In this document: positions 1 to 64,000 of the stretch, piece after piece
Position numbering within the stretch: position 1 is the first letter of the stretch
Layout of the letters: each line of letters begins with the position of its first letter
Assembly: GCF_000828675.1 (NCBI RefSeq)
Contig: NZ_AP014510.1
Location: 1,631,413-1,695,412 of the forward strand
Reading direction: 5' to 3'
Length of the DNA: 64,000 nucleotides
From: Thermotoga profunda AZM34c06
Lineage (GTDB): Bacteria; Thermotogota; Thermotogae; Thermotogales; DSM-5069
Notes under the pieces: generated by a model
The model's input: only the letters and a program-made list of their open reading frames with translations
The model's database searches: none
What the model was told of the DNA's origin: nothing
Translations under genes and position numbers: made by a program

Positions 1-205
1 ATTCTTTGTCCCAATCATCACGTTTTTTGGTACATTCTTGGGTATTATTCTACTTGGCACAGCCTTGATGATTTTATTTAGTATCAAATGGTACCAATCT
101 CTCATATATTCTTCAGTACTCGCATTTCTGGTGTACACAATCTTCCAAGTTTTGTTCAAGGTACCTCTGCCAGAAGGGACTTTGTTTTCTTTTCTTGTGA
201 GGTGA
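1..205 (+). CDS. tctB: TctB-family small transporter subunit, C-terminal fragment
   Basis: An open frame enters from the left edge and ends at TGA 203-205, giving the last 67 residues of a protein. They form about two hydrophobic helices ending in a short tail with VPLPEG, the ending usual for the small membrane subunit (TctB) of tripartite tricarboxylate transporters. The tctA gene follows after 7 bases, which is the standard TctB-TctA order. The start and most of the protein are outside the window. The periplasmic binding subunit (TctC) is not visible and would be expected further upstream. Family assignment rests mainly on the neighbour. Confidence 0.75.
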   Translation, partial: FFVPIITFFGTFLGIILLGTALMILFSIKWYQSLIYSSVLAFLVYTIFQVLFKVPLPEGTLFSFLVR

Positions 206-212
206 ATACTAA

Positions 213-1691
213 GTGGAGCAAATCGCAAAGTTATTTGATCCAAGTGTGATTTTTCCGTTGATCATATCGATGTTTTTTGGAATTTTCGTTGGTGCAATTC
301 CCGGATTAACTGCGACTATGGCTGTCGCTCTGATCATTCCGGTGACTTATTACATGCCACCGATCGCTGGTTTGGCCATGGTCCTTGGTGTTTCTTTTAC
401 TGCCATTTTTGCTGGAGATATACCTGCTACTTTTTTGAGAATACCAGGCACACCTGCATCTGGTGCAGCCACACTCGATGGATTTGAACTTTCAAAAAAA
501 GGCAAGGGTTCACTGGCATTAACTCTTGATCTTTTTTGCTCAGCGCTTGGAGGACTGATAGGAGTTTTGCTGTTGATACTGACAGCACCACCGTTGGCAA
601 AATTTGCCTTGAAATTCACAAATTTTGAATATTTCTGGCTTGGCATATTCGGCTTGAGTATGGCTGCGGTCTTGAGCAAAGGTAATACCATTAAAGGACT
701 TATTTCCGCATCACTTGGATTACTTATCTCGACCATCGGAATTGATGTAACAACAGGTTACCCAAGATTCACCTTTGGAAATATTGAACTCATGGATGGT
801 GTTAGTTTCATACCTGCAATGATTGGTCTATTTGGTTTATCAGAAGTTTTGAAGAGAATACAAGCCGGCAGAAAAGCTATGGAACTTCCTGCAGTTAATG
901 AAAAATCAAAGTTAAACGTGAGAGAAGGTCTAATCGCAATGTGGAAACACAAATTCACGATAATTCGAGGGTCTTTAGTGGGGACATTTATCGGTGCCTT
1001 GCCCGGTGCTGGTGCTGATATAGCCGCATGGGTTTCTTATGGTATTGAGAAAAATACTTCAAGGGATCCAGAAATAGGCAAAGGAAGTCTTCGTGGAGTA
1101 ATTGCTCCAACCAGCGCGAACAACGCAGCAATTGGTGGCACGTGGATACCCGCCCTTGTCTTCGGTATACCAGGAGATTCAATAACTGCAATAGTTCTTG
1201 GTGCAATGCTGATGTATGGACTCAAACCCGGTCCACTTATCTTTACCGAATCACGAGATTTAGTCCATCAATTGTTTTCAGTTGCTATTCTGGTTCAGAT
1301 ACTCTTGATTCCCATAGGTTGGCTTGGTATCAAGGCCTTTTCGCTATTTCTAAAGCTCAAATCAGGTATTGTCCTAACATCTGTGGTTTTCTTCTCGATA
1401 ATCGGCTCATATGCGATGAGAAACAGTTTTTTTGATATTTATGTAATGCTTATCTTCGGTTTGATAGGATATGCTTTTGAGAAGCTCGAAATACCTCTTG
1501 CACCAATGATACTGGGACTGATTCTTGGCCGCATGATTGAAGACAATCTTCGTGTTGGCCTCATTAAGACAAAGGGAAATTTCCTTCCATTTCTAACCAG
1601 ACCCATTTCTTTAGTTTTATTTCTGTTGATAATCTTCACCCTTGTTGGTCCATGGTTCTTTTCCCTTTTCAAAAAACCTGCTTCAAGGTAA
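213..1691 (+). CDS. tctA: Tripartite tricarboxylate transporter, large permease TctA
   Basis: This is a 492-residue, very hydrophobic protein with roughly a dozen membrane helices. It starts with GTG just after the tctB stop. Two family signatures are visible: GAIPGLTATMAVALIIP near residue 27 and RIPGTPASGAATLDG near residue 75. Length matches the TctA family (about 500). TctA is the channel-forming subunit of a solute-binding-protein-dependent secondary transporter for citrate or other carboxylates. The actual substrate cannot be read from the sequence. A strong terminator follows 14 bases after the stop, so tctA is the last gene of its operon. Confidence 0.93.
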   Translation: MEQIAKLFDPSVIFPLIISMFFGIFVGAIPGLTATMAVALIIPVTYYMPPIAGLAMVLGVSFTAIFAGDIPATFLRIPGTPASGAATLDGFELSKKGKGSLALTLDLFCSALGGLIGVLLLILTAPPLAKFALKFTNFEYFWLGIFGLSMAAVLSKGNTIKGLISASLGLLISTIGIDVTTGYPRFTFGNIELMDGVSFIPAMIGLFGLSEVLKRIQAGRKAMELPAVNEKSKLNVREGLIAMWKHKFTIIRGSLVGTFIGALPGAGADIAAWVSYGIEKNTSRDPEIGKGSLRGVIAPTSANNAAIGGTWIPALVFGIPGDSITAIVLGAMLMYGLKPGPLIFTESRDLVHQLFSVAILVQILLIPIGWLGIKAFSLFLKLKSGIVLTSVVFFSIIGSYAMRNSFFDIYVMLIFGLIGYAFEKLEIPLAPMILGLILGRMIEDNLRVGLIKTKGNFLPFLTRPISLVLFLLIIFTLVGPWFFSLFKKPASR

Positions 1692-1704
1692 TCCAAGATT
1701 TTGT

Positions 1705-1735
1705 AGAGCAGTCTGAAAGGACTGCTCTTTTTTTG
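1705..1735 (+). terminator. Rho-independent terminator of the tct operon
   Basis: A perfect 9-bp stem (AGAGCAGTC at 1705-1713, GACTGCTCT at 1720-1728) with a 6-base loop is followed by a run of T. It sits between tctA and cinA, both on the plus strand, so it separates the transporter from the cin/che/fli genes. Confidence 0.93.
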
Positions 1736-1761
1736 TATAATTCTTATTAGGAGGCCATAAA

Positions 1762-2982
1762 GTGAAATCTGCAAGCATTATAACAATTGGTAGTGAAATA
1801 GTTGAGGGTATTATACTCAATACAAATGCTAAATACCTATCTGAAAAATTGACACAGTCAGGCTTGAAAGTAAAAAGACATCTTTCAGTTGACGACAATC
1901 TGGATGATATTGTCGAAGCAATAAAACTCTCAATGAGAGATTGCGATATGATCATTTTGAGCGGTGGTCTTGGACCCACCGAAGATGACAAGACTCGCGA
2001 AGCAGTTGCAATTGCTTTAGGACGTAAACTTGTACTGAACGAAAAACTCAGAGATTCAATAAAAACAAGACTCTCACAATATCATAAATATATCGCTGCG
2101 AACAATGACAGACAGGCGATGATAATCGAAGGCGCTACGATAATTCCAAATAAGGTAGGGAGTGCACCAGGCCAGTTGATAAACCACGAAGGTAAAATTC
2201 TGATCCTTCTACCTGGTCCTCCGCAAGAATTGATACCCATGTTTGAAAGTGTTCTGGTTGATTTAAAAATCGATAAAGAATTTACCACTATATCGATGTT
2301 GTTTTTTGCGATTGCAGAATCAACTCTCGATGAGATGATTGTGAACCTTTCACCAGATCCTGCAATAAAGATCGCTACACAAGCATCATACGCAGATGGA
2401 ATAAGAGTGAGATTCACCTGTGCAGTACAAGACTATGAAAAAGCAAATGAGTTGGCAGCCAAATTGATTGACAAGATCAAAGATCATTTCATAGGATTTG
2501 GTGACACAACACTTGAACAAACTGTGGTGAAGTGTCTTAAAGAAAAAAATAAAACACTATCAGTTGCCGAGTCCTGTACTGGCGGTATGATAAGTTCCAG
2601 AATAGTAAGTGTACCAGGAGCATCTGAAGTTTTTCTCGGTGGCATAGTAGCATATGACAATTCGGTCAAAAGCAAGTTGTTGAAGGTCAGTGATGAAGTC
2701 TTGATGAAGTATGGCGCGGTCAGTGAACAATGTGTTGTACAGATGGCGCACGGAATCAAACAGCTCACAGGTAGTGATCTGGCGATTTCTGTTTCCGGCA
2801 TAGCTGGACCAAGTGGAGGTACAGATGAAAAGCCTGTGGGCACGGTTTTTCTTTGCGTAGTCGGAGACGGAGTAGAAAAAGTCACTCAGTTGTTCTATCC
2901 ACAGGAAAGAAATATTTTCAGAATGCGTGTTTCTGCATATGGTTTATATTTAGTTTTGAAGGCTCTTAACTGCGTGGTATAA
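1762..2982 (+). CDS. cinA: CinA-family protein (nicotinamide-nucleotide amidase type)
   Basis: This 406-residue protein has two domains. Residues 1-170 are the molybdopterin-binding-like fold typical of CinA (IITIGSEIVEGIILNTN at the start, then ILSGGLGPTEDD). Residues 255-406 are the PncC amidase-type domain, with VAESCTGGMISSRI and SGIAGPSGGTDEKPVGTV. Full-length CinA proteins are linked to NAD recycling: the C-terminal domain deamidates NMN and the N-terminal domain can act as a pyrophosphatase. The start is GTG 1762, with AGGAGG a few bases upstream. Length is normal for the family. It is the first gene after the tct terminator and precedes cheA by about 33 bases, so it could be co-transcribed with the chemotaxis genes. 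Confidence 0.93.
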   Translation: MKSASIITIGSEIVEGIILNTNAKYLSEKLTQSGLKVKRHLSVDDNLDDIVEAIKLSMRDCDMIILSGGLGPTEDDKTREAVAIALGRKLVLNEKLRDSIKTRLSQYHKYIAANNDRQAMIIEGATIIPNKVGSAPGQLINHEGKILILLPGPPQELIPMFESVLVDLKIDKEFTTISMLFFAIAESTLDEMIVNLSPDPAIKIATQASYADGIRVRFTCAVQDYEKANELAAKLIDKIKDHFIGFGDTTLEQTVVKCLKEKNKTLSVAESCTGGMISSRIVSVPGASEVFLGGIVAYDNSVKSKLLKVSDEVLMKYGAVSEQCVVQMAHGIKQLTGSDLAISVSGIAGPSGGTDEKPVGTVFLCVVGDGVEKVTQLFYPQERNIFRMRVSAYGLYLVLKALNCVV

Positions 2983-2983
2983 T
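2975..2983 (+). promoter_or_regulatory. Extended -10 promoter candidate for cheA
   Basis: TGG followed by TATAAT (2978-2983) forms an extended -10 element overlapping the last codons of cinA. It lies about 33 bases before the cheA start. No good -35 is visible at the right distance. This would let the che/fli genes be transcribed independently of cinA. Confidence 0.45.
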
Positions 2984-3015
2984 AATTTTTACAGTAATTG
3001 ATGGGAGGAATCACC

Positions 3016-4989
3016 ATGAATGAACAATACCTGAGTGTCTTTATCGATGAAAGTAAAGAATACATTCAAACACTCAATGACTCGTTACTAAAACTTGAAA
3101 AAGATTATCAAGACTCAGAGGCAATTAATGAGACTTTTAGAGCGCTTCATACATTAAAGGGAATGTCAGGTACAATGGGATTTGAAACGATGTCAAAGTT
3201 ATGCCATAAAATGGAACAGTTGCTTGATAAAATTAGAAGCAAAAAAATCAAACTTGATTCGACGATGTTGGATCGACTCTTTGTTGGCGTAGATGTTCTG
3301 GAAAAGATGATCAATTCTATTGTCAAAAGTGGGACAGATCAATTACCAGAGCTCGATGTTGCTGAATTCACACAGAGTTTTGAAATACTCTCAGCTGGAG
3401 TAGAGAGTAAAGAAACCTCCAAAGAACAAAAGATAACTGAACCATCTGTAGTTATATCTGAATCTATCAAAAAAATCATTGATGAAGCTGTGAGGGAAGG
3501 ATACAATGCATATCAGTTGACTATCACGCTATCTGAAGGCACTCAGTTCAAAGCTGTTAGAATGTACATGGTTTTCAAGGCTATTGAAGATCATGGTGGA
3601 CAGATACTGAGTTCTAAGCCACCTGTTGAAGATATCGAGCAGGAAAAATTCGATCGGGATGTAGAAATAGTTGCAGTAATCAAGGAAGAAAAAGAAACAT
3701 TAAGGAATATTGTGATGTCTATATCAGAAATAGAAAAAGTTACCATTAAGGATATTTCACACGCAGAAGAAAAAATTGTCAAGACAGTTGAATCCGAAGA
3801 GAAAAAAGAAGAAACCAAAACCGAGTCAACAAAAGAGAGAAAAAGATTCACTCAGACTGTTCGCGTTGACATCGATAAATTGGATAACCTGATGAATTTG
3901 ATGGGCGAACTTGTGATTTCAAGGAGCAGGATAGCTGATACACTTAGAAAATATAGTATAAAAGAGGTCGATGAAAGTCTGTCGCAATTAAATAGAATTA
4001 GTTTGGATCTACAAAATGTTGTGATGAAAATAAGAATGGTTCCGATATCATTTGTGTTTAATAGATTCCCGAGGATGGTTAGGGACGTAGCAAAACAGTT
4101 GAACAAAGAGATCAACTTCATCATGCAAGGAGAAGACACAGAGTTGGATAGAACCTTTGTCGAGGATATAGGTGAACCTTTGTTACACATGTTAAGAAAC
4201 GCAATAGATCATGGTATAGAATCAAAAGAAGAACGTTTGGCAAAGGGTAAGCCACCAGTTGGAACAGTTATACTTTCAGCAAGACATGAAGGAAACAATG
4301 TGGTCATAGAGGTCAGGGACGACGGTCGGGGGATTGATAGATCAACTGTTATCAAGAAAGCCGTCGAGAAAGGATTAATAAATGAAGCGCAAGCTGAATC
4401 ATTACCCGATGAGAAGGTTTACGAATTCCTCTTCATGCCTGGTTTCTCAACAAAAACCGAGACTACGGAGCTGTCGGGTCGAGGAGTCGGGTTGGATGTG
4501 GTTAAAAATGTTGTTGAGTCATTAAATGGAACAGTGAGTATAGAGAGTGCGAAAAACAAAGGAACAGCAGTAACAGTGAGATTACCATTAACGCTTGCTA
4601 TAATCCAAGCACTTCTTGTGAAGGTCAATAATTTTGTTTATGCGATTCCAATTGCGAATATCGACAGCACTTTGAATATTTCAAAGGACCAAATTCAGAG
4701 AATTCAGGATCGTCAAGTTTCAGTCATAAGGGGAGAAATCATTCCAATTGTGAAGTTGTGGGATATATTAGAATTACCACACCAATCGGAAGACACTATT
4801 TATAATACTGTCATAGTCCGAGTTGGAAACAGAAAATACGGATTAACAGTTGATGCATTAATAGGACAAGAAGATATAGTGATCAAATCTCTCGGCAAGA
4901 TTTTTAGCGATGTTAGAATCTTCAGTGGTGGTGCAATACTTGGAGACGGTAGCATAGCTTTGATACTCGACATAGCAAATATTGCTTGA
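3016..4989 (+). CDS. cheA: Chemotaxis histidine kinase CheA
   Basis: CheA receives receptor signals, autophosphorylates and passes phosphate to CheY. The 657-residue protein has all domains in order. P1 carries the phosphorylated His at position 45 ([14 protein letters not shown]). P2 is around 160-245. P3 dimerisation is around 290-350. P4 is the kinase, with N box LRNAIDHG, G1 DDGRGID and G2 [10 protein letters not shown]5, a CheW-like regulatory domain, fills the last ~130 residues. The start is ATG 3016 behind GGGAGGA; an in-frame ATG at 2998 lacks a ribosome site. It closely resembles my recollection of Thermotoga maritima CheA, including His45. cheW follows after 17 bases. Confidence 0.97.
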
Positions 4990-5006
4990 TCCTTGGGAGG
5001 GATTTT

Positions 5007-5468
5007 ATGCAGAATGAAACAGAATTTGAGGTATTCGTTTTTGATGTTGGTGGACAAGAAATGGCATTCGATGTTGAACATGTGAGTGTGGTCATAGAGA
5101 AACCAGATATAACGCCGGTACCAAGGTCCAAGAAAACCGTACTTGGTGTTATGAACCTGCGTGGAAGAATAGTGCCTGTGATAAACCTGGGTATGTTATT
5201 AGGTATCGATTCCGAGAAAACAGGGGATGAAAAAGTGATAGTCGTGAATTTGGAAGAAATTGAGGTGAGCTTTTTGGTCAACAAAGTCAAAGGAGTCTCG
5301 CGATGTGATATATCAGAAGTTGAGAAATTACATGAACTTGAGAAATTCGGTGAAAAATGTAAAGGTATCATCAAAAAAGGTGAAGAATTAATAGTGTACT
5401 TGAACCTGGAAAAAATACTCGGCGAGCTGATCGCCGTTGGAGAATACAGTAGTGAGGGGGTATGGTAA
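5007..5468 (+). CDS. cheW: Chemotaxis coupling protein CheW
   Basis: CheW links chemoreceptors to CheA. This 153-residue protein is a single CheW domain: FDVGGQEMAFDVEHVSVVIE at the start, VLGVMNLRGRIVPVINLG in the middle and a C-terminal segment ending in LNLEKILGEL. I chose ATG 5007, seven bases after GGGAGG, over an in-frame TTG at 4986 that overlaps the end of cheA. The stop overlaps the cheY start by one base. The order cheA-cheW-cheY suggests one co-translated signalling unit. Confidence 0.96.
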   Translation: MQNETEFEVFVFDVGGQEMAFDVEHVSVVIEKPDITPVPRSKKTVLGVMNLRGRIVPVINLGMLLGIDSEKTGDEKVIVVNLEEIEVSFLVNKVKGVSRCDISEVEKLHELEKFGEKCKGIIKKGEELIVYLNLEKILGELIAVGEYSSEGVW

Positions 5469-5827
5469 TGGCAAAACGAGTACTAATAGTCGATGATGCT
5501 GCGTTTATGAGAATGCTTCTCAAGGACATAATAACAAAAGCAGGGTATGAAGTTGCCGGAGAAGCAGCGAATGGAGTTGAAGCTGTCGAAAAATTCAAAG
5601 AATTGAAACCAGATATAGTCACCATGGACATCACTATGCCCGAGATGAACGGTATCGACGCGATTAAAAAGATCAGAGAGTTTGCACCAGATGCCAAGAT
5701 TATCGTCTGTAGTGCTATGGGTCAGCAAGCAATGGTAATAGAAGCAATCCAGGCAGGAGCAAAAGACTTCATCGTCAAACCATTTCAGCACAGCAGGGTC
5801 ATAGAGGCTCTTCAGAAAATTGGCTGA
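5468..5827 (+). CDS. cheY: Chemotaxis response regulator CheY
   Basis: This is a single-domain receiver of 119 residues that carries phosphate from CheA to the flagellar switch. Phosphorylation site Asp54 is in VTMDITMPEMNG. The acidic pair Asp9-Asp10, a hydroxyl residue in VCSAMG and Lys in DFIVKPF are all present. ATG 5468 shares its first base with the cheW stop and sits about eight bases after GAGGGGG. An in-frame ATG at 5462 would add two residues, but the MAKRVLIVDDAAFMRM start is the family norm. The fliO reading frame begins about 11-30 bases downstream. Confidence 0.97.
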   Translation: MAKRVLIVDDAAFMRMLLKDIITKAGYEVAGEAANGVEAVEKFKELKPDIVTMDITMPEMNGIDAIKKIREFAPDAKIIVCSAMGQQAMVIEAIQAGAKDFIVKPFQHSRVIEALQKIG

Positions 5828-5856
5828 TCGAGGTGGGATGAATAGGCTCGCTTTTT

Positions 5857-6171
5857 TTGCAGGTACTTTTAGCCTTTGCTTTTTTGATAGGTTTTCTTGG
5901 TATAGTATATTTCATCGTCAAAAGACGAAACATATTCGGTGCATCAAAAAATATCAAGGTACTCGAAAGACATTACATAGACAAAAATTGCTCTGTGGTT
6001 TTAGTTCGAGTCATGGAGAATTATTTTTTCCTACTTGTTACACCGAATAGTGCGACTATTCTTAAAGAATTGTCACAGAGTGATATAGGTCAATTGGAGC
6101 AAACCGAGAGTTTTTCACACATCTTTTTCAAGAAACTTGGAAGACGTGAGAAAGGAACCGAAGAAAAATGA
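5857..6171 (+). CDS. fliO: Flagellar export protein FliO (start disrupted or recoded)
   Basis: This frame encodes one membrane helix (LLAFAFLIGFLGIVYFIV) followed by a small basic and polar cytoplasmic part, about 104 residues. That architecture, and the position just before fliP, identify FliO, which helps FliP assemble in the export gate. The first canonical codon in this frame is TTG 5857, which begins inside the helix and has no ribosome site. An ATG at 5838 follows GAGGTGGG but is in another frame. Removing one T from the seven-T run at 5852-5858 would join that ATG to this frame and give a natural 110-residue FliO. The stop overlaps fliP as ATGA. Confidence 0.8.
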   Translation: MQVLLAFAFLIGFLGIVYFIVKRRNIFGASKNIKVLERHYIDKNCSVVLVRVMENYFFLLVTPNSATILKELSQSDIGQLEQTESFSHIFFKKLGRREKGTEEK

Positions 6172-6920
6172 GAAAAGTCCTGGTGTTGGTACTTATTTTT
6201 CTGCCAACATTGATTCTTCCTCAAGATGAGTTACCTTTTCCTTCGATCAGTATAGGAATTTCACCTGCCCAGAACCAAAGAGATTTGGTTGTAACACTTG
6301 AAATCCTCCTTATTTTGACAATATTGAGCTTGGCGCCAAGTATCATAATTCTTTTCACATCTTTCACAAGAATAATAGTCGCATTCTCATTTTTGAGAAA
6401 TGCCCTCGGTACAAGACAAACGCCTCCTTCCCAAGTACTCGTCGGTTTGGCACTTTTTTTAACGTTTTTTATCATGCAACCCGTTTGGACCGACATATAC
6501 AACGGAGCAATCACGCCTTATATGAAAGGAGAGATAGGTTATCAAGAACTTTTTTCAAGAATGATGCAAAGAGTCCGTGTTTTCATGGTGAATGAGTTAA
6601 TAAACCATCACAACGAGGACAATGCGTTTTTGCTTGCATCGAGTGTTGGGCAAAAGTATGACAAGATCGATGACATTCCAAATACGATAATCATACCTGC
6701 CTTTGTGCTCGGTGAACTTGAGTTGGGATTCAAAATGGGTGTATTGTTGTATATTCCTTTCATTGTGATAGACATGGTCGTTGCAAGTGTATTACTTGGC
6801 ATGGGTATGATCATGATTCCGCCGGTATTGATTTCACTTCCCTTCAAGGTGCTCCTATTCATAGCGGTAAATGGTTGGGATTTGGTTGTGGCGGGTTTGA
6901 TAAAAAGTTTTGCGAGGTGA
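6168..6920 (+). CDS. fliP: Flagellar export gate protein FliP
   Basis: FliP forms the core pentamer of the type III export gate in the flagellar basal body. The 250-residue protein begins with a cleavable-type signal sequence (residues 1-18). Next come helices around FTRIIVAFSFLRNALGTRQTPP, a conserved periplasmic segment and the C-terminal helices with FKMGVLLYIPFIVIDMVVAS and MMIPPVLISLPFK-like sequence. Length is typical. ATG 6168 overlaps the fliO stop, implying translational coupling. fliQ starts 6 bases after the stop. Confidence 0.97.
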   Translation: MRKVLVLVLIFLPTLILPQDELPFPSISIGISPAQNQRDLVVTLEILLILTILSLAPSIIILFTSFTRIIVAFSFLRNALGTRQTPPSQVLVGLALFLTFFIMQPVWTDIYNGAITPYMKGEIGYQELFSRMMQRVRVFMVNELINHHNEDNAFLLASSVGQKYDKIDDIPNTIIIPAFVLGELELGFKMGVLLYIPFIVIDMVVASVLLGMGMIMIPPVLISLPFKVLLFIAVNGWDLVVAGLIKSFAR

Positions 6921-6926
6921 TTTGAT

Positions 6927-7193
6927 ATGACCCTTGATCTTTTTATAGATGCATTCAAAGATGGTATTCAGACAATTATAGTTGTGATTACGCCTGTTTT
7001 GTTGGTCAGTCTAATAGTTGGACTTGTGATAAGTATCTTCCAAGCTGTAACACAAATACACGAACAGACATTGACATTTGCTCCAAAGATAATACTCATG
7101 TTGCTAACCATAACATTCCTGGGAAGCTGGATGTTTGAAAAACTCATAGAATATGCTCAAGAAATGTGGGAAAAGCTGATCGGAATGATCTGA
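6927..7193 (+). CDS. fliQ: Flagellar export gate protein FliQ
   Basis: This is an 88-residue protein with two membrane helices, the usual FliQ size. Visible family features are the polar stretch ISIFQAVTQIHEQTLTFAPKI between the helices and a short amphipathic tail. FliQ surrounds the FliP-FliR core of the export gate in four copies. A weak GAGGTGA-type ribosome site precedes ATG 6927. fliR begins one base after the stop. Confidence 0.96.
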   Translation: MTLDLFIDAFKDGIQTIIVVITPVLLVSLIVGLVISIFQAVTQIHEQTLTFAPKIILMLLTITFLGSWMFEKLIEYAQEMWEKLIGMI

Positions 7194-7194
7194 T

Positions 7195-7971
7195 TTGGAT
7201 CTGAGACAATTTGTTGAAACCAAGTTTCTATGTTGGGTCTTAATAGTCACACGAACTGCAGGAATGTTCACAATAGCACCATTCTTTGGTGATTGGTTTT
7301 TACCTGTTCAGATAAAGATTTTGTTAGTTATTTTCTTGGGCTGGACATCTTTACCTGCAGTGAATGAATCTATAGCCCTGAATACACCAGTACTACAGAT
7401 TGTGTTGGCGATCTTTAGTAATTATACATTTGGACTTGCCATAGGGTTCTTAGCTCTCCTTCCAGTTGTGGCAATGAGTGTCTCTGGTGAAATATTTGGA
7501 ACTCAAATGGGCTTTGCTATGTCGTCTGTTTTCGATCCCCAAAGAGAAGAGGTACCTTTGCAAGGAGAGCTTTTGTACATGCTTGGTTTGTATGTATTTG
7601 TTGCACTCAAAGGACATTTGTTGGTTTACCAAGCGATTGTAGATTCTCTCAGAGTTGTTCCATTATCAAGAACAATTACAAACTTCGATTTTGTCAATAT
7701 CTTAACCAGTAAGACTACTGAGATGTTTGAAATAGCGATGAAAATAGGACTACCAATGATAGGATTTATGCTCGTTGTCTCAATAGCTCTGGGTATAGTA
7801 TCAAGACTTGTACCACAAATGAATGTTTTCATGGTTGGAATGCCATTGAAGGTTCTGGTTGGCCTCATACTCTTTGCGGGGATGATACCGATATGGGCAG
7901 ATGTCTTTTCCCAGATTGCAAACAAAACCATAAATTTCCTGAACTATTTTGTGCAAACATTTTCAAAATAG
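7195..7971 (+). CDS. fliR: Flagellar export gate protein FliR
   Basis: This 258-residue membrane protein has about six helices. Family features include RTAGMFTIAPFFGD near the start, GEIFGTQMGFAMSSVFDP in the middle and a hydrophobic C-terminus. FliR completes the FliPQR gate. The likely start is TTG 7195, immediately after the fliQ stop and in range of a GATCGG-rich region. No ATG occurs near by in frame, so the start relies on coupling with fliQ. The 3' end overlaps the annotated flhB frame. Confidence 0.95.
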   Translation: MDLRQFVETKFLCWVLIVTRTAGMFTIAPFFGDWFLPVQIKILLVIFLGWTSLPAVNESIALNTPVLQIVLAIFSNYTFGLAIGFLALLPVVAMSVSGEIFGTQMGFAMSSVFDPQREEVPLQGELLYMLGLYVFVALKGHLLVYQAIVDSLRVVPLSRTITNFDFVNILTSKTTEMFEIAMKIGLPMIGFMLVVSIALGIVSRLVPQMNVFMVGMPLKVLVGLILFAGMIPIWADVFSQIANKTINFLNYFVQTFSK

Positions 7972-9023
7972 ATCTTCAGCTGTTTGCAGATCCAGAAAGA
8001 ACGGAAAAACCCACACCAAGAAGGCGTAGAAAGGCTCGCGAAGAAGGGCAAGTAGCTGTATCCAGAGAACTCAATATGGCAGTATCATTCTTAGTAGGAA
8101 CTGTTGTTATGAGATTTATCATGCAAAGACTCATCGATTTTTCAATATCAGGAAGTATCCCATTTTTGTTTTTAGATGACTTTGATACATTGGACAAAAT
8201 TTCTTCGCGGGTTTATCAGATGTTCAAAGATGTACTATTGATGTTGATTGTTTTATTTTTCTCGCTTGCAATATCTTCGGTGGTAGTTGGAGCATTGCAA
8301 ACACGTTTTCTTTTATCTTTCAAGCCATTAAAAGCTGATTTGAAGAGAATAAATCCGATAGAGGGATTCAAAAGGATGTTTTCAACAAGAAGCCTCTTTG
8401 AACTTGCAAAGTCAATATTCAAGATGATCATTGTTGGTTATGTGGCTTATACTGTGATCAGACCAAAATTCAATTCCTTTAGTCTTTATTCAGACATAGA
8501 AGTGGGTAACTCAATGAAATTTGTATTCGATATAGCCTACGAAGTGATGCTCAAGTGTTCAATTGCCTTGCTTGTATTGGCAATTGTTGATTATTTCTAC
8601 CAAAGATGGGAATTTGAAAAAAGTATACGAATGACAAAACAAGAATTGAAAGAGGAATATCGAGAAGTAGAAGGTAGTCCTGAAGTCAAGAGAAGGCAAA
8701 GAGAGATCATGGCAAGATTATCAAGAGGAAGAATGCTTCAGCAAGTACCCCAAGCCGATGTTGTGATCACAAACCCAACTCACATAGCCGTTGCTTTGAA
8801 ATACGATCCCGATGAAATGGAAGCACCAGTTGTTTTGGCAAAAGGTATGGATGAAATTGCCCAAAAGATAATTGAAATAGCAAGGCAAAACAATATACCA
8901 ATCGTCCAAAACCCCGAAGTCGCTCGGCAGCTTTACAAAATGACAGACATAGGCGAACAAATACCGGCAGGACTCTACCGAGCAGTTGCTGAAATATTAG
9001 CCTACGTTTATTCTCTACGATAG
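7893..9023 (+). CDS. flhB: Flagellar export switch protein FlhB
   Basis: FlhB switches export substrate specificity from rod/hook to filament proteins. It has four membrane helices and a cytoplasmic C-domain with the self-cleaving NPTH motif (residues 294-297 in this frame, within VITNPTHIAVALKYD). Conserved sequence begins only at IDLQLFADPERTEKPTPRRR, encoded from about 7968. The sole canonical start in frame is ATG 7893, 79 bases inside fliR, which would add about 25 atypical residues. ATT 7959 or ATA 7968 (overlapping the fliR stop TAG) are alternative starts, with no clear ribosome site for either. Function is certain; the start is not. Confidence 0.94.
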   Translation: MGRCLFPDCKQNHKFPELFCANIFKIDLQLFADPERTEKPTPRRRRKAREEGQVAVSRELNMAVSFLVGTVVMRFIMQRLIDFSISGSIPFLFLDDFDTLDKISSRVYQMFKDVLLMLIVLFFSLAISSVVVGALQTRFLLSFKPLKADLKRINPIEGFKRMFSTRSLFELAKSIFKMIIVGYVAYTVIRPKFNSFSLYSDIEVGNSMKFVFDIAYEVMLKCSIALLVLAIVDYFYQRWEFEKSIRMTKQELKEEYREVEGSPEVKRRQREIMARLSRGRMLQQVPQADVVITNPTHIAVALKYDPDEMEAPVVLAKGMDEIAQKIIEIARQNNIPIVQNPEVARQLYKMTDIGEQIPAGLYRAVAEILAYVYSLR

Positions 9024-9039
9024 CGATCAACTTGATATT

Positions 9040-9048
9040 TGATATAAT
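9040..9048 (+). promoter_or_regulatory. Extended -10 promoter candidate for flhA
   Basis: TGA followed by TATAAT (9043-9048) lies in the 47-base gap between flhB and flhA, one of the few gaps of this size in the flagellar run. No convincing -35 is present. It could give an internal start for flhA-flhF-flhG and later genes. Confidence 0.4.
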
Positions 9049-9070
9049 TTAAAATTAAGGGAGTGCTCTG

Positions 9071-11113
9071 ATGAAGAATGTGGATATCTTCGTTGCCGTT
9101 CTCATTGTGGCAATAGTTTTCTTGATGATATTACCTATCCCTGACATCATGCTGGATTTCTTCCAGCTACTTAATATTGCACTCTCTTTGGTAATTTTGC
9201 TATCTACCATGTATATAAAGCATGCTCTTGATATGTCGTCATTTCCCACATTGTTACTCATAATCACCTTGTTTAGACTTGGACTAAACGTAGCCTCAAC
9301 AAGGCTGATTCTCTTGGAAGGAGAAAAGTTCCAGGGGAGGGTCATCAGAACATTCGGTGAATTTGTTGTAAAAGGTGACTATATTGTAGGACTTGTGGTC
9401 TTCATAATATTAGTTATAATTCAGTTCATAGTGATAACTCGTGGAGCTGAAAGAATAGCAGAGGTTGCAGCCCGCTTTACCCTTGATGCTATGCCTGGCA
9501 AGCAGATGAGTGTTGATGCAGATCTCAATGCAGGTTTAATCACCGAACAAGAAGCGAGGCAAAGACGTGAAACAATTCGCAGAGAGGCCGACTTTTACGG
9601 TGCGATGGATGGTGCGACAAAATTCGTCAGAGGAGATGCCATAGCAAGCATAATCATAGTACTTGTGAATATAATAGGCGGTATCTTGATAGGTATCCTA
9701 AAACACGGCCTTTCCATCGCTGACGCGGCAAAGGTTTATACACTTCTAACTGTTGGAGATGGTTTGGTTTCGCAGATTCCTGCTCTACTTGTTTCGACAG
9801 CTACAGGCATATTAGTCTCAAGAGCAGCATCTAAAGAGAATCTTGGTCAAGATCTTGTGAAAGAACTTTCTTCTGAGAGAAAGGTAATAGTGATAACCGG
9901 TGTGATACTCGCATTCTTGGGTATTGCCACACCTCTACCCATGACAAGTACCATTATTGGTATTATCTTCATAGCGCTCGCTTTGTATACGGCTCGTGCT
10001 GTTCCACAGAAAGTCGCACCTGCTCCAGCGGGACCAGCACCAACTGCACCTGCAAAACCTATTTTGACGACACCGCAAGAAGTTGCCGAGGTTCTCCAAA
10101 CAGATACTGTGGAAGTGGAGATCGGTTATGGATTACTCCCACTCGCAGATCCATCTCAAGGTGGAGATTTACTCGAGCGAGTGACAATGATAAGAAAGCA
10201 AATTGCATTTGACCTTGGACTGGTTATTTCACCAGTCAGAATACGGGATAGTGTACTTCTCAAACCCAATGAATATCTAATAAAAATAAGAGGAGCTGAG
10301 GTTGCAAGGTATGAATTGATGCCAAATCGTTTATTAGCAATCAACCCAGGAACGGCAGTCGAAAAAATTCCAGGCATCCAAGCCAAGGAACCTGCTTTTG
10401 GTTTAAATGCCTTTTGGATTGAACCCTCAAGGAAAGATGAGGCTACAAGACTTGGTTACACAGTCGTGGATCCACCAACGGTTTTTGCAACACATCTGAC
10501 AGAAGTATTGAAAAGAAACGCTGCAGATCTACTTGGTGCAAGAGAATTAAATATGTTGATCGATGGTCTCAGAGAGAAATTTCCACAGTTGGTGAGTGAT
10601 TTGATACCAGGTGTTTTGAAACCAACCGATGTCAAAAAAATATTGCAAAAGCTTTTGAGCGAGGGGATTTCAATAAGGAATCTTCCTTTAATTTTCGAAA
10701 CTTTGTTAGAGTACGGCGAGAAATCAACAGACATGGTATACCTCGTTGAACAAATCAGAAGAGCTCTTAGACGTCAAATAGTACAATCGATCGTCTCTGA
10801 TGATGGTAAAGTTCATGCCATAGCTTTTGATCATGAACTTGAAAAAAGAACTTTGGATTCTTTGCAAGATGTGAATGGAGAGAAGAAAATAACACTCAAT
10901 CCGCAGATCCTCAGAGAATTAATGGAGAAAACCTCAAAACAACTTGAAGGTCTCATGAAAAAAGGTTTTTCTCCTGTTATTGTCTGCTCAGGCGCTATAA
11001 GACCATATCTCTCTTCAATCATAAGGAGATTCCTTCCAAATGTTCCAGTGATAGCTTATGAAGAGCTTCCAGATGACGTAACAATCCAAGTAGAGGGCGT
11101 GGTCAAACTGTGA
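9071..11113 (+). CDS. flhA: Flagellar export protein FlhA
   Basis: FlhA is the nonameric ring of the export apparatus that docks chaperone-substrate complexes and helps use the proton-motive force. The 680-residue protein has an N-terminal part with about eight helices. It includes the FHIPEP-type loop (ARFTLDAMPGKQMSVDADLN and ADFYGAMDGATKFVRGDAIA). A proline/alanine-rich linker (around residues 315-335) precedes a cytoplasmic domain of about 345 residues. Start ATG 9071 follows GGGAG. Length fits the family (about 690). The stop overlaps the flhF start (GTGA). Confidence 0.97.
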   Translation: MKNVDIFVAVLIVAIVFLMILPIPDIMLDFFQLLNIALSLVILLSTMYIKHALDMSSFPTLLLIITLFRLGLNVASTRLILLEGEKFQGRVIRTFGEFVVKGDYIVGLVVFIILVIIQFIVITRGAERIAEVAARFTLDAMPGKQMSVDADLNAGLITEQEARQRRETIRREADFYGAMDGATKFVRGDAIASIIIVLVNIIGGILIGILKHGLSIADAAKVYTLLTVGDGLVSQIPALLVSTATGILVSRAASKENLGQDLVKELSSERKVIVITGVILAFLGIATPLPMTSTIIGIIFIALALYTARAVPQKVAPAPAGPAPTAPAKPILTTPQEVAEVLQTDTVEVEIGYGLLPLADPSQGGDLLERVTMIRKQIAFDLGLVISPVRIRDSVLLKPNEYLIKIRGAEVARYELMPNRLLAINPGTAVEKIPGIQAKEPAFGLNAFWIEPSRKDEATRLGYTVVDPPTVFATHLTEVLKRNAADLLGARELNMLIDGLREKFPQLVSDLIPGVLKPTDVKKILQKLLSEGISIRNLPLIFETLLEYGEKSTDMVYLVEQIRRALRRQIVQSIVSDDGKVHAIAFDHELEKRTLDSLQDVNGEKKITLNPQILRELMEKTSKQLEGLMKKGFSPVIVCSGAIRPYLSSIIRRFLPNVPVIAYEELPDDVTIQVEGVVKL

Positions 11114-12222
11114 AAGTTAAAAAATATATGGTCAACGACATAAAGGAGGCTCTTGAACAAATTAAAAAGGATTTGGGTGAAGATGCAGTTATACTGAGTA
11201 CACGAAGTATAAAAAAGGGCGGATTCCTGGGAATAGGAGCTAAGAGATATCTCGAGGTCACTGCTGTTTGCGAGGATAAATCGCATCAGGATAGAGTTGA
11301 AAATAATGAGGTTTACAAATTTCAAGAACTATTGGTGAAAAATAAAGAAAAACGTCAGGAAGAAGAGATAAGAGAACTTAAACAGATGATTCAGGAAATG
11401 AGATCGATGTTGAGTATAAACAAGCAGAGTGATCTCCCACAGAACATTCAGAAGCTTTTCAAAGCACTTCAAACTCATGATGTTGATCCTGTGGTTATTA
11501 GCAGAATTATCGAGTACATAAGGATCGCATATGGTGATATCGCGATCGATGAAGCTTTTCGACAAAAACTCGCCGAATACATTATACCTTTTATGAGAAC
11601 CGAGGTACCTCAACTTGAAAAAGTGATACTTCTTGTAGGCCCAACTGGTGTGGGTAAAACTACAACTCTGGCAAAACTCGCAGCAAGGTTAAAGCTTGTA
11701 GAGAAAAAACAAATAGCTATTCTCACACTTGATACCTACAGGATAGCGGCAACAGAGCAATTGAAAACATACGCAACGATCATGGATATACCGCTGAGAG
11801 TTGCCTATACACCAAGGGAAGCAAGACTGGAATTGGATGCCATGCGCGATTTTGATAGCGTTCTGATAGATACAGCCGGTAGAAGCCAGAACAACGATAT
11901 ACAGATGAGTGAATTAAAGGCACTTGCAGAGACGATTTCACCTCATATTTGTTTTCTGGTTGCAAGTATGAATTGCAAGTATTCTGACTTTAAAGATATC
12001 ATGAACCGTTTTGCTGTGGCAAAATATACACATGTAATCCTCACAAAGATGGATGAGACAAAATCATATGGACATATAATCAATGTACCACAATCAAGTA
12101 ATGCTCCTATTGCTTTTATAACAAATGGTCAGAGAGTTCCCGAGGATATTATCGAAGCAAATGCAAGGGAACTCGCATATATTTTCTCGAAAGAGGTGCT
12201 CAAGGTTGCACAATCAGGCTGA
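11110..12222 (+). CDS. flhF: Flagellar SRP-type GTPase FlhF
   Basis: FlhF is a third member of the Ffh/FtsY GTPase class and sets flagellum position or number. The 370-residue protein has a basic B domain at the start (LEQIKKDLGEDAVILSTRSI), a charged linker, and a C-terminal NG domain. The P loop GPTGVGKTTTLAKLA starts at residue 177, followed by DTYRIAATEQLKTYA and IDTAGRS. The GTG start 11110 overlaps the flhA stop. The flhG start lies 17 bases before the flhF stop, so both proteins are probably made in a coupled way, as expected for a GTPase and its activator. Confidence 0.97.
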   Translation: MKVKKYMVNDIKEALEQIKKDLGEDAVILSTRSIKKGGFLGIGAKRYLEVTAVCEDKSHQDRVENNEVYKFQELLVKNKEKRQEEEIRELKQMIQEMRSMLSINKQSDLPQNIQKLFKALQTHDVDPVVISRIIEYIRIAYGDIAIDEAFRQKLAEYIIPFMRTEVPQLEKVILLVGPTGVGKTTTLAKLAARLKLVEKKQIAILTLDTYRIAATEQLKTYATIMDIPLRVAYTPREARLELDAMRDFDSVLIDTAGRSQNNDIQMSELKALAETISPHICFLVASMNCKYSDFKDIMNRFAVAKYTHVILTKMDETKSYGHIINVPQSSNAPIAFITNGQRVPEDIIEANARELAYIFSKEVLKVAQSG

Positions 12223-13036
12223 AGGATTGTTGAAAAATCAACCAAAAGTTGTAAGTGTGGCAAGCGGAAAAGGCGGTGTTGGGAAGACAATAATCGCAGT
12301 GAATTTAGCCATAGTACTCGCTCAGAGAGGTGAAAAAGTTCTTCTTTTTGATGCCGATGCTGGTTTTGCTAATGCCGAGATATTGATGGGAGTTACACCC
12401 AAAAACACATTGAAAGACTTCTTGCAAAAGCGCGTCAGCCTTGAAAAGATAATCTTCCAGACTCCATATCAAGTGGATTTGATAAGTACTGGGATGGATG
12501 TCGATGATCTCATAACATTTAATTTGCAAGATAAATCCGATCTTTATCACCATCTCCAACGTGTAGCATCAAATTATCAATTTGTGCTTTTTGATTTTCC
12601 GCCAGGTTTTAATGAAGAACTCGAGAGATTCTACGCAAGTTCAGATCATCTCATAATGATAACGGCTTCTGAGCCAACTTCACTTGTCAACGCATACACC
12701 TTTGTAAAATTAATGACAGTGAAGGGTGTCGACCCAGATGGCTTCCATATAGTTATGAACATGGTCAAGGATATGCGTGAGGGAAGAAAGGTAATGGAGA
12801 GATTTGTTTCCGTAATAACGAGATTTGCCGGCATTCCAATTACATCGACTCACCTGATTCGCTACGAACCAATGGTCAAAGATAGCGTTAATAAGCAAAC
12901 ACCATTTGTTACGATCAAAAAGATGTCCCAACCGGCTCTGGCAATCTATGGAATAGCCGATGTGGTGACTAAGAAGCAGGTGGTTAAGAAACTGTCATTC
13001 ATTGATAAAGTCAAAGCACTCTTTGGCGTTGGCTGA
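12206..13036 (+). CDS. flhG: MinD-like ATPase FlhG (FleN)
   Basis: FlhG limits flagellum number and stimulates the GTPase activity of FlhF. The protein has 276 residues. The deviant Walker A motif SGKGGVGKT is near residue 18, followed by FDADAGFANAEILMG and the switch FDFPPGFNEE. The C-terminus (KKLSFIDKVKALFG) looks amphipathic, as in membrane-targeting MinD-like proteins. TTG 12206 is chosen because GAGGTG lies 7 bases upstream and MHNQAEGLLKNQPK is the usual FlhG N-terminus. A longer frame from 12125 would sit inside flhF and has no homology-like sequence. Confidence 0.94.
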   Translation: MHNQAEGLLKNQPKVVSVASGKGGVGKTIIAVNLAIVLAQRGEKVLLFDADAGFANAEILMGVTPKNTLKDFLQKRVSLEKIIFQTPYQVDLISTGMDVDDLITFNLQDKSDLYHHLQRVASNYQFVLFDFPPGFNEELERFYASSDHLIMITASEPTSLVNAYTFVKLMTVKGVDPDGFHIVMNMVKDMREGRKVMERFVSVITRFAGIPITSTHLIRYEPMVKDSVNKQTPFVTIKKMSQPALAIYGIADVVTKKQVVKKLSFIDKVKALFGVG

Positions 13037-13045
13037 GGTGTTTCA

Positions 13046-13732
13046 ATGTCTGAACAAATCAGTTTAGTTGATGCTCAAACGGTTATTAAGCCCGGGATGC
13101 CCTTGCTGATTGAGACTGAATCAAAGAGTGGTGAAAAGACTGTCTTGAAGAGTACTGTTCATGAAACTTATTTTGATAAAGGTGTACTCAAAATAGCAAT
13201 GCCCAGTCTGAAAGGACGTTTTGTACCTTTACCAAGAGGTGATTTTGTTTATGTGACTGCACTATCGGACAAAGTTGTGTTTGGTTTTTCAAGCCGCGTT
13301 TTAGATTACGGAAGGGATGAGAGCAATTTTCTGATAATGTACATAACTGTTCCATCGTCTGTTAAAAGAATCCAAAGACGGAGATATGTCAGAATACCAC
13401 TTGTGTTGAATGGAACTTATAATTTACCAGGCGATGACAAGGAATATAGATTTGTGACACGAGATTTCAGTGCTGGCGGTATGTTGATGTGTACAAATAA
13501 AATTCTCGAAGTTGGACAACCGATCTTTGTGAACCTCGATTTGGAAAACATAAAATTTTATCAACAAAAAGCTCAAATTGTGAGAACTATTGGTAAAAAT
13601 GAATCAACTGGTTATTATGAATACGGTGTTCAGTTTCTGGAAATCCCACCAGAATTAGAAAGAGCATTGGTAGTCTTTGTTTTTCAACAAGAACTCAAGA
13701 TGAGAAAGACACCTTACAGAGAGGAGGCGTAG
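13046..13732 (+). CDS. PilZ-domain flagellar brake protein (YcgR-like)
   Basis: This 228-residue protein has a YcgR-type N-terminal beta domain (about 1-100) and a PilZ domain (about 108-220). The cyclic-di-GMP-binding signature is intact: RRRYVR at 111-116 and DFSAGG with Asp140, Ser142 and Gly144. In other bacteria such proteins bind the flagellar motor or stator when cyclic-di-GMP rises and slow rotation. The gene lies between flhG and cheC with 9-base and 1-base gaps, so it belongs to the operon. A motor-brake role is inferred from domain and context. An HD-GYP protein that could degrade the same messenger is encoded at 61,770-62,915. Confidence 0.9.
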   Translation: MSEQISLVDAQTVIKPGMPLLIETESKSGEKTVLKSTVHETYFDKGVLKIAMPSLKGRFVPLPRGDFVYVTALSDKVVFGFSSRVLDYGRDESNFLIMYITVPSSVKRIQRRRYVRIPLVLNGTYNLPGDDKEYRFVTRDFSAGGMLMCTNKILEVGQPIFVNLDLENIKFYQQKAQIVRTIGKNESTGYYEYGVQFLEIPPELERALVVFVFQQELKMRKTPYREEA

Positions 13733-13733
13733 G

Positions 13734-14336
13734 ATGCAGCTCACTGAAAGACAACTAGATCTTCTCAAAGAGATTGGTAATATCGGTACTGGTAATGCGG
13801 CAACTGCATTATCAACGCTTACAGGAAAGAAGATCGAGATAACAGTCCCAAATGCAGAAACGGTTCCAATAGAAAAGATCGTCTTTATGTTTCCACAACC
13901 CGAAGATATAGTAATAGGAATACGAATGGTTGTCAAAGGTGATGTTGATATCGACATCTTATTGATTCTCGATAGGCATGCCGCTAAAAAAATCTTGACA
14001 GATCTTCTTGGAAGCAATTGTGAAGACATAACGCAACTCGATGAAATTTCGGCATCTGCTTTGAAAGAGATTGGCAATATTATGTGTGGTTCCTACATCA
14101 CAGCCCTTGCAGAATTCACTCAGTTGTATTTAGATCCATTACCTCCTGAGTTGAGCATAGACATGTTAGTAGCAATTGTTTCTGAAGCGATATTGGCAAG
14201 CTCAAATTATGAAGATGAAGCCATATTTGTGGAAACAGAATTGACTGTCGAAGAGATTAAATCGGCGACTTCACAAATGTTTTTGATACCTGGAAAGGGA
14301 AGCTTGGAGAAAATCTTTTCGAAGGTGGGACTTTGA
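13734..14336 (+). CDS. cheC: CheY-P phosphatase CheC
   Basis: CheC dephosphorylates CheY-P and forms a complex with CheD. The 200-residue protein has the two-fold repeat of the family. The first active-site helix holds LKEIGNIGTGNAATAL (residues 10-25). The second is LKEIGNIMCGSYITAL. Both Glu and Asn of each helix are kept, as in the T. maritima-type CheC. The start ATG 13734 follows GAGGAGG at good spacing. The stop TGA overlaps cheD (TGATG), so the two partners are translationally coupled. cheR, cheB and cheX are not in this window. Confidence 0.96.
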   Translation: MQLTERQLDLLKEIGNIGTGNAATALSTLTGKKIEITVPNAETVPIEKIVFMFPQPEDIVIGIRMVVKGDVDIDILLILDRHAAKKILTDLLGSNCEDITQLDEISASALKEIGNIMCGSYITALAEFTQLYLDPLPPELSIDMLVAIVSEAILASSNYEDEAIFVETELTVEEIKSATSQMFLIPGKGSLEKIFSKVGL

Positions 14337-14818
14337 TGGTGAAAAAGATAATAATTGGAATCGGAGAAACCGCAATAGAAAAGAACCCGGCTATAATCGT
14401 TACACTCGGTTTAGGTTCATGTGTTGGTGTTTGCATGAGAGATCCAGTCGCTCGCATAGGTGGTATGGCACACGTGATGTTACCGGAAAGTTCAGATAGA
14501 AATGTCAAAAATGTGGGAAAATATGCCGATACAGCTGTAAAGTATTTGGTTGAGAAACTTGTTGAGATGGGAGCTACTCAGTCGAGGATTGAAGCTAAGA
14601 TCGCTGGTGGTGCAGCAATGTTTGACTCGGGGACTATGAACATAGGAAAGAAAAACGTGGATGCCGTGAAATATTGGCTGAAATATTATGGAATACCACT
14701 CAAAGCTGAGGACACAGGTGGTAATAGAGCAAGGAGTATCGAATACAATATCGAAAGCGGTAAGCTCTTGGTGAGAAAGGTGGGAGGAGGAGAAACCGTA
14801 CAGATCATCGAAATATAG
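14336..14818 (+). CDS. cheD: Chemoreceptor glutamine deamidase CheD
   Basis: CheD deamidates glutamines in chemoreceptors and is controlled by CheC. It has 160 residues. The catalytic triad is visible: Cys29 and Thr23 in VTLGLGSCVGVCMRDP, and His46 in GGMAHVMLP. The C-terminal GGNRARSIEYNIESGKLLVR segment is also typical. ATG 14336 shares a base with the cheC stop. An in-frame TTG at 14333 or GTG at 14339 would change the length by one residue. Position next to cheC agrees with the known protein pair. Confidence 0.97.
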   Translation: MVKKIIIGIGETAIEKNPAIIVTLGLGSCVGVCMRDPVARIGGMAHVMLPESSDRNVKNVGKYADTAVKYLVEKLVEMGATQSRIEAKIAGGAAMFDSGTMNIGKKNVDAVKYWLKYYGIPLKAEDTGGNRARSIEYNIESGKLLVRKVGGGETVQIIEI

Positions 14819-14831
14819 AGAGGATGATCAT

Positions 14832-15572
14832 GTGTACAAGACCAGCGAAGAAGAAATAATCAAAGAGATGTTACCCACTGTAAAGAGAATAGCATCGGAT
14901 CTGCTCCACAATCTACCCAAAAATGTGGAGCTTGATGATTTGGTTCAGGAAGGAGTCTTGGCACTCTTATCGGCTGTTCGAAGGTACGATCCTCAAAAAG
15001 GTACCAACTTACACGCTTTTGCCGTTAAAAGAGTTAAAGGTGCTATGTATGATTACTTAAGGAGAATAGATTGGATGCCAAGAAATCTAAGGCATAATGT
15101 TAAAGAAGTGGAAAAGGCGATCTATGAACTCGAATCTGAATTGAACAGATATCCTACTATAGAAGAAATAGCATTGCACACAGGTATGACAACTAATGAA
15201 GTGAAAAGAGCACTTGATGAAACTGTTAGAAAACAGCTTTTGAGACTCGATGAATTTCTCTATGAAGATTTCGATTCATTTGCCGATAATTTGAGTGAAC
15301 AAGACGAGCCTTCACAAAATGCCTTCAAAGAAATCGTTGCCGAAAAGCTCACAGAGGCTATAAAAACACTGCTACCCAGAGAACAATTGGTGTTATCTTT
15401 GAGATTTGAACAAGATCTTTCTTTAAAGGAAATAGGTCTAATTATAGGAGTGACTGAGTCAAGAGTATCGCAGATACTTTCAAGTGCTCTTTTAAAGATC
15501 AAAAGATACATTTTGGGGGAGGACAATGATAACTCCGATCGATCTTCAAACAGTAATCGTGAAAGGAACTGA
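14832..15572 (+). CDS. fliA: Flagellar sigma factor FliA (sigma-28)
   Basis: This sigma-70 family factor directs transcription of late flagellar and chemotaxis genes. The 246-residue protein has region 2 (DDLVQEGVLALLSAVRRYDP, then LHAFAVKRVKGAMYDYLRR), region 3 (RYPTIEEIALHTGMTTNEVK) and region 4 (LSLKEIGLIIGVTESRVSQI). It lacks region 1.1, as FliA does. GTG 14832 is preceded by AGAGAGGA. The last 47 bases overlap the start of the next gene, and the tail NDNSDRSSNSNRERN is low-complexity, suggesting the overlap is tolerated because the tail is not structured. No flgM-like anti-sigma gene was recognised in the window. Confidence 0.96.
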   Translation: MYKTSEEEIIKEMLPTVKRIASDLLHNLPKNVELDDLVQEGVLALLSAVRRYDPQKGTNLHAFAVKRVKGAMYDYLRRIDWMPRNLRHNVKEVEKAIYELESELNRYPTIEEIALHTGMTTNEVKRALDETVRKQLLRLDEFLYEDFDSFADNLSEQDEPSQNAFKEIVAEKLTEAIKTLLPREQLVLSLRFEQDLSLKEIGLIIGVTESRVSQILSSALLKIKRYILGEDNDNSDRSSNSNRERN

Positions 15573-15822
15573 TATATCTTCAAGCGCCGCCCAAAGTATC
15601 AATGCCCAGATAGCGGCAAGCCAACTGTTAAAATCAGAAATCTTGAGCAGAGCAGAACAACAGATGAGAATGGTCAATCCAGAAAATAAGATCGAGGAAA
15701 AAATAGTGAAAACCGCAACTGAGGAAGGCGGAGGAGGGTCTGGGGGGTATTATTTCGGTAGAAAGCGCCAGAGACCAGAAAAGGAAGAAAAAAAGGGATT
15801 CATGTTGGATGTGAGATTATGA
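15526..15822 (+). CDS. Small conserved protein encoded after fliA
   Basis: This 98-residue protein has no named domain. Visible layout: an N-terminal segment starting ITPIDLQTVIV, an Ala/Gln-rich helical stretch to about residue 60, a glycine run (EEGGGGSGG), a basic patch (GRKRQRPEKEEKK), and the tail FMLDVRL. Many Firmicutes have a small protein after fliA that starts with a similar PVDMQ segment and ends in a similar hydrophobic-Asp-Ile-Lys/Arg-Leu tail; I recall this pattern but cannot search for it. ATG 15526 lies about 5 bases after GGGGGAGG, inside the end of fliA. The stop overlaps the next start. Confidence 0.75.
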   Translation: MITPIDLQTVIVKGTDISSSAAQSINAQIAASQLLKSEILSRAEQQMRMVNPENKIEEKIVKTATEEGGGGSGGYYFGRKRQRPEKEEKKGFMLDVRL

Positions 15823-16310
15823 TAGGTTATCTATCTGTTAGGAAAATAGATGACAAATACGTTGGTGGCATATTGATCGTCGATGAATCTGGTATACCTT
15901 ATGAATTCAAATATACTGATCCAATAATACCAACTCCATTACAAAAGATTCTATATGGTAAGTCACTGGAAAGTTATTTGAATACCGAAGTCATAGCAAA
16001 GTCTCTTTTGAAAAAAATTGAGAACAAGCCAGAAGTTGTTTTCGTGGATAATTCAGTCTTGACAAGTATTTCTGAGAACGTTTTCTTTGCTATTCAAACC
16101 GTTTCATCTTCAGAACAGATTGATCAATTATCTTCAGATGAGTGTGTCATCCCATTTGGAGCGGGTTTTGTTCGAATCTCTTCATCCAAGGAAATCACCA
16201 AAGAGAAACTAGAAAGACTCAGACAGCTTGTTGAGGAAATCGATATTCTTGAACCATTTCAAAGACTGCAAAAGGCACTTGAGTATATATGCAAATCTTC
16301 CACCAGTTGA
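15819..16310 (+). CDS. Uncharacterised protein of the fliA operon, first of two
   Basis: I do not recognise this 163-residue protein. It opens with beta-rich sequence (MIGYLSVRKIDDKYVGGILIV) followed by YEFKYTDPIIPTPLQKILYG, and ends in a charged helix (KEKLERLRQLVEEIDILEP). It has no signal peptide or membrane segment. ATG 15819 overlaps the previous stop (ATGA), and the next gene starts 22 bases before its end, so all three post-fliA genes are tightly coupled. The context suggests a flagellum-related cytosolic role, which is inference only. Confidence 0.7.
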   Translation: MIGYLSVRKIDDKYVGGILIVDESGIPYEFKYTDPIIPTPLQKILYGKSLESYLNTEVIAKSLLKKIENKPEVVFVDNSVLTSISENVFFAIQTVSSSEQIDQLSSDECVIPFGAGFVRISSSKEITKEKLERLRQLVEEIDILEPFQRLQKALEYICKSSTS

Positions 16311-16981
16311 TTGAATCCCTAAAAATGGAACTTGGGATCGTTAAGGTAAATGACATCCAGCAGATATCTTTCACACCATCTGTCCAGAGTTTACCAGTTT
16401 TGATAAACATAAAGGACAAATGGAGCATCTTTTCATGCTTGGTAAGAGAACTTCGATCACCTGTCAACGAATTGATCGTTAAATCATTTGAAACTGGACA
16501 ACGAACTATAAAGATTAATTCACTAGATTGCATGAGAGTAATTTCAGTCAATGAAGGTACTATACATCCAAAAATTTTGGTATCTTTGTTCTGTCAAAAT
16601 GAATCTTTCCATCAAACAGTAAGATCAGAAGAATTTCATCTCCATGATGCTAAATTACATCAGCATTACTTAATAAGCACACAAGTAAGAGAAAAAAACC
16701 TTCCCATTTTAAAGATCATGAGATTCAAACCATCGCCTTTTCCCAAGACAGATACAACATTAAAAGCCCTGGAAGACTTTCTGATGCACTACAAAAAAAG
16801 GATAGAAAAGTTGGAATTCATAGGATATTACAAGTCTGTACCAATAGGAAGTGCTAAAAGATATTTAATAATGGAGAAAGATCTTGTGGTTGAACTCTCT
16901 CAGAAGAAATCAAAACGAGTTGATTTGTTTGTGTTCAAAAGTGCCAATGAATATCTATTTCAGGTGATTTCACAAAAGTAA
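16289..16981 (+). CDS. Uncharacterised protein of the fliA operon, second of two
   Basis: This 230-residue protein has no domain I can name. It looks soluble and basic, with mixed alpha/beta composition and paired segments such as SFTPSVQSLPVLINIKDKW near residue 27 and LPILKIMRFKPSPFPKTDTT near residue 138. ATG 16289 overlaps the preceding gene by 22 bases. It is the last plus-strand gene of the run, and its 3' end overlaps the convergent mfd gene by 12 bases. A flagellar link is only suggested by position. Confidence 0.7.
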   Translation: MQIFHQLIESLKMELGIVKVNDIQQISFTPSVQSLPVLINIKDKWSIFSCLVRELRSPVNELIVKSFETGQRTIKINSLDCMRVISVNEGTIHPKILVSLFCQNESFHQTVRSEEFHLHDAKLHQHYLISTQVREKNLPILKIMRFKPSPFPKTDTTLKALEDFLMHYKKRIEKLEFIGYYKSVPIGSAKRYLIMEKDLVVELSQKKSKRVDLFVFKSANEYLFQVISQK

Positions 16982-19780
16982 CCTATTCAGATAATCTATT
17001 ACATCATTGGGTTCTATGTTGTAGAAGAAATACGCTCCAAGTTTTTCGTTGTAAAGGTATCTTTTATCAGCCATGATGTTTAGTTGCGCCTTACTGATGA
17101 TTTCCAAAGTATTTTCTGTGTATCTTATTTTCTCTATTCCTTTTGCGAATGCCATGAGTCTTAATTTAAAGACCTCTCCCAATAATCTGACTTGTTGAGG
17201 ATATTCACCAAATCTATCTTCTAACTCGAGCAGTATATCATCAACCTCTTGAATAGTTCTGCAAGATGCTAATCTTCTATATATTCTCATGCGTTCCATG
17301 GGATTTTCTACATAATCTGATGGGATAATCAATTCCCCTGGTATACCCTCTATATCTGTATCAATCCGTTTGTATTCGTCAGCGATCAAGTCACCTCTTG
17401 CTTTTTTGAGCTGCTCACTCAAAATCTCCACGTAGAAATTCAATCCAATTTCGTTGATATCTCCATGCTGTTCCAAACCAAACACAGAACCGATTCCCCT
17501 TATCTGCATATCTGTCAGTGCAAGCCGTAAACCACTACCGGGTCCTGAAAATTGTTTTATTGCCTGAAGTCTCTTTGCTGCTGAACCTTTTAGATCCGAA
17601 TCATACAAAAAATACGCAAAGGCACGTTTATCACTTCGACCAACTCTGCCTCTGAGTTGGTAGAGTTGGGCCAAACCATAACGATGTGAATCATCAACTA
17701 TGATTGTATTTGCATTTGGGATATCTATACCATTCTCCAAAATCGATGTACAAACAATTGTGTCGGATTCATGTTCATAGAAACTTCTAACTGCCATTGA
17801 AAGCTTTTTCGAACTCATCTGTCCATGGGCGACAACAATTTTGATTTCTGGAACTATTTTTTTGAGTTGCTCATACACGTCATATATATCCTGTATCCTG
17901 TTATGGACGTAGATAACCTGTCCCCCTCGATTGATCTCTCTCAATATAGCTGCTCTCACAAGTTGCTCATTGAATCTTGCAACGTAGGTAATAACTGGCA
18001 ATCTACCAAACGGTGGTGTGTTGAGAACACTCATATCTTTCATACCAGTCATAGCCATGTGAAGGGTTCTTGGAATCGGTGTTGCGCTGAGAGACAGCAC
18101 ATTTACATTAACTCTCATTTTTTTGAATCTTTCTTTCTGCAATACCCCAAAATTCTGTTCTTCATCTATAATGACAAGTCCAAGATCGGAGAAATTCACT
18201 TTATCGGACAAAAGTGTGTGAGTACCGATGATTATATCTATAATGCCATCACGCAAATTTTGGAGAATTCTATCTCTTTGAGACTTACTCACAGAACGAT
18301 CCATGATTTCAATGTAGATTCCAAAAGGTTCCATTCTTTCTTTGAAGATTCTGTAAAGTTGCTTAGCTAAAACCGTTGTTGGAACCAAAATGGCAACTTG
18401 TTTACCAGATACAACACACCGAAAGGCAGCTCTCAGTGCCACTTCAGTCTTTCCATAACCAGCATCCCCACACAAGAGTCTATCCATTGGTTTATCATCT
18501 GCCAAATCATCAAGTACCTCTTCAATTGCCGTTACTTGATCTTGGGTCTCCACATATGGAAATGTGCGTGCAAATTCTTTTTCAAGTTCCGCATCACCAG
18601 TCAACCTTAATCCCTTTGCTTCCTGTCTCTTTGTATATATTTGAATGAGCTCAGTGATCTTCTCTTTCAGATTTTGCTTCACCTTCTGAACACGTCTTGT
18701 CCAACTTTTGGATTGTAACCTGTCTATCTTCACACTTTGAATATCCCCAACATACTTGTGGATTCTGTCAAGCCGTTCGACTGGCACATATACAGTTGAA
18801 TCTTCATATCTTATGACGATATACTCTCTTAAACCCAATGCATTTTTGACTTTTTCCACACCTTTATAGATGCCTATACCGTAATCTTTGTGAACGACAT
18901 AATCACCTATGCTGAGCTCTTCCTCATCTAAGATTGGCAGTTGTTCTATCTTGGAACCTTTCACGCTTATCTTCAGTGCTTTCAGGTCTAATTCCACTGG
19001 AGTAAACCCACCGATGAATTTGAAAAGTTCCGATAAATTCACTTGAGAACACCTGACATATTCATCAACCAGATCATTCTCAAGCATCTCACGACTTTCT
19101 CTTTCTCTTTTGGCAAACTCATCTTGACATTTTTCAAAATCTACAATGAAGGTATCAAAGGAAGTGTAATCGAAAATAGTAGAATTTGAGCCAGCTTTAC
19201 CGGGAACTGTGTCAAAGGAGTGAGTGTCACTGACATATTCTCGAGCAGGTAATAAAACTACTTCATTTATCGTTTCTACAGAGCGTTGGGAAATCACATC
19301 AAAAAACCTGATACTCTCTATTCTATTGCCGAACATTTCAATTCGAATTGGTCTATCATAAAGTGGCCCAAAGAAATCGACGATATCACCACGTACCGAG
19401 AATTCTCCTTGGCTCCTAACAAGAAAAGTCCTCTCGTAACCTATTTTGAACAAGTACTCATCGAAATTGCGAAATTCATCTCCAATTTTCAAAATTCTTG
19501 CTACAGATTTTAATTGATCACGAGAAAACGTTTTTCTGCTAAGTGCGTGGAGCGTTGTCACTATAATAACTTTTGAACCATTGAGTAATTCCCAAAGTAT
19601 TTCTATACGGTTTCTTCTCACAGAGAATGAAACAGGAATCTCTTCAAATGGAAAAACATCGTGAGAAGGAAAATATCTCCAATTCATCTTAGATGCCAAT
19701 GATTGTGCATCGTGTTCGGAAGGAACTATTATCAAAACAGATTTATTCTCATCTTTATGAAGGATTTCATCTATTGTCAT
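16970..19780 (-). CDS. mfd: Transcription-repair coupling factor Mfd
   Basis: Mfd removes stalled RNA polymerase from damaged DNA and recruits UvrA. The protein has 936 residues, shorter than the ~1,150 of E. coli Mfd, which agrees with the compact Mfd known from Thermotoga. In order: a UvrB-like N-terminal part, the CarD-like polymerase-interaction domain (EELSIGDYVVHKDYGIGIYK), then the SF2 translocase with Walker A GDAGYGKTEVALRAAF, box IIDEEQNFG, LSATPIPRTL, and TRG-type LRGRVGRSDKRAFAY. ATG 19780 lies within the end of the PP-loop gene; a TTG two codons upstream is also possible. It is the last gene of the rho operon and overlaps its convergent neighbour. Confidence 0.96.
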   Translation of the reverse strand: MTIDEILHKDENKSVLIIVPSEHDAQSLASKMNWRYFPSHDVFPFEEIPVSFSVRRNRIEILWELLNGSKVIIVTTLHALSRKTFSRDQLKSVARILKIGDEFRNFDEYLFKIGYERTFLVRSQGEFSVRGDIVDFFGPLYDRPIRIEMFGNRIESIRFFDVISQRSVETINEVVLLPAREYVSDTHSFDTVPGKAGSNSTIFDYTSFDTFIVDFEKCQDEFAKRERESREMLENDLVDEYVRCSQVNLSELFKFIGGFTPVELDLKALKISVKGSKIEQLPILDEEELSIGDYVVHKDYGIGIYKGVEKVKNALGLREYIVIRYEDSTVYVPVERLDRIHKYVGDIQSVKIDRLQSKSWTRRVQKVKQNLKEKITELIQIYTKRQEAKGLRLTGDAELEKEFARTFPYVETQDQVTAIEEVLDDLADDKPMDRLLCGDAGYGKTEVALRAAFRCVVSGKQVAILVPTTVLAKQLYRIFKERMEPFGIYIEIMDRSVSKSQRDRILQNLRDGIIDIIIGTHTLLSDKVNFSDLGLVIIDEEQNFGVLQKERFKKMRVNVNVLSLSATPIPRTLHMAMTGMKDMSVLNTPPFGRLPVITYVARFNEQLVRAAILREINRGGQVIYVHNRIQDIYDVYEQLKKIVPEIKIVVAHGQMSSKKLSMAVRSFYEHESDTIVCTSILENGIDIPNANTIIVDDSHRYGLAQLYQLRGRVGRSDKRAFAYFLYDSDLKGSAAKRLQAIKQFSGPGSGLRLALTDMQIRGIGSVFGLEQHGDINEIGLNFYVEILSEQLKKARGDLIADEYKRIDTDIEGIPGELIIPSDYVENPMERMRIYRRLASCRTIQEVDDILLELEDRFGEYPQQVRLLGEVFKLRLMAFAKGIEKIRYTENTLEIISKAQLNIMADKRYLYNEKLGAYFFYNIEPNDVIDYLNRLLL

Positions 19781-20750
19781 ATTCAAAACCTACTACTTGA
19801 AAGGTTCTAAGGCGAGAGTTGGAGGACTTGTACCATTCAGCGGAGACTGGAACAGCAAAATCTTTCTGAATAAACCCCTGAAAAACTCTCGTCCTTGCCA
19901 ATGATTCGTTGAACAAACCCGGGTTTGCCAGAACTTTCAACTTAACTGGATCTTTCAGAACATGGACTTCATCTATTACATCTATAGCACTCAACCTTCG
20001 GACAATTTCATCTGATTCCTGCTCTCCTAAATGCGGTAAAACGTTTACTAAAGCAATATTTTTTGATAGAGAACCAATTATCTTTACATTTGCTAACAAG
20101 GTCTCATGATTGATTTCCTTCAAAAAAGACAGTAGAATCTCATTTGCACAACTCACAGCTTTACCATGATAAGAAAAGTTGATCATCATTTTTAGAAGAT
20201 GCTTCAATTTGCAGCCTTCTCTTTGAGTTGATTCTCCTATCTTCATCGGTTTAATGCCAAGATATTCAATTAATAATCGAATAGTTTTCTTATCAAGATC
20301 GATCAGCGGCGAGTATAATCTCCCATTGATCTTTATTCCATTTTGTCCCCAGCTGTCCGAGAGATTTGATCCGGTAGCGATATAAGACGTATGGTCCACA
20401 TCGAGTACAGATTGAAGTTTCGCAAATCTGGTGCACATATTACAACTTGGTCCATGACGCCAAATTTGAGATTGCCTGATATGACCATCTACAAAAATCA
20501 AATCAAGATCAAGACTTCTTGCCGCTTCAACGACACCACTTTTTGCAGCATTATAAGTGAAAGGACCCCAATCGACTGTAACAAGCGTAACCCTATCTTT
20601 GCCAAGGGCTTGTTTGGAAAGAAAAGCAGCAAGCGAACTGTCTTCACCACCAGAAAAAGCCACCAGTAGTTTACCCTGTACCGTGGTTTTTATGTCTAAT
20701 ACAATTTTATCTACAATCTCTTGAATTCGACCTTCACTTGACTGTTGCAT
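19767..20750 (-). CDS. PP-loop ATP pyrophosphatase with CxxC and a third cysteine
   Basis: This 327-residue protein carries the PP-loop FSGGEDSSLAAF (residues 32-43), which binds ATP and adenylates a substrate in tRNA-thiolation, LarE-type and related enzymes. After it come CNMC (Cys103, Cys106), the TGSNLSDSWGQNG motif (126-138) and EGCKLKH with Cys180. Two cysteines in CxxC plus a later single cysteine is the layout of [4Fe-4S]-dependent PP-loop sulfurtransferases (TtuA/TtcA type). The C-terminal 140 residues are unfamiliar. A LarE-like sulfur-transfer enzyme is another possibility. ATG 20750 overlaps the phosphoesterase gene by 40 bases. The exact substrate is unknown. Confidence 0.72.
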   Translation of the reverse strand: MQQSSEGRIQEIVDKIVLDIKTTVQGKLLVAFSGGEDSSLAAFLSKQALGKDRVTLVTVDWGPFTYNAAKSGVVEAARSLDLDLIFVDGHIRQSQIWRHGPSCNMCTRFAKLQSVLDVDHTSYIATGSNLSDSWGQNGIKINGRLYSPLIDLDKKTIRLLIEYLGIKPMKIGESTQREGCKLKHLLKMMINFSYHGKAVSCANEILLSFLKEINHETLLANVKIIGSLSKNIALVNVLPHLGEQESDEIVRRLSAIDVIDEVHVLKDPVKLKVLANPGLFNESLARTRVFQGFIQKDFAVPVSAEWYKSSNSRLRTFQVVGFEYDNR

Positions 20751-21184
20751 ATATCCACCAACGCGAAACTTTTGTCATCACAGAAAGAACCAGGATTTAT
20801 GAATCTCACGGATTCGAGAAAAGAGTTGTCAAACTCATGAGTATGCCCATAGAATATGACATCGGGCTTATCGTGAAAAACACGAAGGATTCTTTCACGA
20901 ATTGATTGTGGAGAACCCCAACCGTGGCAGATTCCAATCCTTAACGCTTCAAGCTGGACTGACATCTGTGACGGTAGATATTCCTTAACTTCAACATCAT
21001 CCATGTTACCATGGACCGCGTAAAACTGTTTTGAAGATTCTTTCAACAACAAAACGGTCTGCAAATCAACAAAATCACCAGTAGCAACAACCAAATCGAC
21101 TTGTTCAGTCAGATACAAGAATTCAGATGGCAAACTCGGCAATCTTGTTGGTACATGCAGATCTGAAACGAGTAAAATCTTCAA
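20711..21184 (-). CDS. YfcE-type metallophosphoesterase
   Basis: This 157-residue calcineurin-like phosphoesterase shows the full metal-binding set: SDLHVP (start), ATGDFVD, HGNMDD, CHGW and YGHTHEF. Family members are Mn/Ni-dependent phosphodiesterases with unclear natural substrates. The start appears to be TTG 21184, overlapping the glucokinase stop by four bases. The end overlaps the PP-loop gene by 40 bases. The overlaps imply tight coupling, but a functional link between these genes is not evident. Confidence 0.9.
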   Translation of the reverse strand: MKILLVSDLHVPTRLPSLPSEFLYLTEQVDLVVATGDFVDLQTVLLLKESSKQFYAVHGNMDDVEVKEYLPSQMSVQLEALRIGICHGWGSPQSIRERILRVFHDKPDVIFYGHTHEFDNSFLESVRFINPGSFCDDKSFALVDICNSQVKVEFKRL

Positions 21185-22125
21185 ACCTTTTTCATCCTTT
21201 CAAAAACGATTGAAGCCGCACCCAAAATCCCAGCATCTTTACCCAACTCACTCAATTTTATCTGATAAGTTCCCAACATAGTTGGAAGCACGTAATCCTT
21301 AGATCTTTCAAGAATAGGGTTGAGCAAAAATTCCCCGGCGTTGGCTATACCGCCACCAAGAACGATCAATTGTGGATTGAATATATTGATCAAACTACCA
21401 ACAGCTACCGCAAGGGCATTAACGACCATATCAAAAATGCTCAATGCAAATTGATCACCTATCTTTGCATGTTCAAAAACATCTTTTGGTGTAATTTGAT
21501 CAGGTCTCTTTTGGCTGAAAAGTGATGAATCTGCATGCCTTGAATATCCTTCAAGAACAAATCTCTTAATTGCAGTTGCAGAAGCCAGTGCCTCGAGACA
21601 TCCATTTGATCCACATCCACATTTGGGACCGTTGGGAAGTACATTCATATGCCCCAACTCTGCACCAATGCCTGTGCTACCTCTCAAAAGAACCCCATGG
21701 GTTATTACCCCTCCACCTATGCCTGTCCCAAGTGTTAAGCAAACAAGGTGATCATAACCACGCCCTACTCCAAAGGTATGCTCTCCAAGCGCATAGGCAT
21801 TTGCGTCGTTCTCGACATAAGTTTCAAGATCAGTACGTTCTCTTATCTCTTCAGCCAAAGGAAAATCATGCCATCCCGGAAAATTTGGAGAAAACCTTAC
21901 GATGCCTTTATTGTGATCTATACTACCAGGAGAACCAACCCCAACAGCTAATACTTCGACGCTTCCTTTAACCTTTTTCACTGCTTCAGCTAATCTCTCA
22001 GCAACAATTTTTGGTCCATCATCTACCTTTGTTTTACCCTGAACCCGAGCAACAATCTTTCCTGTCTCATCAACAAGTCCAACTGCAAAATTTGTTCCTC
22101 CAAGATCTACACCGATCACGTACAA
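21181..22125 (-). CDS. glk: ROK-family glucokinase
   Basis: This enzyme phosphorylates glucose with ATP to glucose 6-phosphate. The 314-residue protein has the N-terminal ATP-binding DLGGTNFAVGLVD, sugar-binding residues in ENDANAYALGEHTFG, the phosphate loop LTLGTGIGGGVI, GAELGHMNV and the ROK zinc motif CGCGSNGCLE. TTG 22125 sits after GGAGGTAGAGATT. Length is typical. It is placed 15 bases after rho. Preference for glucose over other hexoses is inferred from family resemblance; a wider sugar range is possible. Confidence 0.92.
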   Translation of the reverse strand: MYVIGVDLGGTNFAVGLVDETGKIVARVQGKTKVDDGPKIVAERLAEAVKKVKGSVEVLAVGVGSPGSIDHNKGIVRFSPNFPGWHDFPLAEEIRERTDLETYVENDANAYALGEHTFGVGRGYDHLVCLTLGTGIGGGVITHGVLLRGSTGIGAELGHMNVLPNGPKCGCGSNGCLEALASATAIKRFVLEGYSRHADSSLFSQKRPDQITPKDVFEHAKIGDQFALSIFDMVVNALAVAVGSLINIFNPQLIVLGGGIANAGEFLLNPILERSKDYVLPTMLGTYQIKLSELGKDAGILGAASIVFERMKKV

Positions 22126-22140
22126 AATCTCTACCTCCGT

Positions 22141-23439
22141 CTAATATTTTACCTTTTGCTGATCAATCAAGGCAAGAAAATCTTCATTCGATTCTGTTTC
22201 TTGAAGTTTTCTTAAAATAAAAGTCAAACCTTCTTCTTCAGTCATACCACTCAACACTCGTCTCAATATCCAAACCTTTTTCAAAACATCTTCGCTAAGT
22301 AACAATTCCTCTTTACGAGTTCCAGATAGTTGAAGATTAATAGCCGGAAATACTCTCTTATTGGCAAGTTGTCTTGAGAGAACCAATTCCATATTGCCAG
22401 TACCTTTGAATTCTTCAAAGATCACTTCGTCCATCTTAGAACCGGTTTCAATCAAAGCCGTTGCAATGATTGTTAAACTTCCACCTTCTCTGGTACTGCG
22501 CGCTGCTCCAAAGAAATGCTTGGGTCTATAAAGAGCTGCTGGGTCAACACCGCCGCTTAACAACTTCCCACTTGGTGGTACTTGTATATTGTAAACCCTC
22601 GCAAGTCTGGTCAAACTGTCGAGCAATATAACAACATCATGACCATACTCGACCAATCTCTTTGCCATTTCGAGTGTCAATTCTGCAACCTTTATCTGTT
22701 TGTCAGGTGCCATATCGAATGGTGCTGCTATGACCTGTGCATTCACCGATTCGCGTATATCTGTAACCTCTTCTGGTCGTTCATCTATCAGGAGTACTAT
22801 TCTGTGTGTCTCAGGATGATTAGTAGCTATACCGTTGGCTATCTCTTTTAGCAAGGTGGTCTTACCAGCCTTTGGTGGAGCAACTATCATGCCACGCTGA
22901 CCTTTACCGGTTGGTGCAAAGATATCGATTAATCTTGTAGAAAGAATATCTCTGGCAGTCTCAAGTACAAAACGCTCTCTTGGGTAATCGGGAGTTAAGT
23001 TTTCGAAATTCACCCTTTCACTTGTTGCTTCAGGTGGTCTGAAATTCACAGCTTCAATTTTTATCATGGCAAAGAATTTCTCGCTTTCCTTCGGTGGTCT
23101 GATAATGCCTGATATTATGTCGCCAGTATTTAAGTTGAACTTTCTTATCTGAGATTGTGATATGTAGATGTCGTTTGCACTTGGTAGTAAATTTTCCCCA
23201 CTTCTGAGAAATCCATAACCATCGGGAAGGATCTCCAAAACACCCGTACCGAAGAACAAACCGTGGGATTTTGCTTGAGCTTCAAGTATGGAAAAGATAA
23301 GATCACGCTTTCTCAGGCTTGTGTATCTTGGTATGTCGTATTTTTTAGCCAGATCGTACAATTCCTTGATCGTCATACGCTCCAAATCATCAATTTTTAC
23401 AGTGATATGCTCGCTTTTTTCTTGCTCGTTGTTAACCAA
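22141..23439 (-). CDS. rho: Transcription termination factor Rho
   Basis: Rho is a ring helicase that ends transcription at Rho-dependent sites. The 432-residue protein has a Rho N-domain ([20 protein letters not shown]), an RNA-binding cold-shock-like domain ([12 protein letters not shown]), Walker [11 protein letters not shown], Walker [13 protein letters not shown] and the C-terminal [17 protein letters not shown] segment. I choose TTG 23439, eight bases after GGAGGTG, giving [12 protein letters not shown] longer frame to 23493 would precede the ribosome site. It heads a minus-strand operon with glk, the phosphoesterase, the PP-loop gene and mfd, and follows the rplQ terminator by about 120 bases. 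Confidence 0.97.
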
Positions 23440-23561
23440 GGAAAAACACCTCCAAATTGGATATAACACTCGATACAACAAAAATAAGGGCACTGAATAA
23501 GGTTGGCATCTAAAAAGAGGTTACAAATAAAATTTACCAGATAAAAATCATTTAGTCAAGA

Positions 23562-23590
23562 GAAAAAAGGAAACCCCCTTCAATGGGGGG
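23562..23590 (-). terminator. Terminator of the ribosomal protein operon after rplQ
   Basis: On the minus strand a CCCCC/GGGGG hairpin (arms at 23585-23590 and 23574-23578, six-base loop) is followed by TTTCCTTTTTTC. It lies 7 bases beyond the rplQ stop and ends the long str-S10-spc-alpha transcript before rho. Confidence 0.88.
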
Positions 23591-23597
23591 ATCCTCT

Positions 23598-23975
23598 TCA
23601 TTGCTTCTCAATTATTTGTAGTAGAACCATTTCAGAAGCATCACCGCGTCTTCTACCAATACGAACTAACCTGGTAAAACCGCTTGTTTTATCGATTGAT
23701 TTGGCAATTTCATCCACGAGTTTGTTTGTAAGTCTTCTATCACTGAGATAATAATTTATCTGTCTCCTCAAAGAAATACTTTCCGTTTTCTCGGCTTTTG
23801 CAGCTTTTACAGCTTTGGTCATGAGTTTTTCAAAAGCCTTTTGAACAACCTTGGCTTTAGTCACAGTGGTTACAATGCTTTTGTGTTCAACAAGTTCTCT
23901 CATTTGGTTTTTCAACAAAGAACGTGTATGACTGCCATAAGTGCCTATGTGATTTCTTAGCATTCTGTGTCTCAT
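23598..23975 (-). CDS. rplQ: Ribosomal protein L17
   Basis: This is a 125-residue L17 of the large subunit, located around the exit tunnel. It starts MRHRMLRNHIGTYGSHTRSL with the ATG 23975 behind GGGAGGC. The upstream extension of the frame to 24056 overlaps rpoA and is not protein-like. It is the last gene of the operon, followed directly by a terminator. The gap to rpoA is four bases. Confidence 0.97.
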   Translation of the reverse strand: MRHRMLRNHIGTYGSHTRSLLKNQMRELVEHKSIVTTVTKAKVVQKAFEKLMTKAVKAAKAEKTESISLRRQINYYLSDRRLTNKLVDEIAKSIDKTSGFTRLVRIGRRRGDASEMVLLQIIEKQ

Positions 23976-23979
23976 AAAA

Positions 23980-24978
23980 TCAGCCTCCCTTTTTGAGCGT
24001 GAGACCAAACTTCTCCATGAGTTTTTGTTTGACCTCGTCCAGAGACTTGGGACCAAAATTTTTGATTTTTAAGAGATCTTCTTCTGTTCTCTTCATGAGA
24101 TCGCCTATTGTCTCAATCTTATCTCTTCTCAAACAATTAAGTGATCTTATAGTTAATTCCAACTCGTCTATTTTTCTTGAATATATTGCCTCTTCTTCGC
24201 TTATCTCCTGTTCGGGTTTCATTTCTTCCTGTGACACAGAAACAAACTCTGTCGTTAGGGGTACCATACCCTCTGGTAAACTTTCAGATATGATTTGTAG
24301 ATGGTTTGTCAGTATCTCAACCGCTCTTTTCAACGCTTCATTGGGAAAGATCGTTTTCTTTGTCCAGATTTCAAGAATCATCTTGTCATAATCAGTTCTC
24401 TTCTCAACTCTTGCACTCTCAACTTTGAAATTGACCTTCATCACAGGTGAAAAAACACCGTCGATCGGTATCCAACCAATTTCAGGATGTTCATCTAATT
24501 CATTTGCTGGGACAAATCCCTTACCTGCTTGAACATATAATTCGAATAGAAGGTCTGCCTCCTCACTGAGTGTAGCTATTTTTAATGAGGGGTTTGCTAC
24601 CTCAAAGCCAGCTGGCACTTTTATATCAGCAGCTGTTAAAGAGCCAGGTCCTTTTTTCTCAACGATCATTTTTACCTTTTCCCTCACCGGCACCTCTGCT
24701 CTTAGCTGAACTCTTTTGAGGTTCAAAATGATCTCCAAAATGTCTTCTTTCACGCCGGGAAGTGTATCGAATTCGTGGTATTTCTCCGGTTTTATAAATT
24801 TCACTCCAACAATGGCAACAGAAGGGATCGACGAGAGCAAGATGCGTCGCAACGCATTTCCAATCGTCGTACCGTAACCTTTCTCCATTGGCGAAAGGAC
24901 ATATCTTGCGTAGTAATATTCTGCCTCTGCCCGTTCCTCTTCAATTCTCAATTTCTTAGGAACTACATACTCAATCAC
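23980..24978 (-). CDS. rpoA: RNA polymerase alpha subunit
   Basis: The alpha subunit nucleates RNA polymerase assembly and contacts activators. The 332-residue protein has the N-terminal dimer domain ([20 protein letters not shown]) and the C-terminal DNA-contact domain ([20 protein letters not shown], then [13 protein letters not shown]). GTG 24978 gives [10 protein letters not shown], the usual start, seven bases after GAGGTG. A GTG at 24987 lies in the ribosome site itself. An acidic linker ([14 protein letters not shown]) separates the domains. Confidence 0.97.
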
Positions 24979-24983
24979 ACAGA

Positions 24984-25613
24984 TCACCTCGAATAGAACT
25001 CAACTATCGCTTGAACATCTACTGGCAGATCTGTTACCTCCTCAAGATTTGGAAATCTCACAAATGTTCCCTTGTAGGAATCTGCATCGACCTCAATCCA
25101 TGGCACTTTTGTCCTATCTTTGGATGTCTCTATTGCTTGTTTAATGACGTTCATGGATCTACTTTTCTCGCCGACCTCTACTATGTCGCCTGGTTTCAAT
25201 CTGTAGGACGGCACATCGATTTTCATACCATTGACCAAGAAATGTCCATGGGTTACCAATTGTCTTGCCTGCTTTCTGTTTATGGCAAATCCCATTCTAT
25301 AAACTATATTATCTACACGAGATTCAACAAGCCTAACAAGGTTTTCTCGTGTGTCTCCCGACATTCTCAAAGCTTTTTCAAAATATCGCTCGAATTGTCG
25401 TTCAACAATACCATATATTCTTTTCATCACTTGTTTTGCACGTAACTGAGTCCCGTATTGTGAAAGCTTTCCACGCTGACGTCCATGGTCCCCAGGAGCA
25501 TAAGACCTTCTGTCGAAGGGACAATGGTCGGTGAAACACCTTTCACCTTTCAGATAGAGTTTCATACCTTCTCTACGGCATAATCTACAATCTGGTCCAG
25601 TGTATCTTGCCAT
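24984..25613 (-). CDS. rpsD: Ribosomal protein S4
   Basis: This 209-residue primary 16S-binding protein starts [16 protein letters not shown]. It keeps four cysteines early on (CRLC and CFTDHC), so it is the zinc-binding C+ form. The S4 RNA-binding domain is visible as [13 protein letters not shown]...[16 protein letters not shown]. In other bacteria S4 represses the alpha operon; whether that happens here is not seen. The stop lies five bases before the rpoA start. Confidence 0.97.
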
Positions 25614-25626
25614 CTAATTCCCTCCT

Positions 25627-26013
25627 TTAAACTCGGCGTTTCTTTTTTGGCCTGCAACCATTGAAGGGTATTGGTGTCACATCTTTGATACTATCCACTT
25701 CAAGACCTGCTGCCTGAAGTGTTCTTATAGCTGCTTCGCGTCCGGGTCCAGGCCCTTTCACCAAGACATCTACACGTTTTATGCCGAGTCTTAGAGCTTC
25801 CTTAGCAACTTTATCAGCCGCAAGTTGCGCTGCATAAGGTGTACCTTTCCGTGTGCCTTCGAAACCTACCGTACCACTACTTGCCCAGATGATTGCAGAA
25901 CCATCAGCATCTGAGAGCGTAACAATAGTGTTGTTAAATGTAGATTTTATGTGAACAATTCCTCTATCTGTTAGAATTTTTCTCTTTTTCTTTCCTTCAG
26001 CTCTTCTTGCCAT
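25627..26013 (-). CDS. rpsK: Ribosomal protein S11
   Basis: This 128-residue protein of the 30S platform has the family sequence [18 protein letters not shown] and the C-terminal [13 protein letters not shown] 26013 is eight bases after AGGAGG; an ATG two codons earlier is too close to the ribosome site. It has the normal place between rpsM and rpsD. Confidence 0.97.
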
Positions 26014-26030
26014 AATCATTCCTCCTCATA

Positions 26031-26417
26031 TCAAACAGTTTGCTCTTTTTTCTTTTTGGTCTTTATTCTGCTTGGTCTTGGACCTTTTCTTGTTCTCGCG
26101 TTGGAGCGCGTTCGTTGACCTCGTACAGGTAATCCAAGTTTATGTCTCCATCCCCTATAACAGCCAATGTCGATTAATCTTTTGATATTTCTATTAACCT
26201 CTGCTTTTAATTCCCCTTCGACTTTGTAGTGGTCTTGTATAAATTTAGTTATCTTACTCACTTCTTCATCTGTAAGATCTTTCACTCTTTTGTCGGGATC
26301 GACACCTGTGTTCTTTAAGATCTCAAAAGCTCTTGTCTTACCGACACCATACAAATAAGTCAAGGCAACAAAGCACTTTTTATTTCCGGGTAACTCGACA
26401 CCCATTACACGCGCCAT
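26031..26417 (-). CDS. rpsM: Ribosomal protein S13
   Basis: This 128-residue protein of the 30S head touches the tRNA and the 50S subunit. Key stretches are [29 protein letters not shown] and [20 protein letters not shown]. The basic tail KTKKKKEQ is long. ATG 26417 follows GGAGGG. rpmJ is immediately upstream. Confidence 0.97.
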
Positions 26418-26435
26418 TTAATTCCCTCCTTGCTT

Positions 26436-26552
26436 TCAGCCCTGCTTCTGGTTGTGCTTTGGGTTTGCTTTGCATATGATCAAAACACGACCTCTTCGTC
26501 GAACGATCTGACAATGCTCACATCTCTTTTTCACAGAAGATCTCACTTTCAT
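26436..26552 (-). CDS. rpmJ: Ribosomal protein L36
   Basis: This is a 38-residue gene, [20 protein letters not shown] at the start and NPKHNQKQG at the end. It keeps the CxxC...C...H zinc site, so it is the C+ form. It fills the gap between infA and rpsM, its usual place. It starts with ATG 26552, behind AAGGAG. Confidence 0.96.
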
Positions 26553-26558
26553 ATCTTA

Positions 26559-26813
26559 TCAACTCCTTTCGACATCTTCTTCTCCTTTTTTGTCTAACTT
26601 TTTCCTATATACTATACGTCCCTTGGAGAGATCATATATGGAAAGTTCAACAACCACTCTGTCCCCTGGAAAAAGTCTTATGAAATTCTTTCTCATTCTT
26701 CCAGAAATCTGTGCTAGGATTTTATGCCCGTTATCGAGTTCCACAACAAAAGTTGCATTTCTCCTCGCTTCTGTAATCGTTCCCTCCATCTTGATAACAT
26801 CTTCTTTGGGCAT
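26559..26813 (-). CDS. infA: Translation initiation factor IF-1
   Basis: IF-1 blocks the ribosomal A site during initiation. The protein has an OB fold with [20 protein letters not shown] and [20 protein letters not shown]. It has 84 residues, about 12 more than usual, owing to a charged tail ([14 protein letters not shown]). It lies between map and rpmJ, as in Firmicutes. Confidence 0.97.
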
Positions 26814-26824
26814 TTCATCACCTC

Positions 26825-27574
26825 TTAAAACTGCGTCAAAACCTTTGCTTGAGTATCTGTAACTAAAATAGTGTGTTCGTAGTGAACGCTTCTTTTTCCA
26901 TCAACCATTACTACAGTCCATCCATCATCGAGCGTAGATACCTGCCAATCACCTTCGCAGATCATAACCTCTACTGCCAAAGTCATGCCAGATGTTATTC
27001 TTACTCCAGTACCAGGTTTTCCATAATTTGGTATCTCGGGTTCTTCATGTAACTGTCTTCCTATACCATGTCCCACATAATCTCGAATAACATTGAACCC
27101 ATTCGCTTCGACAAAGCTCTGTATGGTATAGGAAATATCACCGATTCTTGCACCATTTTTTGCAACCGATATAGCTCTATTCAAAGCCTCACGTCCAACT
27201 TCCATCAATTTTTTACCAACTTCATCGATATCTGATACATAATATGTCACTGCTCCATCTCCGTAGAGTCCTTCATATATGGCACCCAAGTCAACAGAAA
27301 CTATATCTCCCTTTTTGAAAACCTTACTTTTCAAAGGTGCACCATGCAAAACTTCTTCATTCACAGAGACACAAGTTGCGTATTTATAGCCTCTGTAGCC
27401 TTTGAAAGCAGGTTTCACATTCAGTTCTTTAAATCTTTTTAAGGTAAAATCCTCGATATCATGAGCGGTTGCTCCCTCGACTATGACATCTTTGATCTCT
27501 TTAAGCACAATTCCAACGGCATAACATGCTTTAGACATCCGCTCAAGTTCACTTTCAGATTTAATTCTGATCAA
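26825..27574 (-). CDS. map: Methionine aminopeptidase, type I
   Basis: This enzyme removes the initiator methionine from new proteins. The 249-residue protein carries the five metal ligands in order: Asp in VDLGAI, Asp in YGDGA, His in [11 protein letters not shown], Glu in AVEVMI and Glu in HYEHT. There is no N-terminal zinc extension, so it is type Ia. The start overlaps the adk stop by four bases (ATGA). Confidence 0.96.
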
Positions 27575-28224
27575 GATATCACCTTTTCTAAAACTTTAAT
27601 TACCTGACTTGCCAAGTCTTGATGGTCGATCTCAGAATTTACTCGGATTAGAATATTTCTATCTTGGTAGTAACTCACCAATGGTTCTGTCATCTCATGA
27701 TACAAACGATAACGTTTTCTGACAACTTCTTCTTTATCATCGTCTCTGATTATAAGTTTTACTCCACAATCATCACACAATTCATCATTCTTAGGACGCA
27801 TTGAAATCATGTTGTAAATTCTTCCACATTTTGGACACACTCTTCTACTTGTGAGTCTTTTGACAACTGTCTGTTCACTTATCTCCAAATAAATCACCGC
27901 GTCCAATTTTGCTGACATCTTCAGTAGGATTTCATCCAATGCAATGGCTTGTGGAACCGTTCTTGGATAACCGTCGAATATAAAACCATTCTGACAATCA
28001 CTCTTGCTCAATCTTTGTTCAACCACTTGGTTGACAATTTCATCTGGTACAAGTGATCCAGACTCTAAGATACCCTGAACTTTACGTCCTAACTCCGTGC
28101 CAGCAGCCACAGCTTCTCTAAACATATCTCCTGTAGATATATGAGGAATTCGAAAATGACTCATCAAATCCTTAGCAAGTGTTCCTTTTCCTGCACCCGG
28201 TGCTCCAAGCAAGACTATCCTCAT
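27571..28224 (-). CDS. adk: Adenylate kinase
   Basis: This enzyme interconverts ATP plus AMP with two ADP. The 217-residue long form has the P loop GAPGAGKGTLAKDL, the AMP-binding STGDMFREAV and FDGYPRTVPQA. The LID domain has a four-cysteine zinc site (CPKCGRIYN, CDDCG), common in Gram-positive and thermophilic enzymes. The start overlaps the end of secY by four bases. Confidence 0.97.
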   Translation of the reverse strand: MRIVLLGAPGAGKGTLAKDLMSHFRIPHISTGDMFREAVAAGTELGRKVQGILESGSLVPDEIVNQVVEQRLSKSDCQNGFIFDGYPRTVPQAIALDEILLKMSAKLDAVIYLEISEQTVVKRLTSRRVCPKCGRIYNMISMRPKNDELCDDCGVKLIIRDDDKEEVVRKRYRLYHEMTEPLVSYYQDRNILIRVNSEIDHQDLASQVIKVLEKVIS

Positions 28225-29510
28225 CTTCCCTTTATCCTTCCTTTTTTGATAAAACCTTCATAATGTCTCATAATCAAATGCGCTTCCATTTGTTGTAAAA
28301 CATCAAGAGCAACACCAACAGCGATCAATGTCGATGTCCCTCCCACAACTATATCCACTTTTGTAACTCCTTGCACAAGATGTGGTAAGAGCGCGATAGC
28401 AACCAAGAAAATCGCTCCCATGAAAGTAACCCTGTTGACTATTTTTTGAATGTAATCTTCTGTTGGTTTTCCAGGTCTTATACCAGGTATGAATCCACCA
28501 TATTTTCTCACATTTTCCGAGACGTCGTGTGGATCAAAAACAACAACGCTGTAAAAATATGTAAAGAAGAAAACCATTACACCGTACAGAATTATATATA
28601 AAGCACTACCAGGTCCTAAAAGACGCCTGAGAAGATCCCAACCAGCCATTTGAGCAACCGCAGCGGGAATCATCAGTATGGCACTTGCAAAGATTATAGG
28701 TATAACTCCTCCTTGATTCACTTTCACAGGTATATATGTTGAGGCACCACCATAAACTCTTCTCCCCGTTACTCGCGTTGCATACTGAATCGTTATACGT
28801 CTTTCCGCTTGTTGTACATATATCACACCAGCAACGGTAACCAAAGCAACGACTATGAGAAAGATCCAACCAAAAATATTCAACCTTCCCAAGAGGATCC
28901 TGGCAAAATAATCTGGATACCTGGCAACAATACCGGCAAAAATCAATATCGATATACCATTTCCTATACCTCGTTCAGTGATTCTATCACCAAGCCAAAG
29001 TAGGAACATTGTACCAGCCAACATGGAAATTGTTGAAACTATCACAAAAGAAAGTGGGTTCAACCCATAGGCAACAATGTCGGGATTTTGTCTAACCAAA
29101 CTAAAAGAAACTATGAACGACTGGAAAGCACCGAGCACTATCGTCAAATTTCTTGTGTATTGAGCAAATTTCTTTCTTCCCTCTTCACCCTCACGCAAAA
29201 TATCGCGAAGTTTCGGGATGACAGAAGAAAGTAATTGCAAAACGATCGAAGCATTTATATAAGGAGTCACACTCATAGCAAAAATCGAAAAATTCTCCAG
29301 AGCTCCTCCTGTGAAAACATCGTAAAAACTCAATATGCCTCCTGCCGCACCTTCACCGAATCTCTTGAAAGCCTCACCCCATGCCTGGATGTTTATTCCA
29401 GGTATAGGAATATAAACACCCAGCCTAAAGACAATCAAGGTGGCAATCGTGAAAAAAATCCTATCCCGCAATTCTGGTATCTTGAAGGCATTTTGCAATG
29501 CTTTCCACAC
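28221..29510 (-). CDS. secY: Preprotein translocase subunit SecY
   Basis: SecY is the protein-conducting channel in the inner membrane. The 429-residue protein has ten predicted helices with the plug region GGALENFSIFAMSVTPYINAS and the cytoplasmic loop GEEGRKKFAQYTRNL. The C-terminal loop FNPHD-like sequence (VVFDPHDVSENVRKYGGFIP) and the ending RHYEGFIKKG are also typical. It lies one base after rplO, in the standard spc position. Confidence 0.97.
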   Translation of the reverse strand: MWKALQNAFKIPELRDRIFFTIATLIVFRLGVYIPIPGINIQAWGEAFKRFGEGAAGGILSFYDVFTGGALENFSIFAMSVTPYINASIVLQLLSSVIPKLRDILREGEEGRKKFAQYTRNLTIVLGAFQSFIVSFSLVRQNPDIVAYGLNPLSFVIVSTISMLAGTMFLLWLGDRITERGIGNGISILIFAGIVARYPDYFARILLGRLNIFGWIFLIVVALVTVAGVIYVQQAERRITIQYATRVTGRRVYGGASTYIPVKVNQGGVIPIIFASAILMIPAAVAQMAGWDLLRRLLGPGSALYIILYGVMVFFFTYFYSVVVFDPHDVSENVRKYGGFIPGIRPGKPTEDYIQKIVNRVTFMGAIFLVAIALLPHLVQGVTKVDIVVGGTSTLIAVGVALDVLQQMEAHLIMRHYEGFIKKGRIKGR

Positions 29511-29511
29511 G

Positions 29512-29958
29512 CTATATCACCTCTGTCTTACCACCAACCATCTCTATTGACTTCTTGGCGGTTTTACTAAATGCGTGCGCTCTGACTATCAAGGGTTTCG
29601 TCAGTTCACCACTGCCGAGTATCTTAATACCATCTCTGAGGTCTTTTACCAAACCTTTTTTGATAAGAGTCTCAGGTGTAACCTCTTCATTCGCTTCGAA
29701 TTTCTCTTCAAGAGACCTTATATTAACTACAGCATAATCTTTGTGTGTGAAACTTTTGAAACCAACTTTTGGCAACCTTCTGTGTAATGGAGTTTGTCCA
29801 CCTTCTAACCACAAATGAACCTTTCCAGAACCACGTGACTTCTGACCTTTGTGACCTCTTCCACCTGTTTTACCAAGACCAGAACCAATTCCACGCCCAA
29901 TTCTCTTTCGTTCTTTGACCGAACCTGGGGTAGGTTTTAGATCATGTAGCTCTAACAT
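29512..29958 (-). CDS. rplO: Ribosomal protein L15
   Basis: This 148-residue protein has the long basic loop of the family ([20 protein letters not shown], then [11 protein letters not shown]) and the folded C-terminal half. ATG 29958 follows GAGGAGGAA. It is placed between rpmD and secY. Confidence 0.97.
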
Positions 29959-29961
29959 CGT

Positions 29962-30156
29962 TCATTCCTCCTCTTTTCGGAGCTCTTCAACCTTTACAAG
30001 ATGTCTAATCTTATTGATCATGCCTCTGATCTGAGGATTGTCTTGTTTGACAACTCTATCATGTAATTTTTTCAAACCAAGAGCCTTTACGGTTTGCTTC
30101 TGATCATATTTGTATCCAACAGGACTTCTGACTAACTCAATCACGATCTTTGACAT
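29962..30156 (-). CDS. rpmD: Ribosomal protein L30
   Basis: This is a 64-residue bacterial-type L30, with [20 protein letters not shown] and the motif [20 protein letters not shown]. The Glu/Lys-rich tail RKEEE is short. It starts two bases after rpsE ends, behind GGAGG. Confidence 0.96.
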
Positions 30157-30158
30157 CC

Positions 30159-30695
30159 TCAGACCTCCTTCCTCGTTCCGTGAAGAACTTGACTTATCGT
30201 TATATCTCGAAGCTTAGCAGCTTTATCTGGTGAAACCAGAGTCTTAAGGCCATTCAAAGTGGCAAGGGCTAAATTGACCGCCGTAGATGAACCAAGCGAT
30301 TTCGTTAAGATATTTTGTATACCAGCAAGTTCAACGACAGCTCTAACAGTGCTACCCGCAATAATTCCAGTTCCAGGAGCAGCAGGTTTAAGAAGTACCT
30401 TAGAAGCATCCTGTTTTCCAACAACTTCATGAGGTATGGTGTTTTTATACAAAGGAACGTCTATAATAGCCGATCGAGCAGCACTTATCGCCTTTCTTAT
30501 GGCGTCAGGTACCTCTCTTGCCTTACCCAAACCTACACCGACTTTGCCTTTCCTATTTCCAACAACGGCAAGGACTCTGAAACTCAAAGTTTTTCCACCT
30601 TTTGTCACTTTTGCTGTACGTTTTATTTCAACAATACGTTCTTCAAACTCTTCTGATTCTTTCTTTATCAATTCTTCTTCGAGTATTTCATCCAT
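30159..30695 (-). CDS. rpsE: Ribosomal protein S5
   Basis: This is a 178-residue decoding-fidelity protein. Features are [36 protein letters not shown] and [22 protein letters not shown] 30695 gives MDEILEEEL. An upstream in-frame GTG at 30707 lies inside the AGGAGGTG ribosome site, so I do not use it. Confidence 0.96.
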
Positions 30696-30711
30696 TCTCT
30701 TGCACACCTCC

Positions 30712-31080
30712 TTAGAACTTCAGTCCGACTTCTCTTGCAGCATCGGCGAGTTCCTTAATTCTCCCGTGGTACTTGAAACCTCCACGGTCGAAGACCACTT
30801 GATCTATACCCTTTGCCAACGCTCGTTGGGCAATCAATTTCCCAACTTCTCTTGCTGCCTCTTTGTTATATGTTTTAGTTATTTTTTGCCTCAATTCTGG
30901 ATCAAGTGTAGATGCTGAGAGAATTGTATGGCCTTTCATATCGTCAATCAATTGCACGTAAATATGCTTTTCACTTCTAAAAACTGACAATCTTGGCCTT
31001 TCAGCAGTACCGAAAACCTTTTTTCTTATTCTCAAATGCCTCCTGATTCTCTGTAGTCTTCTATCCTGTTTCTTAATCAC
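30712..31080 (-). CDS. rplR: Ribosomal protein L18
   Basis: This is a 122-residue 5S rRNA-binding protein. It has the basic N-terminus ([20 protein letters not shown]), [20 protein letters not shown] and the C-terminal [20 protein letters not shown]. The start is GTG 31080, behind a GGGGG run. It precedes rpsE in the standard order. Confidence 0.97.
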
Positions 31081-31094
31081 ACTATATGCCCCCT

Positions 31095-31649
31095 TTATTT
31101 TTTCTTACCTTCTTTATGCCTTATCAATTCGTCCTTATATTTGATTCCTTTGCCACTGTAAACGTTAACTTCTCGCCATGATCTTATTTGCGCAGCAAAC
31201 TGTCCAACCGCCTGCTTGTCAATACCTTTTACAACTATGATATTCGGTGCAGGGGTCTCAACCGTCACATTCACAGGTGGCTCAAGAACTACAGGATGGG
31301 TATACCCAACCTGAAGCGATAACTTGTTTCCTTGCATTTGCGCTCTGTACCCTACTCCAAGTATCTCAAGTTGTTTTTCAAAACCACTTGTCACTCCTTG
31401 AACCATATTTCGTATCAACGACCAGTAAGTCCCTTGATAAGTCTTAAGGATCTTTCTTTGAGATTTACGAACAATAGTCGTCTCATTTTGTTCCACATGT
31501 ATTTTGTTATCCTCGAGGTTTATTTTCACAAATTCTGGAAAACTCCGTGACAAGGTACCTTTAGGACCTTTAACAGTTATAGTATTATTTTCTATCTGAA
31601 CTTGCACACCTTTGGGTATTAATATTGGTTTCTTTCCCAGCTTTGACAC
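31095..31649 (-). CDS. rplF: Ribosomal protein L6
   Basis: This is a 184-residue two-domain protein near the factor-binding site. GTG 31649 gives [17 protein letters not shown], the usual L6 start, eight bases after AGGAGGTG. The longer frame to 31730 overlaps rpsH and is not homologous. The C-terminal [20 protein letters not shown] is typical. Confidence 0.97.
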
Positions 31650-31662
31650 ATCCTTCACCTCC

Positions 31663-32067
31663 TTACCAAATGTAGGCGATAATCTCTCCTCCGACTCCAA
31701 GGTTTCGTGCTTCTTTATCGCTAATAACACCTTTTGAAGTCGTGAGAATAGCTACTCCAATGCCATTCTTCACTTTTGGAATTTCATCTTTTGCCACATA
31801 TAAACGTCTACCAGGTTTTGAAACTCTGACAATTCCCTTGATGACTCTTTCTTTGTTTCTTCTTTGCCCTTTGTATTTCATGTGTATTCTGAGAATTCCT
31901 TGTTTTCCATCTTCTATGTATTTGTAGTCTTGAATAAATCCTTCTCTTTTCAAAATCTCACATATTGCCTTCTTCATATTAGAAGCAGGAACATCCACAT
32001 ATTCTTTGAAGACAACATTTGCATTCCTTATTCTCGTGAGCATATCAGCTATCGGGTCACTCCACAT
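31663..32067 (-). CDS. rpsH: Ribosomal protein S8
   Basis: This is a 134-residue 16S-binding protein with [17 protein letters not shown] and the C-terminal [20 protein letters not shown]. Two consecutive ATG codons (32070 and 32067) follow GGGAGGGAGA; the second gives the family's standard N-terminus. S8 represses the spc operon in E. coli; no such site was found here. Confidence 0.97.
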
Positions 32068-32080
32068 CATTCTCCCTCCC

Positions 32081-32266
32081 TTACCAGCTTGCTTTTTTTA
32101 CACCAGGGAGTTTGCCCTCGAGAACCATCTTTCTAAAGCAAACTCTGCATAGACCAAATTCACGATAAACTGCCTTGGGTCTCCCACACATTGAGCATCT
32201 TGTGTATTCACGAACTTTGAATTTTTTTGGTCTTTTCCACCTCTCTATGATTCCCTTTCGTGGCAT
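32081..32266 (-). CDS. rpsZ: Ribosomal protein S14, zinc-binding type (S14Z)
   Basis: This 61-residue short S14 has an intact zinc ribbon ([20 protein letters not shown]). The start ATG 32266 gives [18 protein letters not shown], right after GAGGAGG. Upstream sequence in the same frame overlaps rplE and is not part of the gene. Confidence 0.97.
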
Positions 32267-32279
32267 CGAATACCTCCTC

Positions 32280-32831
32280 TCAACGTTTAAAAGGCAGTCC
32301 CAAAAGCTCGAGCAATCTAAGGGCTTCGGGATCAGTCTTTGCCGTTGTGACAATTATGATGTCCATACCTTGTGTTCTTGGTGATTGGTCTGGTGTAATT
32401 TCTGGGAAAACAAATTGTTCTGTCAAACCAAAGCTATAATTACCATGTCCATCAAAAGAGTTTGGATTGAGACCTCTGAAGTCTCTCACCTTTGGCAGTA
32501 CAATATTTCCAAGTTTGTACAAAAAATTCCACATTCTCAAACCACGTAACGTCACCTTCAGTCCAACATTCATGCCTTTCCTCACTTTAAAATTTGAAAT
32601 ACTCTTCTTAGCTTTCGTAATAACGGGTTTTTGACCGGTTATTGCCGCTAATTCTTTCATGTGTCTGTTCAAGAGCTCGGCATTTCTGGATCCTTCACCG
32701 ATCCCCATATTAATAACTATTTTCTCGATCTTTGGAACTTGATGTATGTTTTTGTAATTGAACTCTTTGATCATTTTTGGTACTATTTCTTTTTCATATT
32801 TCTCTTTCAGTGGGATGTACTGAGTACCCAT
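32280..32831 (-). CDS. rplE: Ribosomal protein L5
   Basis: This is a 183-residue 5S rRNA-binding protein with [35 protein letters not shown] and [21 protein letters not shown] 32831 ([12 protein letters not shown]) follows AGGAGGAATCAGAAA. The frame upstream of it overlaps the rplX stop. Confidence 0.97.
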
Positions 32832-32845
32832 TTTCTGATTCCTCC

Positions 32846-33163
32846 TCACGCTTTATCTATAACCTCACCGCACTTCTTGCAAATTCTAACTTTTGTCCCA
32901 TCTTCGAGAAATTTTGCTCCAACACGAACTGGTTTGTCACAATTGGGACACACAAGCATTACCTTTGAGGCGTAGACAGGTGCTTCACGCTCTATTATTC
33001 CACCTTCTCTGAGCTGTGGAATAGGTCTTTGATGTCTTTTTACCATGTTGATTCCCTGAACGACTACCTTGTTTTCTCTTGGGATTACCTTGAGAATCTT
33101 TCCTCTTTTTCCTTTATCTTTACCAGATATCACCTGTACAAGATCGTCTTTCCTTATCCTCAT
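32846..33163 (-). CDS. rplX: Ribosomal protein L24
   Basis: This is a 105-residue assembly-initiator protein with the KOW motif ([20 protein letters not shown]). The C-terminus has a second set of cysteines ([17 protein letters not shown]), forming a likely zinc ribbon, as in many Firmicute-type L24 proteins. ATG 33163 follows GAGGTGAGTTGAT. Confidence 0.97.
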
Positions 33164-33176
33164 ATCAACTCACCTC

Positions 33177-33545
33177 TCAAAGCACCTCAGGAGCAAGCGA
33201 GATTATCTTCATATAACCTTTTTCACGTATCTCTCTTGCCACCGGGCCAAAGACACGCGTTCCACGTGGCTCATTGAATTTGTCAATCAAGACAGCTGCA
33301 TTGTCATCAAATCTGATGTAAGTACCATCTGGTCTTTTAACAGGTTTTCTGGTTCTGACTATCACTGCCTTGACCACTTCACCTTTTTTAACTGCAGTGT
33401 TTGGTACCACATCTCTAACTGAGCAGACAACCACATCTCCAATGGTCCCATACTTTTTGTGAAAACCACCCATTACCCTTATAACCCTTAATTTTTTAGC
33501 CCCAGAGTTGTCAGCAACATCAAGATAACTTTCCACCTGGATCAT
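33177..33545 (-). CDS. rplN: Ribosomal protein L14
   Basis: This is a 122-residue protein at the subunit interface, with [40 protein letters not shown] and the end [15 protein letters not shown]. Its start overlaps the rpsQ stop by four bases. Confidence 0.97.
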
Positions 33546-33829
33546 ATCTTTTCACTCTCCTCGGCATCTGGTATTTCCTCAACTATCACTTGTTTTTTCA
33601 ACACTTCGACAACTCGCCAGCTTTTTGTCTTACTGAGTGGCCTTGTTTCTTCAATAACAACCAAATCGCCTATTTTGCATTCTTTATGTTCATCATGTGC
33701 ATGGTATTTCTTAGACTTTTCAACATGCTTTTTATATTTAGGATGCTCAAATTTCCTGGTTACTTTGACCACAACTGTTTTATCCATCTTGTCACTAACG
33801 ACAATGCCCGTGAGTCGTTTCTTTGCCAT
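33542..33829 (-). CDS. rpsQ: Ribosomal protein S17
   Basis: This is a 95-residue primary 16S-binding protein with [26 protein letters not shown]-like sequence ([20 protein letters not shown]) and RVVEVLKK. It is longer than the E. coli version (about 84) because of an acidic tail. ATG 33829 lies 5 bases after rpmC. Confidence 0.97.
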
Positions 33830-33834
33830 AGTTT

Positions 33835-34035
33835 TTACCTCCTTACTCCGAGTTCTCTTTCGCGAAGGATTGTTCTAATTCTTGCTATATCGCGCCTCAC
33901 TTCTTTGATCTGTGCAGTGTTTCTAAGCTGTCCCATAGCATGTTGAAATCTCAAGTCCATCAATTGTTTCTTCTTTTCTTCTAATAATCTTTTGAGTTCA
34001 TCATCGGTGTAATTTCGGATCTCGGCCGCTTTCAT
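33835..34035 (-). CDS. rpmC: Ribosomal protein L29
   Basis: This is a 66-residue two-helix protein near the tunnel exit, with [20 protein letters not shown] and [15 protein letters not shown]. The start overlaps the rplP stop (ATGA). Confidence 0.97.
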
Positions 34036-34460
34036 ACAGCCTCACCTCCGATGTGAGAACGTGAGACTATCTTGGTTGCTATCGGGAGCTTACTTGCAGC
34101 ATACATCAAGGCTTCTTTGGCAACATTTTCTTCCACGCCAGCTATTTCGAACAATATCTTTCCGGGTTTTACAACACTAACCCACCCTTCAACGTTACCT
34201 TTTCCTTTACCTTGTCTTGTTTCTGCTGGTTTTTTGGTGTAAGGTTTATCTGGAAAAACTCTTATCCAAAGCTTTCCACTCTTTTTCATAACCCTCATTA
34301 TGGCAATACGACAAGCTTCTATCTGTTGCGATGTAATCCACGCTGGAGCAAGTGCTTTTAAACCCCAATCACCAAAGGTGACTGTTGTACCACCTTTTGC
34401 TTCTCCTCGCATTCGTCCACGTTGCTGTTTTCTGTATTTAACCCTCTTTGGCATCAACAT
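34032..34460 (-). CDS. rplP: Ribosomal protein L16
   Basis: This is a 142-residue protein near the A-site tRNA, with [19 protein letters not shown] and [20 protein letters not shown]. The start ATG 34460 follows GGAGGTT. It lies between rpsC and rpmC. Confidence 0.97.
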
Positions 34461-34478
34461 TTCAAAAACCTCCTTGTA

Positions 34479-35108
34479 CTAAATCTGGGCATCTCCTTTG
34501 TATATCCACACCTTGATACCTATTGTTCCGTACTTTGTCATAGCGGTAGCTGTACCATAATCTACAACGGCTTTAACTGTTTGAAGTGGTAATCTACCAC
34601 TCAAATACCATTCGCGTCTTGCTATTTCGGCACCTGCAAGCCTACCAGATACCATTACCTTCATGCCAACGGCACCTTTTCTAAAGGCATCAGACAAAGC
34701 GCGTTTCATAGCTCTTTTATAAGAAGCTCTCTTTTCTATTCTACTTGCAATGTTTTCTGCCACTAATTGTGCATCAGTCTCGGGCGTCTTAATTTCTTCT
34801 ACATTGACAATAACACGCCTGTTTAAGGTCTTCTCGAGATCTTCTCTTAGTTTACCTATCTCTGCACCTTTCTTACCTATTATCACTCCTGGTCTTGCAG
34901 TCTTAATTGTGACCGTAACACTTTCATTATCGGGTCTTTCTATGAAAATCTCACTGATACCAGCCTGGTTGTAAACTGCTTTGACCGCCTTTCTAATTTG
35001 CTCGTCTTCCTTCAACCATGAGCCATAATTTTTCTCGTTGAACCATTTTGCTTGCCAATTAGCACTAACACCAAGTCTAAACCCTCTGGGATGTACTTTC
35101 TGACCCAC
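34479..35108 (-). CDS. rpsC: Ribosomal protein S3
   Basis: This is a 209-residue mRNA-entry protein with [20 protein letters not shown], the KH domain around [20 protein letters not shown] and the C-terminal [18 protein letters not shown] 35108 follows AGAGAGGTGATAC. Confidence 0.97.
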
Positions 35109-35120
35109 CGTATCACCTCT

Positions 35121-35543
35121 CTAAGCTTTCGTTTCCTTAGTTTTTACTGCCACAGTAATATGGCACATACGTCTTTGAATTATATCAGCTCTTCCTCGAC
35201 CACGTGGCCATACTCTTTTCAATCTTGGTCCATCATCGACAACGCAATGAGAGACATATAACATATCACTACTGAGTTTAGCATTATTCTCTGCGTTGGC
35301 TACCGCAGACTTCAAGACTTTCTCTACAAGTCTCGCCGCTTTTGTCGGAGACATTTCAAGTACCTGGAAGGCTTCGGAAACATCTTTACCACGAATCGCA
35401 TTTATCACTGCCCTTACTTTTCTTGGTGATGATCTCAGATAGCGACCAACAGCTCTTATTTCATTAGAAGATTTATTTTCTCCATTGTTTTGTCTATATT
35501 GGACAGATCTCTTAGGCCTTCTTGTACTGTTCTCTGTGCTCAT
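35121..35543 (-). CDS. rplV: Ribosomal protein L22
   Basis: This is a 140-residue tunnel protein. The core starts at [20 protein letters not shown] and includes [20 protein letters not shown] and [18 protein letters not shown] 30-residue polar extension precedes the core; T. maritima L22 is also extended. ATG 35543 is seven bases after AGGAGGG; GTG 35546 is less likely. Confidence 0.96.
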
Positions 35544-35556
35544 CACTGTTCCCTCC

Positions 35557-35844
35557 TCATTTCACCTGACCTTTGGTAGCAGCCTTTTTTTCTGCATGGC
35601 CACCAAACCTCCTGGTTGGTGCAAATTCACCAAGTCTATGCCCCACCATGTTCTCAGTTATATAAACTGGTACATGTTTCAAACCATTGTGAACTGCTAT
35701 TGTGTGTCCAACCATCTCAGGTACGATTGTTGAAGATCTGCTCCAAGTTTTTATAATTTTTTTCTCGCCACTTTCGTTGAGCATTCTGATCTTTTTTAGA
35801 AGCTTGATGTCAACATAAGGTCCTTTCTTTTGAGAACGTGCCAT
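35557..35844 (-). CDS. rpsS: Ribosomal protein S19
   Basis: This is a 95-residue protein of the 30S head, [19 protein letters not shown], then [20 protein letters not shown] and [20 protein letters not shown]. Position between rplB and rplV is standard. Confidence 0.97.
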
Positions 35845-35857
35845 TCATCACACCTCC

Positions 35858-36685
35858 TCATCCCTGGTTGCGTCTTCTTACAATGAATCTGTCGGAAGGT
35901 CTTCGACCACGTCTTGTTTTGTATCCCTTGGTTGGCATTCCCCAAGGTGTGACAGGATGTTGTCCCTTTCCTCTTCCTTCACCACCACCCATTGGATGAT
36001 CAACTGGGTTCATCACCATTGCACGAACATGAGGTCTTCTACCAAGCCAGCGCGTTCTACCAGCTTTACCTGAAATTTCATTTTTGTGATCCTCATTGCC
36101 AACGATACCAATTGTTGCATAGCATTTTATGTGTATTTTCCTCAATTCACCGGAAGGCATCTTTAAAAGTGCATAATTTCCTTCTTTTGCCATTAATTGA
36201 CAGGAGACACCTGCTGATCTTGCTATTTTACCACCGGAACCAGGTCTTACTTCGATATTGTGAATCATTGTACCGAGTGGTATGTTTTCAAGTGGCAATG
36301 AATTACCAACTCTTATTTCAGCATCAGGTCCATTCATTAAAATGTCTCCAACCTTCAAACCATTAGGTGCCAGAATGTATCGCTTTTCTCCATCGGCATA
36401 GAAAAGCAATGCAATCCTTGCCGATCTGTTGGGATCGTATTCAATCGACATGACTTTAGCGGGTATCCCGATCTTATCACGTTTAAAATCTATAAGTCGG
36501 TATCTTCTCTTGTGTCCGCCACCTCTAAATCTGACAGTAGTCCTTCCATAGTGGTTTCGACCACCGGTTTTTTTCAGAGGCGCGAGCAGCGATTTTTCTG
36601 GCTCTTTTTTTGTTATCTCAGAAAAATCAGGCGTCAACATAAAACGAATAGCTGGTGATGTCGGTTTATGCTTCTTCAAGCCCAT
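35858..36685 (-). CDS. rplB: Ribosomal protein L2
   Basis: This is a 275-residue protein essential for the peptidyl-transferase centre. Features are [40 protein letters not shown] and [17 protein letters not shown], the last containing the catalytic-region histidine. ATG 36685 follows GAGGTGAAAG. Confidence 0.98.
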
Positions 36686-36700
36686 GATCTTTCACCTCTT

Positions 36701-37003
36701 TCACTGCTGGCCTTCGAGTTCCTTGATCGTGTAACCTTCCTTTAAAGTAACAACGGCTTTCTTCCAGCCTCTTGTCGTACCCTCAAACCTACCTCTTCTC
36801 TTGGGTTTGGGTTTGACAACAGATATGTTGACTTTTTCAACTTTTACCTTGAATAATGCCTCAACTGCATTCTTAACAAGAGTTCTGTTTGCTAAAGGAT
36901 TGACCTCGAAGGCATATTTTCTATTTTCTTTCGCAAGTGTTGTTTTTTCTGTTAAGAGCGGTCTTGTCAATACATCATAAATTGTGAGTTTTTGCTGGTT
37001 CAT
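36701..37003 (-). CDS. rplW: Ribosomal protein L23
   Basis: This 100-residue protein at the tunnel exit is the docking site for signal recognition particle and trigger factor. It has [20 protein letters not shown] and [20 protein letters not shown]. Its start overlaps the rplD stop by four bases. Confidence 0.97.
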
Positions 37004-37680
37004 CCCAGCACCTCCTCAATTTTCGCAACGGTGTCTCGAGTCAAAATTATTTTTTCGTGATCAATTATGTCATAGACATTCAATCCATCTATTCTTACAA
37101 CATTCTCATCTTCACGTGTTGCTCCTGGATTGTCAGCAATAATCGCCTTCAAACCTGGTATATTGCGGCAAGATAATCGTACATACTCATATTCAGGTTT
37201 CTTCCAAGGCAGTACGAACAACACCTTTTTGTCTTTAAGCTGTAGATTTTCAATGAGTTGTCTCATGTTTTTTGCTTTGGGTTCGTCGAATTTTATATCA
37301 TCCAGTACCATCAAATTCCCTTCTCTGAATCTCTGCGATAAAGCCGACCTGAGTGCGAGTTTTCGCATTTTTTTTGGTAAGCGTTTTGCCCAGCTCTTAG
37401 GTTGTGGACCATGTGCAACGCCACCATGCCTCCAGATGGGCGATCTTATCGAGCCGTGTCTTGCACGTCCTGTATGCTTCTGCGGCCAGGGTTTTCTCCC
37501 ACCGCCACTTACTTCTGCTCGAGTCTTAGTTGAAGCAGTACCCGACCTTCTCAATGAAAGTTGATAATCAACATATCTCCACATGACATCGAGGTTAGGT
37601 TCAATGTTGAAAACATCATCTTTTAATTCCTGCGTTCCGATTTTCTGACCCTTCATATTGTAAAGATCTACAAGAGCCAT
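37000..37680 (-). CDS. rplD: Ribosomal protein L4
   Basis: This is a 226-residue protein, with the tunnel loop [20 protein letters not shown]-type sequence around residues 65-85 and [18 protein letters not shown]. In enterobacteria L4 represses the S10 operon; no matching leader was found here. ATG 37680 follows GGAGGAATAAAG. Confidence 0.97.
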
Positions 37681-37700
37681 CCTTTATTCCTCCTTGTGGT

Positions 37701-38333
37701 TCATTTTCGGGTTTTCCTGGGGCTCCTAATGAGTACCAGGCTCCCCCTTGCTCCTGGGACTGAACCTTTGAGTACTATCAAATTATTCTCCACATCGAGT
37801 TTAATGACTTCAAGGTTGTGTATAGTAACACGCTCATTACCATATCTTCCTGGCATTTTTTTACCTTTGAAGATCTTTGCAGGTTCTGTATGCTGACCCA
37901 AAGAACCAAGTTCCCTATGGAACTTTGCACCGTGTGCACGTGGGCCACCAGAGAATCCCCAACGCTTCATTGCACCAGAGAATCCTCTACCTTTTGTCCA
38001 ACCTATTACATCTACTTTTTCACCAATTTGAAATTGGTCCACTTTTATCTGTTGGCCAATTTCATACGCTGCCAATTCTTTTTCATCTTCAATTCTCATT
38101 TCTCTTAAAAACCTGAGAGGCTTAACTTGCGCTTTTTTAAAGTGTCCTTCTAATGGTTTATTCAACTTTTTAGCACCGTCAAAACCAAGTTGAACGGCAC
38201 AATAGCCATCAACTTGTGGTGTCTTTTTTTGAGTCACATAACATGGACCAGCCTGAATAACCGTGACAGGTACGACCACGTCTTCTTTAAATAATCGGGT
38301 CATCCCTATCTTTTTTCCAAGTAACATCTTCAT
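37701..38333 (-). CDS. rplC: Ribosomal protein L3
   Basis: This is a 210-residue assembly-initiator protein with KMLLGKKIGMTRLFKED and the long loop WGFSGGPRAHGAKFHRELGS...MPGRYGNERVT. Two adjacent ATG codons follow GGAGGTGTATT; ATG 38333 gives the better spacing and the usual MKM start. Confidence 0.97.
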   Translation of the reverse strand: MKMLLGKKIGMTRLFKEDVVVPVTVIQAGPCYVTQKKTPQVDGYCAVQLGFDGAKKLNKPLEGHFKKAQVKPLRFLREMRIEDEKELAAYEIGQQIKVDQFQIGEKVDVIGWTKGRGFSGAMKRWGFSGGPRAHGAKFHRELGSLGQHTEPAKIFKGKKMPGRYGNERVTIHNLEVIKLDVENNLIVLKGSVPGARGSLVLIRSPRKTRK

Positions 38334-38352
38334 CATAATACACCTCCGACGA

Positions 38353-38661
38353 TTAGAGTTTGATCTCCACGTCGACCCCTGCTGGGAGGTTTATCTTCAT
38401 CAAGGCGTCGATTGTTTTCGGAGATGGTTCAATTATATCAATCAATCTTTTGTGAACTCTTTTTTCAAACTGTTCTCTGGAGTCTTTGTGCTTATGAGGT
38501 GATCTCAGCACCACATACAAAGATCTCTCCGTTGGCAGCGGTATCGGGCCTGAGATTTTCGCATTCGTAGATTTTGCGACCTCAACTATCTTCTTAGCCG
38601 ATTCGTCCAAAACTTCGTGGTCATAAGCTTTAAGTTTTATTCTGATTTTCTGTCCAGGCAT
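38353..38661 (-). CDS. rpsJ: Ribosomal protein S10
   Basis: This is a 102-residue protein that also serves as NusE in antitermination. It has [20 protein letters not shown] and [23 protein letters not shown] 38661 follows AGGAGGG. The frame upstream of it runs through the tuf-rpsJ hairpin and is not coding. Confidence 0.97.
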
Positions 38662-38685
38662 AAATTTCGTTCCCTCCTTCTTAGC

Positions 38686-38713
38686 AAAAAACGGAAGGGG
38701 AGCCATGCTCCCC
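38686..38713 (-). terminator. Hairpin between tuf and rpsJ (partial terminator or processing site)
   Basis: On the minus strand GGGGAGC (38713-38707) pairs with GCTCCCC (38703-38697) around an ATG loop. TTCCG and then six T follow. The stem begins 9 bases past the tuf stop. The T tract is displaced by five bases, so termination is probably partial. It is the only clear hairpin inside the 19-kb operon and lies at the str/S10 boundary. Confidence 0.65.
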
Positions 38714-38721
38714 GATTAACG

Positions 38722-39921
38722 TTATTCTACGATTTCAGCTACCACACCTGCTCCGACTGTCTTTCCACCTTCTCTTATAGCAAAGCGCATACCTTTTTCA
38801 ATTGCGATCGGGTATATGAGTTTTATTGTGAGTATGGCATTGTCTCCCGGCATAACCATTTCTGCGTTGTTACCGAGCTCAATAATCTCACCAGTGACGT
38901 CAGCGGTTCGAATGAAGAATTGTGGTCGATAACCCTTCATGAATGGTGTATGCCTTCCACCTTCTTCTTTCTTTAGAACATAAACGTTGGCCTTGAATGT
39001 GGTATGAGGTGTAATAGAACCTGGAGCCGCGAGAACCTGACCGCGTTCTATTTCATCTTTATCAATACCTCTCAAAAGACAACCAACGTTGTCACCAGCT
39101 ATACCTTCATCCAGTTCTTTTCTGAACATCTCAACGCTCGTAACAACTGTCTTCTTGATCTCGTAGCTCTGTCCTACGATCTCAACTTCATCGCCTGGTC
39201 TGATTCTTCCGCGCTCAATTCTTCCCGTTGCAACAGTTCCTCTTCCAGTGATTGAGAAAATGTCCTCAACGGCCATGAGGAATGGCTTGTCAACTTCACG
39301 AGCTGGTTCTGGTATATAATTATCAAGCGCATCGAGTAATTCTTGAATGGATTTATAGGCTGGATCATTCGGGTCCTTTGCTTCCATAGCAAGCAAAGCA
39401 GAACCTCTTATGACTGGAACTTCATCTCCAGGGAATTCATATTTAGTCAAAAGATCTCTGACTTCCATTTCAACAAGATCAACGAGTTCCTTATCGTCAA
39501 CTGCATCAACTTTGTTCAAAAAGACAACCATCGCAGGAACGTTGACTTGTCTTGCGAGCAAAACGTGTTCACGTGTCTGTGGCATTGGTCCATCTGTTGC
39601 CGCAACAACAAGAATTGCTCCGTCCATCTGAGCCGCACCGGTAATCATGTTCTTTATGTAGTCTGCGTGACCTGGACAGTCAATGTGAGCGTAGTGTCTC
39701 TTTTCGGTTTGATATTCCACGTGCGTGATGTTAATGGTGATACCTCTTGCTTTTTCTTCAGGAGCTTTGTCGATTTGATCGTATGGAACATAAGAAGCAA
39801 GATTTTTGAATGAGAGATACTTTGTTATTGCCGCTGTCAGCGTGGTCTTACCATGGTCTATGTGTCCAATAGTACCAACGTTGACGTGTGGCTTAGTTCT
39901 CACAAACTTTTCCTTAGCCAT
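38722..39921 (-). CDS. tuf: Elongation factor Tu
   Basis: EF-Tu delivers aminoacyl-tRNA to the ribosome. It has 399 residues. The G1 motif [14 protein letters not shown], switch residue region KARGITIN, G3 [13 protein letters not shown]4 NKVD and G5 SAL are intact. Domains 2 and 3 follow ([29 protein letters not shown]). It is one copy; another tuf elsewhere cannot be excluded. A hairpin follows it. Confidence 0.98.
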
Positions 39922-39941
39922 TCAATCTCCCTCCTTCGCAC

Positions 39942-42026
39942 TTAAACGGCCTTCAAAACCTTTTCGATGACTCTGTCTGGCACTTCTTTATAATGAGAAA
40001 ATTGCGCTATATGATTTGCTCTACCCTGACTAAGAGATCTGAGTGTTGTTGCATAACCAAAAAGCTCAGAAAGTGGCACAAATGCCCTTATTACTCTAAG
40101 ATTTGCCCGACTCTCAAGTGACTCAACCTGCGCTCTACGCGCATTCAAGTCGGCAATTATTCCTCCAAGATACTCTTCGGGTGTAATGACCTCGAGTTTC
40201 ATAACTGGTTCTAATAAGATAGGTTGACAAACTTTGATCGCATTTTTAAACGCAAGACTTGCTGCTATTTTGAAAGCTATCTCAGATGAATCAACTTCAT
40301 GATACGAACCATCAAGCAGTATCGCTCTTACACCGATCATAGGATATCCTGCTAAAACACCCATTTCCATAGATTCTTTTATACCTTCTTCTATTGCAGG
40401 AATATATTCCTTGGGTATTACACCTCCAACTGTCTTGTTTACAAACTCAAAATGCTTTTCGCCATCCAAAGGCAATGGCTCGAATCTCATTATAACATGA
40501 CCATATTGACCTCTTCCACCAGTTTGTCTAATATATTTACCTTCGGCTTCACCCGACTGTCTTATGGTTTCTCTATATGCAACCTGTGGCCTACCTATCC
40601 TAACATTCACACCAAATTCTCTTTTGAGACGGTCTGTAATAATTTCAAGATGAAGTTCTCCCATACCTGATAACACAACTTGACCAGTTTCTTTATCAAC
40701 ATTCACTTTCAAAGTCGGGTCTTCCTCAGATAAAGCATTGACAGCCTTTACCATTCTTTCTTCGTCGTCATGCGTAACTGGTTCTATGGCAATAGAAATG
40801 ACTGGGTCAGGAAAATCTATCTTTTCAAGCAAAATCGGATTTTCTTGCGAACAAAGCGTATCACCCGTGGTTGTACTTCTCAAACCTATCAATGCTACTA
40901 TATCACCTGCTCTTGCATAATCTACATCTTCACGTTTATCTGCGTGCATGAACATAAGACGAGCCACACGTTCACGTACCTGCTTGGTGGAATTGTAGAT
41001 ATATGTTCCTTTTTCCAATTTACCTGAGTAAACTCTGACATAAGTGAGTTTGCCAACATAAGGATCTGTTTGTATCTTAAATGCAAGAGCTGCAAAATTA
41101 CCTTCAGATGAAGGAACAATTTCCACTTGTTCTTCGTCTAATGTTAGCCCCTTAACAGGTGGTATGTCTAAGGGTGAAGGTAGATAATCGATGATAGCAT
41201 CAAGCAAAGGTTGTACTCCTTTGTTTCTTGCCGCTGCACCACAGAGAACAGGGACTAATTTATTGGTTATAGTAGCCTTTCTAAGAGCACTTTTGATCTT
41301 CTCTACAGGTATTTCTTTTTCTTCCAAATAAAGTTCCATGAGTTCTTCATCTTCTTCGGCAAGCATTGATATCATTTCTTCTCGCATTTCTTCAGCCAGG
41401 TCAAGTAAATCTTCTGGAATATCACTTTTCAAAAACTCACTACCATCTTCCGTGACCCATTTTATCGCCTTCATTTCCACCAAATCTATTACACCGACAA
41501 AATCTTTCTCCACACCAATAGGAATCTGTACAGCAACTGGTCTTGCATGAAGCCTATCCACCATAGTCTTCATTGCCATGAAAAAGTCTGCACCTGTTTT
41601 ATCCATTTTGTTCATAAAAGCTATTCTTGGTACACCATATTTTTGTGCTTGTCTCCAAACGGTTTCCGTCTGTGGTTCAACGCCAGCCGTTGCGTCAAAG
41701 ACCGCTACCGCACCATCGAGCACCCTTAAGGCCCTCTCAACCTCTATCGTAAAATCCACATGGCCGGGCGTATCAATTATATTAATGCGATGGTCCTTCC
41801 AAAAACACGTTGTTGCTGCTGCCGTTATAGTTATGCCGCGTTCCTTTTCCTGCTCCATCCAATCCATTGTTGCTGTTCCTTCATCGACACTTCCAAGCAC
41901 GTGTTTACGACCGGTATAATACAATATACGTTCAGTCGTTGTTGTCTTACCGGCATCTATATGAGCCATTATTCCAATATTGCGCAACCTATCAAGCGGG
42001 ACATAAAGCGCTTCGATCTCTATCAT
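39942..42026 (-). CDS. fusA: Elongation factor G
   Basis: EF-G drives translocation and, with RRF, ribosome recycling. The 694-residue protein has [19 protein letters not shown], switch [38 protein letters not shown] and the C-terminal domains IV/V with [23 protein letters not shown] 42026 follows AAAGGA. The frame continues upstream to a GTG at 42044 inside rpsG, which lacks a good ribosome site. Confidence 0.97.
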
Positions 42027-42037
42027 GATATTTCCTT

Positions 42038-42505
42038 TCACCACCGTAGATGGGCAAATGCCCTGTTCGCCTCCGCCATTTTGTGAACATCTTCTCTTTT
42101 CTTAACTGATGCACCAGTACCTTGATAGGAGGCAAGGATTTCTTCACCAAGTTTTATGTACATGGGTTTTCCTTTCTTAGAGCGTGCTGCTGTTACAATC
42201 CATCTGAGAGCGAGTGATGTTTTTCTTGGCTCTTGAACTTCAACGGGTACTTGGTATGTAGCTCCTCCCACACGTCTTGGTCTGACCTCCAGAACTGGCC
42301 TAACATTATCCACAGCTTTTTGGAAAACCTCTAACGGATCTTTACCAGATTTCTCTCTCACATACTCAAGAGCATCGTAGACAACCTGTTGTGCCACTGA
42401 CTTTTTACCATCCCACATGATTCTGTTTATTAGTTTTGCCACTAATACATCTTGATATACTGGATCAGGAGATACTTCTCTTACTTCTGCTCTTCTTCTT
42501 CTCAT
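42038..42505 (-). CDS. rpsG: Ribosomal protein S7
   Basis: This is a 155-residue protein of the 30S head, with [34 protein letters not shown]-like sequence (residues 20-40) and [20 protein letters not shown]. In E. coli it represses the str operon. ATG 42505 follows GGAGGATGGTTGT. The fusA start is 11 bases downstream. Confidence 0.97.
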
Positions 42506-42523
42506 ACAACCATCCTCCTAAAA

Positions 42524-42898
42524 CTACTTCTTGGATCTTTTTGCACCATATTTGCTGCGAGATTGTTTTCTGTTTTCCACTCCAGCGGTGTCAAGGGTAC
42601 CGCGTATAATCTTATACCTTATACCTGGCAGATCTTTGACTCTTCCACCTCTGACAAGCACAACAGAATGTTCCTGTAAATTGTGCCCTATACCTGGTAT
42701 GTATGCCGTGACTTCAGTACCATTTGACAACCTTACCCTTGCAATTTTTCTCAAGGCAGAGTTTGGTTTTTTTGGTGTCATGGTTGTAACACGAATGCAC
42801 ACACCACGCTTCTGTGGATTCCCTTCCAAAGCAGGTGCTTTAGATTTTTCAATTTTCTGTCCTCTTCCAAGTCTAATCAATTGATTTATAGTCGGCAT
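42524..42898 (-). CDS. rpsL: Ribosomal protein S12
   Basis: This is a 124-residue decoding-centre protein, [20 protein letters not shown]. The streptomycin-region motif [20 protein letters not shown] has the usual sensitive-type Lys. [20 protein letters not shown] is also present. ATG 42898 follows GGGAGG. It is the first gene of the str-S10-spc-alpha operon, 35 bases from the -10 box. Confidence 0.97.
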
Positions 42899-42932
42899 CT
42901 GTATCCTCCCTTCAGCATCATACCAAATGCCG

Positions 42933-42961
42933 ATTGTATTACATAAACGATATTTTGTCAA
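42933..42961 (-). promoter_or_regulatory. Promoter of the str-S10-spc-alpha operon
   Basis: On the minus strand a perfect -35 TTGACA (42961-42956) is 17 bases from TACAAT (42938-42933), a near-consensus sigma-A promoter. The predicted transcript starts around 42,926, about 28 bases before rpsL, so the leader is very short. No other convincing promoter was found between here and rplQ. Confidence 0.88.
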
Positions 42962-43092
42962 CTTGTAATTAGATTTAAAACTCAGCAAGATTCATTATAC
43001 TACACAATTTCAACTATTCTCGCAACAATGAATTGAAATTATCATTTCGGTTTTTAAAATAAATCACTTACATTCCACACCAGAGATATTTT

Positions 43093-43122
43093 CAAAATAA
43101 AAGGCAGGCTCAAGACCTGCCT
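43093..43122 (-). terminator. Terminator of cstA
   Basis: On the minus strand AGGCAGG (43122-43116) pairs with CCTGCCT (43108-43102) and is followed by TTTTATTTTG. It lies 24 bases past the cstA stop and separates cstA from the rpsL promoter region. Confidence 0.85.
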
Positions 43123-43145
43123 AAGAAAAAATGACGAACAACAAA

Positions 43146-44891
43146 TCAATCTACATGAATATGCTCAGCCGCGGTTGTGCTTTTGGAAAATTCCTCCTGG
43201 TAAACTTGTTTTTTTCTGTAAGCATTGATCGTCGAAATGAAAGCTTCGATTATCATCCATATCGCTATGATTAATGTAACAAGAGCAATGAAAACCAAGA
43301 GCCAATTCTTTGCATTGTAATAGTTTTTCACATTCAAAATCGTTGCCCAGATAGTCATTGTGAGCATGAAAATCATTGGGAATAATGTTGGCCACACAGG
43401 CTTTCTTTTCTTTGCAAGGTAGACAGTTGCTATCATCAGTGCAAGTCCAGCCAAAAGTTGATTTAAAGCTCCAAAAACTGGCCATAACTTCATAGCACCT
43501 CGACCATCTGGTGATACCATGCACAACGCAAATGCGGCAGCAACTACAACAAATGTGGTGAAATATCTGTTTTTAAATGGTCCAATTGGTTTACCATCTG
43601 CCCCCTTGAACAATTCTTCCATTCCAAAACGCTGAATCCTCGTTGCAGAATCGAGAGTCGTTCCAGCAAAAGAAACTACGAAAATTGCCATCAGTGTCGC
43701 ACCCAGATCCTTCGGAATACCTATTGCTTTCATTAGATTTGAAGCTCCTTCAACTATTGCCTTGAGTTGGGCGGCAAGACCTGCACCAGCAGTAGTAGAC
43801 CATGTTGAATAATATTTTAGATAGCCAGCACTTCCGGCTCCAAACATACCTATTCCTGCCGTCACTGCAACGATTACAAGAGTTGAAAGCGATCCTTCAA
43901 GTAACATCCCACCATATCCTACGAACTGCGCATCTGTTTCTTTATCGAGTTGTTTGACTGTAGTTCCAGAAGATGCTAAACTGTGAAAACCACTGATTGC
44001 ACCACAAGCAATCGTGACAAACAGAAGTGGCCACATGCTTGGTGCACCGGATACTCTTTGATAAGCAGGTGCGACGATTTCGGGCCTTGCAACAAGTGTA
44101 CCCAAGAATAGGGCTCCCATCAAAACCAAGAGTTCATGCGAATTTATGTAATCTCGCGGTTGTAAAAGTGTCTGTACGGGAAGAACGGATGCAAAGTAAG
44201 AATAAATCAATAGGATTATTATCCAACTCACAACAGGTGAAATACCACCAATCTTGGGTATTCTCAAAGGAAGGTAAATTCCTATTACCGCAAAAACATA
44301 CAGCAAAATCAAGCCTATTATGGAATAAACAGTGTCTTTCTTACCCTTTTTGTAAACCATGTAACCTATCCAGATTGCTATTGGTATTTCCATCCATATA
44401 GACAAGACACTTTGAGGATACATATCAAACAAAATACCCATTATCATCGCAAAAACTGCCAAAACAAGCCAGAGCAAGAATTGAATTAGAATCAAGAATA
44501 TTACTCCAACACGATTGGACACTATACCCCTTGTCATTTCTCCAATAGTTTTACCACCGTGTCTTGATGAAATCACCAATGATGCGAAGTCATGCACCCC
44601 TCCGGCAAAGATGGGACCCAAGAAAACCCAAAGAAAAGCAGGTAACCAACCCCAAACAACTCCTATTGCCGGACCAACTATTGGCCCTGTACCGGCGATA
44701 GTTGTAAAGTGATGCCCAAGCAAGATATGCCTTTTGGTTGGTACATAATCAACTCCATCTTTGAATTTTTTAGATGGAACTGGATTATCCTCTCTCAAAC
44801 CAAAAAGTTTTCTCGAGAGCCATTTGCCATATGTGTTGTATGCCACAATGTAGCCAAAAAAGGCAACCAATGCCAAAACGAGCGAATTCAC
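43146..44891 (-). CDS. cstA: CstA-family transporter (carbon starvation/pyruvate type)
   Basis: This 581-residue protein has about 15 predicted membrane helices. The CstA signature HHFTTIAGTGPIVGPAIGV is at residues 59-77, followed by GGVHDFASLVISSRHGGKTI. E. coli members (CstA, BtsT) take up pyruvate or peptides; the substrate here is inferred. Length is shorter than the ~700 of enterobacterial CstA. GTG 44891 follows GGGGTGGTGAAGT. Upstream (minus strand order) are a LytTR regulator and a LytS-type kinase. A direct repeat about 70-95 bases upstream of the start is a candidate regulator site. Confidence 0.92.
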   Translation of the reverse strand: MNSLVLALVAFFGYIVAYNTYGKWLSRKLFGLREDNPVPSKKFKDGVDYVPTKRHILLGHHFTTIAGTGPIVGPAIGVVWGWLPAFLWVFLGPIFAGGVHDFASLVISSRHGGKTIGEMTRGIVSNRVGVIFLILIQFLLWLVLAVFAMIMGILFDMYPQSVLSIWMEIPIAIWIGYMVYKKGKKDTVYSIIGLILLYVFAVIGIYLPLRIPKIGGISPVVSWIIILLIYSYFASVLPVQTLLQPRDYINSHELLVLMGALFLGTLVARPEIVAPAYQRVSGAPSMWPLLFVTIACGAISGFHSLASSGTTVKQLDKETDAQFVGYGGMLLEGSLSTLVIVAVTAGIGMFGAGSAGYLKYYSTWSTTAGAGLAAQLKAIVEGASNLMKAIGIPKDLGATLMAIFVVSFAGTTLDSATRIQRFGMEELFKGADGKPIGPFKNRYFTTFVVVAAAFALCMVSPDGRGAMKLWPVFGALNQLLAGLALMIATVYLAKKRKPVWPTLFPMIFMLTMTIWATILNVKNYYNAKNWLLVFIALVTLIIAIWMIIEAFISTINAYRKKQVYQEEFSKSTTAAEHIHVD

Positions 44892-44958
44892 ACTTCACCA
44901 CCCCTTGTTATTTAGATTCATATTTTATTGTGTCTTACTAAAAATTACGGTGAAGATC

Positions 44959-44988
44959 AAAAGGTAGTTTTTGAGGAATAAGAAGTAG
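44959..44988. promoter_or_regulatory. Candidate LytTR-type direct repeat upstream of cstA
   Basis: On the plus strand AAnAnGTAG occurs twice: 44959-44967 and 44980-44988, exactly 21 bases apart (two helical turns). LytTR regulators typically bind two short direct repeats with this periodicity; the E. coli BtsR site has 8-bp repeats with a 13-bp spacer. A TAAAAT -10-like box (minus strand, 44927-44922) lies downstream, with no good -35, as expected for an activated promoter. Confidence 0.4.
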
Positions 44989-44999
44989 AAAAATGTACT

Positions 45000-45672
45000 T
45001 CAAACGAATAGAGAAGACTTGACAAGTTTTTGATACTGTCTTGAAACAGGTATTAAACTCGAGTTCTCAAGTTCTACTTGCATGCTGGGAACTCGAATTA
45101 CTTTCTTAACTCGCTCCAAATTACATATATACGATTTGTGAACTCTAAGAAAGTTCTTTGGTAATCTCTTTTCGAGTTCACTGATACCCCAGTGGTAAAT
45201 TTCGTATTCCCCATCAGTTGTATTAGCGATACATCTTTTACCAAAAAGCCTCTATATAGAATACTTTATCAAAACTGAGCATTAAAATATTTTCTCCTTC
45301 TTTTACAGGTAGTTTTATAAGAGGTTTAGAATATGCTTGAATAAGCCTCTCTACGCATATATCAAATCTTTCTTCACTAACAGGTTTTACCAAATAGTCT
45401 ATTGCTCCAATCTCGAATGCCCGCGCAGCATACTGCTCATAAGCTGTGACAAAAACTATCCCGATTCCCCTCAATTTCTTTGCAACATTCAAGCCAGATT
45501 CAAATGGTAACCTTATGTCGATGAAAGCTACATCAAATTCCTTTATATGTTTTGAGAATTCTTTCGCAGTTCGGAAAACACCGGTGAGTTTGAGTTCAGG
45601 ATATCTTGATATCATGCGAACAATATCTTCACGTGCAAGTTGCTCGTCTTCTAAAACAGCTACCCTTATCAT
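45000..45672 (-). pseudogene. LytTR-family response regulator, apparently frameshifted
   Basis: The frame from ATG 45672 (after GGAGGG) encodes a receiver domain with Asp52 (AFIDIRLPF) and stops at 45238 after YIEAFW. A second frame continues without pause to 45000 and encodes the rest of a LytTR DNA-binding domain: DGEYEIYHWGISELEKRLP, NFLRVHKSYICNLERVKKV and IPVSRQYQKLVKSSL. Removing one T from the five-T run at 45247-45243 fuses both into about 223 residues, normal for the family. It is either a recent inactivation, a sequencing error or recoding. The start overlaps the kinase gene by 44 bases. Confidence 0.82.
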
Positions 45673-47167
45673 GAATTCCCTCCATCGGAATGCTGATAAT
45701 AACATTCAAACCATTTTTACTCTTGTATTCTATCTTTGCTCTATCTGAATAAATATTCTTAAGTCTTGCTTCAACAAGCATCATACCTATACCTTTCTTT
45801 GAGTCAGATTTCATGCCGTTACCTTTATCACATACCTTCAAAATTAGGTTCTCATCTTTTTGAGCTGCTTCAATCTTCACGATGATCCTGCCGTCTTTTT
45901 CACCATGCTCAATAGCATTTTCAACAATCGGTTGTAGAATCATCGGCGGGATACAGTGGTATTTAAGATCTTCTGGTACATCGATTTGGTATATCAACGC
46001 TTCTCCATATCTAAGTTTCATTATTGAAAGATAGCACTCTATGATTCTAATCTCTTCATCAAGTGTCACCAATGGTTCTTTTTTCTTAAAGTAATATCTC
46101 AGCAATTCTGACAACTCATCAATCATTTTCACAGCGCTATTTTGATCTGTTTTCACAAGATACCTTATGCTTGCCAGAGTATTAAACAGAAAATGTGGTC
46201 CAAGTTTTGACATGAAATCTCTCATTTGTGCTTCACGCGCAAGTATCGCTTCCCTAACGGCTTTTGCAGCAAGCATGACTATCTCCACAAATTTTGCGAT
46301 TTCTTTTATCATCATTATTTGTTCTTCTTGAAATCGCGCATTATTAATGACGATTAAATTCCCTAATGCTCCATTCTTTGCCATCAATGGCACACAGATT
46401 TTTGTTATATTATTTTCATTCACCGCTGGACAACTATTCAGATCAATCACAACTTCATCAACGTCAAGGACAAGAGATATTTTATGTGCAAATCTGACTA
46501 AGTTTTCTGATTTTGGATCTTCAACGACTCTTATTGCATCTTCCACAATCCCAAGAGTGGCTGCGAATACTTGCGATGATGCAATTTTAATGGCTTGTTC
46601 TGTATATTTGGTGAGTGCTAATATGAGTGCAACACCAAAAGCATTGGTTATCACCATAGGCATAAGCGCATTTGAAACTATGTCGACAGCTAAAGAACGC
46701 GGTGTGATAATCAAATAAGCAACGAACAAATGAACAAGTTCCGAAACAGCAGATAATAAACAACCAAAAATGACTTTTTCATTTGATCTCATAAACGATT
46801 TTCTAAAGAAACTTGAGAAGACACCTGCGCACAATGTACCTATAGAACAAGCTAATCCCGAAGGTCCACCAAGCAAAAATCTGTGTGTCGAAGCAATCGA
46901 ACAACTCAAAAGAGTAGCAGGTAATCCACCATATAAAGAAGCAACAATTACACCCATATCACGGTAATTTATTATCGTACCTTTGTAAGGTAATCCCAGT
47001 ATCGTACCAATGATGCCAAAGATGCCACCAAAAAAACCCAAAGTCAGTGGTTTGTTACCTTCGAAAAGCTTGACGAAGGATTTTTTGGTCTTGTAAAACT
47101 GAAGAAAGAAAAAGATGATAACACCGAGCAGCGTCATCCTACTGAATAAAGTAATAACTAAATACAC
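45629..47167 (-). CDS. LytS-family sensor histidine kinase
   Basis: This 512-residue kinase has an N-terminal 5TM-5TMR_LYT membrane domain (NYRDMGVIVASLYGGLPATL, GGPSGLACSIGTLCAGVFSS), a GAF-like middle and the LytS-type kinase core with LGPHFLFNTLASIRYLV and PPMILQPIVENAIEHG. GTG 47167 follows GGTGGGGGAAT. E. coli BtsS, of this family, senses pyruvate and controls a CstA-type transporter, matching the neighbouring cstA. The C-terminus runs 44 bases into the regulator gene. The last residues (DKGSCFRRRATCT) come from that overlap. Confidence 0.93.
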   Translation of the reverse strand: MYLVITLFSRMTLLGVIIFFFLQFYKTKKSFVKLFEGNKPLTLGFFGGIFGIIGTILGLPYKGTIINYRDMGVIVASLYGGLPATLLSCSIASTHRFLLGGPSGLACSIGTLCAGVFSSFFRKSFMRSNEKVIFGCLLSAVSELVHLFVAYLIITPRSLAVDIVSNALMPMVITNAFGVALILALTKYTEQAIKIASSQVFAATLGIVEDAIRVVEDPKSENLVRFAHKISLVLDVDEVVIDLNSCPAVNENNITKICVPLMAKNGALGNLIVINNARFQEEQIMMIKEIAKFVEIVMLAAKAVREAILAREAQMRDFMSKLGPHFLFNTLASIRYLVKTDQNSAVKMIDELSELLRYYFKKKEPLVTLDEEIRIIECYLSIMKLRYGEALIYQIDVPEDLKYHCIPPMILQPIVENAIEHGEKDGRIIVKIEAAQKDENLILKVCDKGNGMKSDSKKGIGMMLVEARLKNIYSDRAKIEYKSKNGLNVIISIPMEGIHDKGSCFRRRATCT

Positions 47168-47186
47168 ATTCCCCCACCTAAATGAA

Positions 47187-47195
47187 ATTATACCA
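47187..47195 (-). promoter_or_regulatory. Extended -10 promoter candidate for the LytS kinase gene
   Basis: On the minus strand TGG precedes TATAAT (47192-47187), 19 bases before the kinase GTG. No good -35. It would start the lytS-lytR mRNA separately from tmcAL. Confidence 0.4.
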
Positions 47196-47235
47196 TTCTG
47201 ATTTTTTGGAGTTTGGTGAGCAACCTATTGCACCA

Positions 47236-48525
47236 TCAACTGATGATCACCGGTGGTATATGAAAATCTCTGTCGGCTGATCTTTCAGATTTACTCGGAA
47301 ACAAAAGAGAGTGTATGGATGTAGATTGAACATCAAAAAGTAACTGTTTCTCAAAAAGTTCTGGATCGACGATAAATCTTCCGGTTTTGTCTTTCAAAAC
47401 TTTTTCAAGCACCTTCCTATAAAGAGAGCACACCGACAAAACAGGTATAGCAGATCTTCTTTTAATCATCGACAAAAGTTGTCTTCCTTTGTTGTTAAAA
47501 CCAAGAACTCTGAGATATTGTGGGCCAAGTTCATTACATCGAGACAAAAACTCCTGAGAAACGTTGAACAAAGTGTATAATAAAAGCCTTCTAATCTTAC
47601 TCATTGTAAATCGCTTGGTCTTTATACAACTTAAAAACTGATCAAACTCGCCGAATTTCGAAGCGCATTGTATGAATCTCAAATCTATACCCTCACTGAA
47701 TCCATAGAGCCTTTGCAAATCTTCTCGAGACATGAGCCTGATTTTTGCAAGTACTATCTGCTCAAGTTGTTGTAAAGTCACAGGACCTCTACCTTCGTTC
47801 AGTTCTCGTGAAATTATCTCTAAGCTCTTTTCAGGAACGGCTTGCGTCACTTTATCCCACTGACCGTCGAGTATCATCTTTCTTATTGCCGTTGCACTTG
47901 AGAATTTACCTTTGAAATTTTTATCTGTATCTTCTGCACCAATTCTCTTTATAAGATGTGCTTTTATGTTGCTTTTTAATTCTTTTAACGATTTTATGTA
48001 TTCAACTCCGAGAATGTCGTTGGATTTTTCTATTTTCAAGACTTCCTTGGGATCCATCTCCCTTGTCAATTCAAAGTATCTCAGTAATGCATATTTTCTT
48101 GCATTCGGAAAAGAATGACCTTTTTTCAATTCTTCTTTCATCAACCTTGGAAATGGCTCTGGTTGATCAATCATCACAGTAGCAATTTTTGTGAGAAAAT
48201 CAATATTAGCTGATTCACTGCCAAAAACGATATCTGTTACCACATTGGTTCGTTCCAGCAACCAGACGGCTCCTTTTGCAAAACCCCCAGCATCTTGAGT
48301 GGCATAAACAAACGGCAGCTCGAAAACAATATCTACACCATTCAAAAGTGCTATCTGTGCTCTTGAAAACTTGTCTATGATTGCAGGTTCTCCTCTTTGG
48401 CAGAAACTCCCACTCATAACGGCTATGGTGTAATCTGGTTTCACAATCTCCTTTGCGTTGTTCAGATGGTAGAGATGTCCATTATGAAAAGGGTTGTATT
48501 CCACAATTATTCCAAGAACTTTCAA
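47236..48525 (-). CDS. tmcAL: tRNA(Met) cytidine acetate ligase TmcAL
   Basis: TmcAL (YlbM family) uses ATP and acetate to form N4-acetylcytidine at the wobble position of elongator tRNA-Met. The 429-residue protein begins VLGIIVEYNPFHNGHLYHLN, containing the nucleotidyltransferase HNGH signature. It continues with VMSGSFCQRGEPAIIDKF and FGSESANIDFL; the KFSSATAIRKMI stretch is in the middle. TTG 48525 gives MKVLGIIVEYNPF and has GGAGAG upstream; the longer frame to 48561 overlaps the preceding gene. Length fits the family (about 400-430). Confidence 0.92.
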   Translation of the reverse strand: MKVLGIIVEYNPFHNGHLYHLNNAKEIVKPDYTIAVMSGSFCQRGEPAIIDKFSRAQIALLNGVDIVFELPFVYATQDAGGFAKGAVWLLERTNVVTDIVFGSESANIDFLTKIATVMIDQPEPFPRLMKEELKKGHSFPNARKYALLRYFELTREMDPKEVLKIEKSNDILGVEYIKSLKELKSNIKAHLIKRIGAEDTDKNFKGKFSSATAIRKMILDGQWDKVTQAVPEKSLEIISRELNEGRGPVTLQQLEQIVLAKIRLMSREDLQRLYGFSEGIDLRFIQCASKFGEFDQFLSCIKTKRFTMSKIRRLLLYTLFNVSQEFLSRCNELGPQYLRVLGFNNKGRQLLSMIKRRSAIPVLSVCSLYRKVLEKVLKDKTGRFIVDPELFEKQLLFDVQSTSIHSLLFPSKSERSADRDFHIPPVIIS

Positions 48526-48974
48526 CGAGACAATCTCTCCTCTCTGAGAACACTCAGACATAAAACAAAATTCAAAAGTGTGAAAATGAGAAATCCAGCA
48601 GAAAGATATTCAATCAACTTTACGTCACCTGATTTACCGAGAAGTTCCACCCCTATCCACGCAAATCCATGGACAATCATTCTGAATATTTGAACAAAAA
48701 GTGAAAAACCATTCGATATCAATGCAAAAGATAAAAATATCATATAATTGTCGTCATTTGCCTTTGCAAGGCTATAAAAACTAATGCATATTCCAGAACA
48801 AATGGTGAGTATGACAACGAAGAAAAGCCACCTTGAACTTTGAAAACTCAAATTGAATGCATCTCTGAAGGCTGGGGAAATGTAAATGAACAAACCATAT
48901 GCCAAGATCATCAATAAACCTATTGCTGTACAAAAAATACCAAGTAACAACATCAAATAAAGCGTTACTCTCAT
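48522..48974 (-). CDS. Small four-helix membrane protein, uncharacterised
   Basis: This 150-residue protein has four hydrophobic segments (about 5-30, 48-68, 77-98 and 120-142) and a short basic C-terminus. I recognise no family. It lies between uvrC and tmcAL; its 3' end overlaps the tmcAL start by four bases, so it is co-translated with tmcAL. A functional link to tRNA modification or repair is not suggested by the sequence. Confidence 0.8.
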   Translation of the reverse strand: MRVTLYLMLLLGIFCTAIGLLMILAYGLFIYISPAFRDAFNLSFQSSRWLFFVVILTICSGICISFYSLAKANDDNYMIFLSFALISNGFSLFVQIFRMIVHGFAWIGVELLGKSGDVKLIEYLSAGFLIFTLLNFVLCLSVLREERLSR

Positions 48975-48983
48975 GTCATCACC

Positions 48984-50660
48984 TCATATCTTTGATAAAA
49001 TCACACTCGCAAGTTTCTTGCTACCTATGATTTTGGCTACTTTGTCAAGATCTGCTTTTCTCAGTTCATCTATACTTTTGAATTCCTCGATGAGTTTTTT
49101 TCTCCTCTTGGGACCCAGACCGGGAATCTCATTTAGAATTGAAACAATCGTCTCTTTTGTTCTAAGTCTTCTGTGAAAAGTATTCGCAAACCTATGTGCT
49201 TCATCTCTTATTGCAACCAACATCCTTAGGATAGGACTGTTCAATTCCAAAAAGAGTTCACCCTGCTCAGTACAAACCGTTTCATGTTCCTTAGCAAGAC
49301 CTATCACGTCGCAATTTTTATTGATCTCCTCAAGTGCTTTTTTAACGGCTCTGACCTGCCCTACACCACCATCCACCAATATGAGATCTGGTAGTGTGTG
49401 CTTCAAGTACCTTCTCTTAACCAATTCCTTCATTGTAGCAAAATCGTCAATCTTTCCACTTTGAAATCTATAATGTCTATAACCTTCTTTGAAAGGAAGA
49501 CCATCTATAAAAACCACAACAGATGCCACTGTGAAACTACCGTGCAAGTGAGCAACGTCGAAACCTTCGATTTTTTGTGGATATTTTGAAAGAGATAGAA
49601 AATCTTTGAGAGAAATCAAAGTCTCCTTTCTTAGACCTTTTATGCCTAACTCATTTTTCGCATTTTCTATGGCCTTCTTCAATAAATCTTCTTCAACTTC
49701 ATCTCTTGGTCTACCAAAATATCCGGGTACATCTAAATTGATGTTTTTTTCCAAAATCACCGCTTCAGGTATCTCATTTCTATGCACCATATAGTAATTA
49801 AAAACAAAATCTTCAACGTTTGTTGAGTCTAATTCATAAACAAGCTTTGCAAGTAAATGACCCCCACGAATTCTCAAAAGAACATAAAGGTTCTTTGACC
49901 TTCCTATAACGTCCAAATTTCTGTATTGATCAAGCACAACTCTTTGTTTTTCCATGACTCTTTCGAATTTGAGAAGAAGATCTCTATACTTTGCGGCACT
50001 CTCAAAATCCATCATTTGCGCGAACTTTTTCATCTTAGTTTCGATTAGGCTGAGGGTCGGAGAAATATCGCCAGAAAGGAATTTCTTGACTGGAGCTATA
50101 CATTTTTCGTTATACTCAGTTTCACTGATCTGGTGAGTACATGGTCCTTCGCATCTGTGCATATAAAAATCCATACATGGTTTAGTGGCTTTTTCCAATC
50201 CCTTTTGGCAGGCTCTGAAGTGATAAACTTGTTGTAGAAAATCAACAAGGCCTTTAACGAACTTCATATCGGTATATGGCCCAAAATACAAGCCATCTTG
50301 TGATCTTCTGCGTACTATCTTTACCGTTGGGAAAGGCTCGTGTGTTATCTCTATGTATGGATAGAACTCTGTATCTTTGAGTAAAACATTGTACTTTGGT
50401 TTGTGCTCAAAAATTAGACTGGCTTCTAACAGCAAAGCCTCTCTCTCATTCGAAACGACTATAAAATCAATTCCAGAAGCCTCTTGAATGATATTCACAA
50501 CCTTCCTATTTTGTTTGTGTGTTGATTCTCTGAAATAAGAAAGTAGTCTGTTTCGAAGTCTACGAGCTTTACCAATGTACAAGTACTCACCTTGTGGCCC
50601 ATAAAAAATATACACACCAGGACTATTTGGCGCCAGTTTTGCCTTCATTAAGAGATCCAC
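48984..50660 (-). CDS. uvrC: Excinuclease UvrC
   Basis: UvrC makes both incisions in nucleotide excision repair. The 558-residue protein has the GIY-YIG domain (PGVYIFYGPQGEYLYIGKAR), a UVR motif (FESAAKYRDLLLKFERVMEK), the RNase H-like endonuclease domain (VDGGVGQVRAVKKAL) and C-terminal helix-hairpin-helix motifs (LNEIPGLGPKRRKKLIEEF). GTG 50660 follows GGAGGTAACGGT; an ATG at 50648 has no ribosome site. mfd is also in the window but in another operon. Confidence 0.96.
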   Translation of the reverse strand: MDLLMKAKLAPNSPGVYIFYGPQGEYLYIGKARRLRNRLLSYFRESTHKQNRKVVNIIQEASGIDFIVVSNEREALLLEASLIFEHKPKYNVLLKDTEFYPYIEITHEPFPTVKIVRRRSQDGLYFGPYTDMKFVKGLVDFLQQVYHFRACQKGLEKATKPCMDFYMHRCEGPCTHQISETEYNEKCIAPVKKFLSGDISPTLSLIETKMKKFAQMMDFESAAKYRDLLLKFERVMEKQRVVLDQYRNLDVIGRSKNLYVLLRIRGGHLLAKLVYELDSTNVEDFVFNYYMVHRNEIPEAVILEKNINLDVPGYFGRPRDEVEEDLLKKAIENAKNELGIKGLRKETLISLKDFLSLSKYPQKIEGFDVAHLHGSFTVASVVVFIDGLPFKEGYRHYRFQSGKIDDFATMKELVKRRYLKHTLPDLILVDGGVGQVRAVKKALEEINKNCDVIGLAKEHETVCTEQGELFLELNSPILRMLVAIRDEAHRFANTFHRRLRTKETIVSILNEIPGLGPKRRKKLIEEFKSIDELRKADLDKVAKIIGSKKLASVILSKI

Positions 50661-50730
50661 ACCGTTACCTCCAAGAATAATTGTACAATGTGATCTCTCC
50701 AAGTAAGTACACTTTTAACATGCATGGCAC

Positions 50731-50758
50731 TTGAATTTTTGCAATGAAGTGATATTAT
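50731..50758 (+). promoter_or_regulatory. Promoter of the feoAB operon
   Basis: TTGAAT (50731-50736) is 16 bases from TATTAT (50753-50758). It lies 32 bases before the feoA start and directly abuts the palindromic operator. uvrC, divergent on the minus strand, begins about 70 bases to the left. Confidence 0.65.
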
Positions 50759-50775
50759 TGAGAATGAATCTCAAT
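50757..50775. promoter_or_regulatory. Palindromic operator at the feoAB promoter (Fur-like)
   Basis: A 19-bp sequence, ATTGAGA-ATGAA-TCTCAAT, has perfect seven-base inverted arms. It overlaps the end of the -10 box and the expected transcription start, a position suited to repression. Its length and AT-rich halves resemble Fur-family sites, though the centre differs from the classic 7-1-7 form. The gene context (iron uptake) supports iron-dependent control; a DtxR/IdeR-type regulator is also possible. Confidence 0.7.
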
Positions 50776-50789
50776 AAGGGGGTGAATTT

Positions 50790-51221
50790 GTGTCTTTGTC
50801 AGAAGTTCCAGTTGGATTTTCAGCTAAAGTCAAATCTATCCCCAACTCCCTTCTGGGCTCACGTCTCATATCACTTGGTTTTATTCCGGGTACCTATGTG
50901 AAAGTTGTCAGAAGCGCCCCACTCGGAGACCCAAGAGTCTACCTTGTCATGGACAAACTCATCACTTTGCGCAACGATGATGCCACGCAGATAGAGGTTA
51001 CTCTTGATAACGATTTGATGGTTCTTTCGTCTGCGCCGGAAGGTTTTTACACAGTCGTTGAATTATTTGGCGGCATTGGATTTCAGCAAAAAATGCATAG
51101 AATGGGTATACAAAAAGGAAAAGATCTTCAAATCTTGGGACCAATGACAATCAAAACAGAAAAGGGCATTTTCAAAGTCGGTTTTAGAATTGCAAATCGT
51201 ATTTTGTTGAGGAGGATATGA
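50790..51221 (+). CDS. feoA: FeoA, tandem two-domain form
   Basis: FeoA proteins are small cytosolic SH3-like partners of FeoB. Most are about 75 residues; this one is 143 and appears to hold two copies. The first runs from about residue 1 to 70 (VPVGFSAKVKSIPNSLLGSR, then LGFIPGTYVKVVRSAPLGDP). The second runs from about 80 to 143 (VVELFGGIGFQQKMHRMGIQ, then GKDLQILGPMTIK). The start is GTG 50790 after GGGGGTGAATTT. The stop overlaps the feoB start by one base, so translation is coupled. Confidence 0.9.
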   Translation: MSLSEVPVGFSAKVKSIPNSLLGSRLISLGFIPGTYVKVVRSAPLGDPRVYLVMDKLITLRNDDATQIEVTLDNDLMVLSSAPEGFYTVVELFGGIGFQQKMHRMGIQKGKDLQILGPMTIKTEKGIFKVGFRIANRILLRRI

Positions 51222-53149
51222 TGGCTCTACGCGTAGCACTCTGTGGAAATCCAAATGTAGGCAAAACAAGTCTTTTCAACGCACTCACAGGTATGAGACA
51301 GTATGTTGCAAATTGGGCGGGCGTTACCGTTGAAGTCAAGGAAGGTATCAGAAATTGGCGGGGTGCGAAAATAGATTTCGTTGATTTACCAGGAACATAC
51401 AGTTTGTCATCTTTCAGTACTGATGAAAAAATTGCGAGAGATTATCTTTTATATAAAACGCCAGATATACTGATCATCGTCATTGATGCTCTATCGATGA
51501 AACAAGGACTTTATTTGTTTCTTGAAGCTGCAGAACTTGATACAAAGACAATTTTGGTGGTGAATGCCATAGACGAAGCGCGAAAACAAGGGCTGTACAT
51601 TGATAAACAAGAACTGGCAAAGCATACAGGTGTTCCAATTGTTCTAACAAGTGCTGTGACAGGAGAAGGAATTGACGAGTTATTAGACACAATTTTGAAG
51701 GTCTCTTCGTCTGAAAAGAAAAATCTTCAGTTCATTTTTGGTGAAGAAATAGAGAAAATGATAAAAACGTTAGAAACAGATATTATGTCAAAACCACCTT
51801 TAAAAGGTTTCCCCATTCGATGGATTGTAACTAAATATCTTGAAGGTGATCCAGAAACTGTGAATCTCATAGGACAAACTGAAGTTATCCCAGGTACATT
51901 CAAGGAGAAAATAGCACAGGAAAGATACAAACACATAGATTTAATCCTCAAAGAAGTGCTTAAGTCATCAAGCACAAATTTGACGATAAGCGATGCATTA
52001 GACCATGTTCTCACACATAAATATATAGGAATACCGATCTTTCTTGCATTAATGTATATGACCTTTACCTTTGCTTTTCAAACAATTCAGCCCATCTCCG
52101 ATGCCATTGAATTACTGTTTGAAACTCTATCGAATTTTGTGAGAGCATCGTTTAAAAATGAAATAGTCTCTTCACTCATTGCGGATGGTATCATTTCTGG
52201 TGTTGGATCGATTTTGGTCTTTGTGCCGAATATCTTTGCTCTTTTCTTAGTGCTTGGAATCATGGAAGAATCTGGTTATCTCCCAAGGGCAGCCTTTGTA
52301 GTAGACAGAATCATGTACAGTCTCAAGTTGTCTGGCAGATCTTTCATGTCGTTTTTGCTTGGTTTTGGATGTACTGTGCCAGCGATCATGTCAACGAGGG
52401 GAATATCAGATTCACGCGAGAGAACCATCACAGTTCTTTCAGTTCCATTTATTTCATGTAGTGCGAGATTACCGGTTTATCTGTTAATTGCAAGTATTTT
52501 CTTTGAAAAACAAAAGGGATTGGTTGTCTTTTCTGTATATCTGCTGAGTATAGTTGTAGCACTTTTGAGTGCGGTTTTGTTGAACAAAGTTCTCTTTAAA
52601 GGAGAACCAGGATTCTTAGTACTTGAACTTCCAAGGTATCGTATACCGAAGATTAAAAACCTCATGCTTTATGTCTGGCACAGAGGTAAACACTTTTTGG
52701 TGAAGGCTGGCACTATAATCTTTGTGGCTTCGGTTGTTCTTTGGTTTTTGTCTTACTTTCCAGCAAGTGGTGATCCTACAAAGTCCTTTGCAGCTTATAT
52801 AGGAAAGGTTATATCAATTGCACTTAAACCATTAAGATTTGATTGGAGATTGAGCACAGCACTGGTTTTTGGAACAATGGCAAAAGAAGTCATTGTTTCT
52901 ACACTCAGTATGCTCTTTGGCTTTGGCGAGGGAGAATCTTTGAAGCATGCATTGGTTAATTCTTATGATTCTGTTACAGCCTTGTCTTTTCTCTTTTTTG
53001 TGATGTCTTACATACCTTGTTTTGCCACACTTGGCTCAATAATTTCTGAGATAGGAAGAAAATACCTTATAGTCTCTGTGATCTACAGCTTAGCCGTTGC
53101 CTATCTTTTGGCTTATCTGGTTAGAATCTTGGGAGGTCTACTGATATGA
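51221..53149 (+). CDS. feoB: Iron(II) transporter FeoB
   Basis: FeoB moves Fe2+ across the cytoplasmic membrane. The 642-residue protein has the G domain at the N-terminus (G1 CGNPNVGKTSLFNALTG, G3 DLPGTYSL, G4 NAIDEA), a GDI helical linker, and about eight membrane helices with the Gate motifs (MEESGYLPRAAFVVDRIM, then LLGFGCTVPAIMSTR and VPFISCSARLPVYLL). It has the two membrane cysteines typical of the family. ATG 51221 is five bases after GGAGG; ATG 51218 is too close. Confidence 0.96.
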   Translation: MALRVALCGNPNVGKTSLFNALTGMRQYVANWAGVTVEVKEGIRNWRGAKIDFVDLPGTYSLSSFSTDEKIARDYLLYKTPDILIIVIDALSMKQGLYLFLEAAELDTKTILVVNAIDEARKQGLYIDKQELAKHTGVPIVLTSAVTGEGIDELLDTILKVSSSEKKNLQFIFGEEIEKMIKTLETDIMSKPPLKGFPIRWIVTKYLEGDPETVNLIGQTEVIPGTFKEKIAQERYKHIDLILKEVLKSSSTNLTISDALDHVLTHKYIGIPIFLALMYMTFTFAFQTIQPISDAIELLFETLSNFVRASFKNEIVSSLIADGIISGVGSILVFVPNIFALFLVLGIMEESGYLPRAAFVVDRIMYSLKLSGRSFMSFLLGFGCTVPAIMSTRGISDSRERTITVLSVPFISCSARLPVYLLIASIFFEKQKGLVVFSVYLLSIVVALLSAVLLNKVLFKGEPGFLVLELPRYRIPKIKNLMLYVWHRGKHFLVKAGTIIFVASVVLWFLSYFPASGDPTKSFAAYIGKVISIALKPLRFDWRLSTALVFGTMAKEVIVSTLSMLFGFGEGESLKHALVNSYDSVTALSFLFFVMSYIPCFATLGSIISEIGRKYLIVSVIYSLAVAYLLAYLVRILGGLLI

Positions 53150-53466
53150 AAAAATTTCTCTTGATTATCGAGACAGTTGCTGGCTTCATTTGTTTTTTAT
53201 TCTTTTTGAAAATCGATGTGATGTTCGCATTATGTACATTGGTTTTTAGTTTGATCTATCTTTTTGGAATAGTGGATTTTAGAAAAAATCCCCAAAGGAT
53301 TGATGCCCATTTGATGGTAGGTGGGGCAATGTTTTTCATCGCAATGTGCTTCATGATTCTCGATGATCTTTCTGATTTCGAGTTATCAGCTTCTCGACTG
53401 TTAATGATTATTATGGGCTCAATAGGTATTGTTCAAATGTTGATCTTCAGATCTAAGTTCAAATAA
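53146..53466 (+). CDS. Small membrane protein linked to feoB
   Basis: This 106-residue protein has three to four membrane helices and a basic end (RSKFK). ATG 53146 overlaps the feoB stop (ATGA), so its translation is coupled to feoB. It does not resemble the soluble winged-helix FeoC. No known domain was recognised. The 3' end overlaps the convergent pit gene by eight bases. Confidence 0.78.
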   Translation: MKKFLLIIETVAGFICFLFFLKIDVMFALCTLVFSLIYLFGIVDFRKNPQRIDAHLMVGGAMFFIAMCFMILDDLSDFELSASRLLMIIMGSIGIVQMLIFRSKFK

Positions 53467-54661
53467 TTTTTATGAGAAACTTGAACAGAAACGCCGACAA
53501 TCCCGCAGCAAGAGGAACGGTAGCAAGCCACGAAAGAACAATGTTTTTCAGTACTCCCACGTTGACTACTTCTACCCCACGCGCCATACCAACGCCCACA
53601 ACTGATCCGACAACTATATGAGTTGTTGAAACAGGTAGTCCAAGCACGGAAGATATCAAAACAGTCGAAGCGGTGGAAAAGTCTATACAGAATCCTCTGG
53701 TGTTATTAAGTTGAGTTATATCTCCACCTATTGTTTTCATCACTCTATAACCGAGTAATAGAACACCCAAAGAAATACCTAATCCACCGAGCATTAAGAT
53801 CCAAATTGGAACTTCCACGCTTGAAGAAATTGTACCAGTCCCGATCACCCAATATATCACAGCAAGAGGACCGATTGCATTTGCGACATCGTTCGCACCA
53901 TGTGAAAAACTCACATAACAACTTGTCATGATCTGAAGACGTCTGAAAACATTTTCGACTATTTCATAGTCTTTCGTTCTTATTTCGTAGTACCTTCTTA
54001 AAAGTAAATATCCCGTAAATGCTGCGATGCTGGCAATGAACACAGCAAGCCATACGGAATTCGATTGACCTATCTTGAGCGTCTTTATTCCAAGAAGATA
54101 CACAATGACGAAGAACGTGATCCATATTATAACTGGTCCGGCTTTTTTTACAGCTTTTGCCGGTGAAGATCTTCTAAGAATAAAAATAGATATCAATTTG
54201 AAGACTGAGTAAGCGAGCACACCACCTGCGAGTGGTGAAAGTATCCAGCTCGATATTATTGAAATCATAACTTTCCAGTTCACCGCATTCCAACCAACTG
54301 CAGCTATTCCGAAACCAGCCATACTGCCAACAATAGAGTGTGTAGTCGAGACAGGCATTCCCCAAATGGTTGCAACCAAGATCCAGATCGAAGAAGAAAT
54401 AAGTGCCGCAAATGCTCCAGTAATCAACACATCTGGTTGTGTTATGATGTTTGGTTTTAGGATGCCTTTGGTTATTGTTGATGTGACGTGCGATCCAAAA
54501 AGAACTGCTCCAGAAAATTCCAAAAAAGAGGCTATTATCACGGCTTGTTTTGGGGTTATAGCCTTAGCACCAACTGCAGTAGCCATAGAATTTGCAACGT
54601 CATTGGCTCCAATCGCAAAAGCCATGGCAAAACCACTTGCAAAAGCAAGTAAAATCAGCAT
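53459..54661 (-). CDS. pit: PiT-family inorganic phosphate transporter
   Basis: This is a 400-residue low-affinity phosphate (or metal-phosphate) symporter with about 10-11 helices. The family's repeated PD001131 motif appears twice: GANDVANSMATAVGAKAITP near the start and HGANDVANAIGPLAVIYW in the second half. PVSTTHSIVGSMAG and PVSTTHIVVGSVVG are also duplicated. It lies 11 bases after a DUF47 (PhoU-like) gene, an arrangement common for Pit in bacteria and archaea. Confidence 0.95.
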   Translation of the reverse strand: MLILLAFASGFAMAFAIGANDVANSMATAVGAKAITPKQAVIIASFLEFSGAVLFGSHVTSTITKGILKPNIITQPDVLITGAFAALISSSIWILVATIWGMPVSTTHSIVGSMAGFGIAAVGWNAVNWKVMISIISSWILSPLAGGVLAYSVFKLISIFILRRSSPAKAVKKAGPVIIWITFFVIVYLLGIKTLKIGQSNSVWLAVFIASIAAFTGYLLLRRYYEIRTKDYEIVENVFRRLQIMTSCYVSFSHGANDVANAIGPLAVIYWVIGTGTISSSVEVPIWILMLGGLGISLGVLLLGYRVMKTIGGDITQLNNTRGFCIDFSTASTVLISSVLGLPVSTTHIVVGSVVGVGMARGVEVVNVGVLKNIVLSWLATVPLAAGLSAFLFKFLIKII

Positions 54662-54672
54662 ATCTTACCTCC

Positions 54673-55350
54673 TCAAATGTGAGTTATCATTCGTATCCTT
54701 TCCGCGACATTTTCGGCATGATCCGCTATCCTTGTGAGTAATCTGACCAGCTTCTCAAGGAAATATAGATCAACAGGGTGTATGGTGTTCTTCATGGAAT
54801 AGATCTTCTTACCCAGCTCAAGGGATATTCTATCTGTTTGGGATTCGTTTGTTTCCACCTTGGTTGCAAGCTTGTCCTCTTCAGAAGCTATTGAACGAGA
54901 AAAAGAAGATTCTACCAATGTGAGCAAATCACCTATTGCCATGGCCATCATGTGTACCGAGTCAAGACTGTCTTCTGCAAGTTCAAAGATCAGATCTCTT
55001 ATTTCTTTATTGAGAGGCTTTTCGAGTTTATTCAGAGTCAATGACTTGAGAAAATCATCTACAGCATCTATCACAGCGTCTTCTTCATGGAGAATTGTGA
55101 GGACATCAACTCTGTCAAAGTAAACAAATTTGAGCTTTGAATAGCTCTCTCTGATCATTACTTTGAGTTCATCAGCTTTATCCTCAAGCATATCTACCTC
55201 AGAACACATTTGATCGATCGGTTGATTGTCAAAATAATTTTTCAAAGCTGGCATTATGAACTGTGCGGCATTTTCTGTCACAAGTGCATGTTCATAGAGT
55301 AATCTCAATGGCGATTGCTTTGGAAACATCTTTCCAACAAAGCGTGTCAA
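54673..55350 (-). CDS. DUF47-family PhoU-like protein
   Basis: This 225-residue helical protein has the PhoU-related DUF47 pattern: KMFPKQSPLRLLYEHALVTE, CSEVDMLEDKADELKVMIRE, and C-terminal RLLTRIADHAENVAERIRMI. Such proteins sit beside Pit transporters and are thought to modulate them. I chose TTG 55350, six bases after GGAGGG. ATG 55356 touches the ribosome site directly, but cannot be excluded. The gene lies between the DUF401 permease and pit. Confidence 0.9.
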   Translation of the reverse strand: MTRFVGKMFPKQSPLRLLYEHALVTENAAQFIMPALKNYFDNQPIDQMCSEVDMLEDKADELKVMIRESYSKLKFVYFDRVDVLTILHEEDAVIDAVDDFLKSLTLNKLEKPLNKEIRDLIFELAEDSLDSVHMMAMAIGDLLTLVESSFSRSIASEEDKLATKVETNESQTDRISLELGKKIYSMKNTIHPVDLYFLEKLVRLLTRIADHAENVAERIRMITHI

Positions 55351-55364
55351 ATTCATCCCTCCAT

Positions 55365-56525
55365 TCACCAAGAGTACAACAAAATCGCAGAAATCGCGAC
55401 TATGATTATCGGTACAAAAACTCTTTTCAAAACTTTTAGAAAATCCACTTTAAAATACTGACAAGTCAGCACCAAGCACAAATGAACTGGCGATAATAAA
55501 ACACCAATCACCGAGAAAACATAGACAATTATTGCTAAATTACTCGCGCCCATTCCAATAACAATTGGTAGATATACTCCTACCGCTCCACTCGTCAAGC
55601 CAGTCGACATACCTATTACAAGTGGAAGAACTATTGATATCACAAGCATCCCAAAACCAGCCTTTGAAAGTTCGGAGTTCATTTTCTGACCAATTCCAAG
55701 ATCTATCATCGAATGCTTGTAAAGAAAGACTACAATTAAAATAGGTACGATATCCATTTTTTTAAATGAATTGATTAAAGGCTTCCAGACGAATTTGCTC
55801 CTGAGTATCGCATAAAAAGAGCTCGCAATCGACAATGCTAACCAACCATCTATTTTGAAAATTAGTATCATGAAACCCGTTGAAAGGATTATCAATAAAG
55901 GCCACATTTTCTTCAAATCTTCTTTTTGTATACGTCTCATCTTTGGTAATGTAAAGCCATTCAGATAAATCCAACCAATTAGAAAAGAAATCACAAAAAG
56001 AGGTGATAATTTAAGAGAAATTATCCCCAATGGTATATTCACAAGGCTTGACAGAAGATACATCGCAGGATAAACAGGCCAGAAGAATTCAAGACAATGG
56101 CGGAACCAATAATTGACGGTGGTTTTTTGTAGATTATCCATACCTAAGCCTATTTGATCAACCATAGGGGCAGTGAACATTGCTCCTGCAGGCATTGGCA
56201 TGAGTCCTACTATTGCAGGCATCAACACAGCCGCAGATCGCGTATCTTGAAACAATTTTTGAACAGAGCTTGAGAAATGATCAGCGTCTCTTGAAACATT
56301 CATGAGTTCCCCAAGAAAATATATTAAGAAAATACTCGGAAGGAGTGTTATAAAAGAAATATCACTGATAGAAGCCAAAAATAATTTTGAAAATCCAAAT
56401 ATGATCTGTCGGTTGATTGCTGCAAAAATCGCAAAACCTGCTATCATAGAGATGATCAGTTTTTTGGTTATTCTTTGAAAAACAATCACCGACGCAAGAG
56501 ACACAAGGACCGATAGAGTTGTCAC
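55365..56525 (-). CDS. DUF401-family integral membrane protein
   Basis: This 386-residue protein has about 10-11 helices. Features such as LPSIFLIYFLGELMNVS, MPAIVGLMPMPAGAMFTAP and VIGMSTGLTSGAVGVYLPIV fit the DUF401 group of the ion transporter superfamily. The substrate is unknown. It is the first gene of the minus-strand DUF401-DUF47-pit run, so a phosphate- or anion-related role is plausible but unproven. It diverges from the AlaX-like gene 60 bases away. Confidence 0.85.
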   Translation of the reverse strand: MTTLSVLVSLASVIVFQRITKKLIISMIAGFAIFAAINRQIIFGFSKLFLASISDISFITLLPSIFLIYFLGELMNVSRDADHFSSSVQKLFQDTRSAAVLMPAIVGLMPMPAGAMFTAPMVDQIGLGMDNLQKTTVNYWFRHCLEFFWPVYPAMYLLSSLVNIPLGIISLKLSPLFVISFLIGWIYLNGFTLPKMRRIQKEDLKKMWPLLIILSTGFMILIFKIDGWLALSIASSFYAILRSKFVWKPLINSFKKMDIVPILIVVFLYKHSMIDLGIGQKMNSELSKAGFGMLVISIVLPLVIGMSTGLTSGAVGVYLPIVIGMGASNLAIIVYVFSVIGVLLSPVHLCLVLTCQYFKVDFLKVLKRVFVPIIIVAISAILLYSW

Positions 56526-56542
56526 CCGATGACCCCCTCTTG

Positions 56543-56558
56543 CTCAGACTCTGAGTCT
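56543..56558. promoter_or_regulatory. Nested palindromes in the divergent DUF401/AlaX intergenic region
   Basis: CTCAGA-C-TCTGAG (56543-56555) and AGACTC-T-GAGTCT (56546-56558) are both perfect 6-1-6 inverted repeats and overlap by ten bases. They lie in the 60-bp gap between divergent genes, so they could be an operator for either. No regulator family was recognised. Confidence 0.35.
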
Positions 56559-56585
56559 ATTTTACAAGTGAAGGAGGTTTAAAGT

Positions 56586-57695
56586 GTGATCAAGATCAAA
56601 AGAGTTTATGAAGAAAATGGTAAGTTCTTCGGTGTGAGTGATCAAAGCCCGTTTTATCCCGATGGAAAAGGTGGTCAATTAGGAGATCGTGGTAAGATTG
56701 GAACGGCTAATGTGCTTGGAGTGGAAGAAATCCAAAACGAGATAATTCATGTATTAGATAAGTTTATCGAACCTGGTGAGCACAACTACGCCATAGATGA
56801 ATCAAGACGGTTTGACATAGCTGTGCAACATACGGCACAACATATATTATCCGCTTCATTCTTGAAAACTATTCAAGCAAAAACTATGAGCTTTCACATG
56901 GGTGAGGAATTCTCAACGATAGATCTTGACATACCACAACTCACACTTGAAGCTCTCGAAGATGTAGAATCAGTCGCAAACCAAGTTGTGAGAAATTGTC
57001 TGAATGTTCAGATAGTAGAAGTAGAAAGGAATGAAGCGGAAAGTATGAACCTTCGAAAATCACTGAGCGAAAAAGTCGGGCAAATTGTTAGAGTTGTCAA
57101 AATAGACGATTTCGATGCATCAGCCTGTGCTGGATTTCACGTTAAAAATACAGGTGAAATAGGTATTATCAAGGTAATTTCATGGGAAAAGACCAAAGGT
57201 GCACTCACAAGGGTCTATTTTGTGGCAGGAAATAGAGCATTACGTGACTACAGCAAAAGAGTACTCGTTCTGAGACAACTGTCAAAACTACTCACAAGTT
57301 CTGTAGATGAAATGACAATCCGAGTTGAAACTTTACTGAATAAGATAAGAGATCAAACATCTTTGATCAATCGCTTAGCCGAGGAGACGGCAAAGATCAT
57401 TGCCGACAATTTACCCGAAAGATCGATCGGAAAATACAAAATCACAACTTACGAAGGCTTTGATGACGTAGCCAATGTCTTGCCAAAATATTTCAAATCA
57501 GATTTGTTGATATGTAAAACAACGGGAGGATATCAATTTATCTCAAAGGATCTTGATTGTTCAAGATTGATAAGCTATTTAAAAGAGCGAGTTTCTGGTG
57601 TTGGTGGAGGAGGAGCAAAGCGAGGTTCATTGAAAACCGAGATTGGTTGGCAAGAATTGTTATTACTCGTTGAAGAAGCCTTGGGGGTGATGTAA
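56586..57695 (+). CDS. AlaX-like alanyl-tRNA editing protein with DHHA1-type C-terminus
   Basis: These proteins hydrolyse mischarged Ser-tRNA(Ala) or Gly-tRNA(Ala). The 369-residue form has an N-terminal beta-barrel part (FYPDGKGGQLGDRG), the second-additional-domain zinc site with His82/His86 (HTAQH) and Cys181/His185 (CAGFH), and a C-terminal DHHA1-like part (GVGGGGAKRGSLKTE). It lacks the catalytic aminoacylation domain of AlaRS. Of the AlaX types it is the long one (AlaX-L). GTG 56586 follows AAGGAGGTTTAAA. The stop overlaps the next start (TAATG). Confidence 0.92.
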   Translation: MIKIKRVYEENGKFFGVSDQSPFYPDGKGGQLGDRGKIGTANVLGVEEIQNEIIHVLDKFIEPGEHNYAIDESRRFDIAVQHTAQHILSASFLKTIQAKTMSFHMGEEFSTIDLDIPQLTLEALEDVESVANQVVRNCLNVQIVEVERNEAESMNLRKSLSEKVGQIVRVVKIDDFDASACAGFHVKNTGEIGIIKVISWEKTKGALTRVYFVAGNRALRDYSKRVLVLRQLSKLLTSSVDEMTIRVETLLNKIRDQTSLINRLAEETAKIIADNLPERSIGKYKITTYEGFDDVANVLPKYFKSDLLICKTTGGYQFISKDLDCSRLISYLKERVSGVGGGGAKRGSLKTEIGWQELLLLVEEALGVM

Positions 57696-58717
57696 TGAAA
57701 TTGACTTTGGCAAAAATTCCAACACCTATTGAGTATTTATCAAGATTGAGTCGAGAATACAACAAAGAAATATATGTGAAAAGAGACGATATGACAGAGC
57801 TCGTATCAAGTGGTAATAAGATAAGAAAACTTGAATTTTTGCTCGCCGATGCCTTAAGAAAAAGATGTGACATTGTCTTTACCTGTGGTGGCATACAATC
57901 AAATCACGCAAGGGCAACTGCTCATCTGTCGATTAAATTAGGTCTCAAACCCGTTTTGTTCCTAAGACAACCCCAGGCAATGGATAAAAATTCACAGGTC
58001 CCCAAAGTTGAGGTTAAAACTCTCAAAGGTAACGAACCAATGGGAGCTTACAATCAAGATAACGGGAATTTATTAATCGACAAACTTCTTGGTGCTGAAT
58101 TGATCACTGTAACAGTAGATCAATATGAAAATATAGACCAAGTTTATGAAGAACATAAAAAGGACTATGAAAGAAAGGGTTTGAAAGTTTACACAATACC
58201 AGAAGGTGGCTCTAACTCCTTAGGTGCGATGGGATATGTTTATGCCGCTGCGGAGATAATATCACAAGTGGATTTGGATGAATTCGATGCAATATATTGT
58301 GCCGTTGGAAGTGGTGGTACTTATGCCGGATTGATAGCCGGACTGAGATACATGGGTTATAAAACAAAGGTCATAGGAATCAATGTAACAAAAACTTCAT
58401 CACAACGATTCGTTGAAAAGATAGAACAGATAGTCAAAGGGATGAAAGATTTCGGTATAGATGTACGTATAGAAAAGAAAGAAATAGAGATAATCGATGA
58501 TTTCAGTGGGCCAGCTTACGCAATCCCAACAGAATCCGATCTGGATTATATAAAACATGTCGCTTCAAATGAAGGGATCATACTCGACCCTGTCTATACC
58601 GCAAAGACTTTTCGGGGAATGATAGAGACATCCAAAAAAGGACAGAAAATTTTGTTCATACACACAGGTGGACTTTTTGGATTGTTTGCTCAGGCAGATA
58701 AATTCATCTGGAAATGA
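57695..58717 (+). CDS. PLP enzyme, D-cysteine desulfhydrase/ACC deaminase family
   Basis: This 340-residue fold-type II PLP enzyme has the signature SGNKIRKLEFLLADA with the probable PLP lysine at Lys42, TCGGIQSNHARATA and YCAVGSGGTYAGLIAGL. Members act on D-cysteine, 1-aminocyclopropane-1-carboxylate, or related compounds; in thermophiles the D-cysteine desulfhydrase activity is the better guess. It sits in one operon with an alanyl-tRNA editing protein, so both may serve amino-acid quality control; this is inference. Confidence 0.88.
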   Translation: MKLTLAKIPTPIEYLSRLSREYNKEIYVKRDDMTELVSSGNKIRKLEFLLADALRKRCDIVFTCGGIQSNHARATAHLSIKLGLKPVLFLRQPQAMDKNSQVPKVEVKTLKGNEPMGAYNQDNGNLLIDKLLGAELITVTVDQYENIDQVYEEHKKDYERKGLKVYTIPEGGSNSLGAMGYVYAAAEIISQVDLDEFDAIYCAVGSGGTYAGLIAGLRYMGYKTKVIGINVTKTSSQRFVEKIEQIVKGMKDFGIDVRIEKKEIEIIDDFSGPAYAIPTESDLDYIKHVASNEGIILDPVYTAKTFRGMIETSKKGQKILFIHTGGLFGLFAQADKFIWK

Positions 58718-59982
58718 GAAGATTAATCTTTTTAATTGGAATTATTCCACTACTTTGTGGATGTGTCTATATCATTGAACCAAAGGACATCGTCTATGAG
58801 CTCACTGGTGATCTTTATACTGCACGAGTTTATCACCTAAAAGTGGGCGTTAAAAATGCTTTGGGTTTTTTAATGGCTGGTACAACAATCAAGGTCAATG
58901 GAGTTGAATACAAAACAGATGACTTTGGCTATGCTGTGATCCAACTTTATTACGAGAAAGCCGGTATCAAAGAGCTCAAGATCGAGAAAGAATCCATTCA
59001 TAAAACATTAGAAATCGATGTGAAAAAACCATCATGGCTCATCTTTTTATGGCTTGCCTCCGATAACAATCTCGATTATCAAGCGATACGTGATTTAGAA
59101 GAAATGAAAAACGCTGCACGGGATGTCTCTCTGATCATTCTATGGGATAGTTCAGATGAATCGAAAGATGGAATATACGTAATGGATGGTTCGACTCCAA
59201 TTAGAATAGAAGAAACCGGTGAGATCAACAGTGGAGATGGTAATCTTCTTAAATATTATACTGAAAGGTTTAGTAAAATCGATTCAAACTACAAAGCCCT
59301 AATAATATGGAATCATGGCTTGGCCTGGGACGATCGAAATGTTTACAAAACCAAGGGTATTTCTTACGACGATCAAAGCAATGATTTTTTCACCATTCAA
59401 GAAATCTCAGATAATGTAACAGGTAACTGGGATGTATTTGGAATGGATGCTTGTTTAATGGGTTCTATAGAAGTAGTTTACGCTTTAAAGGATGTTGCCG
59501 ATTACATCTTAGCTTCAGCACATAATATTCCAGGAACTGGTTGGGATTACAACTTCACAGGATCGATAAGTCAAAGTATACCCTTAGAGATGTGTGAAAA
59601 AATAGTCGATTCTTACAGAGATTTTTACAGTAATTTCCAAAATATCTCTCTTGCAGTTTATGAAACAAAATATATAAGTGGCGCCGTAGATTTGTTTAAT
59701 GAATTTCTTTCAACAACCAACACAGAACTGCAAAAAAGTTCCTGGACGACTTACAGTTCAAGTTATTGTTTGTACGATCTTGGTGAAGTTCTTGAGAGTC
59801 TTCAAGCGACACAAGTTTGGAATGGGTTTAGTCAAGTTGTTGTATACAAGTATTTGTCAAATTCCAGACCAAAGAGTCTTGCTACAAGTATCTTTGTGTG
59901 TAAAGACATAGAAAAAATGAATTATGACTCAACAAGATTTGCCATAGACACAGTATGGGATGAATTTCTTTTAGGTCATTGA
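58714..59982 (+). CDS. Clostripain-family (C11) cysteine peptidase, lipoprotein
   Basis: The 422-residue protein begins with a lipoprotein signal (positive residues, hydrophobic core, lipobox LCGC with Cys17), so it should be anchored outside the cytoplasmic membrane. A beta-rich domain (about 36-103) precedes the C11 peptidase domain from about residue 106. The catalytic pair is His201 (IIWNHGLAWDD) and Cys247 (GMDACLMGSIEVVYAL). C11 peptidases often cut after Arg or Lys; specificity is not visible here. ATG 58714 overlaps the previous stop (ATGA). The end overlaps its convergent neighbour by seven bases. Confidence 0.88.
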   Translation: MRRLIFLIGIIPLLCGCVYIIEPKDIVYELTGDLYTARVYHLKVGVKNALGFLMAGTTIKVNGVEYKTDDFGYAVIQLYYEKAGIKELKIEKESIHKTLEIDVKKPSWLIFLWLASDNNLDYQAIRDLEEMKNAARDVSLIILWDSSDESKDGIYVMDGSTPIRIEETGEINSGDGNLLKYYTERFSKIDSNYKALIIWNHGLAWDDRNVYKTKGISYDDQSNDFFTIQEISDNVTGNWDVFGMDACLMGSIEVVYALKDVADYILASAHNIPGTGWDYNFTGSISQSIPLEMCEKIVDSYRDFYSNFQNISLAVYETKYISGAVDLFNEFLSTTNTELQKSSWTTYSSSYCLYDLGEVLESLQATQVWNGFSQVVVYKYLSNSRPKSLATSIFVCKDIEKMNYDSTRFAIDTVWDEFLLGH

Positions 59983-60833
59983 TCTTTGAAGTTATAGATA
60001 ATTGATGTTTTTCTTGATTGGATAAAGGATTCAAGTTTGTGCATATCAAGCTCAGCCAAAAGAACGGTATCACCATTAGTAGAATTGTTCTTGACTATGT
60101 ACCCGTCAAAAGAGCTGGTAATCGGAATCGGGGCTGTGACAGAAGCCCTGGCTTTCAGATCTTTTCCAAAAAACTTTCCAGACATTGCCGACCACAATCC
60201 ATAAAATCCAACCATCTGTGAATGAGCCCACATATAAAATCGATCATCCCATTCTTTGTAATCAGTTAAACCAAATCCTGGAGTTGAAAGTATTCTCACA
60301 CCATTATCTACGAACTGTTTCAATTTCAAACTATTTGTAAGTGATCTTTTTGGTACAACCGCTATCTTATAATCTTGCGTTTCAAAGATCATATTCTGCT
60401 TTGTACCTTCATGATATGCCATTAGTCCTTGCGTTGTGCCGAAAATCACGGAACAATTCCAGATCCTTGAAAGCTCAGCCATGACATTCTCACATGCTCG
60501 ACTTGTTATCACAGAAGATTGATTAAGCGTCTTGACATATCTCTTACCTGGTGAGAGCAAAAGTAAAGGAAAGGTACCATAGAAAATCGTGTCCGTCAAG
60601 TGTGGAAAAACTATTATTTGCGGTGAAAAATCTCTCATTTTCACAAGAAAATGATTAATCAATGTCACAAACCCACCAAATCCAGAGATAGAAATATAAT
60701 CCATCTGAACAACTGCAACTTTAACTACTCCTTTAATTCTTTTCTGTGGGAATGGTTGCACCAAAGTCCTGAGCCAACGTTGAAGCTTATTCCTTGAGAG
60801 TGAGGTAGAGAGTAAAAATCGAGTCAAACCCAT
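59976..60833 (-). CDS. Nitrilase-superfamily-like protein, catalytic residues altered
   Basis: This 285-residue protein has a nitrilase-type beginning (VVKVAVVQMDYIS near residue 37) and VFPHLTD where active family members have a Glu; here that position appears to be His78. A Lys in VVPKRSL (Lys162) could match the catalytic Lys. The segment expected to carry the catalytic Cys is missing or unrecognisable after GVRILSTPGFGL. The C-terminus (SFDGYIVKNNSTNGDTVLLA) fits the fold. An N-terminal basic segment precedes it. A pseudoenzyme is the best guess. ATG 60833 is 5 bases after the related upstream gene. Confidence 0.6.
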   Translation of the reverse strand: MGLTRFLLSTSLSRNKLQRWLRTLVQPFPQKRIKGVVKVAVVQMDYISISGFGGFVTLINHFLVKMRDFSPQIIVFPHLTDTIFYGTFPLLLLSPGKRYVKTLNQSSVITSRACENVMAELSRIWNCSVIFGTTQGLMAYHEGTKQNMIFETQDYKIAVVPKRSLTNSLKLKQFVDNGVRILSTPGFGLTDYKEWDDRFYMWAHSQMVGFYGLWSAMSGKFFGKDLKARASVTAPIPITSSFDGYIVKNNSTNGDTVLLAELDMHKLESFIQSRKTSIIYNFKDQ

Positions 60834-60838
60834 GACAC

Positions 60839-61381
60839 TCAACCTTCAGCGAAACTTCTCACGCTGAAAAAGACACCACTTTCAGTTTTTGAAACATCCA
60901 TATCAATCATGCAACTTGTAGTGGAATCATATACTATCCCGGATTTTTCTCTTCCCTGACCCGGTACACAAAATTGGTATTGCAAGTTGTCTGCGTGATT
61001 TATCAACAAAGCTACAGGTACATTGAACTCTTTGCTCGCACCCCAACAAATCGCCTTTGTCAAGAGTAGATCAGAAATATTCGTGACACGCTGAAATACA
61101 ATCGTTAAAAGTGTGTCAGATTCTCTGGATTTGTGTATCAATTCCCAATTAATCACCTTTGAAGAACAAATAATCACCATTTTTCCAAACGGGGTGTTCA
61201 GGTAATCAAAATCACTGCCATAGTGGATCTCATCTGAATTGGTGGCAACATACATATAACCTTTATCGTTACCTATTAGATAAGCATAAGCACCAGCAAT
61301 GGGTTCTTCAATCCACGAAACAGCCAAATCGGTATGGTAAAATTCCTTCAAAACAATCTGCCTTCCAAGCAGAAGCCTCAC
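60839..61381 (-). CDS. Nitrilase-superfamily-like half protein
   Basis: This 180-residue protein resembles only the C-terminal two-thirds of a nitrilase. TPFGKMVIICSSKVINWELI contains Cys72 at the place of the catalytic Cys, followed by KAICWGASKEFNVPVALLIN and REKSGIVYDSTT, which match family regions. The N-terminal part with the catalytic Glu is absent. GTG 61381 follows AGAGGTGAATGC. It is 5 bases upstream of the other nitrilase-like gene, so the two may form a complex or derive from a duplicated gene. Confidence 0.6.
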   Translation of the reverse strand: MRLLLGRQIVLKEFYHTDLAVSWIEEPIAGAYAYLIGNDKGYMYVATNSDEIHYGSDFDYLNTPFGKMVIICSSKVINWELIHKSRESDTLLTIVFQRVTNISDLLLTKAICWGASKEFNVPVALLINHADNLQYQFCVPGQGREKSGIVYDSTTSCMIDMDVSKTESGVFFSVRSFAEG

Positions 61382-61406
61382 GCATTCACCTCTGAAGATA
61401 TTATAA

Positions 61407-61431
61407 CACAAAAGGGAGGCTCACGCCTCCC
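61407..61431 (-). terminator. Terminator after tRNA-Asp
   Basis: On the minus strand GGGAGGC (61431-61425) pairs with GCCTCCC (61420-61414) around GTGA and is followed by TTTTGTG. It starts 3 bases beyond the CCA end of the tRNA gene, so the tRNA is probably a separate transcript from the nitrilase-like genes. Confidence 0.82.
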
Positions 61432-61433
61432 TC

Positions 61434-61511
61434 TGGCGGGGACGACGGGACTTGAACCCGCGGCCACCGGTGTGACAGACCGGCATGCTAACCAGACTGC
61501 ACCACGTCCCC
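61434..61511 (-). tRNA. tRNA-Asp (GTC)
   Basis: On the minus strand the gene folds into a cloverleaf. The acceptor stem GGGGACG pairs with CGTCCCC, and CCA is encoded. The anticodon stem CCGGT/ACCGG carries loop CTGTCAC with anticodon GTC. The T loop GTTCAAGTC is intact, and the T stem GCGGG pairs with CCCGT with one wobble. Asp assignment follows from the anticodon. Confidence 0.95.
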
Positions 61512-61522
61512 AACACTTTTGT

Positions 61523-61551
61523 ATTTTGACAGAAAATCCGAAGAAAGTCAA
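61523..61551 (-). promoter_or_regulatory. Promoter candidate for tRNA-Asp
   Basis: On the minus strand TTGACT (61551-61546) is 17 bases from CAAAAT (61528-61523), 12 bases before the tRNA gene. The rest of the stretch 61,552-61,769 contains AT-rich sequence; I see no gene in it. Confidence 0.5.
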
Positions 61552-61769
61552 GTGGGCTTTTGAAGTTACTTTATTCTAAATTCAAGGTAAAATCATATCG
61601 AAAGTAAGTATTTCGTTCATCACTCCTGAGTTTGATTTGGTTTATTAAAAGCTTATCAGCTTTACATGTTGATTTCTTTCATTTTCATGGGTTTAGAAAA
61701 TCGTATAATATATAATGGAAGGAAATTCAGCCGGCTGGTGTGCACACAGAAACGTATATTGGCATAGGT

Positions 61770-62915
61770 CTAATCTTTCAGAGAAAACTCTGTCGCAATG
61801 TTGTGTTGTTTTAACCTTACACATTCTTCCAACAAATCGACAAATTTCTGATCCAATGGCATATCTTTCATTATCTGTATTGCTTCTAACTCTGTATAAG
61901 CTTTTCTATAAGGTCTGTCATCTATCAAAGCGCTGTAAACATCTGCCACAGCAAGAATTCGAGCAAGTAATGGTATTTGTTCACCTTGTAATCTTTCTGG
62001 ATAACCAGAACCGTCAAGACGTTCGTGATGATACCGAATGATTTTTGCTGTCTCTCGTAACCCTGGAAATTTTTCAACGATTTGCGCACCTATTTCGGGA
62101 TGAATTTGAATAATTTCGTATTCCTGTGTCGAAAGTTTTCCAAGCTTGTTGAGAATACTCTCTGGTACAGCGATTTTCCCTATATCATGGAGTATTGCTG
62201 CTTTATATAGGAGTTTCAAATCTCTTTTTGAGAGTCTTGAAATCTTTCCGAGTTCCAATGAAATACGAGCAACCATTTTCGAATGATTTGCTGTATAACT
62301 GTCCTTTTTGGAAAGAATCTCTATGATTGCTTCAAGACCTTCGTACTCATAATGCTGCCTTATTAGAAATCTCCTTAGACTCTCAAAGGATATGACTGTC
62401 ATGAATGCTATAAGAAGAGAAATGATGAAACTGTAGAAACTGAAAATTCTCCCAGAATAAACGAGTTTAAAGTCACCGTTTTTATAAGATATACGAACGA
62501 CATTCTTCAATCCAGTCTCTGTGAGAATACCACCGGAATCAAAAAGGGCATAAATCGATTTATCTTTTACCCTTAACTGCCCTTCATCATCGTAAATACC
62601 AAATTTCATTCTGACAAAACCATTTTCATAGCCAATTTCGTACTCTTTCTCTATATTTTCATCTATCAAATCAACCTTAATCAAATTTGGATAAAGGCTT
62701 TTCATCTCCTCAACTTGCCGACTTAGAAACCCTTCATCACCTCTTAAAATTGCCTTGAACATATCATCCCAATGAAAATATCCTTCGCTCAACCCCTTTG
62801 CGGTGTATTGCAAATGTGCAACAAAAACCTGTAGAGCTAATTGCTCCACCTGTGAGGCTTTCTGGTGATTGATATTTATAAAAAACAATGCCGATAAAAC
62901 AAAGGCAACTGTCAA
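61770..62915 (-). CDS. Membrane HD-GYP domain protein (c-di-GMP phosphodiesterase type)
   Basis: This protein of at least 381 residues has a membrane helix at the start, an extracytoplasmic sensor region (about 25-150, perhaps CHASE4-like), a second helix (YSFIISLLIAFMTVISF) and a C-terminal HD-GYP domain. The HDIGK metal motif and HHERLDGSGYP are complete, so cyclic-di-GMP hydrolysis is likely. The TTG at 62915 begins within the first helix and has no ribosome site. In the same frame, ATA 62954 lies seven bases after AGGTGA and would add MIFRKQFLLHPII-type residues before the helix, a better N-terminus. The start is unresolved. Confidence 0.9.
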   Translation of the reverse strand: MTVAFVLSALFFININHQKASQVEQLALQVFVAHLQYTAKGLSEGYFHWDDMFKAILRGDEGFLSRQVEEMKSLYPNLIKVDLIDENIEKEYEIGYENGFVRMKFGIYDDEGQLRVKDKSIYALFDSGGILTETGLKNVVRISYKNGDFKLVYSGRIFSFYSFIISLLIAFMTVISFESLRRFLIRQHYEYEGLEAIIEILSKKDSYTANHSKMVARISLELGKISRLSKRDLKLLYKAAILHDIGKIAVPESILNKLGKLSTQEYEIIQIHPEIGAQIVEKFPGLRETAKIIRYHHERLDGSGYPERLQGEQIPLLARILAVADVYSALIDDRPYRKAYTELEAIQIMKDMPLDQKFVDLLEECVRLKQHNIATEFSLKD

Positions 62916-62965
62916 AATAATTGGATGAAGTAGAAATTGTTTTCTGAAAATTATATTACTTTCAC

Positions 62966-63160
62966 CTACTTGTGCTTTGAGATGAAGTTTTCAATCGATC
63001 TATCCCAACTTTTCTCATCTTCCTTTGAAAAATAACACGCAGGAAGTTCTCCATGAGATCTATGATAAGCAAGGCACTCACAGCAAATACCCTTTCGTGG
63101 ACATCCTGGGTATGAACAGTTGCAGCTTTTGAGGTTTCTTTCTCTGTTAACACAGTTCAC
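62966..63160 (-). CDS. Small cysteine-rich protein (DUF6485-like)
   Basis: This is a 64-residue protein with seven cysteines, in the pattern [20 protein letters not shown] and LPACYF. Similar tiny proteins are recorded as DUF6485. Cysteine spacing suggests a metal site, probably zinc or Fe-S. GTG 63160 follows GAGGAGG. It is located between the ABC-2 permease and the HD-GYP gene, with small gaps, so all may share one transcript. Function unknown. Confidence 0.78.
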
Positions 63161-63173
63161 AGAATCTACCTCC

Positions 63174-64000
63174 TCAATCAGCCTTCATGAAGATTTTAGC
63201 AGAAAACCACAAAGCCACAACCCCACAAACAAGGAAGATGATATTTGTCGTTACAAAATATATCGTGCTCATAGCCTGTGCATTCGCACTGTAACGAACA
63301 AGATCTGCGGCATATTTGACTGGAAGAATATAGGCGATCCATCTTATATAACTGGGCATGAAGTTGATTGGAAAATATACTCCCGAGAAAAAGACCATAA
63401 CTGTGTTGAGAATTGAAGCGGCGTTCGACGCCGCATTCGTGTTTTTAAATACAGATAAAAGTAAGACTCCTATCGCCATCATTCCAATCGTGACGAAAAC
63501 GACGGTTGGCACCAACAAAAACCAATTGAACTGTATATTACTCTTAAAGATCACGCTACACAGCATCAAAACAACTACAAGAGACAAAAAACTGAGAATC
63601 AATCTCACAAAAGAGACACTCGAAATAATCTTGATTGGCTCAACACCAGTCAAAGTCAATCTTCTAAGGGTACCCTTTTTCCTGTAATTTCCAAAAACCG
63701 TTATTATAGAAAACATCCCATTCGAGAACAAAGACAATGCTATAACGCCCATCATCATATAGTCAAAATCCGAGATTTCCGTAGTGGTTTGTTGAATTTG
63801 TTTACTGTCGATATCTATGTACTTTCTGGGTGAATTGATGGTTTTTTCAATAATTCCCTTCAAGGAAAGCTCTAAAATCTTTACTTCACCGATAAGCGAC
63901 GGGTTGTTTTGATAATATAAACTAACACTTGTTCCGAAGGTTGTTACTCCGATTGGAATCTTTGATTCTTGCACATCACTCAAGAGATCTTTATCATCAT
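63174..64000 (-). CDS. ABC-2 type transporter permease, N-terminus beyond the window
   Basis: An open frame runs through the right edge with a stop at 63174. The visible 275 residues include an extracytoplasmic segment and about five helices. [40 protein letters not shown] and the C-terminal [20 protein letters not shown] fit the ABC-2 permease family (drug or polysaccharide exporters). The ATPase partner should lie further right. The apparent start at 63983 is only an internal TTG, so the N-terminus is missing. Substrate unknown. Confidence 0.85.

Follow-up and report, generated by a model that had tools for sequence, protein, structure and literature searches.

Results

A LytS/LytTR locus beside a CstA-family transporter gene

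The window is the whole stretch of DNA analysed, 64,000 nucleotides from the genome of the thermophile Thermotoga profunda AZM34c06 (NZ_AP014510.1, positions 1,631,413 to 1,695,412), and positions are counted from its first letter. Three adjacent genes encode a LytS-type sensor histidine kinase, a LytTR response regulator, and a CstA-family transporter; these and the other window features described below lie on the minus strand. The gene order kinase, regulator, cstA is common to all four genomes of the genus-level set, which consists of the window's host and the congeners G001, G002, and G003. The assignment of this group to Pseudothermotoga is based on its closest relatives with a name, an uncultured Pseudothermotoga sp. 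and a Thermotogota MAG.

The kinase (45629–47167; 512 aa) is intact by its Pfam matches, orthologues, and dN/dS. The 5TM-5TMR_LYT membrane domain (E 5e-30) is accompanied by His_kinase (E 8e-23) and HATPase_c (E 3e-6) matches, the combination expected of a LytS/LytTR kinase, and a GAF match is sub-threshold. The orthologues in G002 and G003 are 72–73% identical, and the own-branch dN/dS is 0.08. The last 44 bp of the kinase gene are shared with the start of the regulator gene (45629–45672); in G002 and G003 the kinase stop codon comes ~15 bp sooner. The CstA-family transporter (43146–44891; 581 aa), the probable target gene, is likewise intact, with a Pfam CstA match at E 1e-137, 90% identity to the G003 protein, and a dN/dS of 0.04.

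The regulator's best NCBIfam match is Escherichia coli BtsR (NF008677). The first half scores 82 bits against this equivalog model and an intact congener 111 bits, neither reaching the cut-off of 246.

The open frame of the LytTR regulator is broken at a T run

Frame 1 of the regulator begins with an ATG at 45672–45670 and encodes the receiver, a linker, and the start of the LytTR domain (45238–45672; 144 aa) before it ends in a TAA at 45240–45238. The Pfam Response_reg profile matches residues 4–103 of this first half (E 1e-13). The frame closes with GAG GCT TTT TGG TAA, in which the T5 run at 45247–45243 contains the extra base, and the TAA is reached because the frame changes at this run. 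The distal LytTR DNA-binding domain lies in the neighbouring frame (45000–45242), which stays open until a TGA at 45002–45000 and covers positions 19–96 of the 98 in the LytTR profile (E 4e-15). The initial annotation had described a LytTR regulator split by one base at a five-T run, with the receiver and early LytTR segment stopping at 45238 and the remainder of the domain continuing in the adjacent frame to 45000; frame analysis, Pfam, and alignment agree on each of these points. Only the first ~18 profile positions precede the break, and therefore the 144-aa product is essentially devoid of a DNA-binding domain. The distal half has no ATG, GTG, or TTG start ahead of its core, and its first in-frame TTG is ~38 codons from the end, which rules out an internal restart that yields a stand-alone LytTR protein.

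Each of the four genus genomes has exactly one LytTR gene, and the open frame is broken only in the window's. The receiver and LytTR domains, separated in the window, are joined in one protein in all three congeners. These congener regulators are 223 aa long and align with the two window frames end to end at 72, 72, and 59% identity, which bears out the 223-residue product projected from the window alone. As judged from these alignments, the match of the split regulator to its congeners is far beyond chance. The sole gap in the 673-base DNA alignment of the four genomes is the extra T in the window. At this site the window reads GGCTTTTTGG, G003 and G001 read GC-TTTTGG with a T4 run, and G002 reads GC-TCTTGG with TCTT in place of the run. 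None of the three congeners has the extra T, which marks the insertion as derived and confined to the window genome. A disabling change confined to one lineage with intact orthologues elsewhere is the pattern of a recent pseudogene.

A predicted operator precedes cstA

The DNA between regulator and cstA contains a direct repeat, TTNRTTCC-N13-TTNRTTCC with a period of 21 bp, in all three relatives. Counted past the regulator stop codon, the repeat units lie at offsets 17 and 38 and a TANAAT −10 element at offset 67, with 21 bp between the end of the repeat and this element. Paired repeats of 9–11 nt with 11–13 nt spacing before the target gene are expected of BtsSR/YpdAB-like LytS/LytTR systems. 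The direct repeat is a predicted operator of the regulator. No other exact match is present in G001 or G003, and G002 has one elsewhere; when one mismatch is allowed, the motif is about as frequent as a reversed control pattern. The corresponding region of the window spans 44922–44982, and the matching gaps are in L009, L010, and L003.

Comparison with the relatives indicates that the window retains predicted half-site 1, CTTATTCC (44975–44982), and is altered in predicted half-site 2 (44954–44961), which is TTTGATCT in the window and TTNATTCC in the three relatives. By offset comparison, the putative cstA −10 element TAAAAT (44922–44927) is at offset 72 rather than 67, which puts 5 bp more between it and the half-sites than the three relatives have. 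The window is changed at 4 of the 13 half-site columns where the other three genomes agree and at 0 of 10 columns outside, whereas the other species are jointly changed at 0 of 27 half-site columns and 11 of 41 columns outside. The half-site difference between the window and the others has a Fisher p = 0.008, a value obtained with leave-one-out columns and calculated after the motif had been seen. With half-site 2 altered and the −10 element shifted by 5 bp, the window promoter thus seems to be without the usual LytTR arrangement. This comparison rests on four genus genomes and a predicted operator, and the site in the window may have moved rather than been lost.

The distal half remains under constraint

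Own-branch dN/dS is 0.108 for the distal half (codons 145–223) and 0.097 for the front half (codons 1–142). Private amino-acid changes occupy 3 of 40 informative positions in the distal half, a number equal to those of G002 and G003. Relaxed selection on the distal half, sought through own-branch dN/dS and private changes, was not seen. The distal-half dN/dS comparison across relatives that had been proposed as a check was run, and it finds this half as constrained as the front; the accompanying suggestion that any decay is recent is upheld, with no decay yet begun. With a dS of ~1.0 on the window branch, neutral drift over even a tenth of its length is estimated to add ~18 replacements to the ~20 seen. 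The distal half is undecayed, and therefore the break, if real, accounts for no more than a few percent of this branch.

Origin of the extra base

The break is ordinary in kind, being either a very recent mutation or a sequencing error. On balance, a fresh loss-of-function insertion in the LytTR regulator, real in the organism's DNA, is the explanation that we favor. A sequencing or assembly error, by which the organism's gene would have T4 and encode an intact 223-aa regulator, is a possible but less probable account. It draws on the nature of the lesion, a singleton frameshift at a homopolymer in a gene otherwise constrained, and on the continuing constraint on the receiver, the distal half, and the kinase alike; an undecayed distal half is expected equally from an error. 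In a large survey of prokaryotic frame transitions, singleton frameshifts confirmed by BLASTp are expected to be mostly sequencing errors (PMC3711429), and this account therefore keeps about one third of the weight. Viral contigs were searched for another copy of this strain's sequence and contained none.

A frameshift census compared the ORFs of G003 and G001 with a 384-kb host stretch that includes the window. Among ~300 G003 orthologue pairs (290 kb of coding sequence), no bona fide gene apart from the regulator has a single-base frameshift, although the same sequence has 1,303 A/T runs of exactly 5 and 557 of at least 6. That no second such event occurs despite the many longer runs counts against an error, and a generally error-prone assembly is therefore unlikely, but one single error is compatible with the census. 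The remaining census candidates traced to intergenic or tRNA read-through, to spurious ORFs antisense to tRNAs, or to a rearrangement on a larger scale. The altered operator half-site in the same genome is not predicted by a gene-level error, and it moderately favors a circuit that is truly fading, as opposed to a pure sequencing error. Separately, the host counterpart of a 659-aa G003 gene (C5:115607-117583) lies outside the window at G000:C1 ~1,744,800–1,746,800 and has lost ~85 codons internally and gained a few hundred bp close to its 3′ end.

The initial annotation had named two alternatives to decay, a sequencing error and programmed recoding that gives both receiver-only and DNA-binding products. 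Recoding would take the form of a programmed +1 frameshift, or of slippage during transcription, at UUUUU. The distal half is indeed conserved, a +1 shift could leave UUU paired again, and a Shine-Dalgarno-like GAGG lies directly upstream of the T run (GAAG in the relatives). However, none of the three congeners shares the frame break and slip site, and T5, a run length commonplace in the census sequence, is shorter than the lengths cited for slippage (A above 7, T above 8; PMC3711429). The predicted RNA fold at the site does not surpass those of shuffled sequences (z = −0.20), there is no recognised slippery heptamer, just T5 followed by GG, and there is no restart codon. Unlike prfB, the codon after the window slip site is the sense codon UGG. 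Recoding is accordingly very improbable. A narrower version, even less probable, would be a low-level lineage-specific +1 slip at UUU-U, aided by GAGG, that makes mostly receiver-only protein and some full-length activator and tunes cstA as the operator weakened. Reversible phase variation through a change in run length is the least probable of these readings. LytTR regulators with reversible homopolymer indels do exist, such as agrA of Staphylococcus aureus (PMC7911514), but T5 is too short for a hypermutable tract, taken as a repeat of at least 7 nt, and in G002 a C breaks up the tract (TCTT).

Discussion

The favored reading begins with replication slippage, the most likely event, that would have inserted one T and converted T4 to T5; the insertion is inferred to be present in the organism's DNA. 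The protein would then end after the receiver, and the sensor would phosphorylate a receiver unable to bind DNA. Expression of cstA would now proceed without LytTR control. Such a state is viable, since the family-level genomes G005, G006, G008, and G010, from other genera, keep the CstA transporter with no LytTR gene anywhere. The operator change looks older than the frameshift because the DNA-binding half stayed constrained, and so the two could be separate events. The regulator perhaps kept other targets after its operator had changed.

If the base is real, a natural mutation has only recently knocked out a nutrient-sensing regulator here and left the sensor and transporter intact. The locus would also be a snapshot of a control circuit in the course of its loss, with other genera having the transporter without the regulator. 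If the base is an error, all that follows is one corrected base in a public genome. The predicted Pseudothermotoga operator, with its likeness to the YpdB site, makes the target of an uncharacterised system directly testable.

Loss of a LytTR response regulator by single-base slippage at a homopolymer has a parallel in S. aureus, where agr frameshifts are documented (PMC8768832). The S. aureus agrA mutants are alike in being sporadic and recent inactivations (PMC8768832, PMC7911514). They differ in that agrA belongs to a quorum-sensing system and its lesions recur across thousands of strains, whereas the present case is one genome with a short T5.

The closest known parallels are two pyruvate-sensing systems of E. 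coli, BtsS/BtsR-BtsT(YjiY) and YpdA/YpdB-YhjX. In the former, BtsS/BtsR sense pyruvate and turn on a CstA-family transporter (PMC5431176, PMC5552118). Gene order and family membership suggest an analogous circuit running from sensor to regulator to cstA, and in the genus the regulator very probably activates the adjoining CstA-type (pyruvate/peptide) transporter. The kinase shares the LytS domains of these systems (5TM-5TMR_LYT, a weak GAF-like region, and His_kinase), and the regulator is of the same receiver-LytTR type, with BtsR as its best match. The window and congener regulators fall below the BtsR equivalog cut-off, and a role in pyruvate sensing would be assigned by analogy. A CstA-family transporter accompanies the E. 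coli and Pseudothermotoga systems alike, but here its gene adjoins the others on the chromosome. A direct-repeat operator with a 21-bp period is also held in common, in this case as a prediction. The copies of the E. coli YpdB site are 21 bp apart, and the second site, once occupied, is proposed to recruit RNA polymerase (PMC4847170). The half-site of G002 and G003, TTTCATTCC, is identical to part of the YpdB site GGCATTTCATTCC. Set against the E. coli systems, the window stands apart in having the DNA-binding domain of its regulator cut off and the promoter-proximal half-site of its predicted operator altered.
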